From Fragilariopsis cylindrus CCMP1102 (taxonomy: Eukaryota > Bacillariophyta > Bacillariophyceae > Bacillariales > Bacillariaceae), in assembly GCA_900095095.1 (NCBI GenBank), contig FMBT01000308.1, positions 124,001 through 188,000 of the forward strand: 64,000 bases of DNA. The letters are read 5' to 3'. A program made the position numbers and the translations under genes. Shown piece by piece: positions 1 to 64,000 of the stretch (its first letter is position 1; every line of letters starts with the position of its first letter). The notes under the pieces are model-generated. The model did not search any database, had not been told where the DNA came from, and was given only the letters and a program-made list of their open reading frames with translations.

Positions 1-1194
1 CACCGTACCCGCTGCTAATAGATACGTAGCTTCTGCTGTTACATGAATCATATCTTCATCTTCCATCTCGTAAAACTTTGGAGTTTGTTTCGTATCAAGA
101 TGACGCCCATCAAACGTTAGAACGATCTTTGCAGAATTTGGTGGTAGATTGTGTACCTTACAGAACTTTTCGACTAGTACAGAAATGGTTTCATTTTCTC
201 TTATGGTTAAATTCAAATTATTAGTATTATTTTTTGCTGTCGGCTGTTTCTGACCTTTGATCATTAGATGATCACAACGACATGTAAACGTCAATGTATT
301 ACCCAAGGGAACAGTTTTCCTTGAAAGTAACGATCCTCCTCTGGAACCACATATCGTCTGCCCCGGGAGTATACGTCGACCACCAGCATTAGTTGGGGGT
401 ATAATAGTCCCAACAGTTTCTTGAGGAACCGCAACGTGAATATCTTGAGCTTTATACGATTGAGCTTGTGCAAGATGAGCCTTCGCTTGTTGCGATCGTT
501 TAATAGCAGCAAGTGCATCTGGAGGAAGATTTTTTGGAAGAGGCTTATTCGTGACGTCCTCATCATTATCAGAATCATCATCACTGGACAAGTTCATGAA
601 TTCCTTCGATGTCGTCGTGGCTGTGGTCTTAGTTCTTGCGAGTGCTAGCCTTGTGGAGGTGGATGTTATGTTCTTGTTGATCTTCGAGGAGGTTTTGGCA
701 GTATTTTTTGGAGAAGCTTCATCTGATGATGACAATTCAATTGTTTCTTGATTGGTGGCCGTAATATTTTTCTTGTTGTTGTTGTTGTTGTCGCTGATAT
801 CAGTTTTTTGATCATTCGTATTATTGCTTTTGCTTTTGGGTTTGACGACGACAGGATGTTTTCCAGCTTTCTCTTCTTCTTCCATTTCACTGTCACTATC
901 ACTACCACTTTCGATACTATCTCGTCTGGATGACGATCGTTGATTACGTGCTATTTTCTTTGTAGTATTACTATTGGTATTTCGTCTTTTGCGTTTTGCA
1001 GGACGAACGCATGACGACGACGACGACGATGCTGATGCACCAAATTTTTGAGAATTAAACTTGAAGACACTACTACTGTTATTGCCGCTCCTTTTTTTCG
1101 TGTCAATTTTGTCATTGTCGTCGGCGTCATCATCAGAAGAAACGGGACTATCCATTCCGCCATACGAATCGTCATCCGAAGAATCACTTGTCAT
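1..1194 (-). CDS. Rad60/NIP45-like protein with C-terminal SUMO-like domain (partial)
   Basis: The frame is open without a stop from the ATG at 1194 to the window edge, giving about 398 residues with the C-terminus missing. Residues 1-235 are Ser/Asp/Lys-rich and low in complexity. Two stretches resemble SUMO-interacting motifs: IELSSSDE near 755-725 and MNLSSDDDSDNDE near 598-560. The last 80 residues read as a ubiquitin-like fold, with the segment LTFDGRHLDTKQTPKFYEME followed by DEDMIHV. This matches the Rad60-SLD family (SUMO-like domains of Rad60, Esc2 and NIP45). Those proteins act with SUMO and the Smc5/6 complex in genome maintenance, so a nuclear role in SUMO-dependent repair is inferred. 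Alternatives are a divergent SUMO precursor-like protein or another SLD protein. The domain is clear; the subfamily is less so. Confidence 0.72.
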   Translation of the reverse strand, partial: MTSDSSDDDSYGGMDSPVSSDDDADDNDKIDTKKRSGNNSSSVFKFNSQKFGASASSSSSSCVRPAKRKRRNTNSNTTKKIARNQRSSSRRDSIESGSDSDSEMEEEEKAGKHPVVVKPKSKSNNTNDQKTDISDNNNNNKKNITATNQETIELSSSDEASPKNTAKTSSKINKNITSTSTRLALARTKTTATTTSKEFMNLSSDDDSDNDEDVTNKPLPKNLPPDALAAIKRSQQAKAHLAQAQSYKAQDIHVAVPQETVGTIIPPTNAGGRRILPGQTICGSRGGSLLSRKTVPLGNTLTFTCRCDHLMIKGQKQPTAKNNTNNLNLTIRENETISVLVEKFCKVHNLPPNSAKIVLTFDGRHLDTKQTPKFYEMEDEDMIHVTAEATYLLAAGTV

Positions 1195-1774
1195 TGTTAA
1201 AGATAAAGTTGTTACTCGATTGATGAGAGTGGACTGCAATTCACTCCTTGTCGCTTTTTTAATGAATTTTTGTTGACTTTTAAACTTTGCAACGTTCACG
1301 TTTTTTTAATTTTGAACACGGAAACGTAAACCGTGATTGCTTCCGTTGCCCTGTTGACATTCAAAACAGTGAGCAACGTTTCATGATACAGTATATTCGA
1401 TAACGAACATACTACTTCAGCGCATTTTTAATTTAGGGGAGAGGTTATTGCGTTATGCTTGGGTAATTAAAAGGGGGTGGAACCTTCGCGCCAAAAGAAG
1501 AAAACAGAAAAAAGCATACTACCAGTGGTAAAACAAGAATTTAATTAATGACATGCATGATATGCATGATGTTCAATTGGGTATACTGAGTAGGGCATTT
1601 TTGATTAGCAAGTTGGTTGACAACCCCTGCTACTATCTCAAAAAGTACTTGACTATCAAACTTGTTCAACATTCACGCCCAAGCAATAAGAAAGGTAGCT
1701 GTATCCAGAAGCGGTATCGTATCATACTAGTCCATTGTTATTTTCCATAAATTTTGCTGTTATACAATCGAATC
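1195..1774. other. Intergenic region, shared 5' flank of two divergent genes
   Basis: The region separates the SUMO-like gene (minus strand) from the WD40 gene (plus strand) and probably holds both promoters. I see only short random ORFs and no RNA gene. Confidence 0.5.
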
Positions 1775-2297
1775 ATGGCACGTAGTACATTAAAACGACG
1801 TGCCATAATCCAAGAAGGTACTGCTGATGTGATGGTAGATAAGAAGAAGAAGAAGAAGAAGAAGAAAAAGAATGATCGACAGTCCCAGGCGGCAGTCGCC
1901 GGTAGCACAACAATAAACAACAACAATGCCAGTAAACAAACGTCAATTTTATCATTCTGGGGTCCAACAACAATCGTTACTACTAAAATTATAAGAAAAA
2001 AGAAAAGGTGACAACTATGCCATCACCAATGCCAATGACAAATCTATCGTTTGCCATAATCGTGATCGTTTTATGAAAACAACAACAACAACAGCTACAA
2101 TTAATCAACGAGATTCTTGTTCGGACAAAGATAGTAATTATAGTAATAATAATGCGAATAAAATAATCCTAAACAATAGCAGCTGTAAGCACAAAATCAA
2201 GAATGAGGAAGATAAAAATAAAAATAAAGATGACTGTTTGAATGTCGATGATGATGGGACAACTGAGATAAAAACTTTGAAGGATTTATCAGTGCAG

Positions 2298-2328
<31 letters not shown>

Positions 2329-4427
2329 GTAATAGTAATAATAATAATAATAATAATGACGATGATGAGGCTTCGGATAATGTTGACGAAAGTAATACCA
2401 AAAAAGAAGAACCAGAACCAGAACAACAGTATCAATTAGAAATATCAGATGATACTATGACACGCCCATCATCATCAACGTCGTCGTCATCGTTGTCATT
2501 GTCGTTTGATAATGATGACAATGATGGTCTTTCCGACTATGAAAAATTACGATTAAGGAATATTGCTCGTAATAATGCACGACTTGCATCATTAGGATTA
2601 TTATCATCATCATCAACAGCGACAGCAACGAATACTACAATGACAAAAACTAGTACTCGTCTACCACGAAAAAAACGATCAACGATTATGCATCATCAAG
2701 ATGCAGCAATAAGAAAACAACCGATTCGACGATCGTCACGACGAAATCGTTTTGGTAGTGGTAGTACTAATGATGATGGTGTTGGTGACAGTATTATTGA
2801 TGACGATAATGGCAGTAATGAAACGAAAGAAACAAAAGAAGAGAAACAGAAAAAGGAGGAGGAGGAAAAGGAATGCTACACGGTATCCCCTTTGTTACAA
2901 TATGAAATGACAACGACGGATCATACTACTAGTAGTGAAACCACCAACAACAACAACAACAACAACAACAGCCCTAAGGATCAAGACAACACTATCGATA
3001 CGACGTGTTATACGACGACTGTATCCTCTTTTTCTTCCTCTTCATCCTCGAATTGTTTGGTGTTGAAAAAGGGTCCTCGATTTATTCCGCCGAAAGGACT
3101 TAATGCTATTTATTCACTTGATTTTTGGAAAAATCACAACACCGATTATAATGATAATAATAATGACAGAAACAGTAACAGTAGCAGTAGCAGTAGTAGT
3201 TGGTTAGTCGGTGCTGGTAAATCGGGAATTATTGCACTATGGGATACAAATACAACTGCTGCCAATATTCACAATACATATACTTCGTCAGCCGTTGTCG
3301 ACGATAATTTTAATAATTGTAATAATAATAATGATATTCACTCTTTCGTGGACCCTATACTACATTGGAAAGGTCATAGTGGAAGATGGATCGCTGATGC
3401 AAAATTCATACCAGGACCAATAATATCAACAACAACATCATCATCATCAACATCGAATAATGCACAACCTCCACCACCTTCTCGTCTTGTTACGGCAGGT
3501 AATGATGGTACTGTTTGTTTATGGGATCTATCAACGGTTTCTCTTTCAACAGGAATACCAAAATTATTAAATAGAACTGGAAAAGCATTGCATACCAGTG
3601 GAATATTCTGTATGGACGTCACTAATTACGACCGGTCATACGCAAACAACAATTACAATGACTTGATGATCTGTACCGGTTCTAAAGATAAGTCAATTGC
3701 AATTTCATCATTGGAATCAATAACGAATGATGCGACAGGAGGAACACCTATATGGACGTCACGATTTCATACAGCTAAGGTTGGTTCGGTGAAATTGCAA
3801 AGTCCAATAAGTACAATGTTGGCATCAGCATCGGATGATGGATCTGTTGCTATTCATGACTATCGAATGAATGGTAATACTAGTGGAGGATCATCATCCC
3901 TTGTTGCGAAACTTGAAAATGCACATGCACGGCCACATTCGGTTTTATGGGATCCATACAAAGAAACAACTTTTGTAACTGCAGGATTAGATCCGATTAT
4001 TAAGGTATGGGATCAAAGGAATCTATCAGAGCCAATATTATGCTTACAGGGACATGTACCAAACCCAACTGGTAGCAGATGTAAAAAGATTCACCGTCCA
4101 ACATTTTTCTATCCAGGAAAAAAAGGAAGAAGAAGAACAACAGCAATAGAAAATAGCTTACTACCAACTATCGATGATTCTTCTGATCCGTTTCTTTTGA
4201 CGGGTGGTCAAGGAAGTACATCCGTATCTATGTACCAAATTGACACTGCTCCTGCTAATACTTCTGCTTCCCTTTTCAGTCGCGGGAAGCTTCCAATTGA
4301 TTGCGGTAATGCAGGTTGTATTGCAGTGAATGGAAATCAGGTTGCGGTAGCAGTGGATCAAGGAGAGATAATAATTTTGGAGCCATCATCTACTACTAGT
4401 AGTAGTACTACTACTAGCAGATCATGA
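1775..4427 (+). CDS. WD40-repeat protein with PIP-box-like N-terminus (one frame break)
   Basis: The first stretch (ATG at 1775) has a Lys run and then QTSILSFW, close to the PCNA-interacting PIP-box pattern Q-x-x-hydrophobic-x-x-aromatic-aromatic. It runs into a stop at 2009. In the next frame the reading is open from the A-rich run at 1994-2006 through the long ORF from 2073, so one base gained or lost there would join the two. Residues 1-330 of the long part are Asn/Asp/Ser repeats. After that come about six WD40 blades, including RLVTAGNDGTVCLWD, ASASDDGSVAIHD and VTAGLDPIIKVWD. A conserved block follows the last blade (GSRCKKIHRPTFF). DDB2/WDR76-type damage-recognition proteins combine PIP-like motifs and WD40 propellers, so a chromatin or repair role is inferred. 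The WD40 assignment is firm; the exact family is not. Confidence 0.75.
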
Positions 4428-5292
4428 GCTACATTTAAGTTAGCAACTCGTTTACTTGAGGGGGTAATGTTGACGTTGTTGTTGACGGTGCTAAACACTT
4501 ATCGTATAGCCTTTGTTTAATATTCTTTATTGACGCTTTTGATAATCTTTTGTTAGATGTTGAATGTTTTTATTATATTGTTACATAATCCTATCCCAAC
4601 ATAATCTTTTTCTAATTCTATTTTTGAATATTTTATACCAAATTTGTTTTCACACATAACAATCAACGTTTGGTACATACAATTTGGATCAGCTTGTTCT
4701 GCTCCAACACTCCAGTGACCCAACTTCTTCTTCGTAATAAACAATCAGGCCTAATCGGCGAATTTCTTTCTTTGATGGCGTAAAATGTTCTGCCTGGTAG
4801 TCATGTCTATGCGTAGTAACTATGTACTACCATGGTTATTATGAATCATGGTATACGTTTTCGTTGTTGTTCTCTCCTCCTTTTTCTTCTACTTCTATCT
4901 ATTCCTCTTCTTCCTCTCGTAACAGCGATAATAAAAATGTATAGTTTCTTTGTCTCTCTCTCTCTCTCTTGACTCTCGTAGTCTCGGTTGCAGTTTCGAT
5001 TCGATTCGGGTATCCGTTATGTTATTGCTGCTACTGTTTCTCGCACTCAGCTTGACCCGTTCGTCCCACAAATCTATTTTCGTCTTCTCTTTTTTCTCTC
5101 TCACTCTCAACTCGTTCGTTATTCCCTCTTTTATTGTACCACCCGCATGCATGTGTGATGGTTGCTTTGTATATTGAATATGGTTCGCTTATTATGTCGC
5201 ACGTCGTAGTTTTAAAATCAATTTTAAAATTACTATTAGCGCGACCTTCTACTTCTTCAGATACACACAATACCACTTACGTTTAAGTAGCC
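4428..5292. other. Intergenic region with pyrimidine-rich promoter-like tract
   Basis: Positions 4863-5125 are strongly C/T-rich on the plus strand and include a (TC)n run at about 4952-4970 just upstream of the formamidase gene. It may be promoter sequence or 5' UTR. The short ORFs here are translations of the repeat. Confidence 0.45.
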
Positions 5293-6711
5293 ATGTTCGG
5301 AACAAACAACGACAGTAACGGCAGCAGTATCGACAATAATAACAGTAGTAAAGTTAGCAAGATTTATCCAGAGGCTCGATATTTTGTTTCGAAAGCACAA
5401 CATAATGTACGATACGATTTTTCTTCGAAAACTCAACCTGTCTTGAAAGTCGATCAAGATGATTTAGTTCATGTTGAAACGAACGACTGTTTTCATGGTA
5501 TGGTCCAACCGGATAGCTTGTTGTCTTGGGAAGAAAGAATGAAGAAGAACAGCATTAATAATGATGATTATGGTGGTGCTTCTAGTAATAGTAATGGTAG
5601 CAGCACAAGCACAGGCAGTTGTAGTATTCTCGATGAGATACCAAGATCAAAAAGAAATCCAGTAACTGGTCCAATTTACGTGAATGGTGCAAGACCCGGT
5701 GATATTCTAGCTGTCACTTTGTTAGATATTCGCCCAAAAGGAATTGGTGTATCTTGCTGCGGATCGCAATCCGGTCAGCTCTGTCACTTGATGAAGAAAG
5801 ATTCCATCTCTATTCGATTTTTCGATCTTAACCAATGTAGAACGATCGTAACAATGCGTGACGATGACGATGACGATCACAATAATGATAACAAAGAGAA
5901 AGAAGAAGAAGAGGCTATGACGAGTAATAGTAATGAATCTGTCGAAAATATTATTACTATTGATAATAATACCAATAGTCCTAATTTGCAACATCCACAA
6001 CAACCTCCAAAACGATGGCGTCAACGACGACTTGGTCCTATTTCCTTTCCAGCCTCGCCTATGCTTGGAGTGATTGGTGTCGCCCCTTCATCAGAGGATG
6101 AAGATCCTATCGGAACAATTCCTGCCGGAAAACATGGTGGGAATCTCGACAATAATTGCAACGGTATTGGATCCACTATATATCTACCCATCAATCATCC
6201 GGGAGCGTTGCTTTCAATTGGAGATATGCATGCATCACAAGGGGACGGGGAAATAGCAGGAACTGGTGTAGAAATTGGAGGCGATGTTCTACTGAAATGT
6301 CGGGTCATTAAGCAAGAGGATGTGTACGGTAAATTACTATTCGATGACGACGAAGAAGATGAGACAATTGAAACATCATCGTCATCTTGTAATAATTCAT
6401 CAAAATGGAAATTGGAATATCCCGTTACTGAAACTGCCACGCATTGGATTACACATGGTGTTGTTGAGGGGGATATTCCCAAAACGACATCGATTGCATG
6501 TACTGAAGCGGCTAAAATTCTTGTTACGCAATGGGGTTTTACCATCGAAGAAAGTTTTATATTTTTGAGTGTGAAAGGTGATCTTGGTTTGTGTCAGGCA
6601 TGTAATCCTGATGTTGGAACTCAAATTGCAAAAATGTCAGTACCTAAAATAGAAAATGTTTGTCCACGACCTTTTCGAGTTTTGATGCCACAACGATCTC
6701 CATCGTCGTAG
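5293..6711 (+). CDS. Formamidase/acetamidase family amidohydrolase
   Basis: This is a 472-residue intact ORF of the FmdA/AmdA family, whose members hydrolyse formamide or acetamide to ammonia and the acid. Family landmarks are HVETNDCFHG near residue 60, TGPIYVNGARPGDILAV near 125, the PISFPASPMLGVIGVAP block near 250, and the signature GDMHASQGDGEIAGTGVE near 315, followed by a C-terminal EESFIFLSVKGDLGLCQACNP block. An acidic Asp/Glu/Asn insert at about residues 190-230 and another near 350 make it longer than typical members of about 400 residues. I see no signal peptide, so it is probably cytosolic. A role in nitrogen scavenging from amides is inferred from the family. Substrate preference cannot be read from sequence. 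Confidence 0.9.
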   Translation: MFGTNNDSNGSSIDNNNSSKVSKIYPEARYFVSKAQHNVRYDFSSKTQPVLKVDQDDLVHVETNDCFHGMVQPDSLLSWEERMKKNSINNDDYGGASSNSNGSSTSTGSCSILDEIPRSKRNPVTGPIYVNGARPGDILAVTLLDIRPKGIGVSCCGSQSGQLCHLMKKDSISIRFFDLNQCRTIVTMRDDDDDDHNNDNKEKEEEEAMTSNSNESVENIITIDNNTNSPNLQHPQQPPKRWRQRRLGPISFPASPMLGVIGVAPSSEDEDPIGTIPAGKHGGNLDNNCNGIGSTIYLPINHPGALLSIGDMHASQGDGEIAGTGVEIGGDVLLKCRVIKQEDVYGKLLFDDDEEDETIETSSSSCNNSSKWKLEYPVTETATHWITHGVVEGDIPKTTSIACTEAAKILVTQWGFTIEESFIFLSVKGDLGLCQACNPDVGTQIAKMSVPKIENVCPRPFRVLMPQRSPSS

Positions 6712-7341
6712 TAGTAGGTAGTCCGTCGTCGTCTAAATGTAGTTATTGAATAGTAGTGTAAAATAATCGAAAACATTATACGCCAACTAAGATACGATAT
6801 TTTTCAAAGAAAGACTGACTCAGATAGTTCTTTAATGAGAGTGATAGAGAAGAAGGAACGATCGGTTGTGAACGAATCTCAAAAATTATTGCTCATGTCC
6901 ACAAGTGTTTATCACACCAAGTCTAGTAGGAAAAAAGCAAAAATAATTAAATTCGGCCTAAATCTTTGGATGGATTTCATCTTTTCGTAATGCAATATTA
7001 CTAATATTTTTCGAATAGATAGTTAGGCATATGTAGTTGGCAATTAGTTTTAAAGATTTGTTTAGTATACGAACCAACTGAACTCCAAACGCTCCGTCTT
7101 GATTCTCAGGAAAACCCAGGCAAACTTTGTTGTACACAAAGTATGAAGTACGTAGGAATCCGTCATTCATCCAAGACGAGTATGTATAGAGTAGTAGGTT
7201 TCGTAGTAATAATTAGTCAGTCTGAATTTTCTATGAAAACAAAATGGAATAATAATATTGTCGCTGAGTTTGCCGTGTAGATTTTTTCGGTGAAATTCGA
7301 GAACTATATATTCAATATGCTTAATAGGAAGTCATTCATGT
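6712..7341. other. Intergenic region, no gene seen
   Basis: This stretch lies between the convergent formamidase and selenoprotein genes and should hold both 3' ends. A 70-codon minus-strand ORF at 6958-7170 has no recognisable similarity and I do not call it. Confidence 0.5.
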
Positions 7342-7393
7342 TCAAATACTATCTGTAATTCAAAAAATGAATTATCCAGTTGAGTATCTTCAT
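7342..7393 (-). promoter_or_regulatory. Possible SECIS element of the SelM-like gene (weak)
   Basis: Read on the minus strand, ATGA at 7393-7390 and TGA at 7344-7342 bracket a hairpin. It has a six-base-pair lower stem (GATACU-type with AGTATT), a CAA internal loop, a CTG/CAG step and a six-base-pair upper stem (TAATTC/GAATTA). It lies about 440 bases past the stop codon in the expected 3' UTR. The unpaired AA comes only eight bases after ATGA, closer than the usual 11-13, and the lower stem is short. It is the best candidate I found by eye and could be wrong. Confidence 0.3.
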
Positions 7394-7836
7394 TCTGAAA
7401 GACTAAACTATTTGATATCGATCCGTTCCGTTCTAATTCAGTTCAGTTCATTCCGTCTTGGCTTAGCTACTAGGTTACATATTACTTTTTAAAAGTGATG
7501 CTCCCAACAAATACAGATACAGATAATGATAATACTGCATACAAACTAGATTCGATTCATGATGCTACACCCTACTGATACTGAGTGTCCCTGTTCCTGT
7601 TCTTATCTTTTTCTTTCCACGTAGAACAAATGCAACCCCTTAAACAAAATCAATGCAAAATCATATAGTTTTTCTTTTGTTAGATTCACAATGGATTGAT
7701 TTATTGAATACATATAAATTATTCAGGTTCAACAAATAATGCTTTCCATGAGAAATCAAAACAAACAAATCATAGGATGCATGATTCAATTAAATAATGA
7801 TTGTGCAGATTAATAATAACGTCGTCATCGTGACAT
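7394..7836. other. Probable 3' UTR of the SelM-like selenoprotein gene
   Basis: AT-rich non-coding sequence directly after the TAG stop on the minus strand. No better SECIS-like hairpin was found here by eye. Confidence 0.4.
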
Positions 7837-8589
7837 CTATTCAGCATACATTGTTTTCTTTAAGATAAAAAATTGTCTCAACTTACCAGCAAGAACTACA
7901 AACACCATAACGTATAGACCTGTTATCGTATTATAAAATGATGATGGACCACCATCTGATATTTGTTCTAATTGTTTTTCTCTTCTCTCTACTTGTATTT
8001 CTTCTACCTTTTCTTGTTGTGTTTTTTTATGAAATCCTTCATCTATCATAAATTGATGCATATCCTTTCTTGTTTTTAATTCAAATAATGGTACGTCCTT
8101 AATTTGTTTTCCATCTTCATCGTATATTGTTAATATTGCTTTCTTCCCTCTAACCCAATCAATAGTAATACCATCATATTCCATGATCTCACCAACTGGT
8201 TTCGCTCTACCAGCAGAAGATGAAGAGGAAGATGGAGACTCGCCCTTAAGGAATATACGTAATTCCTTGTGTTTATTTAAGGTTCAGGCTGCGTTTATCA
8301 AAGAAGAAGAAATTAAAAAGTGGAATGATGTCAAAAAAATGAGAAGCAGCAGTATCATTAGATGCAGGACCTTTTAAAATCCAATGATACAAGTGTACAT
8401 TGTATGTAATCACAAAGAGAAGAGAAGAAGGAAAAAAAAAGAAGAAACCAACTCACCAGGACAAGATACAACTTTCCCCGTAATTGTTCCACCAGCGACG
8501 AATGTACTTATTGACGCGAGTACAAGTGTCAGAGTGAAGCTGATTGACAGCAACATAATAAAAGAAGAAGTACTCTTTTGCAGCATCAT
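7837..8589 (-). CDS. Selenoprotein M/Sep15-like membrane selenoprotein
   Basis: There are two exons: 8589-8457 and 8288-7837. The intron (8456-8289) starts GTGAGT and ends GCAG. Exon 1 encodes a hydrophobic signal peptide and ends VVSCP. Splicing gives C-P-A followed by TGA (8286-8284), then TLNKHKELRIFLKG. That mirrors the CGGU-QLNRLKEVKAF block of selenoprotein M, so the TGA is read as selenocysteine in a CxxU redox motif. Next come a Ser-rich insert, the conserved strand and helix WVRGKKAILTIYDEDGKQIK / MHQFMIDEGFHKK of the Sep15/SelM thioredoxin-like domain, a charged linker, and a C-terminal membrane helix near YNTITGLYVMVFVVLAG. The product is about 194 residues. Animal SelM and Sep15 are soluble ER thiol oxidoreductases, so the membrane anchor is unusual. 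The start is the first of two adjacent ATGs. Read conventionally, only the 115-residue C-terminal part would be called. Confidence 0.83.
8284..8286 (-). other. In-frame TGA read as selenocysteine (C-P-A-U motif)
   Basis: The TGA occupies bases 3-5 of exon 2 and forms the fourth position of a CxxU motif whose cysteine is at the end of exon 1. The other acceptor sites I tried nearby do not remove it while keeping the downstream frame. The flanking protein is conserved on both sides. Confidence 0.8.
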
Positions 8590-9001
8590 GGTCGGAATTT
8601 TATCGTACGGTTTACTTCTATAATATTCGCTTTGTGCTTTGCTTATTTGCTTTTACTGTTGCTTTGTTTTTGTTTCTCAACAACTTTTGCTACTGTATTT
8701 GGATTTTGTGAAGTTTAAGAAAGTTGATTTGTCGAAATGCATGAGAAGAGGAGTGTGTAAAAAGTGAAGAAAGTCATCGCTTCTCTGTTCACTGTTTTGT
8801 AAAAGGGGGAAGGGGGAAATCATTAGAATTTTGTCTACTGTAATTGAAAATTCAAAATTGAGTTCAATCTTAATTCTCAATTCGGGGGAGCGAGGAATGT
8901 CAAATGGAAATCGAAAAGAATTACACACAAGTGAACGTCGGCAGCATATGAAAAATGTACTTAGTACAACAATAACAAGACATTCAGCATAGTAATGGAC
9001 G
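8590..9001. other. Divergent promoter region between the selenoprotein and oxygenase genes
   Basis: About 410 bases between two divergent starts. The 111-codon minus-strand ORF crossing it lacks recognisable similarity and overlaps the start of the oxygenase, so I treat it as chance. Confidence 0.5.
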
Positions 9002-9865
9002 ATGACGATCAATGATGATGAGGTGGAGAAAATACCCGTTATTTCCGACGATATTGAATTATTGAAACGTGGGATATGTTGTGTTAAAATACCAGAACAA
9101 ATAGATATCGATTTTTGGGCTAAAGAACTTTCACAGTTAACACCAATGATTTTAGGTTTTGAGGGTGATGGAGAATATTCATTTTATCGCAACATTATGG
9201 ATGAACCAGATTTTCCATTTGATATGCTTTTGTTCGAAGAAGTAAAGCAAAAACAACAACTACGACAACAAGAAGAATCTCCCTCATCGTCGTCGAAAGT
9301 GTTGCAGGAGTTGTCGGATATCGGAAAAGCTATGATAAGATACTTTCCCATCATTACTCAACGGCAACAGGAACACAAGGATCAGCAAAATCTAGTAAAG
9401 TATTTATCAGAAGAACTACAATTGGATGATGCATTTTGTGTGCATTACAATATGGACCAAGAAGATACAACTGGTAAAAAACATATAGATCCAAGTGATA
9501 TTACCATTAATATGTGTCTACAAAAATCAGATGAAACGGAAGGAAGTTATGTATTGTTTTATGGAATGAAAAAATTACTGAATGTAGTAGACGACGTAGA
9601 CAATGATAAAGAAAAAGAAGACGAAGAAGAATTGCAAAACAACATTGATGATGATGCTGTCAACGAGAACGATAGTGACAAACAAAACAGAATACACGAG
9701 AATCGATTTTATGTTTCTCAAAAACCTGGTTATGCGACAATTCATTTTGGGGATCATACACATGAAACAACAGCTTTACATCACGGTAGTCGAACGAATA
9801 TTATACTAACGTATGTATATACAGATCCAAAACGAAGTGATGTAGCAACGAGGACGTGTTACTGA
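9002..9865 (+). CDS. 2-oxoglutarate/Fe(II)-dependent oxygenase, prolyl-4-hydroxylase-like
   Basis: This intact 287-residue ORF has a double-stranded beta-helix pattern. The iron ligands read as H-x-D in KKHIDPSDITINMCL (about residue 160) and a distal His in TTALHHGSRTNIIL (about residue 258), with the Arg that binds 2-oxoglutarate eight to ten positions away. The intervening YVSQKPGYATIHFGDHTHET segment fits the PKHD-type family, as does a Gly-x-Tyr-x-x-Phe step where relatives have a GG-x-L-x-F step. An acidic Asp/Glu/Asn loop of about 35 residues lies between the two halves. No signal peptide is visible, so it is cytosolic or nuclear. The substrate (protein prolyl/lysyl or other) is unknown. 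The ATG overlaps a shorter out-of-frame ATG at 8997. Confidence 0.82.
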   Translation: MTINDDEVEKIPVISDDIELLKRGICCVKIPEQIDIDFWAKELSQLTPMILGFEGDGEYSFYRNIMDEPDFPFDMLLFEEVKQKQQLRQQEESPSSSSKVLQELSDIGKAMIRYFPIITQRQQEHKDQQNLVKYLSEELQLDDAFCVHYNMDQEDTTGKKHIDPSDITINMCLQKSDETEGSYVLFYGMKKLLNVVDDVDNDKEKEDEEELQNNIDDDAVNENDSDKQNRIHENRFYVSQKPGYATIHFGDHTHETTALHHGSRTNIILTYVYTDPKRSDVATRTCY

Positions 9866-10980
9866 ACTAAAAATGAAATGAAAAAAATCTATGAATAATA
9901 GTTGTTACCATTCTTTGTAAACACTGTTTTAAGATTGCAGTGTTTTTTCTCAATCGACGGATAAGGGTGTGGCAATACCTTAATACAAGATGAAAGAGAG
10001 GTCTCGAATACTACTCCTACAAACAGAGTCGTGCCGAGTCCTATCAAAAATAACTCGAATCGAATCGTCCCAACTTATTGAGGGGCCATTTTGTCACTCA
10101 ACAACACGTATGCTCTCTCTCTCTGAATGCTTATCCCCCCCCCCCCCCCAAGGAAATGGGCCGTTTCACGCATCCTCAATCCTCAAACAATATATAATAT
10201 AATATAATATGAGTCCAATCGGTGACTCATAAATCTTCGATGCATAAACACATATTGTTTTTTACCACAAATCAATAAGATATGAAAATTATATTCACAA
10301 CTGATCACCTACCTCCACTCCATAAATTTGGCTGTAATGATTTCCTAATCAGAATTGTTTCTTACTACTATATGACTATGTATTAATGTCCATTTCCACC
10401 AGATAAGTATAACATCTTTGTAGTTAGCAATTATGAGATTTATTCTAATTAATGAAGAAATCTAGTCCAGTCAAGTTCTTGGTGCAGTATACTTATGAAA
10501 GTTACTGTACTGCTACTTGTGTTCTATCAAATTGCTAGGAGCATAGAGACAAACCAATGCAACATGCAGGCATACATGTCTTTGAGATTAATGATCTCAC
10601 GTTATTTGTGTTACAAAAGATCTCTTTTCACTGTTTCTGACGATCGTCGTCCATCGTCAACTAAAGTAGAGCATCATGATTTGGGGGAGGTGATTTTCTC
10701 GATTTTCTTCGATCAATTTGTTTTTCGTCCCACGTCCATACGCGCGCGCCTATCACACACGTGCTACTTTAACTTGAAATTTAAAATTCCGAATCTTATC
10801 CATTTTAAAAAATAGATTTCTAAATTACAGCAGTATGATTGTTTCTGTACTTCTGAAGTACAGTCAATAGGCAATACTAGTACTAGTACGATGACATTGA
10901 CATAAAAGGGCATCATCAACCTTCATATAAGAGACAAATTTATAGATAAGTAGTAACAGTGCGTGTAACGAATACGAAAG
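9866..10980. other. Intergenic region, no gene seen
   Basis: AT-rich sequence with a 15-base C run and a short ATATA tract near 10190-10210. The 106-codon ORF at 10495-10815 is not convincing: it has mixed composition, no family similarity and no good flanks. Confidence 0.5.
10135..10149 (+). repeat. Poly-C homopolymer, 15 bases
   Basis: An uninterrupted C run, conspicuous in an AT-rich region. It could form a G-quadruplex or i-motif-like structure, and its length is likely to be unreliable in the assembly. Confidence 0.9.
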
Positions 10981-12909
10981 ATGACGTCCCAATTTTCACT
11001 CATCGCGACGAAGGATGTGATCTCGGTCATCCTTTTACTATTATCGTTATCGACGATAGGCGTATTTGGGGAAAATGATGGTTGTCCAATGTGGTTGGCA
11101 CCTAGTTACACAACCACATTGTCAGCTGACTTTCCTAAATATGGCTTGTTTGCGGGTCAAGCTTATACGCAAGACTCTATCCTCCCATTTTCTGAATTAG
11201 CAATCCCGCTAATAGATTTCTTTGCTGATTTCAATCGCGGAAAGCCTCATGGTTCGGATGTTTTGGAGTTTTTAGAGAATTATCTATGGACACAGGAAAA
11301 GATTGGCTCGATGTGGGAGGGCGTCATAAGTGCACCCGGTATTATTCCCGGTATTGGTGTGTTAGCGAACTACCATTCTACATACTCGAATGCTGATTTC
11401 TTACAAGCATCCATCTTGCTGAGAGAGATAAAGGACGATGAGTTTAAAAAGAAACCCGGTGAAGCGAATCTTATCAGAGGAGCAGTGACGCCATATTCTA
11501 ACGCAACATTAAAGGCGACGCAACATATCCCAGCTGGGATGGAAATTTTTGCTGACTTTGGAGAAGTTTGGGATGGAAATTTTACGGAGAATATCTACCA
11601 AGACAAAATCCATCGTTACGATTACAATATCGCCGACGAGATAGTCAATAAAATGGTCGACTTGTACGAAAAGCATCCTGGTCTTAGCCTCGATATGAAA
11701 GAAGACATAATGGACTTTATGCTTCAGAAAGTTTTAACTACGGTAGCTGGACCCAATGCAAAGACGATTAATTCTCTTATTCCTGACAATCCACGTAAAC
11801 TCAAAAAGGTGCAAGAAGCTGGTGGGACTTTCATGTATCGATACCGGGATATGATCAGAACGAGTGAATGGCTTGAAGAGAATGGATTTTGTTTGGATAC
11901 CATCCGTCAGGGTGTTTCTACCATCCCCAACGCCGGACGTGGAGCTTTTGCCGCTAGAGATATCAAGGATGGAGAGATAATCACAATAACTCCCATGGTC
12001 CATATTGCAGACAAGGATTTGCTGACTATGTACCGCATTGAATTTGTTGAAAACGAGGAAGACGATACAGAGGAGGCAGAATACGATGAAACTGAAGGAC
12101 CGCTTGGTAAACAAATCCTTCTTAATTATGCGTTTGGGCATCCTGAAAGTTCCATGATCTTTGTACCGACAGGCCCTCAAGTGACTCTCATCAACAATGG
12201 TGCTAAGGATGCCAATGCACGCGTGAAATGGGCAGAGTCTAACGACCCCATGGAAAATCCAAGTAGTTATCTTGACTTGTCTGTGGATGATATGGCCCAG
12301 GTGAAAGAATCAGTTCTAATGATGAAAGTAGTCGCTGCACGTGATATTGGCGTGGGGGAAGAAATTACAATTAATTACGGAAATTCGTGGCAAAAAGCCT
12401 GGGATTCTTATGAGGAGAAATGGAAAATAACCAAAGAAGGAAAGCCTCACCCATTAAAAGCTGAAGATCTAAGAATCATGTACAAGAATAAGCCATTAGA
12501 AACACCCGAAACTATCGAAGAAAATCCATACCCCGATGATATATTGACTTTATGTTTCTTATTTACAGATGAACGTCCCGATGGAGAACAAATGACTAAT
12601 CAAGAATTTGGTACGGAGATTAACAAATTTGTTGGACCAACTAAATATGAAGCATACGATTCGAAGAGTTTATACTTGGTCAGTGTTATAGACCGTATGG
12701 AGGCACCGGGATTCTTTTATAATTACACGGTCCGTGCTAGTCTAGGCGACGACGAAGAAGAATTTGCGGATGTTATTGATGTACCACACTCTGCCTGTAC
12801 CTTTTTCGACTCGCATTATTCAAGTGACATTCATCTAGAGGATGCTTTCCGTCATCCTATTGGTATGCCTGAGTCACTAACTCCGGTCTCTTGGAGAAAT
12901 TTGAGATAA
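10981..12909 (+). CDS. Secreted SET-domain protein with two SET-like modules
   Basis: This intact 642-residue ORF starts with a signal peptide (hydrophobic stretch ISVILLLLSLSTIGVFG). Residues about 50-215 form a degenerate SET-like unit (KYGLFAGQAYTQDSILPFSE, then PAGMEIFADFGEVWDGN). Residues about 310-480 form a fuller one: IPNAGRGAFAARDIKDGEII, VTLINNGAKDANARVKWAE and RDIGVGEEITINYGNSW. In classical SET enzymes the NHS/ELxxDY signatures bind S-adenosylmethionine; here INNG and EEITINYG occupy those places. The C-terminal 150 residues are unassigned. A signal peptide on a SET protein is odd because most act in nucleus, cytosol or plastid. The protein may be secretory or cell-wall-associated, and catalytic activity is uncertain. 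Confidence 0.82.
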   Translation: MTSQFSLIATKDVISVILLLLSLSTIGVFGENDGCPMWLAPSYTTTLSADFPKYGLFAGQAYTQDSILPFSELAIPLIDFFADFNRGKPHGSDVLEFLENYLWTQEKIGSMWEGVISAPGIIPGIGVLANYHSTYSNADFLQASILLREIKDDEFKKKPGEANLIRGAVTPYSNATLKATQHIPAGMEIFADFGEVWDGNFTENIYQDKIHRYDYNIADEIVNKMVDLYEKHPGLSLDMKEDIMDFMLQKVLTTVAGPNAKTINSLIPDNPRKLKKVQEAGGTFMYRYRDMIRTSEWLEENGFCLDTIRQGVSTIPNAGRGAFAARDIKDGEIITITPMVHIADKDLLTMYRIEFVENEEDDTEEAEYDETEGPLGKQILLNYAFGHPESSMIFVPTGPQVTLINNGAKDANARVKWAESNDPMENPSSYLDLSVDDMAQVKESVLMMKVVAARDIGVGEEITINYGNSWQKAWDSYEEKWKITKEGKPHPLKAEDLRIMYKNKPLETPETIEENPYPDDILTLCFLFTDERPDGEQMTNQEFGTEINKFVGPTKYEAYDSKSLYLVSVIDRMEAPGFFYNYTVRASLGDDEEEFADVIDVPHSACTFFDSHYSSDIHLEDAFRHPIGMPESLTPVSWRNLR

Positions 12910-13644
12910 GCAAGAATAGAATCAATTGAGGTCAGATTTTTTCAAAGTTTGCACCATTTATATAGCATATATATTACGCAGCATGTTCTAGCTAGTGAAA
13001 ATCGTATATGCTTTTTCTTATTTTGCCCCGAATTCAATTGCTTACAGAAAGTACTATAGAATGTTGTGGTTTCTTTGTCAACACAAGATCTTACCGGACG
13101 AGCAGTAGTAGTAGTAGTAGTAGTAGTAGTAGAAGCTGTTGATGTTGATTATATTATGACAACACCATTAGATTATGGTATTTATGAAGGTGGTAATAAT
13201 ACTAGCGATAGTCCATGTTCTATTGATAATCAAATTAGTACAGAAACTGTTACATATTTAGCACCATTATTATTACCTAATAGTAATAATATTACTGATG
13301 ACGAGAAGTACAGCGGTTCATTTTGTGACAGTTCTATATCACAAATGTTTGATAATAGTAACGGTGATATACAAAATGTAACATGGATATAGATAGGGCC
13401 ACTACAGACATCATCTTTGATTGAAAAAAATCGTAGTAATTCTAAAGCAATCAATTATCCACTACTTTGTCCGAAAAATTTAGATAGACCCTTTCTTGCC
13501 CATCAGCCGAATTCATTCCCCAAGGTTTAAATAGATGAACGCAAAGAGACGGGTAATATGCAGACAGCCTGATAGGATATCACCACACCACGAACAAAAA
13601 TTAGCGCGCGTTGTTGTACTACAGTATATAAGTAAGTGTATCTT
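12910..13644. other. Intergenic region with one possible small exon
   Basis: An open plus-strand frame at 13066-13392 starts at a repeat-encoded Val run and continues into a non-repetitive Ser/Asn/Thr-rich stretch. It has no in-frame ATG before the repeat and no recognised similarity. It could be an exon of an unseen gene; I do not call it. Confidence 0.4.
13104..13131 (+). repeat. (AGT)n microsatellite
   Basis: About nine tandem AGT units, encoding the Val run of a doubtful ORF. Confidence 0.9.
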
Positions 13645-14313
13645 TTACTTTTTCTTCTTATTACCAATCAAATTTTCTCTGAACTTATTAATCTTTTGAA
13701 TGTTTTCTTCCTGTTGATTTTGTTGGTAGCTCATAAAGAATAGAGATGAAATTCCAACTCCGAGAAAGATTAACATAACAGGAAATGGTCGAGGTAGAGT
13801 TTCTGCTATTGTTTCTGTTGTTGCGCTGCTATTGTCATCATCAATTAGAAGATTCTTCAAACATCCCAATGTAGGATTATTATAGTAACTTGAAAGAATC
13901 AAAGGAATAGAACCTATAGCTGTCCGAAAGGGAAGACTAGAAAAATCATTACCGTCCATCGGTTGATACATTAACCAGATAAGACTTAAGCAGCATAATA
14001 TTTGCATAATTTCCATCATAGAATCAGAGAAACAATAGTAAACCGAGTCCCAAAATCCAATAACATTGAAATTTTTATTCCAATCCTTAATTTTATCGTT
14101 ACAAACAGATACTGGTTTTGTAAATTGTTTCAAAACGACTACCAGTACCATTACACTAATTCGTTGAAGTTGTGCCCGCCAAGCTTTATGTAGCGTAAAC
14201 ATTTGTTTTTGACTCACATCCAACGCAACTCGAGCCTTATCGAATTGCTCTTGTAGTTTTATTATTTCCTCCCCATCATCATCGCCGTCGTCGTTGACCT
14301 TCTTGGTATTCAT
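13645..14313 (-). CDS. Unknown membrane protein, 222 residues
   Basis: A single intact ORF with an acidic N-terminus, a short coiled-coil-like stretch (residues 20-45) and three to four hydrophobic segments: about 52-65, 100-116, 130-150 and 178-196. It ends in a Lys tail (NKKKK). A C-terminal KKxx-like sequence can retain membrane proteins in the ER, but the match (KKKK at the very end) is also just a basic tail. I recognise no family. The ATG lies in a clear context and the next upstream sequence has stops. Confidence 0.55.
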   Translation of the reverse strand: MNTKKVNDDGDDDGEEIIKLQEQFDKARVALDVSQKQMFTLHKAWRAQLQRISVMVLVVVLKQFTKPVSVCNDKIKDWNKNFNVIGFWDSVYYCFSDSMMEIMQILCCLSLIWLMYQPMDGNDFSSLPFRTAIGSIPLILSSYYNNPTLGCLKNLLIDDDNSSATTETIAETLPRPFPVMLIFLGVGISSLFFMSYQQNQQEENIQKINKFRENLIGNKKKK

Positions 14314-15585
14314 TTTACTGCTGCTGTTGCTGCTATTGTTCGTCTTTCCGCCCTTGATGGTTAGTTCTTGTTACTTCTTGATAACTTGTCGTCGAAAAAG
14401 TGAATTCACAGATTAGAAAATTATTTATTCATTCGAAAAGGAACCCGGATAAGATCTGTCTGTTTTCCGTACGTCCTTAGTGGATTTGGAAGCACTTTTA
14501 GTTTCCCTAGTTACTCTTGTCTTACTCCTATCCATTGGGATGGATGGGACTGGACAATTAACATAGTCAGTCAAAGTACCGTATGCAATAAGGATACGAG
14601 AAGTCATACCCGTGCCGTGTTGACATTGAGGCAGGGCTCTCTTATGTCAATGTCTTTGAAACAAAAGATAAACATTAAGAAGTCAATGGAAAAGCTGAAC
14701 TGGTGGGTGTCGATGATGCAATGAATTTTGTTGAATGGATACAGCTATTTGTCAAACAACAAATCAAATCACTGAATGATTATCTGTCCTAAAGAAAGTA
14801 GGATATGGTGCAATCATCCAACAACAGGACAATACAAGTACAGTACAGTTGGAAAACAATGGGAAATCATCAAGTACCAAAATAACTTGGCATATCAACA
14901 TCAGATACTTCTATGTAAGTAGCAAGAATATTAAGGATGGTAGTATGTGTGTCATATACTGGCCAACCAAATAGATGGTACTGGAAAAATATTACAATGA
15001 ATGAATCACGAAACGAATTGTTTAGAAACTTAGTAAGTACCAATTTAGGGGCGCGCTTATTTTCAGTGTCACAGAATTTGAAGAGAAAGATTCTAAATAA
15101 TTGTCACGCGAATCAAGAAGTGCATGCGAAGTGTCAAGAAAACACAATACGACGACTGACTGAAAATCATTGTTGTTCTGAATAAATGAAGAGTATTGAC
15201 TTGAGATACACTTACATTTTCTTTCTTACCTATAGAAGTCAGTTGGTATTGTTATCGGTTGCTACCAATTTTCTTTGAGTTCATACTTCGTATCGTGTGT
15301 AGAATCAGCTTGTCAACATTGTATTCAATATGATGGCATTATCAAACACTAATCACACTCCGTAAGTGTACACTTGTGTACCATATACAGTACGCCATGC
15401 TTTCTATGGTATGTTTTCACTGTTCTAATAGAAACATTTCTCCCTGTCATCATGATTTGATGGATGATAATAATGTTATCATGGTACCGTTTTCTAAAGT
15501 AATTTGAATCGGTACTATATTTAGCTTCATTTCTTTCCTAATTGCGATCTCGTTTCATGCGAGTGTCTATCATCGCTTCCATCTC
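14314..15585. other. Intergenic region, no gene seen
   Basis: About 1.3 kb with two short ORFs (14425-14607 minus, 14937-15185 plus) that show no family similarity. Nothing else supported. Confidence 0.5.
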
Positions 15586-17755
15586 ATGGAAGAAGGATTG
15601 AAGGAGGCTGCACATATTTATTTCAATTTAGAATGGGATGAAATGAAGGCTTTGCAATTACATAGGGAAGCAATTCAGTTACATCGTGTTGGTATCAGAG
15701 ATACGATCATGGCATATGAATACGCCTCTGAGGCTGATCGATTGGATGAGTATGTATTCCAAGAAGAGAAGAATGTTCAAGAATTATACAAGGACGTTAA
15801 GGAAAAAGAAAGGAAGCTCAAATTGATAAGCGAGAAAGTGCTTGTGGGGAATGAGCAGTTTTGAAGATAATCGTAAAGGGACCGAGTATACGATAAAAGG
15901 AATGGAACTAGCACGACAAGCACAGGAAGAAAATGAACGTTCGGAAATGATGATGAACTGCACAGCTGAACAGGAAGAGGAGGGGAAGAAAAGTTGCTTG
16001 AGGCACAAGCTGCTCTAACTGCTTCGGGAGAAATTATGAAAAACAACACGGAAATAAATAAGGGTATTTGTAAATGGGCTTCTTTGGTGTGTAAAGCAAT
16101 TCATAGTATTGAAAACACTGGTGGAAATCGCTCCCTTCCAGTACAAGCAACAGATATGTCGATCAAGGCCAACAAGATATGCAGGATGCACTTCAGAATA
16201 TTCGTGACGCCCAAACAGAGCGTTCACAGGCTATTGAACTACATAGGATCGCATCGATGCATACCAACGAATCAACAGAGATTCTATTTGAAGCAGGCGT
16301 ATTCAAATATCAATCCAAGATTGATCTAGAGGAGGCTATCGAAAAACGAACAGATGGAGATCATGAAGAAGATGAGGCAATTGGGGAGGAGAATAAAGCC
16401 ACCAATGAGGAAAATGATATCGCATTAAAGGAATACGAGATTCAGAATGATATTTATGATAGCGCTGCGTTCGTCAATAGGGTTATGAATGATCGCAACG
16501 AGGAAAGAATTGTTGAGGAAAAACTCGATCGTGATTTGATGCTCATAAAATTTCGGGAAAATCAACTAGAAGAGAAGACGAACGAAGCGACCCATCATGT
16601 AGCAAGGGCAGGGTGGGAGGCACTCGTCGCTTCTGTAGCTGGAGGATGTTTACTCGTTGTGGTAATAACCCGTATCGTTGGTACGTTTCGCTATCAACGA
16701 CCCCTTCTATGGGTAGTTCGAGACGAACCATATTTTTCACAAGATATGATATATCTCTTTAATCACGTTTGCATCTTCTTGCTATCTATGGGTTATATCG
16801 CTGAACTTTTGAAGGATTTTCACAACCATACCAACATTGCACGCGTGGGAATAACCGTTATCTTCGCTTTGGTTGCTGCTGTTCTACAAGTCACCTTACT
16901 TCATCTCATTCCATCTTTTATGGCCACTTCAGAGACTCAACTCTTCATTCCGGTTCAATTCGATTATTGTTTCGAAAAGTGTGCTCAAGAAGGGTGTGAT
17001 TATCGCGCTTGTTTCTGCCATTGAGATGCTTCTCTGCTGGTGTTGGGTGGGTACCATGGCTTTTACGCAAGTCGATAAGGTGAACACTTACGTGGTTTGG
17101 TTTTTCGTCCTAATCATTTCTGTTTGTTATACAATTCATATTCAGAACCACAAGTATGCCGTCGCCGATGATTTATCAGTACATTTAGATGATGTTGAAG
17201 ATCAATCTAGCAACCACAACAATGGGCAGTCAAAAAATTATGAAAGTGATCATTTTGATAGCATGAATAAAGGTGATGAAAGTGATTCATTGTTACAGCT
17301 TGTATTCAAGGAAGTGCTACTAATAATCCGGGATCCGTCCAAGGTTCTTGCCAAGGCTATAAGTCGTCAATTCAGGGTTCAAAAATATCCGTTGTGTCTT
17401 CATCTTCAATGCGATCGATTCAGTTGGAAAGTGTAGAGTCTGATGAATACGGGTTACTGTCAAACATCTTCCGAGCACACCTTTCTACGTCACCACTCGA
17501 ATTTTCTTGGGAGTCAGAGCTTGAGAAAATCCGTTTGCTTTTTGAAATTTTAATCGCTTCCTTGCAATTTGGATCATTCGTAGGGATCTAGCGCTGATTC
17601 GAAAATTATCCCCACTCACTGCTGGTCTTGTTTGGGGGGCATTACCTCTTTGGATACTGAACATTTTCCTGGTTGTCATCGTTGCCACTGGTGCTGTTAT
17701 GTTTGCCGTGCAGAAGATTGGGAAAGATAATCTACACTTATTACGTGGAGCTTGA
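15586..17755 (+). pseudogene. Coiled-coil multi-pass membrane protein, frame broken several times
   Basis: Coding sense runs along the plus strand but switches frame near 15862 (extra T in TTTT), near 15985 (A run), around 16140-16170, near 16995, near 17390 and near 17578. Taken together the product would be about 720 residues. It has a long helical N-terminal half rich in Glu/Lys and repeated Q-L-H-R-type heptads, a first membrane helix (LVASVAGGCLLVVVITRIVG), several more between 16740 and 17130, an acidic cytosolic segment and a last membrane helix near 17640-17700. It ends at TGA 17753-17755. I do not recognise the family. The frame changes could be real decay or assembly indels; similar breaks occur in conserved genes of this window. 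Fully open stretches between breaks and the lack of internal stops favour a recent origin or base-call errors. Confidence 0.6.
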
Positions 17756-18152
17756 ATACGATGCAAACTCCAAAAAGTGCATCATCCATATTTCATATTT
17801 CATAATTATATCAAAGGGAACTCCGTGTGAACATGTATGATATATTAAATGTATTAAATTCTTTAGAAAAACACTCAATTAATATTTTATCATTGTTGTT
17901 GATTTGTTGTTATATAGTGTATTCTAGATATGGTGGAAATAGCACTGATAGAGAATAGAAAACAAGAGACAACACATAACTTAGTGAAACATTGCCTGAT
18001 GATAACAGCTTGATTGACTGCCAGTTTTGTTCAAAGAATGATGGATAAATTGTGCTGAGTTATTGATGCAAGTACACAAAGAAGTCAAATTAAAGCAGTC
18101 AGAATTTCACAATGGTGTATAATCATTATCTGTATTTATTCATTGAACAATG

Positions 18153-18154
<2 letters not shown>

Positions 18155-18185
<31 letters not shown>
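18155..18185 (+). repeat. (AC)n microsatellite
   Basis: About fifteen AC units. Confidence 0.95.
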
Positions 18186-18187
<2 letters not shown>

Positions 18188-19053
18188 GTGGAACAAGTGA
18201 AATTGAGTAGGAAAGAAATTACCTTTTCTCCAGTCTGACTTCAATAATTCAAATATTACAATTCCCCATACTGCCTTCTTGTGTTCCTATTTCTAAAGAA
18301 GAAATAAATGTAAAAGTAATTCAAATTAGCTGTCACCACGATTTAAAGAAAAAGACAAAGAACAGACAGTCCTCTCCATGATAAGATCATCATATTGCTT
18401 TACCTACTGTATGTAATTTTTTTTCTATCAGGGAGATTTTTAAAATCAGGTTGCAGTTGCATGGCATGGCATGGGAGGCAGCTGGTTTGAACTGTGAAGT
18501 ACTAGTAAAAGAGCATTAGATGTTAACCTGGTTATACTGAGTTGTTGGGTACAATTTGTATGTAAGTTACTACATTTAATTACTGTACTACAGTAATAAG
18601 TAAATACAGTAAGGTTACTGTACAGCAATACAAGTACTTCCTCCAGCGAACGCAAACTACAAATTGGCTATCTATTGGAATTATCACAGCATAAATACGC
18701 GTCGAACCCCTTAAAAGCTTCGTTTTCTTTTCTTTTTTCGTACATTTCGCATTTTGTAGGTAGATTTTAATGGGTTGATTTGCGTTTGTGCCATGATAAT
18801 TCCACGCAACAACCTAATGCGCAGTTTGCGTTCTCTGGAGGAAGTAGTAAGTACTCGAAGCGTGAGTGTGAATACCGTATTAATAAATAACACTTATTGT
18901 AGAGCGAACTCATCCAAGACTGACTCGACTCCCTCGACTCAATTATATGGTGGTAGCGTTGTGTTGAATGTTGAATGTCGATTTTAGATGACCGTTGAAA
19001 CTACGACAAAAGAACATTCTGTAAATGCAACACATATACACTAAATCACACAA

Positions 19054-19080
19054 ACACACACACACACACACACACACACA
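19054..19080 (+). repeat. (AC)n microsatellite
   Basis: About thirteen AC units, within 900 bases of the previous AC tract. Confidence 0.95.
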
Positions 19081-19299
19081 TATCGATAGAGGTCCGCGAT
19101 GAAAAGTGAGAGGTAAAAAAGTCAAAACTGTTTGGCTGAGTATCAATCTGAAAGAATCCACAGTTTCATTAGAGTAGTAAAGGTTGAACCAGACGACGAA
19201 ATCGCTATATTTTCCATAATTATTTGATCATTGTTGGTAGATACATTAGCACGAAGATATATTATATTTACCATCGTCACGAGAACGTTTTTTTTAAGG

Positions 19300-20210
19300 A
19301 TGAGTACAAGGAACTTACAGGAATTGATAGAATCACAAGTTATCTCTCCAGATAATACGATTAATCAAGTGTTAGAGCTCAACAAACATATAGAAGGACT
19401 TCAAGAGAAGATTTTTAGTTTGCATGATGAGAATGAAAATTTGAGTGCTACGAACGAGTCATTCTTGACGGAAAGAGGAGGATTCATTCAAATGATTCGA
19501 GATCTTAACAAAGAACTGAAAGAAAATAAATCGTCCGCGGTCTCTATGGAAAAGAAACTTCGAGTAGAAGTGAAAAGCATTCAAGCAAGTTGGGACTCAT
19601 TATACGAAGACCATTGTGAACAACTGCAGTTGAACAACAACAACATCAACAACCAACAACAACGAACCAAAGCCGGTAAAGGTGGAAGGAGAGGAAATGG
19701 TCCTCATCCGAATCCGAATTGCAACAAATAAACCATGTCCATGAGGACTCCACGACTTGCTCGTCGACGACGGCAACTACACCCGATAATAATAGCCAGG
19801 AAGTTAATACCGTGACAAATCAAGCTGAATTGTTACGAAAGGTGGTGAAAAAGCAAGCAGTATCCCCTTCGAACACAGTTAGTCCAATGTTACTAAAGTT
19901 ACATGAATTAGAAGCCGAAAATAAAACTTTAAAGAGTGCAGTTGTACGATTACAAACTCAATACAAGGAAGAAAAATACAAAAATGAGCATAATAGTTCC
20001 GAGTCTTCTTCAAACAACTGTGTAGTACCATCATCATCTATTCGAGGATTATTCGGCTTCTCAAAGAGATCCTCTCAGAATGTAGTAGGCGCAACGTCTT
20101 CTGCACCTCCTGTTTCTACCTCAACATGGGGGAGGGTGCCGAACAGAAATTTGCAAATTGGTAGTCAAGATAGTAATATTAATCTAAATATCATTAATGA
20201 TGATGAATGA
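19300..20210 (+). CDS. Coiled-coil protein (one frame break)
   Basis: The first part (ATG at 19300, about 140 residues) is a coiled coil with heptads such as NQVLELNKHIEGLQEKIFSL and IQMIRDLNKELKEN. Around 19675-19690 the coding sense moves to another frame. In that frame a Ser/Glu-rich segment continues into LLRKVVKKQAVSPSNTVSP, a second short coiled coil (LLKLHELEAENKTLKSAVVR), and a Ser-rich tail with SSIRGLFGFSKRSSQ. Total about 300 residues. I checked for an intron at the GTAAAG near 19677 and found no acceptor that keeps the frame. The overall pattern resembles tethering or golgin-like coiled-coil proteins, but no family is recognised. Confidence 0.6.
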
Positions 20211-20507
20211 ATACTCCTACGATGATGATAGGGAGGGAAAAAGCTTTGGATGGCGGTAAATAAAGTAAAAATCGGACATATTAGGGATCAATGAGGAGAG
20301 AAGAAGAGAAAATACCATGTAGTTGTACCGCAATTCATAGGCTAAATAGTATAAGATCCATTGATACTCTATATAAAATATCATATGCACAACTAGACTA
20401 TTAATACAATAGTTCAATATGCTTTTTGTTGGAAAATATTTTTTAATTAAAACTTTGTAATTCATTTTGTGTAGTGAAAATCTGAGCAACTGTGCAAAAC
20501 GATTCAA

Positions 20508-20579
20508 TCCGTCATAGTATAGTGGCTAGTATCCCCGCCTGTCACGCGGGAGACCGGGGTTCGATTCCCCGTGACGGAG
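20508..20579 (+). tRNA. tRNA-Asp (GTC)
   Basis: The cloverleaf is complete: acceptor arms TCCGTCA and TGACGGA (20508-20514 with 20572-20578), discriminator G, anticodon stem CCCGC/GCGGG around the loop CTGTCAC with anticodon GTC at 20541-20543, and a T-arm GGGGTTCGATTCCCC. No intron. Internal A and B boxes are present in the D- and T-arms. A TTTT tract follows at 20583. Confidence 0.97.
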
Positions 20580-21065
20580 TCCATTTTGCTAATTTTTATA
20601 ATATTCTAAATATTCAACATCATAAATGTTTTGATTTTGCTACCTTGTACAGTAACGTTAGTTCCGGCTATTTATGTGATACTACCGTAACATCATGAAT
20701 ATGCTGACGATTTTCCCATCAATGTAAGACTTTATTCTTGTAGCTAGTAGCAGATAATTAGACCGGGGGAAATGTATGTGTATATCTACTTGCAGTGAAG
20801 AAATGACAACCACAAACAGTAACTCCAGCACTCAAAAGAATCATGCATAATTCATACTAAATCCATCTAAAACTTATTTGCATGATAGTTTTATCATGAA
20901 AGATGCAGTTTCTATCAAATCACATCTTTCCTACTAAATGTCTGTCAATTCAGCCTTTCATCGTCGTCATCAAAGAGTTCAATAATGCTAAGACAAAATT
21001 CAAAATGTTTTAGAAATTGTATAGTTTTGTTCTAATACTATTAAATAGTTCATTATCTATATATC
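20580..21065. other. Intergenic region, no gene seen
   Basis: AT-rich sequence between tRNA-Asp and the 3' end of the importin gene. Confidence 0.5.
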
Positions 21066-24000
21066 TTATGACTGTTGCGTTGATTGCTGCGCTGCCTGGG
21101 CACGCATTTGATCAGCGGCTAGAAAGACTTTCTGGCAATTTGCAACTGAATCAGGAGGTAAGGCAGCCTGGACTTGCTGATATGCTTCGGGTTCCCGTTG
21201 AAAGGCGGCCTTCAAAGTGTCGCTAAAAAAAAGAAGCTCGTCCACTCGATCTAGCGGAGAAGTAAAATCCTCATCAACGTCTTCACTTTCGTCCCAATCA
21301 CCACCTAACAAGAATTTCGCCATGTCATCGTCCCAGCTAGTAACACCTTGTAGGGCCTTTCGGTAGGATTCATCTACTTCGTTCGTTACATCCTCATCTT
21401 CGCCAAAGCCTTGATCAACATCCCCAATATCCTCTTCTTTCTCGTCATCGTCTGGCAAATTATCGTCATGAGCTGCCGTTTCACCGCCTTCAGCCTCTGT
21501 CTTTAGAGAAATGGTCATACGGATCATGGCATCGATGAGAGAGGGAAGCGCCGATTGAATTGACACAGGCAAAGTAGCTGCCGGTATTGCTAATATAGAT
21601 GATAAACCGAGAACAGTAAGCTTTCGTGGAAGCCATCGATCCGTCATATCCTTCGTTTCAGCATCCGCCATCCATTTTTGGAAGACCTGTTGAGTGACTT
21701 CACGCTTCTCTAATTCGGCAAGTTCTAGTTGTGGATCATAATAGAGAGCTGACCCCAATACTTGATAAATTGAAATTCGGGTGAGTGTAATATCCGAATT
21801 AACTACTTGACCCAACTTGCCAAGAACAATCTCATTGATCGTTGAGATATACCCATCAACCTTCCCATGGCAGTTGTGTAAAACACCCATAAATAATGAC
21901 AATGCATGCCTGCATTCGCTTTCAGAAGATCGTTCGTTGGTTACGGTTTTAGCCACCATACTCACAATTAGATCAATATAAGGAATGTTTCCTTCAGGTA
22001 GTTGCGCTTTTCCAGCCAAGAACATATCTGGGGCCTTCTGGATATAGGCTTGCAAACACGGCACCATCATGTTAAGATAGTCATAAGCCCACTGATCAAA
22101 TGCGACATATATGAGAGGGAATGCTTGCCACAACTCGGGCGAAATATGATCCGGGAAGAAAGTAAGAAAAGTCAGGATATCCAACGCGCATTCGAGATAT
22201 TCGATGTATTCTCCATCGTTGCCCATGATTTTCAGAACAAGTGGAATCAATAGAGGTTCTAAATTTGTCATCATAGCAGGCTGATCGCATATTCCCTTGA
22301 GAACGGTTGCGATACATTCTAGACACTGAGCGGCTGCCATGGCTGCATCGTCGTCGTCATCATCTTCTCCAGCAGTGCAGTATTGATTGAACGCGTTACT
22401 AAGCTGAGTCACCAATTGAATTGCGTGGGGCTCGATGTGTTCCCCGAACTTATCAAGCAAAACTTGCAACGCACTGACGACTTCGTCATTACCAATCTCG
22501 TTCATTATTCTAAAATATTCAGTCAAGAGTTGAGGTAGAACTGGCAAAAGGGTTTGATCGGCACCGTCCGCTTCGATTAAGAATCGTAGTGCTTTGCTGG
22601 CCTCGATTTGTACCGGTAACGCAGGGTCGCTGAGTCTCTGCATCATAAATTGTAGCAACGTCCTTAAATTGGTACCGTCATCTGACCATGTGACGGTGGA
22701 AAATTGTTGTACCATCCAGCATGCACGATATCGAAGAAAGCCAATGGGAGAATTAAAATCAGGAAAGACAGACGTCACCAACAATCCTTCAATCTCGTTT
22801 GCGTATTTGTCCTTCGCCAGCAAAAACTTTGCTAACGATCCGAACATAAGCAACGCACCATCCTTTTCGACATGACTTTTCGTATCAGGAGGAGCCGCGC
22901 CATATCGTTTCAAGATTTCCGTCATACGGCCTAATAGAGGTTGCGTTACGTCCTGTCCACGATGTTTTACTAAATCCGTTACAAGTGTGATGGCAGACAT
23001 ACGAGGATCGTAAAAGTCGGCAAGAGGGCTATTTTGTCTATGGACAAATTCGTGGGGGTCATTTTCAAAGACGTCGACATCTTCCTCTGTCAGGCACATA
23101 GTGGGAAAGCAAACTTGGTACAACAAAAAGTCTAGATGTGGTTTGAGCAATTTGTACGTTGACGAAAGTTCAACGGCAAGGTCAACATAGGTTAAACATA
23201 AATGAACCACGCGGTCGGTACAAAATTGACCACTCGGTCGAAGGTTGAGAGTCTCGCAGACCGGTCCTAGGAATTGAGTAGCAACATTCTGTGAAAAGTA
23301 CTGAGCGAATACCTTGGAATCATCCTCAGCGTATGTGGGGATCCCATACCGTGAAAAAAGTCGGCTCATGATCTGTACAGCCCACTTTTTAACCTTCCAC
23401 CATGGCCAGGCATTACGTTCCTCGACCGACGTTGGTTGTCCTAACGGTGCTAACCCCGTCCCACCCTCGGGAAGTTTTTTCACCAGTGCCGCCTGCAAGA
23501 TATCTAACCAGGGTTGCATGGATTGTGGATTTTTAAGTGCGGGAGACGGTTCGCCATTGGCACCTCCACCCGGTAAGTAAAATTGTGTTGACGACCAAAA
23601 GATTTTAAGTATTTGTTTCAATACCATAGCGGCCTCTAACGAATTTTCATCGGGCGAGGAGAGTCTCTGTGCAAGCGGGAGTAGCAAAGGAAAGGCGGCA
23701 GCGACGATTTCGTTTAACGGTCCCCTTTGCTCCTTACTTTTGTATTCGTATCGTTTGCATACTTTCCGTAAGGCTAATAGAGCATTATGAACACGTAGAG
23801 CTTGACTCGGATCTGTTGATCCCTGTTGGACTGTATGTAATAAAGTCGGAATGAGATCAGGCCAACGTTCAGGAAAGTCATGAATGACGATTGTGTGTAA
23901 GGTTTCTGCCATTAAATCTCTAAGACTCTTCTCTGGTTCATCCAACAAGGCCGCAACCAAACCGGGTCGGATTATACCTTTGTCTTCGTCATCTAACAGA

Positions 24001-24446
24001 GGAGATTTTTTCCCATCCGCGTCCGATAAAGGATATCCAGCAAAATTGAGTCTTTCAGCCCAACATTCTCTACAGATATTCTTCAATTGGATGGACGCTG
24101 CCTGTCGTACTTCGAATTGAACCTACAACAAAATAGAAAGAGGTATACAAATACAAGGTTGAGCAAACATCCATATAATAACTATATAAGAAAGGAAAAG
24201 AAACATTACACCGTACTATTCGTCATCACTTATTTCTTTGAGGGCAATTCATGTCATAATGTAATACTCGACTCGACTCGATTAGACTAGACTCACCTTC
24301 TTTTCGGCAGCGACTTGTAATAGAAGAACTGTAGAGCCTTTGGTATGCTTTAAATTTCGGATCGTACTTTCCGCTGGACCACGAAGGTTGGCATCGGCAC
24401 AGAAGGATTGTTGTAACACTACGTGGAGTTGTTCAACGTCCATCAT
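21066..24446 (-). CDS. Importin-7/8-like nuclear transport receptor (karyopherin beta)
   Basis: There are two exons, 24446-24297 and 24122-21066. The 174-base intron starts GTGAGT and ends TTGTAG. The joined product is about 1,068 residues, near the usual length of importin-7 (about 1,040). The N-terminus (VEQLHVVLQQSFCADANLR, then VQFEVRQAASIQLKNICREC) is the importin-beta N-terminal domain that binds Ran-GTP. HEAT repeats follow, with the conserved DFPERWPDLIPTLL segment. An acidic stretch near residues 960-990 (DDDEKEEDIGDVDQGFGEDE) is typical of the importin-7/8/Nmd5 group. It would carry ribosomal proteins, histones and other cargo through the nuclear pore. The frame is intact over 3 kb. 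Confidence 0.9.
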
Positions 24447-25219
24447 GATAACGAAGAATTATGAAGGTTATAAATATAGTATTGCCGATGAATTTCAAAT
24501 GTGGATGGACTAACTGCGAGTTGTCACGACTAATTAGAACTTTTACTTCTTTAGGTTATTATAATGCTGCTCTTTTCATGTAAGGTTTTTTTTTGGTCCT
24601 TGTCGCTTTTGTTTATACGCATTGGTGTTTTGGTCAAGCAAAGTATTGTTCATCTGCTTATCGTAGACACAGAACAAAACACATCCTACCTAGTGACAAA
24701 TTAGCAAATTAGGGACTTTTAGACGCTAAAGCAAGCTTCGGGTGTAGTTAATTTGCGTGGCGGGCTAGCAGACTGAATTGAATGAAAAAAATAAATGAAA
24801 TTATCAATTGTATCAATTGTAATGATGTACAAGGTAGTTCAGTGGTCCACGCGCGACATAAAAAGAAGAAAATCGCGCGCGAAGATTGATTAATATTTTT
24901 TGTTTGGATGAAAAGTACACTGTATGCGAACAGCGAGGTTTTTTTACTACAGTAACTAACTTATTTATGTATTTATTACTGTACTGCATTGGTAAAGGAT
25001 CGAATTAGTAGTATGGCACATACATATACTTTGGAAGAGAAAAAGGAGGCAGGGACTAGATGTGAGCACAAGTGGACCATGCGTCCGATGCAAAAGCTTC
25101 CTCCGCTCCAACACATAGAAAAATACAGTATATGATAAAATACTCCCTATGTATATATATTGCATTTATTATATCATATTATATTATTGAGCAGAGGTTA
25201 TGTATTATTATTATTATTA
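24447..25219. other. Intergenic region, no gene seen
   Basis: Separates the importin start from the SufE-BolA 3' end. It includes an (ATT)n tract at about 25206-25222. Confidence 0.5.
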
Positions 25220-26635
25220 TTATGACGCACTTTGTTGTGCAGCTTCCTCATCAGGAGTAAAAGATGTTATTTGAAGTGCTTCAATTTGTGGCATTAAATC
25301 TCCTAGTATCATATATATAAGTTGTTGTCGTTTAATTACATTCAATCCCTCAAAGGCTGGAGCTACAATGTATAAACCAAAATGGCTTTCACAGTCATCG
25401 CCATATTGATCAGAATTATCATCAAGTTGTACTGAAGTTGGTTGTAATGCCTGAAGGGACTGTACAATGGCCTTATATTTGGGACCACCTTCTTCATCGT
25501 CATCATCACTACTACTACTATCGTTGGTTTTGCTATTATTATTGACATCAACAGGTGTTGAAGTAGACTTTCCTTCTTCCGTTGTACTATTATTACTTGT
25601 GCCACCCGCCGTTCCTTCTTCTTCTTCTTGTCGTCGAGCTGCTTCATCTAAAGACAATGCCTTATTTTTCATAGATTGTAACATATTAAGGAATCCATTA
25701 TTACGACCAGGTGTTAATGATTGATCAATTCGAGCGATTTTAATAAATTGTGGATCTACATTTTGAATAGCTTTTGCTGTATTACCGGACAAGCATCTAA
25801 ATTTTTATGTTTGTATGTTTGTTTGTTTTCGTTTGTTTGTTAAATAAGAGCAAGAATATAATGGTTTTTAAAGAAGAGAAAAAAGGAGAATGAGAAACAA
25901 TTAATGTTGCTTTTTAATGGCGGAAGAAATTGATCAGTTCATTTCTTAAAACAGGAATGAAGAAATAAAGAATGCCCGATCGGTTAAACTAAATAAAAAC
26001 AAAACAATTCGTTCCGACGACACAAACGGCGGCGATTAATCATTACAGGACTTGTGTATAACACACACAATACAATTTTTATAAAGATATAATAATGATA
26101 AACTGTAAAACTTACCGGACCAATAATGCCACTAATCCTTTTGTCATTAAACCATCCGAATCACCTAAGAAATTAATCACATAATCATCCATATCTTTAT
26201 TTATATAGCTGATCCATCCACATAGACAGTAGAAAGACATCCTGGAACTTTATTTTCTATATCTTGGAGATTCTGGTAAATTATTTGCTTCTTTTGTGGA
26301 TTGTGCCATATATAGTAGTTGCTTATATCGTGTCTGTTCTTCTTGAATAATAGCAAATGCATTTGTTACTTTTTTCAATTCTGGTGTCATACCCCAATCA
26401 TTCTCATCCTCCTCCAATAATTCAACATTTTCATGATCCTGCTGATCAGTAGTAGTAGTAGTACTACTACTACTAGCTGATAAATATAATTGTTGTTGTG
26501 CTGATCTTATATTTTGTTGAGGACCTTATTATTATTCGAATAAACAAATGCATTCGCAATACTTGTTGTTGCTGCCCACGGTCCCAACGACAACAACAAT
26601 AGAAAAGAATTCGTTGTCATCATCATCATCATCAT
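25220..26635 (-). CDS. Plastid-targeted SufE-BolA fusion protein (three frame breaks)
   Basis: The N-terminus from the ATG cluster at 26635-26618 is a signal peptide (SFLLLLSLGPWAATTSIA) followed by NAF-V, which fits the A-F cleavage motif of diatom plastid presequences. The SufE domain follows: PELKKVTNAFAIIQEEQ, the catalytic-cysteine loop ENKVPGCLSTVYV and GDSDGLMTKGLVALL. A GTAAGT intron (about 26115-25788) comes next, then CLSGNTAKAIQNVDP and LTPGRNNGFLNM. The C-terminal 65 residues are a BolA domain (CESHFGLYIVAPAFEGLNVI). SufE accepts persulfide from the cysteine desulfurase SufS in plastid Fe-S assembly; plant SUFE1 has the same fusion. One-base frame changes lie near 26525 (AAT repeat), 26268 and 26205. 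Because the protein should be essential, assembly indels are the likelier cause. A Ser/Thr/Asp linker joins the domains. Confidence 0.85.
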
Positions 26636-27386
26636 CGCTCGTTTTTTATGACAAATATCTGCTTTGGAGCCTGAACTGTTGTAGAACCTGGTGTTCTGTG
26701 CTTTCTTGTGGGTGCGTGGATGCTTGTGATGAACAAGTAGCGATTCGATTGCTATTTGAAAGACGACTTTCTCATGTATAGTAATAGTTAGTGAGTTAGT
26801 TGTGTTCAAGCTTGATTTGTTGATATATGATGTTATAATGCTGTTGTCGGTATCGATTTGTTTTTCTTCCCGAGGAAAAGAAAAAGAAATTCCCAATCCC
26901 ACAGATGTTCATGAACAGCGCACACTACTTCGGTACTTCTAAAAAGTACTTCGTACGTATGCTGACTACCAGTCTCGTCCGTCCGTCTCTTTAACCTTAA
27001 CCCTGAACAAATCTCTCTCTCTCTCCCCGTGGATTCAAATGTGACCCCTCATTGAAAGCTGGAAAATGGTCAAATACGATTGCATGAGCTTCGCGGTAAT
27101 TAGTACCAGGTATATTTGTCATGTTTCTTTGTTTCTGAAGAAAAGTTTGATTTGTTGGTTGATGGACCACGACCGAGGAGATTAACGTGGGTAAAAAAGA
27201 AAAATACGGTATTGCTTTCAGAAGGCGTTTACGGTTTGCCTTCGATAACAGGTCTCATCGCAAAAGAAGACGACCAGAAGAGAGAGAGAGAAAGTGAAAG
27301 AGAGAGTTTCCCATTTCATTCAGTACAGATAGTAGTAACTGTCCAGTGACGTACGCAAAAGCATCCTTAACAAGTAGTAATAAAGA
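26636..27386. other. Divergent promoter region of SufE-BolA and the DUF6824 gene
   Basis: Contains a (TC)n stretch near 27012-27028 and an (AG)n stretch near 27280-27305. The latter probably lies in the 5' UTR of the next gene. The 77-codon ORF at 27116-27349 lacks similarity. Confidence 0.45.
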
Positions 27387-29311
27387 ATGTACAGCAGCGT
27401 TATTAAACCCACCCATCATCCATCTCACACCATCCACCACAACCACAATCACAACCATCATCAACAATACAATCACAATAATCATCATAATAGTAGTATT
27501 TTAGTGTCGAACGACGAATCGAGCAACGACGAAGAGAATACTAATAGTATGCCTCCAGGTTCTTCCTCGTCGCGTATTATGGCTACAAGTAACGTCAGTA
27601 GTACCACCGGCAGTAATAATAATAATAACAGTAGTAGCTTCCATTCTCTTCAACAACCAGAAAACTCAAGACACAGGCAAGTTTCTGGAGGTAGTAGCGA
27701 CAATCTATATGAAAAGAATCCAATGCATTCAACAGGTTCTGCAGTAAAGTATATGCGACGACGATTGCTTCTTCCAACAACAACAACAACAACAAATTAT
27801 CACCATCGGATCAACACATTATTGGTGATAGGCATTCCTCCTTTGCATCAACAACACAACAACAACCCACATCTGATACAATGGCGATAGTTGGGAGAAG
27901 AAATGATAATGACGCTACCACCAACGCCGCTACAGCACTACTACAGGTAGCATCTTCTGCGGATAAGAAGAATACAAGGAATGTATCCAGTCCTGACAAG
28001 CACAAAATCCATCCGAGAACAACCAACAGCAACATCAAAAGAGGCAAGAACAACACAATATGAACTTGCTGCTAATAGTAGTAGTAGTAGTAGTAGTAGT
28101 AGCATGATTGGAACTAAACGTAAGATATCGTCACTACGGTATCTACTACCAGTAGTAGTAATATTATTATTGACGACTCTAAACAGCAACAGCCTGATCA
28201 GCAACAACAACAACAACAATTGCAACAAAACACCAGCACCAGCACCAGCGCCCCGACTACTACAATAGCTCGACGAGATAGTGTACCTATGGGATTACGA
28301 AATAAAAAGATGAAAAATGCCACTGATTGCCTCTTATTTGCGGCTACACTTTTAGAACAAGATGCGGCTGTAGCATTAGTGCAAGTAGCTACCACCACCG
28401 CCGAAGTGGGAGCTAACAGTAACAATAATACCAGTACCAGAACCTCTGCAACATGTAGTACCTCTATGTCTATTGACGAAAATAATTGTACCAGCTATGC
28501 ACAATTACTTCTAGGATGTAAGAACGATCATAACAACAGCAACAGTAACATTAACAGCAGTAACAATAAAACTGAGAAAAACGACGAATCAGTAACAAAG
28601 AAGAATCACCACTACCCTCATCATAATATCCATCATGCAGTCCTTACACCTCATGCTACGTCTTCGATCATACAAGTATCCCTACACGAGAATAACATTT
28701 CGAAATCTACATCGTATCTAACTTCTGCCACTACTACCCCACAGCAACAGTTGGCTGCTCGTGAGGAGAAAAAAGTAGTTGTAAAGGAGAAGAATTTACT
28801 ACAAGAAATAGCTAAACAACATAAGCAACCAGGCCAGGAGTCTCTTACTACCAACAAACCAATAGATGCAGATGTATTGTGCGGTAGAGGGGGGAAAGTT
28901 AACAAACATCCTGGTAATATTGTGTATCGGAAAGTTGTTGATTATAACAAATCATATTATCAAAGCGTCCATAAGAAGCATCGGATACTTGTTAGTAAAT
29001 CAATCGTTCAGGCTATACTTAATAAGGGTGGTCGATTTATGGGTCAAAAAAGTAGTAGTTCAGGTGATACTAGTGAAGATGAATGGATACCAATTAATTT
29101 TAAAAGAGCTGTTCAGAAAACAAGTCAGGCATTAAGAGAACGTTCTAATACAAGTAGCAGCAGCAGCAGCGACAACAACGACGACAACAACAACAACAAC
29201 AACAACAACAATAACAACACTATAATTGACGGGAAACAGCAGCAGGAACAGCAAGTAGTTGTAGGAGAACATATTGTACAACATCAAACTGAGATACAAA
29301 CCAAATGCTAA
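27387..29311 (+). CDS. DUF6824-domain protein (several frame breaks)
   Basis: From the ATG at 27387 the product is low in complexity (His, Asn, Ser, Gln and Thr runs). Coding sense switches frame near 27785-27800, inside an (AAC)n run, and again near 28060-28220, in AGT and CAA repeats. The last 240 codons are one open frame. It contains IDADVLCGRGGKVNKHPGN, YRKVVDYNKSYYQSVHKKHR, SIVQAILNKGGRFMG and FKRAVQKTSQALRE. These match the DUF6824 domain, an expanded family in diatoms with the motif DVLCGRG near its start and KTSQALRE at its end. The function of the family is unknown to me; regulatory or nuclear roles are often assumed. A long Asn tract follows the domain. The domain call is firm, the N-terminal gene model is not. 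Confidence 0.75.
28076..28102 (+). repeat. (AGT)n microsatellite inside the DUF6824 gene
   Basis: About nine units encoding a Ser run. A frame change lies close by. Confidence 0.85.
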
Positions 29312-29971
29312 TATATTCGACTATTCAAACCAAGTGGGATTGCAGATGTCAGATTGTTATTGGGGAATAACAGATACTTATGTCTACAATATTCGAGAGA
29401 TAATAATAATAATAAAAGTAATAGACAATCATGATGATCGAATTACAAGAAAAGGAAGAAGAAAAATGTGATTTCCGGAATGGGGCACACAGCTAACTAA
29501 GAATGGAGATGTATGTACGTTAAGTTAGTGAAAGAAAGATTGAATCCAATAGGCTAACTCTTTAAAAAATTACGACAATGAATTAATCTACATTTTAAAA
29601 TCTATTACTAAAATCAATTACCGTGATCTACCGGTACAATAAGTACAATGAGTCAATTTTAGAAATTGGAAATAGGTTGCAATAGTATTATTCATACAAT
29701 AATAGCTTACAGTATTCTCTTATTTACCGCATAAACCAATAAGAACCTCCTCATTATAAGCTTTGATGGCTTTAGCCAATCAGATTGCGCGCTGTAAATC
29801 TTCGCGCCAAGCAAGGTTTAGGTTATTTCTTATTTCAATATAAAGAGCAGTCTGAAAATTTGAAATAAAAATATAACTTAGGATGGATATTTCGTGATCG
29901 ACGATGATGATGTTACAATACAAGTGTGCATCTATGAAAGCATAAAACGTGGATGGAAACGACGAAAAAAG
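29312..29971. other. Intergenic region, no gene seen
   Basis: AT-rich. An in-frame open stretch from 29894 precedes the kinase ATG but has no ATG start of its own. Confidence 0.5.
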
Positions 29972-32900
29972 ATGGACAAGCACATTATTAATGACATTTT
30001 GATTATCTTAAGAAAAGGAGGCATCAAGCAACTACCCGAGAATGATGGAAACGACGAAAGTAGGAATATTTCAAATCTACTTTCAATCGTGGAATCTTGG
30101 TTGGGAGTCTCGACTGGGGACGGAAGCGACGTTGTTGATGACAATGATATGGATATGATGGAAGACGCGGCACCATTCGATGCCGACTTTTATCGATCGT
30201 TAGAAGATTTTCTGATAAAGGTATGGAATCTGGAAGAAACATCTCAGCATGATCAACCACTTTTTGGCAGAGTGGAAAATAATGACGAGGAAAACATTGA
30301 AACTGTTTCTTTGTACTCTATCAGTTCCATTCGTGTCACTCGTTTCATGCGTTTTTGGATGGAACTTAATGTTGCGGGAAGAGGGTCTATGGATGATATG
30401 GTAGCAGATGCAGATGCAGATAAAAACGACCACGACGATAGTGAAATCAACAATCGATACGAACGTAGAAACATGCTCTCCTTTCAGCTTTTGAAGAATT
30501 CCTCATTTGACATCAAAGCAATCAGTGCCTCCGATAGTGATGTAAAGTTCAAATTTTATCCACTTATTCAAGCTCTATACCATCATATAGAGCAACTTCC
30601 GTATCTTCAATCACAAATGTATTTGTATACACAATCCCTCTCGAGAGTACCAATCGGTGACAGCAGCAACTTCAATCGTCCCGGTTTGGGTCTAGCTAAT
30701 CCCCAATCTCGACTTGCGCAGCTACAAAGGAGTCAGAAAGTGAAGGCGAAGTTGGAAGAAGAATTTGAGGATCACATTGTTGATCTGGAAAAAATCATTG
30801 GAGAATGGTACGCCACCGGCTCGGTTGATATTCGTCGTCAATGTCGGGCACAGCTGGGGTCAGTGTGGAGTATCTTTGAGGCACGATCATCTGGTGGTGG
30901 TGGTTCTATTAGCGGAGTTGGTATAAGGACAGAAAATACCACGAGTAGTGGCATCGCCATGACTCTACGGGTCTTGCATCGAATTCTTTTGGGAATTACA
31001 TATAGAAAACCCGATAATCAAATATCATTATGCAAATCCCACGAACATCTTCTATTCCATCATTTGATTCCATTGCATCGACCTAACACTATGGTTTTGT
31101 GGAGGGACCAAACGAGTCTAATGGAATTGTATCACGAGCCGCTCGTACAATGTATAGCGACTTTGCTAAAAAAGAAACCGGAATGGACAGGGAAAGTAAT
31201 CGAGGGATTGTTAGAGAACGACATTTGGAATAAGGGTGCCGGGAATACACCGAAACTGGTGCTGATACTACACGAAATTGATACGTACATTGGATGTTTA
31301 CCGGGCGAACTCAACGACATGAAAGGAACAGAATTGGGTGATAGTTTTGCAGTACTGCTGCGTACCTTAGGGCCATGTATGGCTTCCGAAAACTCCCGAC
31401 TAGCACAGATAGCTTTGCCGTTTGTCAAAAATAAAAAAATTGTTCGGTTAATTGAAACGAATTTAGGTATAAGTTTGGATATACTGTTGCCATTTCTTTT
31501 GCGCAAAGAGCCATCGTGGAACCCAACAGTAAAAAAAATGACCTATAATGTTCTGAAAATGCTTCAGGATTTTGACCCCGAACGATTCTTAACGGTTGGA
31601 AATTCATGCCTTAACAACGGACGACAACATAAACCATCTGTATCTTCTTCCGTTCAGAATTCTAGTAATTCTACAACGACACAAAAGAAACATTTTGTAA
31701 AAAATACGACAAGGAATGATCCTTCCCTACCTACCGATTGCACGATTAAGGCTGCTTTGGGGACATGGACTCCTTCAAGTATTGATGGGCGTAGTGGTAT
31801 CGTGATGCCACCTCCGTCCAATCGGCCTCTCGAGGCTTCGGTTGGTAAGGGGGTTGCTCCTTGGGCCATGACTGGATCGAAAGGAGCGAATAATAGGTCT
31901 AGAAGAAAAAATCCACCACTCGGTGTCACTGGTGTTGCACCTTGGGCAATGAAGAACAACAAGCCTCCGTCAAGTGATAGTATAAAATCCAACGATGCTT
32001 TGACTGGAGTGACAGATGTACGATCAATTGGAAGTGTAGGGACTGAGTCAAAACCTTGCCCAGTCCTAGCATATATGAAAAAAATCAAACCTCCAAAAGA
32101 AGAAGAAGGCGTTTCTTCTTGGTCTAAAGATCAAATGGCAGAAAGCCCAACTCTTTTACCAACTCTCAAATTTCACGACCTAGTCTTTGGCCACGATCTT
32201 GGTGAAGGCTCGTTCGGTTCTGTGCGATACGCTCGACTTATTGACCGTACCAGGACACGTTCTCATTGGTCTGAATATGCCGTGAAGGTTATATCCACTG
32301 AGAAAATTAAGGAGATGGGATATGAAGCATCTGTTCAGAGAGAGTTAGCTGTACTCAGAATGCTTTCCCACCCGGGCATTTCCCGGCTGATATCGTCATT
32401 TCGTTTCCGAGAGGGGGTGTACCTGGTTTTGGAATATGCAAGTGGAGGTGATCTACACACAATGCTGAGAAACAATGGATCTTTAGATCACGACTCGACT
32501 CGTTTTGTGATAGGGGAGGTCACCTCGGCAATAGCGAGTATCCACGAGCTTGGCCTAGGCTATTTTGACCTAAAACCAGGTAAGATCCAAATTAGCCGAG
32601 GTAAAAAGGGAAAGAAAGAAAGAAAATGTTACTCGTTGCTAATACTTAACACTTGTTATATTCCCTTTCGACTTTTCTCTTCATTTGTTTAAACCAGAGA
32701 ATATCATTATAACCGAAAGCGGACACGTGAAACTAACAGACTTCGGAGGGAGCAGACCGGTAACCCTGACTGCGAAGAAAATGATAAGCAATAGTGCGAA
32801 AGATGTGTTTCAGCAGATGCGAGATGGTGATTGGAAGACTCGGGAAAAGAAGAAGAAAGTATGCGATATGGATGATAACGAAGAATTTGACGACGCATAC

Positions 32901-33590
32901 GATGGCTTTAATGAATATAATCCCGATGCAGACCTTCGTATTGAAGGGACGACAATATACTTGCCACCAGAAGTCATATCGGGGTCCTTTCCAACTCTCG
33001 CCGCCGATTCATGGGCACTTGGTTGTGTGCTATATCAATGTTTGACTGGTCGTCCACCTATCATTGAGGTAGACGAAACACTTGCGAAAAAACGCATCGT
33101 ATCGTTTGATATCAAGGACTCACAATCTGATGACAAAAATAATTTTTTTGGAGACGACCATGCTGCCAATATAGAAAGATCTGCACGTGATTTAATTACA
33201 CAACTCTTGAATCGACATGCCAATGAGCGACCAACTATGAATCAAGTTGCTGACCATTCCTTTTTCCAAGACAACGGAATAGATGTCTTTTCTCTTTGGC
33301 TGCAGCCCGCACTTACATTGGGGGTTGGTCATAATGCTCCACCACCGGCAGACGCTGGATGGGCACGCCGTCAGCTGAGTTCTATCTGGGCACCACAGCC
33401 ACAAGCGTACGATATTTCTGCGGATTCTCAAGCAGCCCCAACGCGTCCCACTGGCCGTGAGGTATCTGGTCTGATTCCTGAGGGAGAGGAAGCACCAAAT
33501 TTTTTCTCAAAGTCGAACCTCCTCCCGTCTATTCGGCCAGCATCTCAAGTTATCCCTATGCCGCCGCGCAAGAATGTCGGAAAAGATTAA
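29972..33590 (+). CDS. Large serine/threonine protein kinase with non-RD catalytic loop
   Basis: Two exons, 29972-32579 and 32698-33590, joined by a 118-base GTAAGA...CCAG intron inside the catalytic loop, give 1,166 residues. Residues 1-560 are helical with no family recognised. Residues 570-720 are Ser/Pro-rich and repeat the motif GVAPWAM three times with small variations. The kinase domain spans about 735-1080. It has glycine loop LGEGSFGSVRYARL, lysine in EYAVKVIS, and a catalytic loop FDLKPENIII in which the usual HRD reads YFD (Asp kept, Arg lost). DFG is present (KLTDFGG), followed by APE-like LPPEV. An acidic insert follows DFG. PDK1-like AGC kinases are the nearest pattern I can name, with low certainty. 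Non-RD kinases do not use the usual activation-loop charge clamp. The start is the first in-frame ATG. Confidence 0.82.
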
Positions 33591-34111
33591 TGTGTTAAAG
33601 ATTAGACAACATATGCTGCTAGCTAGTATGTCTCTCTCGTCGTCTTCCCCCTCTCGGTGCCACTTGCCGAATAGAACTAACGAAAGAAGAATACAAGCAT
33701 TCACGATAGTGGAAGGATAACGCGTGATGTTTTGGACGTTATGACTGAACTTTTCACAGTAATTTTCTTGCAAGAATTTCTGCTGCAATGATTGTGAGGA
33801 TTTTGTTGCGTCAACTAGTTCCGAAATATTCAATAGTCGTGCGTGTAACCGAAAGATTTATCTCTGTAATTCTCTTCAAAATACACATTTTCATATAAGA
33901 ACAGAGTTCTAGTACAGTAGAGGTAGTGTAGTAATAATCTATAGCTAGCTATAGAGCAAAATGTGGACAAATAAAAAAAGATATTTTATGAAATTTATAT
34001 ATAAAACCATCCATCCAACTTTTTTTGAGATAGGAAACGGGAAAGGCAAAGTTTTATTGTTTTGATATGTTGATTGCTAGAGAAATCACGATCTCTTCCT
34101 GTAGAGTATCA
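33591..34111. other. 3' flank of the kinase gene, no gene seen
   Basis: Convergent intergenic region. It contains the 18-base palindrome listed separately. The 108-codon minus-strand ORF at 33507-33833 overlaps the kinase 3' end and is not supported. Confidence 0.5.
33938..33955. repeat. Perfect 18-base palindrome
   Basis: TCTATAGCTAGCTATAGA reads the same on both strands. It lies about 350 bases past the kinase stop codon and has the GCTAGC core seen again near other gene ends. Confidence 0.9.
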
Positions 34112-34698
34112 TCATTCAATCAAGATCTCCTGAAAATCGTCATCCTCGTCAAGAGATTCATCGAAAAGCGACGAAGAAAACTCACCATTCAATCTAGAAG
34201 TCAAACAAGAGTTTCTACTCAAAGCAGAACTTTTGATGAAAGAATCTCTACTAGATACAAGTTTGTTGGAAGGAATATCTGTTAGTGAGATTCTAAGCTT
34301 GGACTTGATAACCTTACTTAAAAAGGAGTTATTGTCTGTGATCAATAATGGAATTGTAGAACCCACCACATGATTGGATTCGGTCGTCGGTTGATCCCCC
34401 ATATTGTTGTTATTCGCTGCTATATTCTTGGCCTTATTCTTCTCCTTCATTAGTTTCCGCCTACGCTGATCTTGTAACAGAGAAGCAGCAGCAGCAGCAT
34501 ATCATTTTTTTTCTTGCCTCGTTTTATTCTTCTGCTGCACCATCGCCTGTCGGTCAAATTCGTCTCTAATGGTCGCTGTATAGTCGCTTCGTGAGCTTCC
34601 CGATGTTTGTTTTCTTCATTCATCTGGTAGCAACAGCAAACTCCATTGACCATTGCGTTGGCTGCCAAGTTCACTGCGCACAGAACATCCATGACCAT
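34112..34698 (-). CDS. Small unknown protein (frame broken at least twice)
   Basis: The N-terminal piece (ATG at 34698) reads MDVLCAVNLAANAMVNGVC, a hydrophobic segment, followed by a charged helical stretch. Near 34590 and near 34510 (an A8 run before an Ala/GCT repeat) the sense moves frame. It then continues SLLQDQRRRKLMKEKNKAKN into a Ser-rich C-terminus ending EDDDFQEILIE. The product would be about 195 residues. No family is recognised. The charged helix plus Ser-rich tail might suggest a kinase substrate or adaptor, but that is speculation. Confidence 0.45.
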
Positions 34699-35470
34699 TC
34701 TTCTTAGTCAATATTTCTCTACTCTACCTACCTAGCTAGCTATAATTACTGGCGTTGGTGTGTGTGGATGAATGTTATTTTGCCAGGTTCCGTTTTTATA
34801 TGAAAACGACGAGAATGTGATTTTAGATCATGATGTGATTTTAACGGAACCGCAGCAGGTATGCAACGAGGAGGCGAAGTTTACCTCACGAATACGACGA
34901 CATGGTGGAGTGAATAGATCCTCGAATGCAACGGCCTTGGAATAAGAAAAACTTAAGAGGTGTTGTGGCGTTGAACGAAGGTATGAAGTTCACTAAGGTG
35001 TGCGTCGGTTCCAAGACTTGGTCGACGCACATGGTGTAATCTATGCTATCTTCCCCCTTTATGAGAAGTGTGCATATTGGCATACTGTAAATTTCTGATG
35101 AAGACAAATGAATGAAACCGTTGCATTGTTGGGCCTCATAGTTTTTATTTTTGACTTCTTTCGACGATGGGTATACCGGAAGCGTTATTAGTTAGTAGTG
35201 GAGCGTTTTGTCGTTTGAAGGATTGCAATTTGAAATTTGAAGGCGTCGCAATGATCGCTTTTCGTCGCGTTTTGGCGCGCCTCCAACATGCACGTTTGAA
35301 TGAGTCGTGTCATAAACAACTTTTTTCTATTTCTTTTTGAAAATAATGAATGTGCACGCTAAATAATAGAGCTACAACAGTGTAGTAAAAACAACTATTC
35401 ATAAAGTCGAATAGAAACAGACTATTGGATAGTACAAAGTTCTCGTACTACTAATATTATGTTGTGTAAT
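34699..35470. other. Intergenic region, no gene seen
   Basis: Contains TAGCTAGCTA at about 34733. No supportable ORF. Confidence 0.5.
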
Positions 35471-38400
35471 CTAGACATCCGGTCGACAAAAGCCACATTC
35501 TTCGGGATATTCATCCACGGCAACTTGCCGACAGGCATCTACTTCTGTTTTGCTTAACACATCCATCAAGTATAGTATTCGATCACCACAGCTATGACCT
35601 CGAGCCATGTTATTTAAGATTTGACTGGTGCATTCTGTAGGATTAGAGCATGTCAACATCCAACAACGTCTTCGGTCGCACCTTCATCGAATATATTATT
35701 ATCGTTCGAACGGCTTTCTTCTTCTTCATCTTCGTCACCATCACCAGTATTGTAGTCGTCGTTTTCATTGTCGAATATTTCAATAGGAGGATCTTCTTCA
35801 TATGTTGGTTGAACCTCTTCGAATAGATTGTTATCGTTCGAACGGCTTTCTTCTTCTTCTTCGTCACCATCACCAGTATTGTAGTCCGCTTTCATTGTCG
35901 AATATTTCAATAGGAGGATCTTCTTCATCGTTTTTGGAAATTCCTCTCCATTGGACGTGGACGGAGAATTGCTATAGGACGCGTAGCTATGTACCACAAG
36001 GAATTACTCTTGGAGTGACCATTCCCTCCAGCATGGTCAAAAACAGAAGAAGGGAGATTCACAGTTGCTTCACAGCTTCTTGCACTCGACCGATTGTAGC
36101 TAAAATCGCATTTATCTGAACAGACCATCCCTCTGATATGCATGCCGCGTTACAAGATTCTGCAAGAGGTTGATAAATCTCTTCCGCCCATTGCATGTTA
36201 TCTCTCGCTTCCGATATCGGTGTTAACGGAAGAAGCTGTATTCCATAGATGAGATAAGGAGCGTTTCCAAACCACGTCGTAAACTGGACATACGTTTCCC
36301 ACAAAATACCAACAACACTCGCTGTGTAGAGTGCAGGAAATCTCTTTTCGGATTCATCAACATTTTGTCGAACCTGCCAGTACTTTTGTGTCGATCTTAT
36401 TTCAGTTGCGGTGAGAGTTAACCCGACGTTATGAATCATTTTAGCAACGGATGCCTTTTCGGTATCTCCAGTATCTTGGAAAATTGACATCATAACCTTT
36501 CCAAAGAGTGCAACAGATTCGTATGCAGCAATAGCCTCACTAGTAGATTCTTGATTCATGATATTATTAAACATAGGTTCTGTCAGGCCACTTGCCCAAG
36601 AATGACCTCTATACCAATCCTTGTTTCGAAAGGTTGGGAATGCAGTATCTTCGGCAGACGGGTTAGCATAATCTCGTACCAACAAGAGAACGTCATCGTA
36701 ATGATCAATCGCCCAAACTGTATCGAAATGAGCTAAAACAGCAGCGGCATATATATGATAGCCATAATGGAAATGATGATCATTATAAAATCCATTTCCG
36801 AAATTAAGACCTTGATCGGTAAATGCTGGACAGTCAGGAAACACATTAGTACATTGACCGCCATCGTACATACAACCACAACTGATTAGTCCTCCCCAAG
36901 CATTATCGTAGACAAAAGGCGATTGTGCATTTGTTTTGACCCAAACAGTTACCGTTTCTCGCAATTGATTCAACGCATCATCGATTTCATTGTTACTCGG
37001 CAATTCCAAGCCATCACACGCCTCCTCGTATTCGCGGTTGTTGCTAATATCTTCACACAAGTCCTTCAATTCTTCAGTAATAAGTAAGATTCGTGCCAAT
37101 CGAGCAATAGTCTTACCAGAAAAATACGTATCAGCAGCACCTCTCTGAAAATTATCAGGTATTTGATACCGAATATCTTCTAATAGTGCTTCTGCTAGGA
37201 CGGGAACATACTTCGGATCGGGATGTCGAGGAGCTTGCAGTCCAACAGTCGGTAGATCTTCATACATATTCCAAACACTGCCCGTTGTCAAACAGACAGG
37301 ACCCAAAAGGGAAATGGTGCACAAATTTGGCATGACAGTATTGGTATCACCCGATAAGATTTCTTGATGATGAGGCAAGGCAAACATAATCATGTCATTG
37401 CCCGCATCGCTACCACTACCATCAACACTACTCCTGGAGATCATTTGATCGACACCATTAACGTTTCTGATATTCATAGATTGAGGATCCCAATTGAAGG
37501 ATATTCTGGCTTGATTCTTTTCTTCGTCAAAGGATTGAGTAACGGCTGTTGACTGTCCAGGATACACAGTTGCGTGGGCTCGTAGTTGGTTTGCATAGCT
37601 TTCACTGAAAACTTCGTCGTCATCGCCAGTACTGAAACTCGATACGATTACTGCCCCACGGACTACCAGTAATGGGTTCTCGTCGTAATCATCATCGTCC
37701 TTAAGGACTTGAAGGATGGTAGGACTCCCTTGTTCATATTACATTGTAGTTGGACAGGCCTTGAAAAGAAAACTAACCAACGTTGTCCACTATTATGAAA
37801 TGCAAGTTCTATTTCTCGTTCTACTGTAAATACCGGTTCTGATTGACAATCTACCGTTCGAGTACCATCAACGATGGGCAATTCAGATGTGTCTAACTCC
37901 CAATGCATTGTCGGTAATAGTCCCATGATGTTGCGGGTGGATCTGCCATGTTATAAATCATGGTAACGTATGGTGAACCACGAGTCAATGTAGATTTCAT
38001 ATATGAGCCCCAATGTAATGTAAGACCTAACTCGGTAGCTTCGTGGACTGAATATCCCTTATCCAGTAACAACGCCAGCTGCATTATTATTATTCTCCTG
38101 AATGGTGTCGGTCCTAGCTCCAGAGTCAACGCATACGGTTCATCGATTTGTAAAATAACTTGCGACGGCGTGGCATCGAGACGGGTCGAATGGGCACGCA
38201 GTCCAGGAAAGTCACCCGCCGCATCGAGAATGTAGGGGACAGTATATACACGATGGTTCTTCGTCGGATCCTGATCCACATCCAACCGTAACATGTTTTG
38301 GTACCAGCTATTGGTCGGAAGAGCTCTTCTTCCCTTACTTTGCTCTCTCAAAGGATCGAGACGAGCATTTGGAGAAGAACTCGTGGGACGATCGTATCCA

Positions 38401-38926
38401 TATCTTTCCAGATCTTGTACCGGATCCAGAACCGAAAAAGGAGGGAGAGGTTCGTCTTGTTAGGAAAGACACCAATATTTTGTGTTGGGAAATATCCGTT
38501 ACCGGCTCCACCACCTTCACCCCGTGATTGAACACCATCTCTGTCATCCTGAATGGAACTTGCAGCAGAGATCGACGAGGACTTACTCTGCATCTTTTTA
38601 TTGGATATAGTTGCCGATATTGCAACAATCAAGATAAACCCAAGAAGAACTACAGAGGTAACAATCAAATTAACCTTACGACGACGAGGGTCGATAATTT
38701 TTGAACATGCCGAGGATAGCTTGTTTTTCTTCTTCTTTTGCAAAGTTAGATGTTCTTCCAAGCCAGTCTCGATGGAATAATTTAAATTGATCTCCGGCCC
38801 ATCCTCCTGTGATTCGTCGGATTCAAGTGAAGAACCCGATGCTTCATCTTTGAATGGCTTTCCATAGAAGAATAGCGAAGAACTCTTCTCTTCCAGATGT
38901 TCGTCAATAGAAGTGTGGATAGCCAT
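35471..38926 (-). CDS. Membrane-anchored GH81 endo-1,3-beta-glucanase (several frame breaks)
   Basis: The N-terminus has an acidic cytosolic tail and one membrane helix (VNLIVTSVVLLGFILIVAI), a type II anchor. The GH81 domain follows: RALPTNSWYQNMLRLDVD near the start, then NDHHFHYGYHIYAAAVLAHFD, VRDYANPSAEDTAFP, and GHSWASGL before the acidic block NQESTSEAIAAYE. These are the signature regions of the family and carry the acidic catalytic residues. The domain ends near GGNGHSKSNSLWYIATRP. Two acidic repeats follow, then a C-terminal Cys-rich module (HSCGDRILYLMD...ECGFCRPDV). The family cleaves beta-1,3-glucan, here plausibly chrysolaminarin or callose. Frame changes occur near 38465, 37900, 37640, 36080, 35950 and 35660. 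The conserved blocks on both sides of each break argue for a formerly or actually continuous gene. Confidence 0.85.
35688..35927 (-). repeat. Two tandem copies of a ~110-base acidic-repeat unit
   Basis: Copies at about 35688-35800 and 35820-35927 are nearly identical. They encode DDYNTGDGDE, a Glu run, SRSNDNN and IEIFDNE-type units in the glucanase linker. The small length difference between them is a multiple-of-one-base indel that changes frame. Confidence 0.88.
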
Positions 38927-39528
38927 CTTGTGCTCGAAGATGTTTGATGTTTTTTATTTATTTAAATTTATGAAGGATGAATGTAGCAAGATAAGACGAT
39001 GTATTATACTGCTGCTTGATCCAAATAACTTTACTAAGGTACAGTAGATATCAGATACGATTGAGGCGTTGCCAGCCAACGGAAGATATTGATATCAATA
39101 CGATCCAATCATTTGCCGAGTGGTTCGATCTTGCATTAATAATCCGCTCAATTATGTTTTGTTGTTGTCTATAATTACAATAACTCCAATTTTTTAGAGA
39201 ATTATACCTCTTTGTCTTCTATCTTGCATAAAACCAAAGCTGAGCGGCGATATGGCGATGTGGAGATCGTGCTTTATTGTATTTCGAATTGAGAATACAC
39301 TTTTCAAGTACAACGGTACAATAAATGAGATACAGTACTGCCGTATGTTATGTAAGTACAGTGTACAGTATGTGATTATTTCTAAATGCAGGACTCAAAT
39401 AACGCCGCTTCCGCGTCTTTGTAGTACGTGAAAAATCAAAGGAAACAAAAATTTGAGACTCCGTCACAGGATTTTCAAGTCGTGTGTTTTATTAAGGCCA
39501 AAAATTGTAATTAAGGAAAAAAATAGAT
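38927..39528. other. Intergenic region up to the retrotransposon target site
   Basis: No gene seen. It ends at the ATTCT target-site copy (39529-39533). Confidence 0.5.
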
Positions 39529-39533
39529 ATTCT
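39529..39533 (+). other. Target-site duplication, left copy (ATTCT)
   Basis: ATTCT directly precedes the left LTR and recurs directly after the right LTR at 44850-44854. This is the five-base duplication expected from retroviral-type integration. Confidence 0.93.
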
Positions 39534-39783
39534 TGACCTAAACTAGTTAGTATTTTGGTTAAGTTGCTTATATTATATTGTGAGCATTCATGTTACTACA
39601 TGTTATTCTATAGAGTACGACGGTATGTTAAGACTCGCTTATTCAAGCTCGCTTAACCTTGCCTACTCTTAACGGATGGTTCCCTAACGGCTTAACGGTA
39701 ACCAGCGAGGTGAGGTGCTCGGTAGCCTACTGACATGCTAACTCCCTAGTGACGTCATCAGTCACTAGTGACCGTTTGCTACA
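39534..39783 (-). repeat. LTR (3' LTR relative to transcription)
   Basis: 250 bases, TG...CA, identical by eye to 44600-44849. Confidence 0.96.
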
Positions 39784-39825
39784 CTCTTCCACCAAGACTA
39801 AACTTCCATTGAAGTTGTCTTCATT

Positions 39826-42800
39826 TCAATCAATACCCTTGTATGGAGCAAACCATCTTGTTGACTGGGTATCTGTTACGGTTGGTGTTCGTTGTATCGT
39901 TATGGTTCCATTGGTATGAGTTGCTACAATTCGGAATGGTCCTGAAGATCTCTCTGACAGCTTTGACTTATTCCACACAATTTGCATCACTCTATCTCCC
40001 ACTCTAAAGTGGTGTTCAATTCTTCTTTTGTTTTGTTTGATCAAATTCTCATCAATCATTTGTTGACGTCCTGCTCGAATTGCTTCTAGGTTAGCTATCA
40101 AGGGTACATCCATAATCATATCCCGACCATACACCATTGCACCTGGTGTTGTCCCAATCGGTGCACTGACTGAACATCTCATTGCATGCATACATGTTGC
40201 TAATGCATTGTCCATCACTTGGTTGGCATCATTTTCATTCTGTGGAGGATTCGTATGTAATATTACTCGTAATATATCACCAATTGTATGATGCATTCTT
40301 TCGCAAATTGCATTCGATTGCGGGTTTCGAACTGCAGTACACACATCTGTGATTCCATACCTTGCGAGTACATCTACAAATTCCCATCCGACAAACTCTG
40401 TTCCATTATCATGAACACATCTGTTTGGTCGTGGGTATCGTGAAAGCCATGAGTTCTTGAACTGTTCTGCTACATGACCCATAGTTTTGTTTTGTATTCT
40501 GATTATTCGACGAGATTTGTTACAGGGTCAATACATGTTAATGCTTTGAATACACATATGTTTCCATTGACCACTATCTCCCACGGACCGATCAAGTCTA
40601 TACATACTTCATTCCATGGAGCTATGTTCGCATGTCGTGGAGGTAGTTTTCCATAACCTCGACCTTGCTGTTTATACATGTGGCAATTTTCTGGACATAC
40701 ATAATCTCTGCACAGTACAGATAATCTTTCTGCATGGAATCTTGCTTTGATAGTATTGTACACTTTTGTAAATCCACAATGTCCTAATATCATATGATAC
40801 CATCTTATCACATTTTGTATCAATGATTGTGGTATATATATTTTCCATTCATTTTGTAACACCATAGGATCAGCTCGATAGCATATCAATGGACGCCATT
40901 GATTATCTTAATTGGGTAATATGAGGTTGAGCTAATGATATTTGAACCACGCTGCATCTGCAGCTTGATGTTGTTGTATATTGTTTACAGTTGTTGGACA
41001 ATTCATTTCCTGTAAGGTAGGTAGATTCATGAATAGTTCTATCATTTCAATGTCTTCATTACGACATATGTTGGTAGTATTTGAGGATCTTTATCCTGTT
41101 CATCGTATGAAAAGAATACATCTTGTTCATCGTTGGTACTATTATCTTATTCCAATCAATAAGTTTTCCTTTTAACTCATTCTTCCCCGGCGAGGGTGCA
41201 TCCATTCGAGGCAGCCTTGAAAAAGCATCTGCAAGAACATTAACTTTCCTGGACATACTGTAAGTTAATGTCATATCTTCCAAAATAACTTCCATCTCAT
41301 TACACGGGTGGTGATAATGTGTGAAAGGTTAGATTTTTATGGTCTGTGAATACATTAAACGACCTCCATAAAATATCATGATATCCTTTACACACATTAC
41401 AATTGCAAGAAGTTCCTTCTCTGTTGTATTATAATTCTTCTGTGATTCAGTTATTTCTTACCCATATGCAATTGGTTTACCATTTTGTATAATTGCAGCT
41501 CCAAGTTGATAGTCACTTGCATCTGTATAATATCAAACGGCAGATTAGATCGGGTAAGTTGTCATGGCATCTGCAGCAATCATTGCTTTCATCGTATCGA
41601 ATGCTTTGATTGTCGTGGACCCCATACGAAGGGTACATCACCAGTTAGTTCATGTAAGGGTGCTAGTATATGTGACCGTCGTGGCCACATACTCTTGTAG
41701 AAAGTACTGCACCAATAACGATCTAACTTGTGTTTATCTGTTGGTTTACCCAATTTCAGAACTGCGTCTATTTTGTTTCGCATAGGAGTGATCCATCCGG
41801 AGTCATATAATGTCCTAGGAAGTGAGCTTCCTTCACTCCCCATTTACATTTTAACGGATTACATTTCATACCATTTGCCACTAGTCTTTCTAGACTGTAT
41901 CTACAATACTGAAGTGGTCGTCAAACGTTCCTTGGTCCATATACCAAGATCATCCATATATGCGTCTATATCTAGACCATGTAGGATTTTCTTTATCATA
42001 GATTGTGCAAAGTCCGGAGACACTTTGATCCCATTGGTACACGATTGTATTGATATTTACCAAATGGTGTGGTAATAGTACAGAGCTCCTTGCTCTCTTC
42101 ATCCATTTCAAAACAGTAGAACATCATAGAGAGATCAATCTTTGTAAATGACTGTAACCTCTTTGTTTTAACATGATGTCTTGTATCTTTGGTACCGGGT
42201 ACTGTGGACGTTCTAAGTGTTTATTCAATTCACGAAAATCACTCACCCATCTAACTGTATTGTTACTCTTTGGTATAATGAACGTTGGTGAAGCCCAGTT
42301 AGTCATACCACAGCGTCGTAGTACGCCGTCCTTTTGTAGATTCTCCAATTCGCGTTTGAAGACCTCCTGCCTTGTGTACGGTACAGGATATGGCTTTTTG
42401 TGAACTGGCTTTGTTCCTTGTTTAATTTGAAGATGAAGCTTCTCATGAGGGTAATAACCCAATTTTCCATCAAACAACTGTTTGTGCTTTTCTAACATTG
42501 CTTCAAATTTGATTCTTTCTTCACATGACATGTGATGTTGTTCGTCGGTACACTCTTTTGGAGTTACCTTCTTATACTTTCTTTCTAATATTGTTTTGCT
42601 TTCATAGAGTTCATCATCTTGATCATACTCTAAATTACGATACATCCTATTATCATAGTGATGTGGAGTTTTCATCGGTACCGTCCGATCAATCCATGTG
42701 ATTGTATTTGTTTGCCATGACATAGAAATGCCTGCTAATCTAAGGAAATCTCTTCCTAAGATGATGTCGTATTGACATGTTGGTGAATCAAATATTCTAC

Positions 42801-43344
42801 TTGATATATGATCTAACCTTCTTCCATTGCTAAATTCTGACAGTTTGACATTCTTCAAAGTGACTGATAATGACGTATCAAAAGAACCTGATGCTGTTGT
42901 CGTTATCTGTTTTCTTTCAGATCTACTCGGACAGGCTCCTGCCGGTAGTACTCTTCTATTCAATAGAGTTCCGCTGCTTCCACCATCCATTAGGACGACG
43001 AGCGGTCGATCACAATACTGTCCTTGTATTGTTTGACACGATAGCAATGTTATTGGTGCTAAATCTTTTTCATTATTCAAACCAGCTTCTACTGCTGCGT
43101 ATACTTCATTGTGGTTCATCCACTCATCTATACATAGTAGATTAGATTCGGTTTGATTCGTATTCAACGGATCGACTCTCGTCTCAAACAATGAGGAGCC
43201 TGTACGTACTGTACTTGTCGTATTGGACGACAGTAAATTCATTACTGTGCCTGCCTTCACATCAACATTATGCACTCCTTGTGCCTGCGTTCTGCAGCTG
43301 CTGTTTACATCACTTGATGCTGTGGGCGCTGCTGTAGCCTTATC
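39826..43344 (-). pseudogene. Retrotransposon pol: protease, RT, RNase H, integrase (frame broken)
   Basis: The frame continues directly from gag after one TGA. Protease: the active site reads LMDGGSSGTLLN near 42980. RT begins at KPYPVPYTRQEVFKRELENL; the palm motif YMDD lies near 41955. RNase H/connection remnants include SRKVNVLADAFSRLP near 41240. The integrase zinc region (HMILGHCGF...CPENC) is at 40700-40800 and its catalytic core has CIDLIGPW, then VHDNGTEFVG and NPQSNAICERMHHTIG (the D,D-35-E pattern). It ends at 39826 with APYKGID. Frame changes lie near 42140, 42030, 41910 and 41560-41000, and between the integrase pieces near 40500. It would need repair or corrected base calls to be functional. 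Confidence 0.88.
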
Positions 43345-44553
43345 TCAGCGTCTAGGATAATAGTGTCCATCGGAACACATATAGAATTCGGGCGCTGGTG
43401 CAATTGATGGTGGTTGACTTCCACCATGTTGTGCGTAGTAATGTGATTCAGATGGGCCAACTGATACATGCGACACTGGTGCTGGTGGTAAACTCGCACT
43501 CACTGGACTTCCATAGTATGGAGGTGGTGGTGCAGGATAGCCATTCGTATGATACGATTCATATCCTCCGCGTCCGCGGCCACGACCACCATCTCGTCCA
43601 CCACCTCTGCCTCTTCCGGCTCCTGCAGCTTTTCCAGCTGGGCTGTTGAAATTGGCTGGACATAATTTCCACAAGTGTTCTCCATCATGCTGTCGGCATC
43701 TTTCGTTGTCTCCACGACCTTGTCCGCGGCCTCGACCACGTCCACGACCACCTCTTCCTTGGTAGCCGCGTCCACGACCACCACCACTACCACGTCCTTG
43801 GTAGCCGGTCTTATCTTTGTTTTCTTTCTTCTTATGATTTTTCTTCCATTCTTTATCTGCATATTCTTTTTCCGAACTCATGTACTGCATCAACTTTTCT
43901 ACTGTAGCTTCTTGTGCTGTCACTTGAGTTCTATTCCAATTGATTTGCCATGCTTCTGGAAAGGACCTGAACAAAATCAACTTCTGTTCATCTTCTGTAA
44001 GATTATATCTGGATCCTTGTAACATAGTAGAAAACCTCATCAATTCTTCCATCCTGTCTTGATGTTCTGATACGGATGCCTTCATAGGCTTTCTGCATTC
44101 CTCCGACTTGAGGTATTCGATTAGATCTCCTTTCGAATCGGTACTGGTACAGTACAGTTTGATGAAATCATGTATTAGTGCTTGGAATCCCGACGCTTCA
44201 TTCACCACTTCCACTAATGCTCCTTGATCATTTTCTTGTTGCATCATGAGATCTACATATTTCTCGGGGCCTTTTGCTCTTAATCTCTTGAACTTTTCCG
44301 ATGGACCATGTCCTAAGATCTTCTTGAAGAATTCAATGTGTTGAGCTGTTGTAATAAGATTCAAAGAACTAACTGCCATTGCAAAGTCTTCAATCACATA
44401 CAATAACACTTCAATGCCTCCTTTATCAAAGGATGCACACTTTTCAAATCCATCGCTTCTTCCTTGAGGATTTACAGCCTTAAGCTTGTAGCGAATCAAG
44501 TCTTCCTTCTTGAAGCCTTCCGCATATTTGATTACTGATTGATTAGCGCTCAT
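43345..44553 (-). CDS. Retrotransposon Gag-like protein
   Basis: An intact 402-residue ORF starting 47 bases inside the 5' LTR boundary. Residues 1-240 are a helical capsid-like region (HIEFFKKILGHGPSEKFKRL, LTEDEQKLILFRSFPEAW). The C-terminal part is an Arg/Gly-rich nucleic-acid-binding region with many RGRG units around one short C-x-x-H...C segment (CRQHDGEHLWKLC) that resembles a degenerate zinc knuckle. It ends at a single TGA (43347-43345), after which pol continues in the same frame. This suggests Gag-Pol by stop-codon readthrough, or a point mutation in a former fused ORF. Confidence 0.88.
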   Translation of the reverse strand: MSANQSVIKYAEGFKKEDLIRYKLKAVNPQGRSDGFEKCASFDKGGIEVLLYVIEDFAMAVSSLNLITTAQHIEFFKKILGHGPSEKFKRLRAKGPEKYVDLMMQQENDQGALVEVVNEASGFQALIHDFIKLYCTSTDSKGDLIEYLKSEECRKPMKASVSEHQDRMEELMRFSTMLQGSRYNLTEDEQKLILFRSFPEAWQINWNRTQVTAQEATVEKLMQYMSSEKEYADKEWKKNHKKKENKDKTGYQGRGSGGGRGRGYQGRGGRGRGRGRGQGRGDNERCRQHDGEHLWKLCPANFNSPAGKAAGAGRGRGGGRDGGRGRGRGGYESYHTNGYPAPPPPYYGSPVSASLPPAPVSHVSVGPSESHYYAQHGGSQPPSIAPAPEFYMCSDGHYYPRR

Positions 44554-44599
44554 CGTTGTTGTTTTAACCTTTCTAGCCTGTAGAAGGTAGTAATTACTG

Positions 44600-44849
44600 T
44601 GACCTAAACTAGTTAGTATTTTGGTTAAGTTGCTTATATTATATTGTGAGCATTCATGTTACTACATGTTATTCTATAGAGTACGACGGTATGTTAAGAC
44701 TCGCTTATTCAAGCTCGCTTAACCTTGCCTACTCTTAACGGATGGTTCCCTAACGGCTTAACGGTAACCAGCGAGGTGAGGTGCTCGGTAGCCTACTGAC
44801 ATGCTAACTCCCTAGTGACGTCATCAGTCACTAGTGACCGTTTGCTACA
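44600..44849 (-). repeat. LTR (5' LTR relative to transcription)
   Basis: 250 bases, TG...CA, identical by eye to 39534-39783. It carries the promoter for the minus-strand element. Confidence 0.96.
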
Positions 44850-44854
44850 ATTCT
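44850..44854 (+). other. Target-site duplication, right copy (ATTCT)
   Basis: Pairs with 39529-39533. Confidence 0.93.
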
Positions 44855-46484
44855 CTCACCCCACGATGGGTTTAGGCCAATAAATACACATAATTTTCAA
44901 ACGACTAATGGCCGATGATTCCTCATGTGGGTACTTTTGAGACTTATGATTGATTCGTGGATGCTCAGACTAGATACATGGTGTGACATGCATACTAGTA
45001 CTACTGTAGTATTAACTTAGACTAGCACCCCTTTGTTACTCACTAGAAATATCAAATGTTAAGATACAGAACAAACCAATTGATGTAATCGTTATAGGTG
45101 CTGAAAGTAACAAGCACCCCCTGAAAAAAAATGATCACTAAGCTGCTTTCTTGTGTTGTAAAATACTACAAGAAGACAGTGTGTTATCTAATATTATACA
45201 TATATGTATATATAGATATAAATATAGTCCTATGATAGATGTGTGGTGTACATATTGTTATTGTACGTACTGATATTCCAGTTTCATATGGACTCATTAA
45301 GGTGGTATGGGTGATAACAATTTAGGCTTTGTTTGTCATACTACTACACTAGTAACTAATGAAAAATGGGTGTCAGTTACAGTTTTTGATTTCTTTTTGA
45401 TTGAGTACAACAGACCAGCCAAATATATACCATCTATAGCCATACAATTAGAAAATGGAACCAGAGTAGCCAAAGTCAGAAACTTCAAGAGGCCAACAAT
45501 GAATCCGACTAAAGTCACCCCATCATCAAAAGGATCATCAAAAGGATAAAAAATCGATTTGACAAGCTTGCAATCCGGCAACAACTTAACTATCAGCAGA
45601 CCCTTCAGTAGAACCAGAAAAGAAGAAGAAGAAGAAGAAAAGCAAAGAATACATGAAGGATAGCCCACCAACGACGATAAAAATGATGATAGTGACGATA
45701 GTGACAAACGCACTGTTGATAACAAAGAAGACAGCAGGAAAGAAGAAATAGTCAAAGCAAAAGATGCTTCTGAACACAACCCACCAAAGGTAATATTGAT
45801 GATGATAATCACACAACCAAGACCAGCAAGACCAACGACAACAACAACAACAACTCCTTCATGGATGAAGACCTACTTGACCCAGTTGTGATCTACGACA
45901 AGATACACAATATCGTGGTAGACCAATTAAATGATGATATTCATTTGATTATGGTTTGAGATGGCAGCCAAGCTTATTCAACCAGACAATAATATACAAC
46001 ACCCTAAAAGTAACCTTCAATGGGAACATGAAACTTCGAACAGGATATTGAATTTATCTCCATCCTGTTATAATTACAATCCAATCAAAAATCAAACAAA
46101 GCATGAAACAACGTTCAGATATTACAATTATTTATCCTGTTTTCCTGAAATTTGAAAGGAAGGTTGTATCATTGTGTAAAGCCTAGTAGCTTGAGTAACC
46201 AGTGACAGCAATTTGGGCTCTTCAAGATGTCATTACTACGTATGAAATTAGAGCAGAGAACAATTAAAAAGTGTCAGTAAGAAGAAAGAGCCTGCTTCGA
46301 AATCGAAGCTCACGATATGCAAGAGAACTACAGTATTATCAGTAGCAGCAACAAAGGTATTTGTATGTAACAAAATCTAGTACCATGTTGACCTACTTGG
46401 GCTCCATGATGATGTATTTAAGAAAAAGAATGAAGGTAAAACTACCACCTATTATTATGGTAATTATTATTATTAGCATTATTA
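44855..46484. other. Intergenic region with decayed coding-like sequence
   Basis: An 80-codon ORF at 45307-45549 (FDFFLIEYNRPAKYIPSIAI, then VAKVRNFKRP) is followed by Lys/Glu-rich and Asp-rich segments in alternating frames to about 45955. No family is recognised. It could be a relic gene or transposon fragment, but support is thin. Confidence 0.4.
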
Positions 46485-47618
46485 TCATGTTGGATCACGA
46501 GTGTATACAGAAAATTCGATACCATCTCGTAACATATCTTTTGTTATTGGTGTTGTGGTCGATGGATCGTTACCATCGTTGCTATTGTTATTGTTGTTCT
46601 CATCACCAGCACTACCGCACGTGCTAGAAAGTAATTCCGGTTGACAGAATTCTACTAGCGAATCTTCTAGTCGGGTAGTAACGATCCCTTCATCGGATAA
46701 TTTAGACATGTATTGTCGATAATCTTGAATCTCAGCGAAGATGACATTATCAGCTGCAACGTACGTTCCTTTCTTGATCATCCCAGTGACTTCTAACTCT
46801 TTTAAATCCGATAAGTAACGCGATTTATCATGATCTACGAAAAGAAAGTCTATCATACTTCTATCCTCGCCATTCATCGTCGCAGCAGCCGTTGTACGGA
46901 GTTCGGATGAAAGCGACGACGACGATGACTCTGACTCTGGATCAATTGTAATGACAGTAACGTACTGATCCATACCGGCCAACTGTATCATTTCTTTTGC
47001 CACTTTTGCGAATTGTTCGACGACCTCAACAGAGTAAATCTGAAAGGAAAAACTATTATCGTCTATTGTCGCGGTTATCGCTTGATCATCGTCGTCAGAA
47101 TTATTGTAATAATAATGCTCTAATATCGTCTTTGCTATGAAAATTGACGAATAACCACAGTAAGTGCCTAGTTCAACAAAATTGACAACTGTACTATCAC
47201 TATCTTCACGATTGTCTTTCTTTTTCTGAAGACAATCAACGATGAAAGAACGTATCAACTTTCCTTTTTCTGGACCAATATGCATCATCCAATGTCGATT
47301 CAAACAATATGAGTCAATAATTTCTAGAAGTTTGTCGGCCTTTTCTATTGTTCGCAGGATACCATCCTGAGACGTTTTCGTCTCATACCCTTCGAGTTTC
47401 ATTTTGACGTGATGAAGCAATGCTAATTCAGTGCCAGCATGAAATGAGAGGACACCATTTTCTGGATCGCGTTTCGCGTTGGGAATTTGTTCGTGACTAC
47501 TAGTATTATGTTCGTTGCAGCTATCGTCGTTATCATCGCTATTGTTATCATCTTCGTCCGATGAATCAAAACACGAAAACGGATCATCATCACCGTTATT
47601 CTCTTTTTCTTTCTCCAT
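46485..47618 (-). CDS. Catechol-O-methyltransferase-like SAM-dependent methyltransferase
   Basis: The ORF is 377 residues from the ATG at 47618. After an acidic Asp/Asn N-terminus (about 60 residues) come EKGKLIRSF and the SAM-binding motif VNFVELGTYCGYSSIFIAKT. Then IYSVEVVEQFAKVAKEMIQLAG (the acidic ribose-binding residue) and FLFVDHDKSRYLSDLKELE, which holds the metal-binding Asp, and KKGTYVAADNVI with the next Asp-Asn ligands. This is the COMT pattern (LGAYCGYS, FLDHWKDRY, LLADNVI). The enzyme would methylate a hydroxyl of a catechol-like small molecule using Mg2+. The frame is open upstream of the ATG for about 24 codons to a stop, and an acceptor-like AG at about 47693 leaves room for an upstream exon. 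A Glu/Asp insert precedes the C-terminus. Confidence 0.87.
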   Translation of the reverse strand: MEKEKENNGDDDPFSCFDSSDEDDNNSDDNDDSCNEHNTSSHEQIPNAKRDPENGVLSFHAGTELALLHHVKMKLEGYETKTSQDGILRTIEKADKLLEIIDSYCLNRHWMMHIGPEKGKLIRSFIVDCLQKKKDNREDSDSTVVNFVELGTYCGYSSIFIAKTILEHYYYNNSDDDDQAITATIDDNSFSFQIYSVEVVEQFAKVAKEMIQLAGMDQYVTVITIDPESESSSSSLSSELRTTAAATMNGEDRSMIDFLFVDHDKSRYLSDLKELEVTGMIKKGTYVAADNVIFAEIQDYRQYMSKLSDEGIVTTRLEDSLVEFCQPELLSSTCGSAGDENNNNNSNDGNDPSTTTPITKDMLRDGIEFSVYTRDPT

Positions 47619-48092
47619 GAGGTCAACAGTCACAACAGATGGCGCAAAAACTGATGGTGCAGCTTCATAAACAGGATCTAGATCCGGAGAAGCTTAAAGT
47701 ATGTATCGATTAGTGATTTGTGATTTTGAAAAAATGATGCCGAGACCGAGATGGCGGTTGATTGTCAATTGATTGATGGAGTGTGAAAAGTTGAAATAAT
47801 TTCCCCCGAATGTGAATAGCGTCCTCCGCTATCAACTTGACAACTAATAGTCCTCCGCTCCCGCCCCGCCCGCCGCGCCCCCGAATCTATAATCTTAAAT
47901 CTAATCGCCTTTTTAATTCTTGTTTTCTCATTCAATGCTCATCACTATTTTATTGCGGCTAGCAAGTTTAGGGTTGAGGAATCCAACAAGAACAAAGAAG
48001 AATAGTATTCGCAACAACGACAACGACGCCAGAATAAGAACAATAAACAATAGCAGTAACCACAGAAGTAGTAAGACCGTAATAGGAGAGAT
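47619..48092. other. Divergent promoter region of the COMT-like and NBS1-like genes
   Basis: Contains a short GC-rich patch at about 47845-47885 (CCGCTCCCGCCCCGCCCGCC), which stands out in AT-rich surroundings. Confidence 0.5.
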
Positions 48093-50265
48093 ATGCTACT
48101 TCAGATAGATATATACCCTAACGGTGGCAGTGATAGCCATTCTCAAACATTGTTTGTGAATCCTGCCAGTCGCAAAAAAGACGGTAACGGCAAAGACAAA
48201 AACGATGGTGATATTGGACTTATTGCAACGGTGGGTAGGAAAGTCGGAATGGACATAGTGTTCAAAGATGAAAAATCATTGAGTCGAAGACATGCTGCGT
48301 TGAGATTTGTTGCCACGAAAACGGGTAACAACAACGACAACGACAATGGATACTTTGCAGAACCCAGAAACGAAGAAGAAACGTCAGCTTGTGAAAAAAG
48401 TGAATATGGGATATGCTTGGTTTTAGAAAATACCGGAAAGGTGGGGAGTTACGTAGCTTCGCGGGATGAAACCGTTCAAACAAAGGATGAAGAACAAAAG
48501 AATAATAATAATAATAAAAATAATAATGGCGTCGATTCTGATGACGAAACCACTGATGACGAAGGTAACAACGTATCACAACATCCAACTCAAATGTCTC
48601 AAATGTATGCCACATCCATGTCAACACAAACTGGAGAAAAGATCGACGATGCACCACCTCGCATTTCCAATGCTATCCGAAATTATTTCGGAAATCACGC
48701 CGTCAAGTTATTGAAACTAAAAGAGAACGAAAATCAAATTTTGTCGTTTGACAACACCACGACTAAGAACGACGAAGACAACGACGATACTAACGAAGAA
48801 CAGGATATCAACAATAAGAATGATCCAGTACCTATCATGATTCAATTTGGTAGCACTAATGATCAGTTTACTCAACCCACCATCAAAATAACAAGAATTC
48901 CCATGACTGTGGTCATGTCGAGTACTGTTCCCTCCACGGTTCGAGACTCCCTTCGTTTCTGTGGGGGTTTACTACAAAATGGTGGACTGCCCCGCGATGG
49001 TGAAACTACACACCTCATTGTAACCGAACAAATGCCTGTTGCGAAACAGATCCTCGCATGGTGTTACGGTATAACTATTGTCTCACCTAATTATATCCAA
49101 GCTTTAAACGACCACGAAGACATTTATGAACCATTTCCTGACTGTTCCAGTTTCCCCCCACAAATGACAACAATACATTTTGGGACTATGAACATAATAA
49201 GAAGCTCTATCGAATTATATTATGTTAAGTGCAGATGAATCTTCGAATTTGAAAGTGAGCACCTGGCTGTAGCTGCAGGTGGGTGTGTCGAACGACTATA
49301 TGACGCAGGTAAGAAACCAACGAAAGCAAAGGTCAATACATTTACAAAACACGTAGAAAGTTGTTATCGGATAATAAAAACAGCACTACGACGGTAGTCC
49401 TTCTATCTTCTTCTGGATCAAACTCCAAGTCGAAATCGGCCAATATTAATCTTCTTATTAAGAAAATAAAGGATCTTGGGATTGAAACTTTAACCCCAAA
49501 GGTACTTGCTAAGGCCATTACTAAACAAGAACCTGACCTAATTGCTCTAAAGAATGGGACTATTACTTCTACTACCGAGAAAAGCAAAAGCGAGAGTGCT
49601 GCCGAAGAGTCGACGTTGGAAGTCCAGAAACGACCGAAGAGCAATCACGACGATGCCCAAGACCGTGTTCCGGATAATAACGATGATTCCTCCTATCTGG
49701 TTTGGAAGCGACACCGGCTATCTCTGTCGTCACGGATATGAATTCAAACAACAATAATAGGAATAAAAGAAAAGCTATAACAATACCACACGAACATCAG
49801 GTTCAACAACGTGCTTTGGAAGGGGCTGATGCGAATGGGTGGTTTGTTGTGGCACCGAAGGACAATCGCGAACGGATGAGACAGGTCGCCTCGGAAGCGT
49901 ACAAGAGGAAAACCGGTGGCGATATCGAACGATCTGCATCTACCAATGGTGTCGTTCAGATCATTATCACCCCCACGATGACGGAATCACCACCATCATC
50001 CTCCTCCTTGATAGGTCGTCAGCGACGTGGACGTCCTTCTCAAAGAGGGGGCGATGTACCAAACTTCAAAAAGTTTAAGAAGAATAGTTTTAGACCAGTC
50101 GGTCCAAACGATAGAGTCATCCTTTTACAATCCACGTCGTCTACGAGGCAAAATCATCATGAACTCAGTGCGGAACAGAGGGAAATTGAAGAAGATCAGC
50201 GACTTGCGGATGCTTTATTCAGAGGTGATCCTGTACCGGTACAACGGAAGCGTCGCCGCAACTAA
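48093..50265 (+). CDS. NBN: NBS1/nibrin-like subunit of the MRN DNA-repair complex (frame broken)
   Basis: The first frame (381 codons) has an FHA domain (TVGRKVGMDIVFKDEKSLSR, then RHAALRF). After an acidic Asn/Asp insert comes a BRCT domain: IPSTVRD-type helix, GGLLQNGG, ETTHLIVTEQ and WCYGITIVSPNYIQAL. The sense then changes frame near 49220 and continues FEFESEHLAVAAGGCVERLY, a probable second BRCT, then shifts near 49370 and 49735. The C-terminal frame has NFKKFKK at 50062-50082, the Mre11-binding motif of nibrin. It ends with an acidic helix and LADALF (50203-50220) before a basic RKRRR tail, which matches the ATM-binding LADDLF end of human NBS1. The domain order FHA-BRCT-BRCT-Mre11 motif-ATM motif makes this call strong. 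It would recruit Mre11-Rad50 and the ATM kinase to double-strand breaks. Confidence 0.88.
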
Positions 50266-50608
50266 ATAAAATGCCTATTCGTTTGGGATTTTCTTCTTTG
50301 GTTCATGATCAGAGCATCACTAAATACTGTTTGTTATTTGCACTGTTGCTTGCTTTTTTTGTAGAGGACTGCTTCACTACTCAGTGATCTGGATTCGGCA
50401 CGTTGCGGTGAGCACCTGACTTTTGTAGAATCTACGTACAGTATAAAGCAAAGACATGCATAATAAAAATACACTCGTGATGAGACTGAGATGGTCGTGT
50501 TGTGCAATGTTACTTTTTACTTGCTTTTCAGTCCCGGTTCCTTCGTGTAAAACGAAACAGTCGATACAGTCGAATTAGTCGACCCCACGAATAAGTCGAA
50601 ATCCCGGT
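50266..50608. other. Intergenic region, no gene seen
   Basis: May hold a 5' exon of the next gene, whose open frame begins near 50609 without an ATG. Confidence 0.4.
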
Positions 50609-50661
50609 GATTCGTTCTCTCAGCTGCGTACACGACCTTCCTATTTTCCCTCGCTAGATGG

Positions 50662-52281
50662 TTGAAAAAACGTGACAACGGCGGCCACAATATCGAAGCA
50701 GAAAGGCATGGGGAGGACGAGATTCCAACCCGAGAAGCCTCAATTGAGGCTTTTGTTGAAGAAGCTCCTGGAGCTGGCCAAGACTCCTTGAGCTCGCAAA
50801 ACGGCTGGCACAAGGCTTCCTTGCCAGTCAATCTGCTGTTTGGCCTTGGTGTTGTTTCCTTAGGCGTCACCGGTTTTTTGCTTCCTGTCAACCTAATTGA
50901 TGCTTGTACTGCATACCACCCTGATGGGGTGCCGACCTACCGATGGGTGACCAATCTCACCGAGTTACCATCGGGTATTAAAAATTGGGCAATCTATGAT
51001 GATCAGTTTTCGTCTCGAGCAAACTTTGCGTATGTTGAGGATACTAAAACAACCCTCTTCCAGGGAACCCAGCTCGACCAGGCCAATCGGTCTTACAAGA
51101 CTTCCGTGTGGACCATGAATGCAGATTTGCCGCCTCAGGAACACGTGCGGTACTCTTACCCCGAAAACTTTGTCGCAGTCTCTGCTTCTGTGGCTTGCTT
51201 TTCTAGTTTTTCGGATGGCGGTTATAAGTCCAATGGTAGGGCCTTCTGTTCCAATGGCACAAAAATAGAGGCATCAGTAGCCACGGGGCCTTTATACAAG
51301 AGCGGAGATATAGGAGATTTTCTTCCAAAAGAGGGCTTACTGTGGTTCAAGCAATTTCGTGAAACATCAGCCCCTGGGAGTTTGGTATATTCCCTCAATC
51401 CGACTGATATGACGACCAGACTTTATAGTCACAAAATTGAGATCAGTGATGAGCACGGCAAGAGCGGCAGCAAGAAAGTGTGCGATCCAAAGGTCGCTAT
51501 ACGAAAACAAGCAGCTGCCCTCTTGATTGCCGCGGCTCTTCCAGTGATAATCGCGTCCTTCTTCATCTGGCATTCGGAACAGATTCCATCCATGGCAGTG
51601 ACTTCTTATGGTGGCTTGACTGCCATATTCATCTGCGCCTATCACATTGTTGACCCGCAAGGAGAAGGCAACACCGACTGGTGGTTTGAGATCTGGTTTT
51701 GTCTGACGGGAGCCATAGGGTTGCTCCTTTATACATATTTCTACCTCTCGGAGCGAACCAAAGAGCGAGAGAGACCTCCCTTGTCATGGGGTTTGGTCGC
51801 CGCTGGACTTGGGTTCACCTTTGGAGCGTATCAGCTCTTGGATATGGACGATGACACATTAGTTGACTGGATTCTTCTGAATTTCATTGTCTTTGCTCCA
51901 CTTCTCCTATTGGGGATGAGTAGTTCCAACATGTTCCTTGTTTTCCTCTGTGGCATTGGTTTCTTGGTAGACGCTGCGCGAATTGCGAACTATGTGGGAG
52001 ATCATGTCCAGGGAAACGCACAAGCTCCCATTTCGTTTTTGGTTTTCTCCTTGGCGGGCATTGCGGCGGGTGGAATTGGTTACAAACTCACTATGTACCA
52101 ACCGTTGGTTCAGGATTTTGCACATGCTGCAATCAAGAATATAGACACATGGCTGGCCTCTGGTGGTAGGCAAGGAAGCGTGAGGGATGATGAGCAGGAA
52201 GAGCGCACATTATTGTCCTCGCTGGAATTTTCGAATGATCAACCATTGGAACGACCCGTTTCTTCCGAGGCCGATCCCTAG
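50662..52281 (+). CDS. Unknown multi-pass membrane protein, ~539 residues, GC-richer than its neighbours
   Basis: A single open frame from about 50609 to TAG at 52281, with no Met near its start. The true N-terminus may lie in an upstream exon: a CAG at about 50622 could be an acceptor. One membrane helix lies near residue 55-78 (LLFGLGVVSLGVTGFLLPV). A large extracytosolic or luminal domain of about 200 residues has Asn-glycosylation sequons and two or three Cys. Seven or so helices follow between residues 285 and 480, and the tail is acidic. The N-half/C-half layout recalls seven-helix receptors with a luminal ectodomain, but I recognise no family. Codon use is balanced and lacks the Asn/Asp/Ser runs and homopolymer breaks of its neighbours. 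Confidence 0.7.
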   Translation: MKKRDNGGHNIEAERHGEDEIPTREASIEAFVEEAPGAGQDSLSSQNGWHKASLPVNLLFGLGVVSLGVTGFLLPVNLIDACTAYHPDGVPTYRWVTNLTELPSGIKNWAIYDDQFSSRANFAYVEDTKTTLFQGTQLDQANRSYKTSVWTMNADLPPQEHVRYSYPENFVAVSASVACFSSFSDGGYKSNGRAFCSNGTKIEASVATGPLYKSGDIGDFLPKEGLLWFKQFRETSAPGSLVYSLNPTDMTTRLYSHKIEISDEHGKSGSKKVCDPKVAIRKQAAALLIAAALPVIIASFFIWHSEQIPSMAVTSYGGLTAIFICAYHIVDPQGEGNTDWWFEIWFCLTGAIGLLLYTYFYLSERTKERERPPLSWGLVAAGLGFTFGAYQLLDMDDDTLVDWILLNFIVFAPLLLLGMSSSNMFLVFLCGIGFLVDAARIANYVGDHVQGNAQAPISFLVFSLAGIAAGGIGYKLTMYQPLVQDFAHAAIKNIDTWLASGGRQGSVRDDEQEERTLLSSLEFSNDQPLERPVSSEADP

Positions 52282-52649
52282 CTAGTAAACAGCCCGGAGC
52301 TTCATTTTCTGGGAGTCTGCCCATGAAGAATTTGTAACAGTGACGATTACAGTGATAGGGGTTGAAAATTTGAATGTGTCGTCTTGGGATTTGAATAAAA
52401 ATGTATTGGACTCTATTGAATATAAGAGTACGATTTTTTTCTTTCTAGTAAGCCGGGAGCAAATAATAGTTGCACTTCGTATCATAGTGCAGAAGAAAAA
52501 ATTTCATCTATTACTGCTTGTTTCATCAGGCACATGGATATTACATAAGGTAAAAGAATAATTACATATTTACTAGTATGAATGAAATGCTTGTTTTTAT
52601 TTATGTACGTGCCTATGTTCTTCTTCCGCAAAGAAATTAAATCCCTAAT
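52282..52649. other. Convergent intergenic region, no gene seen
   Basis: Begins with CTAGCTAG across the stop codon of the membrane-protein gene. No ORF with similarity. Confidence 0.5.
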
Positions 52650-53285
52650 TTAATGAGTAATATACCACTTATCACCGCATGGTATGCCGAAGGCTTGAAT
52701 TGTTATTCTCGAATCCATCATGTGTCCGCGGCTCCACTCAAAATAAGGAAAAGGACGGATAGCATGTAATACGCTTACTTCAAAACTATACACATTTCCA
52801 ACCCTATAATCAACATCAACTCTAGTGCCATTCTTGAACCAGTAATACAATCCAGCACCCGGTGGCTCCGTTAGTGGTATGAGGAATGTTCGTTGTCGTG
52901 CCCTATCACATCTGTTGCCATCAATCTCATCCATTCGATAAAGATAACTATCTGTGTGTGGGTTATTGAACCAATGCCAGAAAAGCGAGGGAAAAACAAT
53001 TTTGACGGCTGGGAAGCCCATATTTTCCATCTTAGCTAGGGCACCCATATCTCCTAAAACGATAATCTCGGGGTCAATATCAAGCACTCGAGCATATATG
53101 TTGGCAAGACTATCTCCAAATCTTTCTCGAAACATTTTTGATACTTCCGCTCTCTTCTCGGGAAAGCGAAGACGATAGTCACTCTCACCCCACGTTTCTC
53201 TAAACCTACTTAGACGAAATCCTGCTCGTATACTATACCATGGTCGATTTTTCTGGTCCTGATCATGGTTGAAGTTTTTGCTATC
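52650..53285 (-). CDS. Unknown protein, 5' end uncertain
   Basis: The frame is open from about 53285 (just after a stop) to TAA/TGA at 52650, about 211 codons. The only in-frame ATG early on is at 53135 (MFRERFGDSLANIYARVLDI). The upstream open part (NRPWYSIRAGFRLSRFRETW) looks coding, so an exon boundary near 53285 is likely. The product has LDIDPEIIVLGDMGALAKME, a Trp/Phe-rich centre (FWHWFNNPHTDSY) and a C-terminal SRITIQAFGIPCGDKWYI. It somewhat resembles a 2OG-oxygenase or cupin barrel (H-x-x-x-D spacing, SVLHAIRPFPYFEWSRGHMM with R at the end), but I cannot assign it. Confidence 0.55.
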   Translation of the reverse strand, partial: DSKNFNHDQDQKNRPWYSIRAGFRLSRFRETWGESDYRLRFPEKRAEVSKMFRERFGDSLANIYARVLDIDPEIIVLGDMGALAKMENMGFPAVKIVFPSLFWHWFNNPHTDSYLYRMDEIDGNRCDRARQRTFLIPLTEPPGAGLYYWFKNGTRVDVDYRVGNVYSFEVSVLHAIRPFPYFEWSRGHMMDSRITIQAFGIPCGDKWYITH

Positions 53286-53607
53286 ATATTATGGTTTTGT
53301 AGTGATTAATATGCAGTGACGATATTGTTAGAATAGAAGACAGAAATAGAGTTCAAATGATGATTGGAATAAATTAAAGCACACACACACACACACGCAA
53401 CTATAACTGTACTACAAAAAATCCATAGAAACTCACCCGAAAACAAAATAGCCCAACGCTCGACCATGAGAAACCTTTACTATGAGTGAGTTGATTACAA
53501 AACAGACACAAGAAGAAGAAAAAGTGTATTTGAAGAAAGAATATGTGTGAGTGGTAACAAAATAGACAAGTGTGAGTGATAACAAAATAGACAAGAAAAA
53601 AGACAAT
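53286..53607. other. Intron or intergenic stretch with AC repeat
   Basis: May belong to the 5' part of the 52.65 kb gene. Contains a (AC)8 tract at 53380-53396 and a direct repeat around TAACAAAATAGACAAG near 53554-53595. Confidence 0.45.
53380..53396 (+). repeat. (AC)n microsatellite
   Basis: About eight AC units. Confidence 0.9.
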
Positions 53608-54354
53608 TCAAAAAAAGAATGCAGCAACTTCCTTACCCCAATCATTCCGATTTTTCCATACAAAGTCCAGTAACGGACCAGATTCCAGCGCAGCGGCACC
53701 TACTTCCTCTATAATATCTGGCTGCATATTAATAACATAATACGGTATATCTTTAACAGGAACTGATGAGAATAGAGGTTTTGCGACATCCGGTAGGTTG
53801 GGCATTATAATTGCAATCGCCACAAATATTATTGCGGCGGCTTGGGGTTTTCTCCAAAACGGAATAACTGTCATTGTTAGAAATGTGAAGATAATTCCAA
53901 AACAATAATAGGCTTGAGTTGGCATGGGTATTGGTCCTGGCATTAACAATTGAGGGATCCATATTGCAAACCCGGCTAACGTTATTATGCCAACGTGTGT
54001 CCAACCAAGTACAACAATTAGGAACGGTATTGAACCAATTACAGAACTAAGTAGAGCCAATTCAGATCGAACGTATCCAATAAGAGGCACTGGATACCAC
54101 GTCTCGTTTCCCGCTGCTGTTATTCCACCTGCATAGGATCGGATCAATAGGATTGTACACACAATAAGATAAACTGCCAGTGAATTTTTGACGGATGTCA
54201 TCGAGGAAGAGGTTGATTTCGATCTCTTCTTGGTGATTGTTTTGTGGTATAATTTGCCAGCATCATCAACATCGTCGTCGCCACCGCCGCCACTGTCGAT
54301 GGCAATGCCTCTCTCATGCGAATTGATTTTGCTTGTCGTCCGTCGTCTGAACAT
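53608..54354 (-). CDS. Unknown membrane protein, 248 residues
   Basis: This intact ORF has a basic and Gly/Asp-rich N-terminus, then helices near residues 58-75 (LAVYLIVCTILLIRSYAGG), 95-120 (LLSSVIGSIPFLIVVLGW), 122-140, 145-170 (YYCFGIIFTFLTMTVIPFW) and 172-192 (AAIIFVAIAIIMPNLPDV). A soluble C-terminal tail of about 55 residues follows. A sequon NETW between helices 1 and 2 suggests that loop is luminal. I recognise no family. Five helices with a short cytosolic N-terminus would suit an endomembrane protein; transport function cannot be inferred. Confidence 0.65.
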   Translation of the reverse strand: MFRRRTTSKINSHERGIAIDSGGGGDDDVDDAGKLYHKTITKKRSKSTSSSMTSVKNSLAVYLIVCTILLIRSYAGGITAAGNETWYPVPLIGYVRSELALLSSVIGSIPFLIVVLGWTHVGIITLAGFAIWIPQLLMPGPIPMPTQAYYCFGIIFTFLTMTVIPFWRKPQAAAIIFVAIAIIMPNLPDVAKPLFSSVPVKDIPYYVINMQPDIIEEVGAAALESGPLLDFVWKNRNDWGKEVAAFFF

Positions 54355-55128
54355 CGTATGAGGAAATTAACTGGTTGGTATTATGTATAGTCTATGTAGG
54401 TGCAGTAAGTTAAAGCGACGAAGTTTACAGTGTAGAATAATGTAGAATGTAGAATGAGAAATGCGAAGGCATCATCTTTAAAATCTGAATCTTATAAAAA
54501 AATCAAAATGTTATGAGCAATTTCTAGCGCGCACTACTATTTCATGCCCTGCCTTTATGTTGCCACAATTGAATGAGTAATAGGTATCTTCTATCATTTT
54601 CTTTATTTACAGTGTATGATAAGAAAAGGACAACTGTTACTTTTGCATAACATTGGCATATCCTAACCAACTACCATTTGCAATTACATTAGCAATTATG
54701 GAAAGCAAATAAAACTTTGTTTCTGCTACATCCAAACACCTAACCATTTGTGAAAACCATAATCAAATTATACTCTCACACACAGTATAAGTAATAAGTA
54801 CATTCAGAATTTGAATAGAAAATGTTCCATCACCATGCTGACAATGCAAAATGTAACCATCCAAATCTCCACTGCTACTTACAGCCTCTATTTTGTAACA
54901 TTGATTGTTCAGAGTAGAGGGACTGCCTGACTTGTGTGATTATTTCCCTATTACTTACGATTGTTGCTCATACTGCCAGTCATGTGCTCCAGATTAAGTC
55001 TGTTGTTGATAAGGAAATATGAAAGAATCAATCAAAGACTCCTAAGCTCCCTGCTTTTGTAAGAGAAAAGAAAGGATGATAGATTAAAAAAAAGAGGAAA
55101 AAGAAATAAAAAGCATGCTTTCATGCAA
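54355..55128. other. Intergenic region, no gene seen
   Basis: AT-rich. No supportable ORF or structured RNA before tRNA-Arg. Confidence 0.5.
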
Positions 55129-55200
55129 AACCCAACTCGGGACTTGAACCCGAAACCTCAAGATTAGGAGTCTCACGCGCTACCATTGCGCCAGATGGGC
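55129..55200 (-). tRNA. tRNA-Arg (CCT), acceptor stem imperfect
   Basis: On the minus strand the sequence starts GCCCATCTGGCGCAATGG. The D-arm is normal, the anticodon stem TGAGA/TCTTG holds loop CTCCTAA with anticodon CCT, and the T-arm TCGGGTTCAAGTCCCGA is perfect. The 3' acceptor strand reads GTTGGGT against GCCCATC, which gives a G-T closing pair and one T-T mismatch at the sixth pair. The gene may still be functional, or may be a slightly decayed copy. Confidence 0.88.
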
Positions 55201-55816
55201 TTAATTATATCCTAAGTTTCTCAGCCAAATATTATAGTATATATATAATCTATAACGTTAGATCAACCCCCATTTTATATATAAGTTAGCTAGATCTACT
55301 ACTTGTACTACGGTACTAGCAGTAAAAAAAGTTGTACCGGTATTGTATTTTAATCTATGTACTGTAGCTACCTTCCCCGTAACTGCGGTAGTACTTGTAT
55401 GGAAAGTGTAAATACAAATATTGAGCGTGTTCCCATTTGACATGCAGCCTACTTTTAATAATCGGCAAAGATGGCATATATCCTAGTCCAAGCTAAGCCA
55501 ATAAATCTAAGAGTCAAATACAGTAATATAGAATTTATTACCTTAGCTACTAGAAACAAGAATGATATAATGATAAGTCGTTCTATAAGGAAAAATTATC
55601 TTAACTACTAACCTACTTAAAAAAGGTCACAATCACAATTCGAAAAAAGATTTTTTTCTCCTTCGGTATGGGTATTGTTCTTGGCATGATAAGCTGTGTA
55701 ATAAATTAAATCAGCGCCTAATAAAGATTTCCAATGGATGTCAACGAGATAATTCTCTGTGGTCGCCAGCAATGAAGCGTAGCCGGCTCGACAGATACTA
55801 TTAAATCTCTTTTTTT
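55201..55816. other. Intergenic region, no gene seen
   Basis: AT-rich sequence between tRNA-Arg and the SECIS. Probably includes the 3' end of the Sec-PDI transcript. Confidence 0.45.
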
Positions 55817-55864
55817 TCAGTCTCCTAATTCGAAATATAAAAATTTCAAATCAAGCAACGTCAT
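55817..55864 (-). promoter_or_regulatory. SECIS element (type I-like) in the Sec-PDI 3' UTR
   Basis: Read on the minus strand: ATGA at 55864-55861, then CGTTGCTTGATTTG, then AAA, an AT-rich loop, CGAATTAGGAGAC, and TGA at 55819-55817. The two arms pair over twelve positions (including G-U pairs, one G-A mismatch) with AAA at the 5' side of the apical loop, 14 bases after ATGA. ATGA and TGA face each other as the non-Watson-Crick quartet. This is the eukaryotic SECIS core, here about 235 bases past the stop codon. It was found by hand folding, not by a covariance search. Confidence 0.82.
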
Positions 55865-56097
55865 TCCTACATCCATTATTGTATAATCCAAGACTTCCGA
55901 TCCGTGCTATTAATATGGTCAGCCGTCACTGCCATATATACACGATATTACATTCCTCTTGATCAATTTTAAAATCCAAAATCAATATCCACATCCGAAG
56001 TAAAAAAGAATACCTCTCCTCAAAAAAAATGATGGTTCCCATTCAGAAAAACACAGTAGCAGTTATTTAAAGGACAACAAGAAACAACGTACTTTAT
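55865..56097. other. 3' UTR of the Sec-PDI gene
   Basis: AT-rich non-coding sequence between the stop codon and the SECIS. Confidence 0.5.
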
Positions 56098-56980
56098 TTA
56101 AAGTTCGTCGCTTCCTGCAGATTTAGCAGCATGAGCCTTGCATGCCTTCATTAATCCAAGTCCAGCGTTTTTGATGTCTTCTTGGGTTTTTTCCTTTTCT
56201 TCCATCATCTTCTGGTAGTTTGCTTGAAGTTCCTCAACACCCGTCTTGAAGGCGGATTCTGCCTCTTCAATCTTCTTATCGCTATCAGCGATTAACTTAT
56301 CAAGATCGTCTCCAGCCATTGCAAGGAACTTTTCAATTGTGGCCTTCTTTTCATCGTCACAGATATCAATGTTTGCTGGTGAACAAACAGGTTTTAAATT
56401 TTCTGTGGCAAACTTTTCAAGAGAATCATAGTCACGAGCACCCTTGTAATCTTCAAGGGCGGATGGATCTCCCCATTTAATGGAAGGATATCCCTTAACA
56501 CCATTAGCGTCACAAAGTGGTTTGCCCTCGGCAGTGCAATCCACATCTCCGACGAGAGCGGTTTCGGAATCAGCGAATGCGTCCATTAGCTTTTCCCAAT
56601 CAGGCTTCATTTTCTGTTAAATATTATTATTAGAAAAATTAATTACATCAATAAATAGATAGGTAGATAAATACAAAGTTAATTAATTAGTTAGTTGGAG
56701 AAGGTAAATACGATTACGGTATATTATGTTATATCATGATGTAATTACGGACGATAGATAACAGAATATTTTTTTAAAAATAAAAGCGAAAACGACGCCT
56801 GAAATGACCCGCGTTTTTTTCACTTTGAAAATAAACTTACCTTACAGTGCCCTCACCAAGGCGCCTGGAACTTGATGAAGACAGTCTTTCCAGCGACAGC
56901 ATCATCAAAGTTGTCAGGTGTAAGTTCAATAGCATTAGCTACAGCCAAAAGGCTTAAAGGATAGCAACAACAGAATTCAT
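56098..56980 (-). CDS. PDI-like ER selenoprotein with UGHC active site
   Basis: Exons 56980-56841 and 56613-56098, with a 227-base intron (GTAAGT...ACAG). After a signal peptide and TPDNFDDAVAGKTVFIKF the sequence is QAPW-TGA-GHCK. The TGA (56855-56853) stands where thioredoxin-fold isomerases have the first active-site cysteine, so it is read as selenocysteine (UGHC). Exon 2 continues KMKPDWEKLMDAF, VDCTAEGKPLCDANGVKGYP (cis-Pro region) and EDYKGARDYDSLEKF. A helical tail like the ERp38/D-domain ends in SDEL, an ER-retention signal. The product is about 218 residues with a single thioredoxin domain. One base is missing in a T run near 56949 in the signal peptide (CTTT for CTTTT); the hydrophobic core is otherwise intact. 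The neighbouring paralogue has Cys at the same place. An intron donor overlapping the TGA (GTGAGG) was tested and would remove the motif. Confidence 0.9.
56853..56855 (-). other. In-frame TGA read as selenocysteine (UGHC active site)
   Basis: Flanked by APW and GHCK; the divergent paralogue has TGC here (58405-58407). Downstream coding is conserved for 172 codons and a SECIS lies in the 3' UTR. Confidence 0.9.
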
Positions 56981-58020
56981 TTTCAAAAGATAATATTATA
57001 TTTTATGAGAGAAAAGGAAGGATGACTTGAAAACTCCTGCTCGTAAATTCCGGCACGTAGATTCGAGCCACAACGCGCGGTAAACAGCGTAATTTTTTTC
57101 TTCAATTCTTGTCATTCTTGTCTTGGGGCTGATGAAATTTCAAACCGAATGCATGATTTTATGTACTACTGGCTAGATTTGGAGATACAGTACAATGCGA
57201 ACGCTAACGCGACACGATCTAGCTTATTTAAAGAGAATGTACGGTAGGCAACGCTCGTGTGGAAGATCGGTTGGCAGGGAGGCGCAATGTGAGAAGAGCG
57301 AAGAAAAATAGTAGCCGCGCGCCAACTCTTTTTTGGAGGATGCAAGTGCTAAAAAACACCTCTGACACATTCAACATTCTCGGATTAAATTCTTTTTTCT
57401 TCTCATCAATACTATCTTCTGTACCTCTACTTGCTGAAATATATCAGAGTGTACCAGAATGATTACAAGCCAAGGTGGTTTGGCAATTACAGATAAATCT
57501 ATAGGTACACTGAGAGAAGAACTGTATAGATATACCACCAACAATACTAAGAAAAAAGGAAGAAAGCACAATGAATTTGTGTCACTACCAGCAATTGAAA
57601 AAGAAGAAAAAGTACAAAAGATTTGCTCCACATGGTTCACCAAGTAATTGAAGATGAGTGCTAAGAACTTTTAAATATTATAATGATTTTTGGCACCCTT
57701 AGATTGTTTCTAACATATGTAGATATTTTTATGAAGATCAGGGACTGGAAACTGATGCTACACCATCAAAATGAAAATTGTAGTATTATTATTATAACAT
57801 TTTAACTTACAGCTTTCAAATGAATATAATGTGAGTGAAAAATGAAAAATAGCAACTAAAACAAGTCGTCGAACTTTTTTTTATCAGCACGATAAGTGTT
57901 TATTTTTATTTATTTAGGTGTAATTTTTTTATTTAGGGGCTAGTTAGTGTTGATTTCATTTCAAATTGTTGCAGCAAGGAAGTTATTATTTTTGATCAAT
58001 TTAATGAATCGCCAATCATC
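56981..58020. other. Shared 5' region of the divergent PDI pair
   Basis: About 1 kb. Two short overlapping ORFs (57259-57462, 57459-57647) have no similarity. Probably contains both promoters. Confidence 0.5.
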
Positions 58021-59022
58021 ATGACATTGATATTAAAAAATCACAACAACTTCGTACAACCATTTCTGTTGCTGTTGTGTTTTTCTGCTACATTGTATAA
58101 TGTATCGGCGGCGACGGCGGCGGAGGAGCAGTTTGAAGTTGATCGGTTAAATTATGATAATTATGACGAGTTGACAGAATCCAAAACAGTGTTTCTGAAA
58201 TTCTTTGCTCCATGGTATGTTATATAAAGATACTACGGCCTTTAGGTTACGACGATGGCAAAAAACGAATGAACGGATGACCGGGCGGATGGTCAAGAGA
58301 AATCATCCATTCGTATTATTTTAGGTAACGCCGACAAAACTCAACATCGTGAAAATAATCGCCTCTTTCTTCTTTGGTTTGGTTTGATTTGTATATACTG
58401 CAGGTGCGGACACTGTAAAAGAATGGCTAAAGACTGGGAACGATTAGCAGGACAATGGGAAGATAGTAAAATCGGACTTGTAGCAGAAGTTGACTGTACT
58501 GATAAGGGTGATGGCGATGATGATGAAAAAGGCGGTGGTGGTGGTGGTGGGAAAAGGTTATGTGATTATTTTGGTATTGAATCATTTCCGACAATGAAAT
58601 ATGGTGACCCAAATGATTTACAGGATTATAATGGTAAAAGATCATTACAGGAAATGTCAGAATTTGCAGAAGAACATTTAGTTCCAATTTGTTCGCCAAC
58701 TAATTTAAAACTATGTGACGATGAAGCATTAGCTAAAATGAAACAATATCTTGATTTGTCTATAAATGAATTACATCAATTTAAAGCATTGGAGGAAGAA
58801 AAATTAAAAAAAGCAGAAGTCGATTTTGAAACCACGGTAGATCGATTAACGAAGGAATACGAAGTTGCAGAAAAGGTAAAACGATTAATGATCGAAGAAA
58901 TTTCTAATGGAGATTTGAACCTAATGAATCAAATCCTTTTAAAAAAAGAGGGGTTTACCGATAATCGTCGATGGGAAAGTAACGACGACGAAGATGATGA
59001 AAGAAGTAATGATGAACTGTAG
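58021..59022 (+). CDS. PDI-like ER protein with CGHC active site (Cys paralogue)
   Basis: Exons 58021-58214 and 58404-59022, intron of 189 bases (GTATGT...GCAG) splitting the Trp codon just before the active site. The product is 270 residues: signal peptide (FLLLLCFSATLYNVSA), [32 protein letters not shown] with a Gly-rich insert, RLCDYFGIESFPTMKYGDP (cis-Pro), DYNGKRSLQEMSEFAEEHL. A long helical tail ends in NDEL, an ER-retention signal. It aligns over its whole length with the Sec gene at 56.1-57.0 kb, so the two are divergent paralogues. CGHC is the classic dithiol of protein disulfide isomerases. The intron sits a few codons from its counterpart in the Sec gene, so the splice positions differ although the proteins align. 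Confidence 0.92.
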
Positions 59023-59384
59023 CCGCTTTTTATCTTTTTTTAAATTCTTGTAATGGATTATACCTAACTTACTATCTAGCTAGTAGCTAGATACTATCTA
59101 GCTACTTCGTAGTAGCTAATATACAGTAGGCCTATCGATCTACTAGTAGGCTAGAGCAGGCAGGATTGCAATCATTCTATTTAATTAAATCAAATGCACA
59201 AATTGAATAAATTAGCTTCTTTCTAATTTTAAACATGTTCCTGCGTCGAGTGAATTTTTTTTGATACTAGTACGAAGTAAAGATGAATGAATCGAAGGAC
59301 ATCTGGACAGAAGGAATCAATCAATCATCCGAAATCTGAAAAATCTCACAACTTAAATTTATTCATCATAATCATAAAAAGAGA
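59023..59384. other. Intergenic region rich in CTAGCTAG-type inverted repeats
   Basis: 3' flank of the Cys-PDI gene. No ORF. The palindromes are listed separately. Confidence 0.5.
59073..59117 (+). repeat. Two adjacent palindromes with TAGCTAG cores
   Basis: TATCTAGCTA and TAGCTAGATA (59073-59093) form ten-base arms around a single G. AGCTACT and AGTAGCT (59100-59117) form a seven-base stem with loop TCGT. Both are about 50-100 bases past the stop codon, so they may be 3'-end hairpins. Confidence 0.85.
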
Positions 59385-60386
59385 ATGAAAATGAGTATGC
59401 GATCTTGTGTAAGAATGACGACTTTTCGAAACTACCCCAGACTGTTGTTATTGTACACCGTCATGATAGCAATTTTTGTACGGTCTATTCTATTCGACGA
59501 TTCTTCGTCGACGACTGCTCTTGCTTTCGTGATGACGCCGATGACGCCGAAGATGACGTCTACAACGTTACCTTCTATGAAAGGGCTCCGATCTACATCG
59601 GTGGATGATGTCGCTTCTTCTAATGAACGACACCAGCTACATGTACCAGAACAAACAGCACATGCAAAATCGGAACAAGACAAAGATGCTTACACTCCGT
59701 ATCAAGGCGAACAACCTAAGGAAGCATTGAGTGACATTTTTATTCCTCAAGTTCTCTCACACAATCCATCGTCGATTGAAAATATATCAATGTCATCGTC
59801 AGAATACGAGGATTCCTTATGGGTTCCGCAGACAGATACAGTTTCCTTTCGTCCTTTATGTTTCTGTGTTTCGGGTGGGTACTATGTCAATCTGCTTCGC
59901 GTTCGTGGATCTGGTCTACTCTCTCGACATCGTCATCCGGGCCCAGTACATGGTCACGTTTTGAAAGGAAAATGGAAGTATCTTGAACACGATTGGGTTG
60001 CAGAGGCCGGTAGCTACGTCTTCGAGCCACCAGGAGAGATACATACCTTGGTCGTACCAGAGGGTGTTGACGAGATGGTAAGCTACATGCATGCATCTGC
60101 TTTTCAACAGAATTATTTTTTATTTGTTTAATGCTCACTATTCTGCATTCTCTGTCAATCATGAATTAATGGGACTATAAAATCAACTATTTCTATCCAA
60201 CTTCCTAACTTCCTGATATATGAAATCCAGATTACCCTCTTCCATGTAACCGGTGCCCTATTATATTGCGATCCGGACGGGAAAGTGACAGGTGCGGAAG
60301 ATGTATTTACAAAACTTGAGCTTGCCAAAAAGCATTACAAAGATATAGGATTGGGAGAAGACTTTGTGCAGCAATTTGTTAGATGA
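59385..60386 (+). CDS. Plastid-targeted cupin, 2,4'-dihydroxyacetophenone dioxygenase-like
   Basis: Exons 59385-60077 and 60231-60386, intron of 153 bases (GTAAGC...CCAG), give 282 residues. The N-terminus has a signal peptide (LLLLYTVMIAIFVRSILF) then STTALAFVMTP, an A-F cleavage motif followed by a Ser/Thr-rich transit peptide, so plastid import is likely. The cupin core reads LLRVRGSGLLSRHRHPGPVH (two His, metal ligands), KGKWKYLEHDWVAEAGSYVF and PPGEIHTLVVPEGVDEM (the second-motif His). The second exon continues ITLFHVTGALLYCDPDGKVT, then EDVFTKLELAKKHY and ends at IGLGEDFVQQFVR. This is the layout of the ChrR/dihydroxyacetophenone-dioxygenase cupin family, an oxygenase cleaving a C-C bond in bacteria. 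The algal substrate is unknown. Confidence 0.83.
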
Positions 60387-61517
60387 CAAAATTGAAAAGA
60401 TAGGGGCAATTACAATAAAATTGTACGAGGGAACGAATCCGCTAGATAGAAATATCATTCAAGATAGAGTGTGAGAATCAAACTATTTTATCCCGCGCTG
60501 CTGGTAAGAGTCGACGACTACTGCTGTTGTTGTGAAACAAGGTGTGAAAATAATCGCACGTTTGGTTCCATTCAAATCGTTTGAATCTTTCGAGCGTGGA
60601 GGAATCGCTGAATGGACCCATATTTTAAGGAATGAACGAAAAAGGGAGATAAAAAAATGGTTGCATCTCTCTATTGTCAATGGAATGGACAAGTATTGAA
60701 TGATTTTTCCACGCAATAAGTAATTGGATTCATTCAGTTTGCAACGAAACCTTTCTTCGAATAGCATTCCTCCCCTTAACTAGATTCTATTCTATAATAC
60801 GGTATATAAAAGTGTTTTGAATTTTTTTATATTATGTTTTTTTTGTATGTTATATGTGGTCCAAAATGGTACTGTATAGTTAACTAATAATGTCTATGTA
60901 GGTGAAAAAAATGCGAAAAATTGATTTTCAAAATTTCCTTACAGTATTTGGACCAGCATAGGGAAAATCGAAATCGCGCAGTTACGCACTGCACTCCGTA
61001 TTAAAATTATTACCCCTGGTTTATTAGAAGTTGAGCTTATTTGCTGGCGTTCTACTTGACTCTATGGTTAATCCTTTGTTCAGTTATTCCCTAGGTACTC
61101 GTGTCGATTTTTCATTTGTTACCGAGCAAATTAAATCTATTTTTTAAGGCGACGTCACAAGAAATGAAATCGAATGAATCTATCGCGTAGAAACTCTTCG
61201 AAAAAAGAAACAGTCAAAAAAATAATTGTCTTGTAGCATTTATTGGCGACACGACAATTATAACCATAATATTATATATATTATATTTTACGTGATTGGA
61301 TTTTTCACTTCCACACGATATATCAAACGACCACGAATGAGAAAAGAGGTTTGAACGAGAAAACGACACAAAAAGGCGGAGACATAAACAACTACTACTA
61401 CTGTAGCATTAAAGACACAACGCCACTATCGCAAACAACCTACCAACAGCGAATAACAAACCACAACACGATATAAACTTACCCACAATCCAGCAATATA
61501 ATATCACTGAGACTGTT
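60387..61517. other. Intergenic region, no gene seen
   Basis: AT-rich 1.1 kb. The 94-codon minus-strand ORF at 60483-60767 lacks similarity. Confidence 0.5.
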
Positions 61518-64000
61518 ATGGCTGTAGTTTTACCTTTTTCACATCTTGGATTCTCCACTCCTGCAGACTATGACTGTCAAAATAATGAGGAAAGGGAGGA
61601 TGAGGATGATGATGATGACGTGGAAAAGATGATAATAAGCAAGGAGATTCCCAGTTTTTCAGTTTACGATGATGACGACAACAACAACATAATAGTAACA
61701 AAAATACAACAGTGGCAAAAATGACTGTCTTCCAAATTTCTCGAGAACATCACGTTTCCGAAGATGATCAATTATTAGAAGTGGACGGAAATGATGTATA
61801 CGAAAAGTCAATCGATAGTGTTGACGACAACGCAGTGGTTGACCACCAGGACGATGATGATGATGATAATAATAATAATAATAATGAAAGAGAAGCATAT
61901 AACGACGAAGTCATCATCAACGAAGACTATGATAATACAATGATCGAGAATAATAGCATCAAAATAAGGAACGGTGTCGTATGTAAAATCCACAATAACG
62001 ATGATGATGATAAAATAATAAGAATAACTCTGCTGCGTTGTCAGAAGAGTGTCAGACACAGATACCTGCAAATGAGGATACCAATAACAACAATGAAAGT
62101 AATTATTTTACCAGTATTAGTACCTGTAATTATAACAACAATGACGGCGAAGAATGTGAAGATGATTCAACATCATTCGTCACCTCATCACTGATGGCTG
62201 TGGATCTAGTTAAAAGTAATAACAAAAACAATAACAACAATAATGATCATGATAATGATGATGATGAAGTTATCGACAACAGCGACGAAAAATAGAATTA
62301 TCAATCCAAACAGAAAGCAGCACGGCATTATCCACTGCTGCTGCTGCTGTTGTTATTGTTGCTAATACCATCGTGGAAGAAGAACAAGGGAACATCGACA
62401 TTGTTAACACAGAAACCAATCAAAAAGAAACAGATGATGATGATGACTTTAGATTATCAACATCATTGTTATTATTATCATCGCCAACATCATCCTCGTC
62501 GGGAATTATTGTAGAGGACAAGCCTGATGAAGTTATTGAGGATGATTCTTCCTTTTCATATGGAGGATTGGTCAACCTCGGTAATACGTGTTACATGGCA
62601 AGTGCAATACAATTATTGGCAGGATTAGATAGTTTTAGAGATGAATTGAAGACGATGATTCCTCCTCCACCACCGCCAGCAACCGTCGTGGATGATAACG
62701 ATGACGACAATAATGAACAGTCATCGTCGTTGGAACCTTCAACGGAGGAGACAACGTCAAATAATAATAGTAATAATAATAGTAATAGTAATAATAATAG
62801 TCAGCAACAGCAGCAGCAGCGCAGCAGCTTCCTTGTCTCAAACACCGGTACGAGATGCATTAATTGATGTCTTTGATCGACTTGAGAAGGGAGAAACAGT
62901 CCGACCAGATGATCTGAAACGTCAAATTGATTCTAAAACGAGTCTCTTTCTTGGATATTATCAACAAGATTCTCATGAATTTGTAACGACCTTATTAGAT
63001 TTAATCGATGAGGAATACAAAGTAAAACCACCACCACCACCACCACCACCAGAAGTACTACAAACGAAGACGACAACGACAACGACAGCAAAACGTCAGA
63101 AGAAGAAGAAGAGAATCTTTCACAACAAAAGGACGACAGAAACGAATCTAACAACGACGATGAACCAAATAATATTAACAACAGCAACGAGTTGGAATCG
63201 AAAGATGAAAAGACTGCAACCTCCAAAGGAGGATGATGCTAATAGATGAGTACCGACAATAACGATAATAACAACAAACACCAACGAAGACGATCGTGAC
63301 GAAGACATGAATGATAACATTGATGAGAAAAAGAATCAATCATTGAGTAGTATCAATTGGAAGTAGATGAGAACAAGAATAGTAACGATAGTGATCAGCA
63401 GCTAGAATCTGCTCTAAAGAAACAAAAGCTGTTAGATGATGACACAATGGATATCGAAGTTGAAGAAGAAGAAGAAGAAATATCTACGAAAGAATGTGAC
63501 GATAGCACTCCTGATGTCAACGACGACAACAACATGAACAAAAGCCACTGCAACGCGAAGATGGTAAAGTCGAAATCATTCAGCGAATTTATGTTTTCGG
63601 ATATCGAAAATCTGCTCTACGAAGACAGCAATAAAAGTTCTAGAAGATTATCAGCAACAGCACTTACTTCATTCGATCGAGGAGGAGGGGAAGAAGATGA
63701 ATCGCCGAAAAAATACAAGCTCGTAGGAGGACGAATGAGTACAATTGGTATAGAATTAACCCCCTACATCGACGAAGAAGACAAGACGACGATGAGAATT
63801 TCAATGTAACAGACACGACTAATCTTGATAACAAAAACAACCTATACCAAATCAGGAGTCGATGATACCGACATTGAAATGCAACTGATGAAAGATAAGC
63901 AGGAAGAGGAGAAGAGGAGGATGATAATGATGATTCTCGGTCTCCTATTTCGTCTTTACCACGGAAGTTCGGGTATGTCTCACATGCGAATCATGTAAAT
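61518..64000 (+). CDS. Ubiquitin-specific protease, partial at right edge (frame broken)
   Basis: The N-terminal 280 codons are acidic, with Asp/Asn runs, and change frame near 61720, 62035 and 62300. The USP core begins SFSYGGLVNLGNTCYMASAI, with the catalytic Cys codon at 62588-62590. A poly-Asn/Gln insert shifts frame near 62790, and then TPVRDALIDVFDRLEKGETV and YYQQDSHEFVTTLLDLIDEE follow, the second USP signature. A Pro/Thr/Lys insert with more frame breaks runs to 63800. The last bases (63975-63996) read VCLTCESCK in one frame, the start of the zinc-ribbon C-x-x-C seen in USPs. The His box would lie beyond the edge. It would remove ubiquitin from proteins. Very repeat-rich inserts for this family. 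Confidence 0.83.

Follow-up and report, generated by a model that had tools for sequence, protein, structure and literature searches.

A probable selenocysteine-containing protein disulfide isomerase of the EhSEP2 type in the diatom Fragilariopsis cylindrus

The window, that is, the whole stretch of DNA analysed, comprises 64,000 nucleotides of contig FMBT01000308.1 of Fragilariopsis cylindrus CCMP1102. Its minus strand carries a two-exon gene for a protein related to protein disulfide isomerase (PDI), in which a TGA codon occupies the place of the first active-site cysteine. A Cys-form PDI-like gene is arranged head to head with this gene, some 1.04 kb away from the ATG at 56980. The features of the locus are as follows.

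56841..56980, minus strand: exon 1 with the leader and the active site; its ATG at 56980 opens a different frame from that of the TGA
56855-56853, minus strand: active-site TGA codon within APW-TGA-GHCK, putatively read as selenocysteine (Sec)
56614..56840, minus strand: GT-AG intron of 227 bases, directly 3' of the active-site Lys codon
56098..56613, minus strand: exon 2 with the rest of the thioredoxin domain, the helical C-terminal part, SDEL and the stop codon TAA
55816..55864, minus strand: candidate SECIS-like hairpin (ATGAC ... AAA ... TGAA) in the 3' region, from pattern-and-fold scripts
58021..59022, plus strand: Cys-form PDI-like gene (APW-CGHC, SNDEL) with exons 58021-58214 and 58404-59022

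The original prediction, made from the letters of the DNA, had placed an in-frame TGA in an APW-TGA-GHCK motif, and the codon is indeed present there. On the minus strand, the intron opens with the donor GTAAGT at 56840 and closes with the acceptor AG at 56615-56614; the junction GHCKKMKPDW formed across 56840/56614 matches that of the relatives. Exon 2 is open for 171 codons followed by TAA, and its C-terminal end reads GSDEL, so that the SDEL signal claimed earlier was recovered. Pfam was run on the spliced read-through protein with Cys typed in place of the TGA. Thioredoxin (PF00085) matched residues 2-101 with an E-value of 1.5e-20 as the only Thioredoxin region of the protein, which bears out the claimed continuation of the thioredoxin fold past the active site. 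Thioredoxin_2 also matched, below its cut-off; PF08806 was absent from the spliced protein at E <= 0.001, and exon 2 alone gave no Pfam match at that threshold. The mechanical list of open reading frames gives a frame of 170 aa at 56098-56610 with the active site left out, exactly the loss that had been foreseen for an automated caller beginning at 56610. A homologue search in 5.8 billion proteins returned 2843 matches, and the best 120 of these were used for the comparisons below.

The signal peptide, claimed in the same prediction, does not stand as an uninterrupted reading. The ATG at 56980 opens eight codons on the minus strand (MNSVVAIL), which run into a TAA at 56956-56954, and the TGA-bearing frame contains no ATG from the upstream TAA (57005) to the TGA. 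As assembled, the locus thus has no open frame from a start codon to the TGA, and a leader becomes visible only across the frame break. In two relatives, P0001 and P0002, the leader is colinear and 17 residues long, and the residues flanking the break are similar to it; by this resemblance the leader would be characteristic of the family and interrupted in the present assembly. The break itself presumably reflects a fault of assembly or a minor allele. As an explanation of the offset, an intron within the leader is disfavoured, because in the relatives the leader is colinear and as long as expected. The defect bears on the intactness of this copy and not on its family descent; the gene is for this reason classed here by kinship, with the defect stated.

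If the break were real in the strain, this would be a decaying copy, and the allele would yield no Sec PDI even though the family is one of selenoproteins. Both the early end of the ATG frame and the lack of an ATG in the TGA frame would fit decay, and no second full-length match is present in the assembly for comparison with the locus. When the allelic stretch on contig C28 was set against positions 6665-10790 of the window, 11 indels were found, all within 6791-7039 (in one of two aligned pieces, the other having 2 gaps); this confinement speaks against errors everywhere. However, exon 2 is open over its whole length and matches P0003, a protein cluster of 30 members, at 99% identity across 84% of the query, and the splice sites are undamaged. 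A gene for a UCH-type protease (ubiquitin C-terminal hydrolase) at 62373-63246 of the plus strand also shifts frame inside its domain, with UCH matching at 2-31 and then at 46-140; the shift could be an intron, an indel error or damage, and may point to indel errors. In a 2020 survey of algal selenoproteomes, genes with frame-changing indels and without EST support were counted as pseudogenes (PMC7539508), and under that rule, as worded in the survey, the present gene would be a pseudogene. Decay in the strain is nevertheless considered unlikely, and a Sec PDI gene with a leader interrupted in the assembly or in a minor allele is the preferred reading.

The position of the TGA can be followed through the relatives. 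Among the best 120 of the 2843, Cys homologues align at this position, CGHC being present in 65, while 13 have Trp there; 41 start at a Met just past the site (40 of them as MKPDW), and one, the gene model labelled Psemu1, jumps over it. In an alignment of 42 chosen full-length relatives, 12 with Trp and 30 with Cys, the residues K37, A40-P41-W42 and G44-H45-C46-K47 are invariant and position 43 varies. Because the A-P-W and G-H-C-K flanks are invariant, Trp at position 43 is best read as a TGA translated under another code. This equation of W with TGA is drawn solely from the protein sequences of the relatives; scans of viral contigs and genome contigs found no DNA of theirs. Part of the 41 post-site starts could be exon-2 reading frames taken from unspliced DNA, since in the present gene the intron adjoins the site.

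A tree of 122 rows was built by a quick method with the site masked, from the same 120 relatives (best of 2843), the window protein and one Cys paralogue of its own. The window protein falls into a set of 49 rows with an SH-aLRT of 100, in which 47 rows have the UGA-like signature, one is unknown (the site-skipping model) and one, P0008, has Cys. Of the 13 Trp rows, eight are placed elsewhere, amid Cys rows. Six changes between the Sec and Cys states are needed on the tree, and the starred branches alone force three of them under a Cys label or four under a UGA label. The number of switches is loose, because the method was quick and 54 of the 116 inner branches are open.

These comparisons also bear on two readings without Sec. 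If the UGA were a true stop, the functional product would have 170 residues, start at the ATG at 56610 and be devoid of the redox site, in agreement with the mechanical reading frame and with the 41 of the best 120 relatives that are predicted likewise; yet the segment upstream of the active site is conserved among the full-length relatives, and a product of this kind would begin inside the thioredoxin fold, leaderless, and still keep an ER retrieval signal, which makes the reading very improbable. Least probable is a base error or variant of TGC/TGT in an ordinary CGHC enzyme, for although TGA is one base away from either Cys codon and CGHC occurs in 65 of these 120 relatives, the rows nearest the window protein bear the UGA-like signature instead of Cys, and the same UGHC is found in a second gene on contig C306. 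Decoding of the UGA as Sec is thus the reading followed below.

The means for such decoding were sought in the genome assembly of 67.9 Mb and 818 contigs, some of which may be alleles. The tRNA-Sec search gave 13 matches over the cut-off, mostly in groups of three, when 53 of 3172 candidates were scored. They lie on contigs C69, C547, C138, C56 and C678; nine of the 13 belong to three loci, and ARAGORN assigned the anticodon TCA to eight of these nine. In the control genomes, tRNA-Sec was matched in 14 of 14 and over the cut-off in five of 14. Thirteen is an unusual number of matches, and an unusual number, eleven tRNA-Sec predictions, has likewise been published for Fragilariopsis cylindrus (PMC5330540). 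The genome also contains a SepSecS gene and a SelT-like gene with CVS-TGA-G, and five of its nine GPx matches carry one TGA each, two of the five forming a near-identical pair. Across the components covered, namely tRNA-Sec, SepSecS and further genes that carry TGA at a Sec site, the machinery for Sec decoding was found.

UGHCK written with TGA occurs in two places of the 67.9-Mb genome, both of them PDI genes. A control with the reversed pattern gave five matches, so the 15-base pattern is in itself no rarity, and what counts as evidence is the conserved protein context. The second UGHC PDI gene is situated on C306, within 222000-228000, with its TGA at 2391-2393 of that stretch. By our own reading, its APW is placed on a micro-exon of 11 bases, with an intron inside the Trp codon.

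In the 3' region of the window gene, the SECIS-like hairpin begins 234 bases past the stop codon. When the 897-base UTR was dinucleotide-shuffled, two of 1000 shuffles reached the constrained energy of the hairpin with the same pattern, the observed value serving as the threshold, and none of 1000 did so with the ATGA quartet. Six of 200 shuffles of the hairpin stretch itself folded equally well. Elsewhere in the window, three of 79 other 1.6-kb pieces outscored the candidate, and under relaxed rules 19 of 127 other 1-kb pieces scored at least as high. Helix I is not evident in it. The Rfam SECIS models gave no match in the window, near the gene at a low threshold or on the candidate alone, and none genome-wide at E <= 10 (133 of 1400 candidates scored), the other Sec genes being missed too. 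At five control Sec genes, the pattern-and-fold finder returned no convincing element: one GPx locus gave -8.2, which was not kept in the paralogue, one gene gave -3.2 and three gave none. As the detector failed on the control genes, the hairpin at 55864-55816 is regarded as a SECIS candidate only.

The fold was considered on the predicted structure of the relative P0002 (mean pLDDT 86.9, pTM 0.69), which consists of a thioredoxin domain followed by long helices, the first 15 residues being of low confidence. Its best matches among solved structures are the Trx domains of ERp46, and most structural matches span about 100-120 of the 218 residues. P0002 scored 85 bits against TIGR01126 (pdi_dom), under the cut-off of 107, and 95 bits against TIGR01130, for which the cut-off is 344. 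The model is that of a PDI a-type fold. In its catalytic domain, the present protein resembles the Trx domains of ERp46/TXNDC5 and the a domains of PDI in both fold and sequence. ERp46/TXNDC5 and PDI have Cys instead of Sec and several catalytic domains per whole protein. Unlike a classical PDI of a-b-b'-a' arrangement, with two Trx domains that are catalytic and two that are not, the present protein has one Thioredoxin region. SELENOF and SELENOM (Sep15/SelM) are likewise ER selenoproteins of thioredoxin-like fold, with a motif other than UGHC; they differ in their PF08806 domain, which the present protein lacks.

The product would be a small thiol/selenol-disulfide oxidoreductase of the secretory pathway, of the EhSEP2 type, in which a leader peptide precedes a single thioredoxin domain of the PDI a type, followed by an extended helical C-terminal part and then the SDEL retrieval signal. 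Leader, SDEL and PDI a-domain together point to the ER lumen, where the protein would presumably reside. The UGA at 56855-56853 would be decoded by tRNA-Sec with the help of a SECIS in the 3' UTR, which would give the redox centre Sec-Gly-His-Cys. The selenol would then attack substrate disulfides or donate to them, and resolution of the mixed selenosulfide would fall to the Cys of the motif. This is a likely chemistry by analogy, the scheme being drawn from general knowledge of PDI and selenoenzymes.

Selenoprotein PDIs have been described in several algae, as the original prediction noted. 75Se labelling led to EhSEP2 of the haptophyte Emiliania huxleyi (BAD98262.1), a PDI with UGHC and one thioredoxin domain (PMC6254913). 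The present gene is like it in the single thioredoxin domain, in UGHC at the PDI active site and in algal origin; EhSEP2 differs in coming from a haptophyte and in being a 75Se-labelled protein, and the likeness is one of description and not of alignment (PMC6254913). For the diatom Thalassiosira pseudonana, two Sec PDI genes were reported in 2007 (PMC2375036); these are likewise Sec-containing PDI-like proteins of a diatom, two genes there and two UGHC genes here. The 2020 survey distinguishes Sec PDI sub-families PDI_a to PDI_e and has F. cylindrus among its species (PMC7539508). The present gene would likewise be a PDI-like one with Sec in a diatom, compared with these sub-families by description. 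In the passages of the literature on algal selenoproteins that the analysis covered, the gene is not named.

The proposed decoding of UGA as Sec in a U-x-x-C centre is supported by the state of this position in the relatives, by the decoding genes, by the other genes with TGA at Sec sites, by the fold of P0002 and by the precedent of EhSEP2. Among the marks of the EhSEP2 type, a single PDI-type thioredoxin domain and an in-frame TGA at the first active-site Cys are present. With a probability of roughly 0.85, the UGA is decoded as Sec in a UxxC PDI active site and the gene encodes an EhSEP2-type oxidoreductase of the secretory pathway. It very probably belongs to the selenoprotein PDIs of this type, a family already known from algae, as a new or perhaps already catalogued member.

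The Cys-form neighbour shares 40% identity with the Sec protein in an alignment of 197 residues, and for paralogues on C282 and C150 the identity is 62%. A recent inverted duplication as the origin of the head-to-head pair is disfavoured because of this difference in identity. Between the two divergent genes, the stretches 57276-57657 and 57764-58002 of the window recur in the genome at about 70-96% identity. It is conceivable, at somewhat less than even odds, that several switches between Sec and Cys have occurred at the leading active-site position of the ER PDIs of diatoms, and that the genome maintains the two chemistries in parallel. Were it so, with Sec UGHC and Cys CGHC genes head to head some 1 kb apart and, at other loci, Cys paralogues and another Sec PDI, nature would have set up in this family an experiment on the contribution of selenium to the oxidative folding of proteins in the ER. 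With Sec and Cys forms built on a common conserved scaffold, one could directly test what selenium is worth to an oxidoreductase of the ER. Gene callers tend to drop the catalytic residue, as 41 of the best 120 of 2843 relatives start past the site, some of them perhaps as exon-2 reading frames, and one splices around it; the use of selenium in diatom secretion is therefore probably under-annotated.

Two further observations were made in the window. A probable SelM-like selenoprotein gene lies at 7837-8589 of the minus strand, with a leader followed by CPA-TGA-TLNKHKEL; its TGA is at 8286-8284, and its intron has the donor at 8456 and an acceptor ending at 8289. With Cys typed at the TGA, PF08806 was matched with 30.4 bits (cut-off 26) over residues 79-129, the CPAU site being outside the match. 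The SECIS finder gave nothing canonical at this gene, the best score being -10.0 with a 32-base loop. A near-identical copy of the gene is present on C28. At 39826-44553 of the minus strand, open reading frames resemble by eye integrase, reverse transcriptase and gag pieces of an LTR retroelement.
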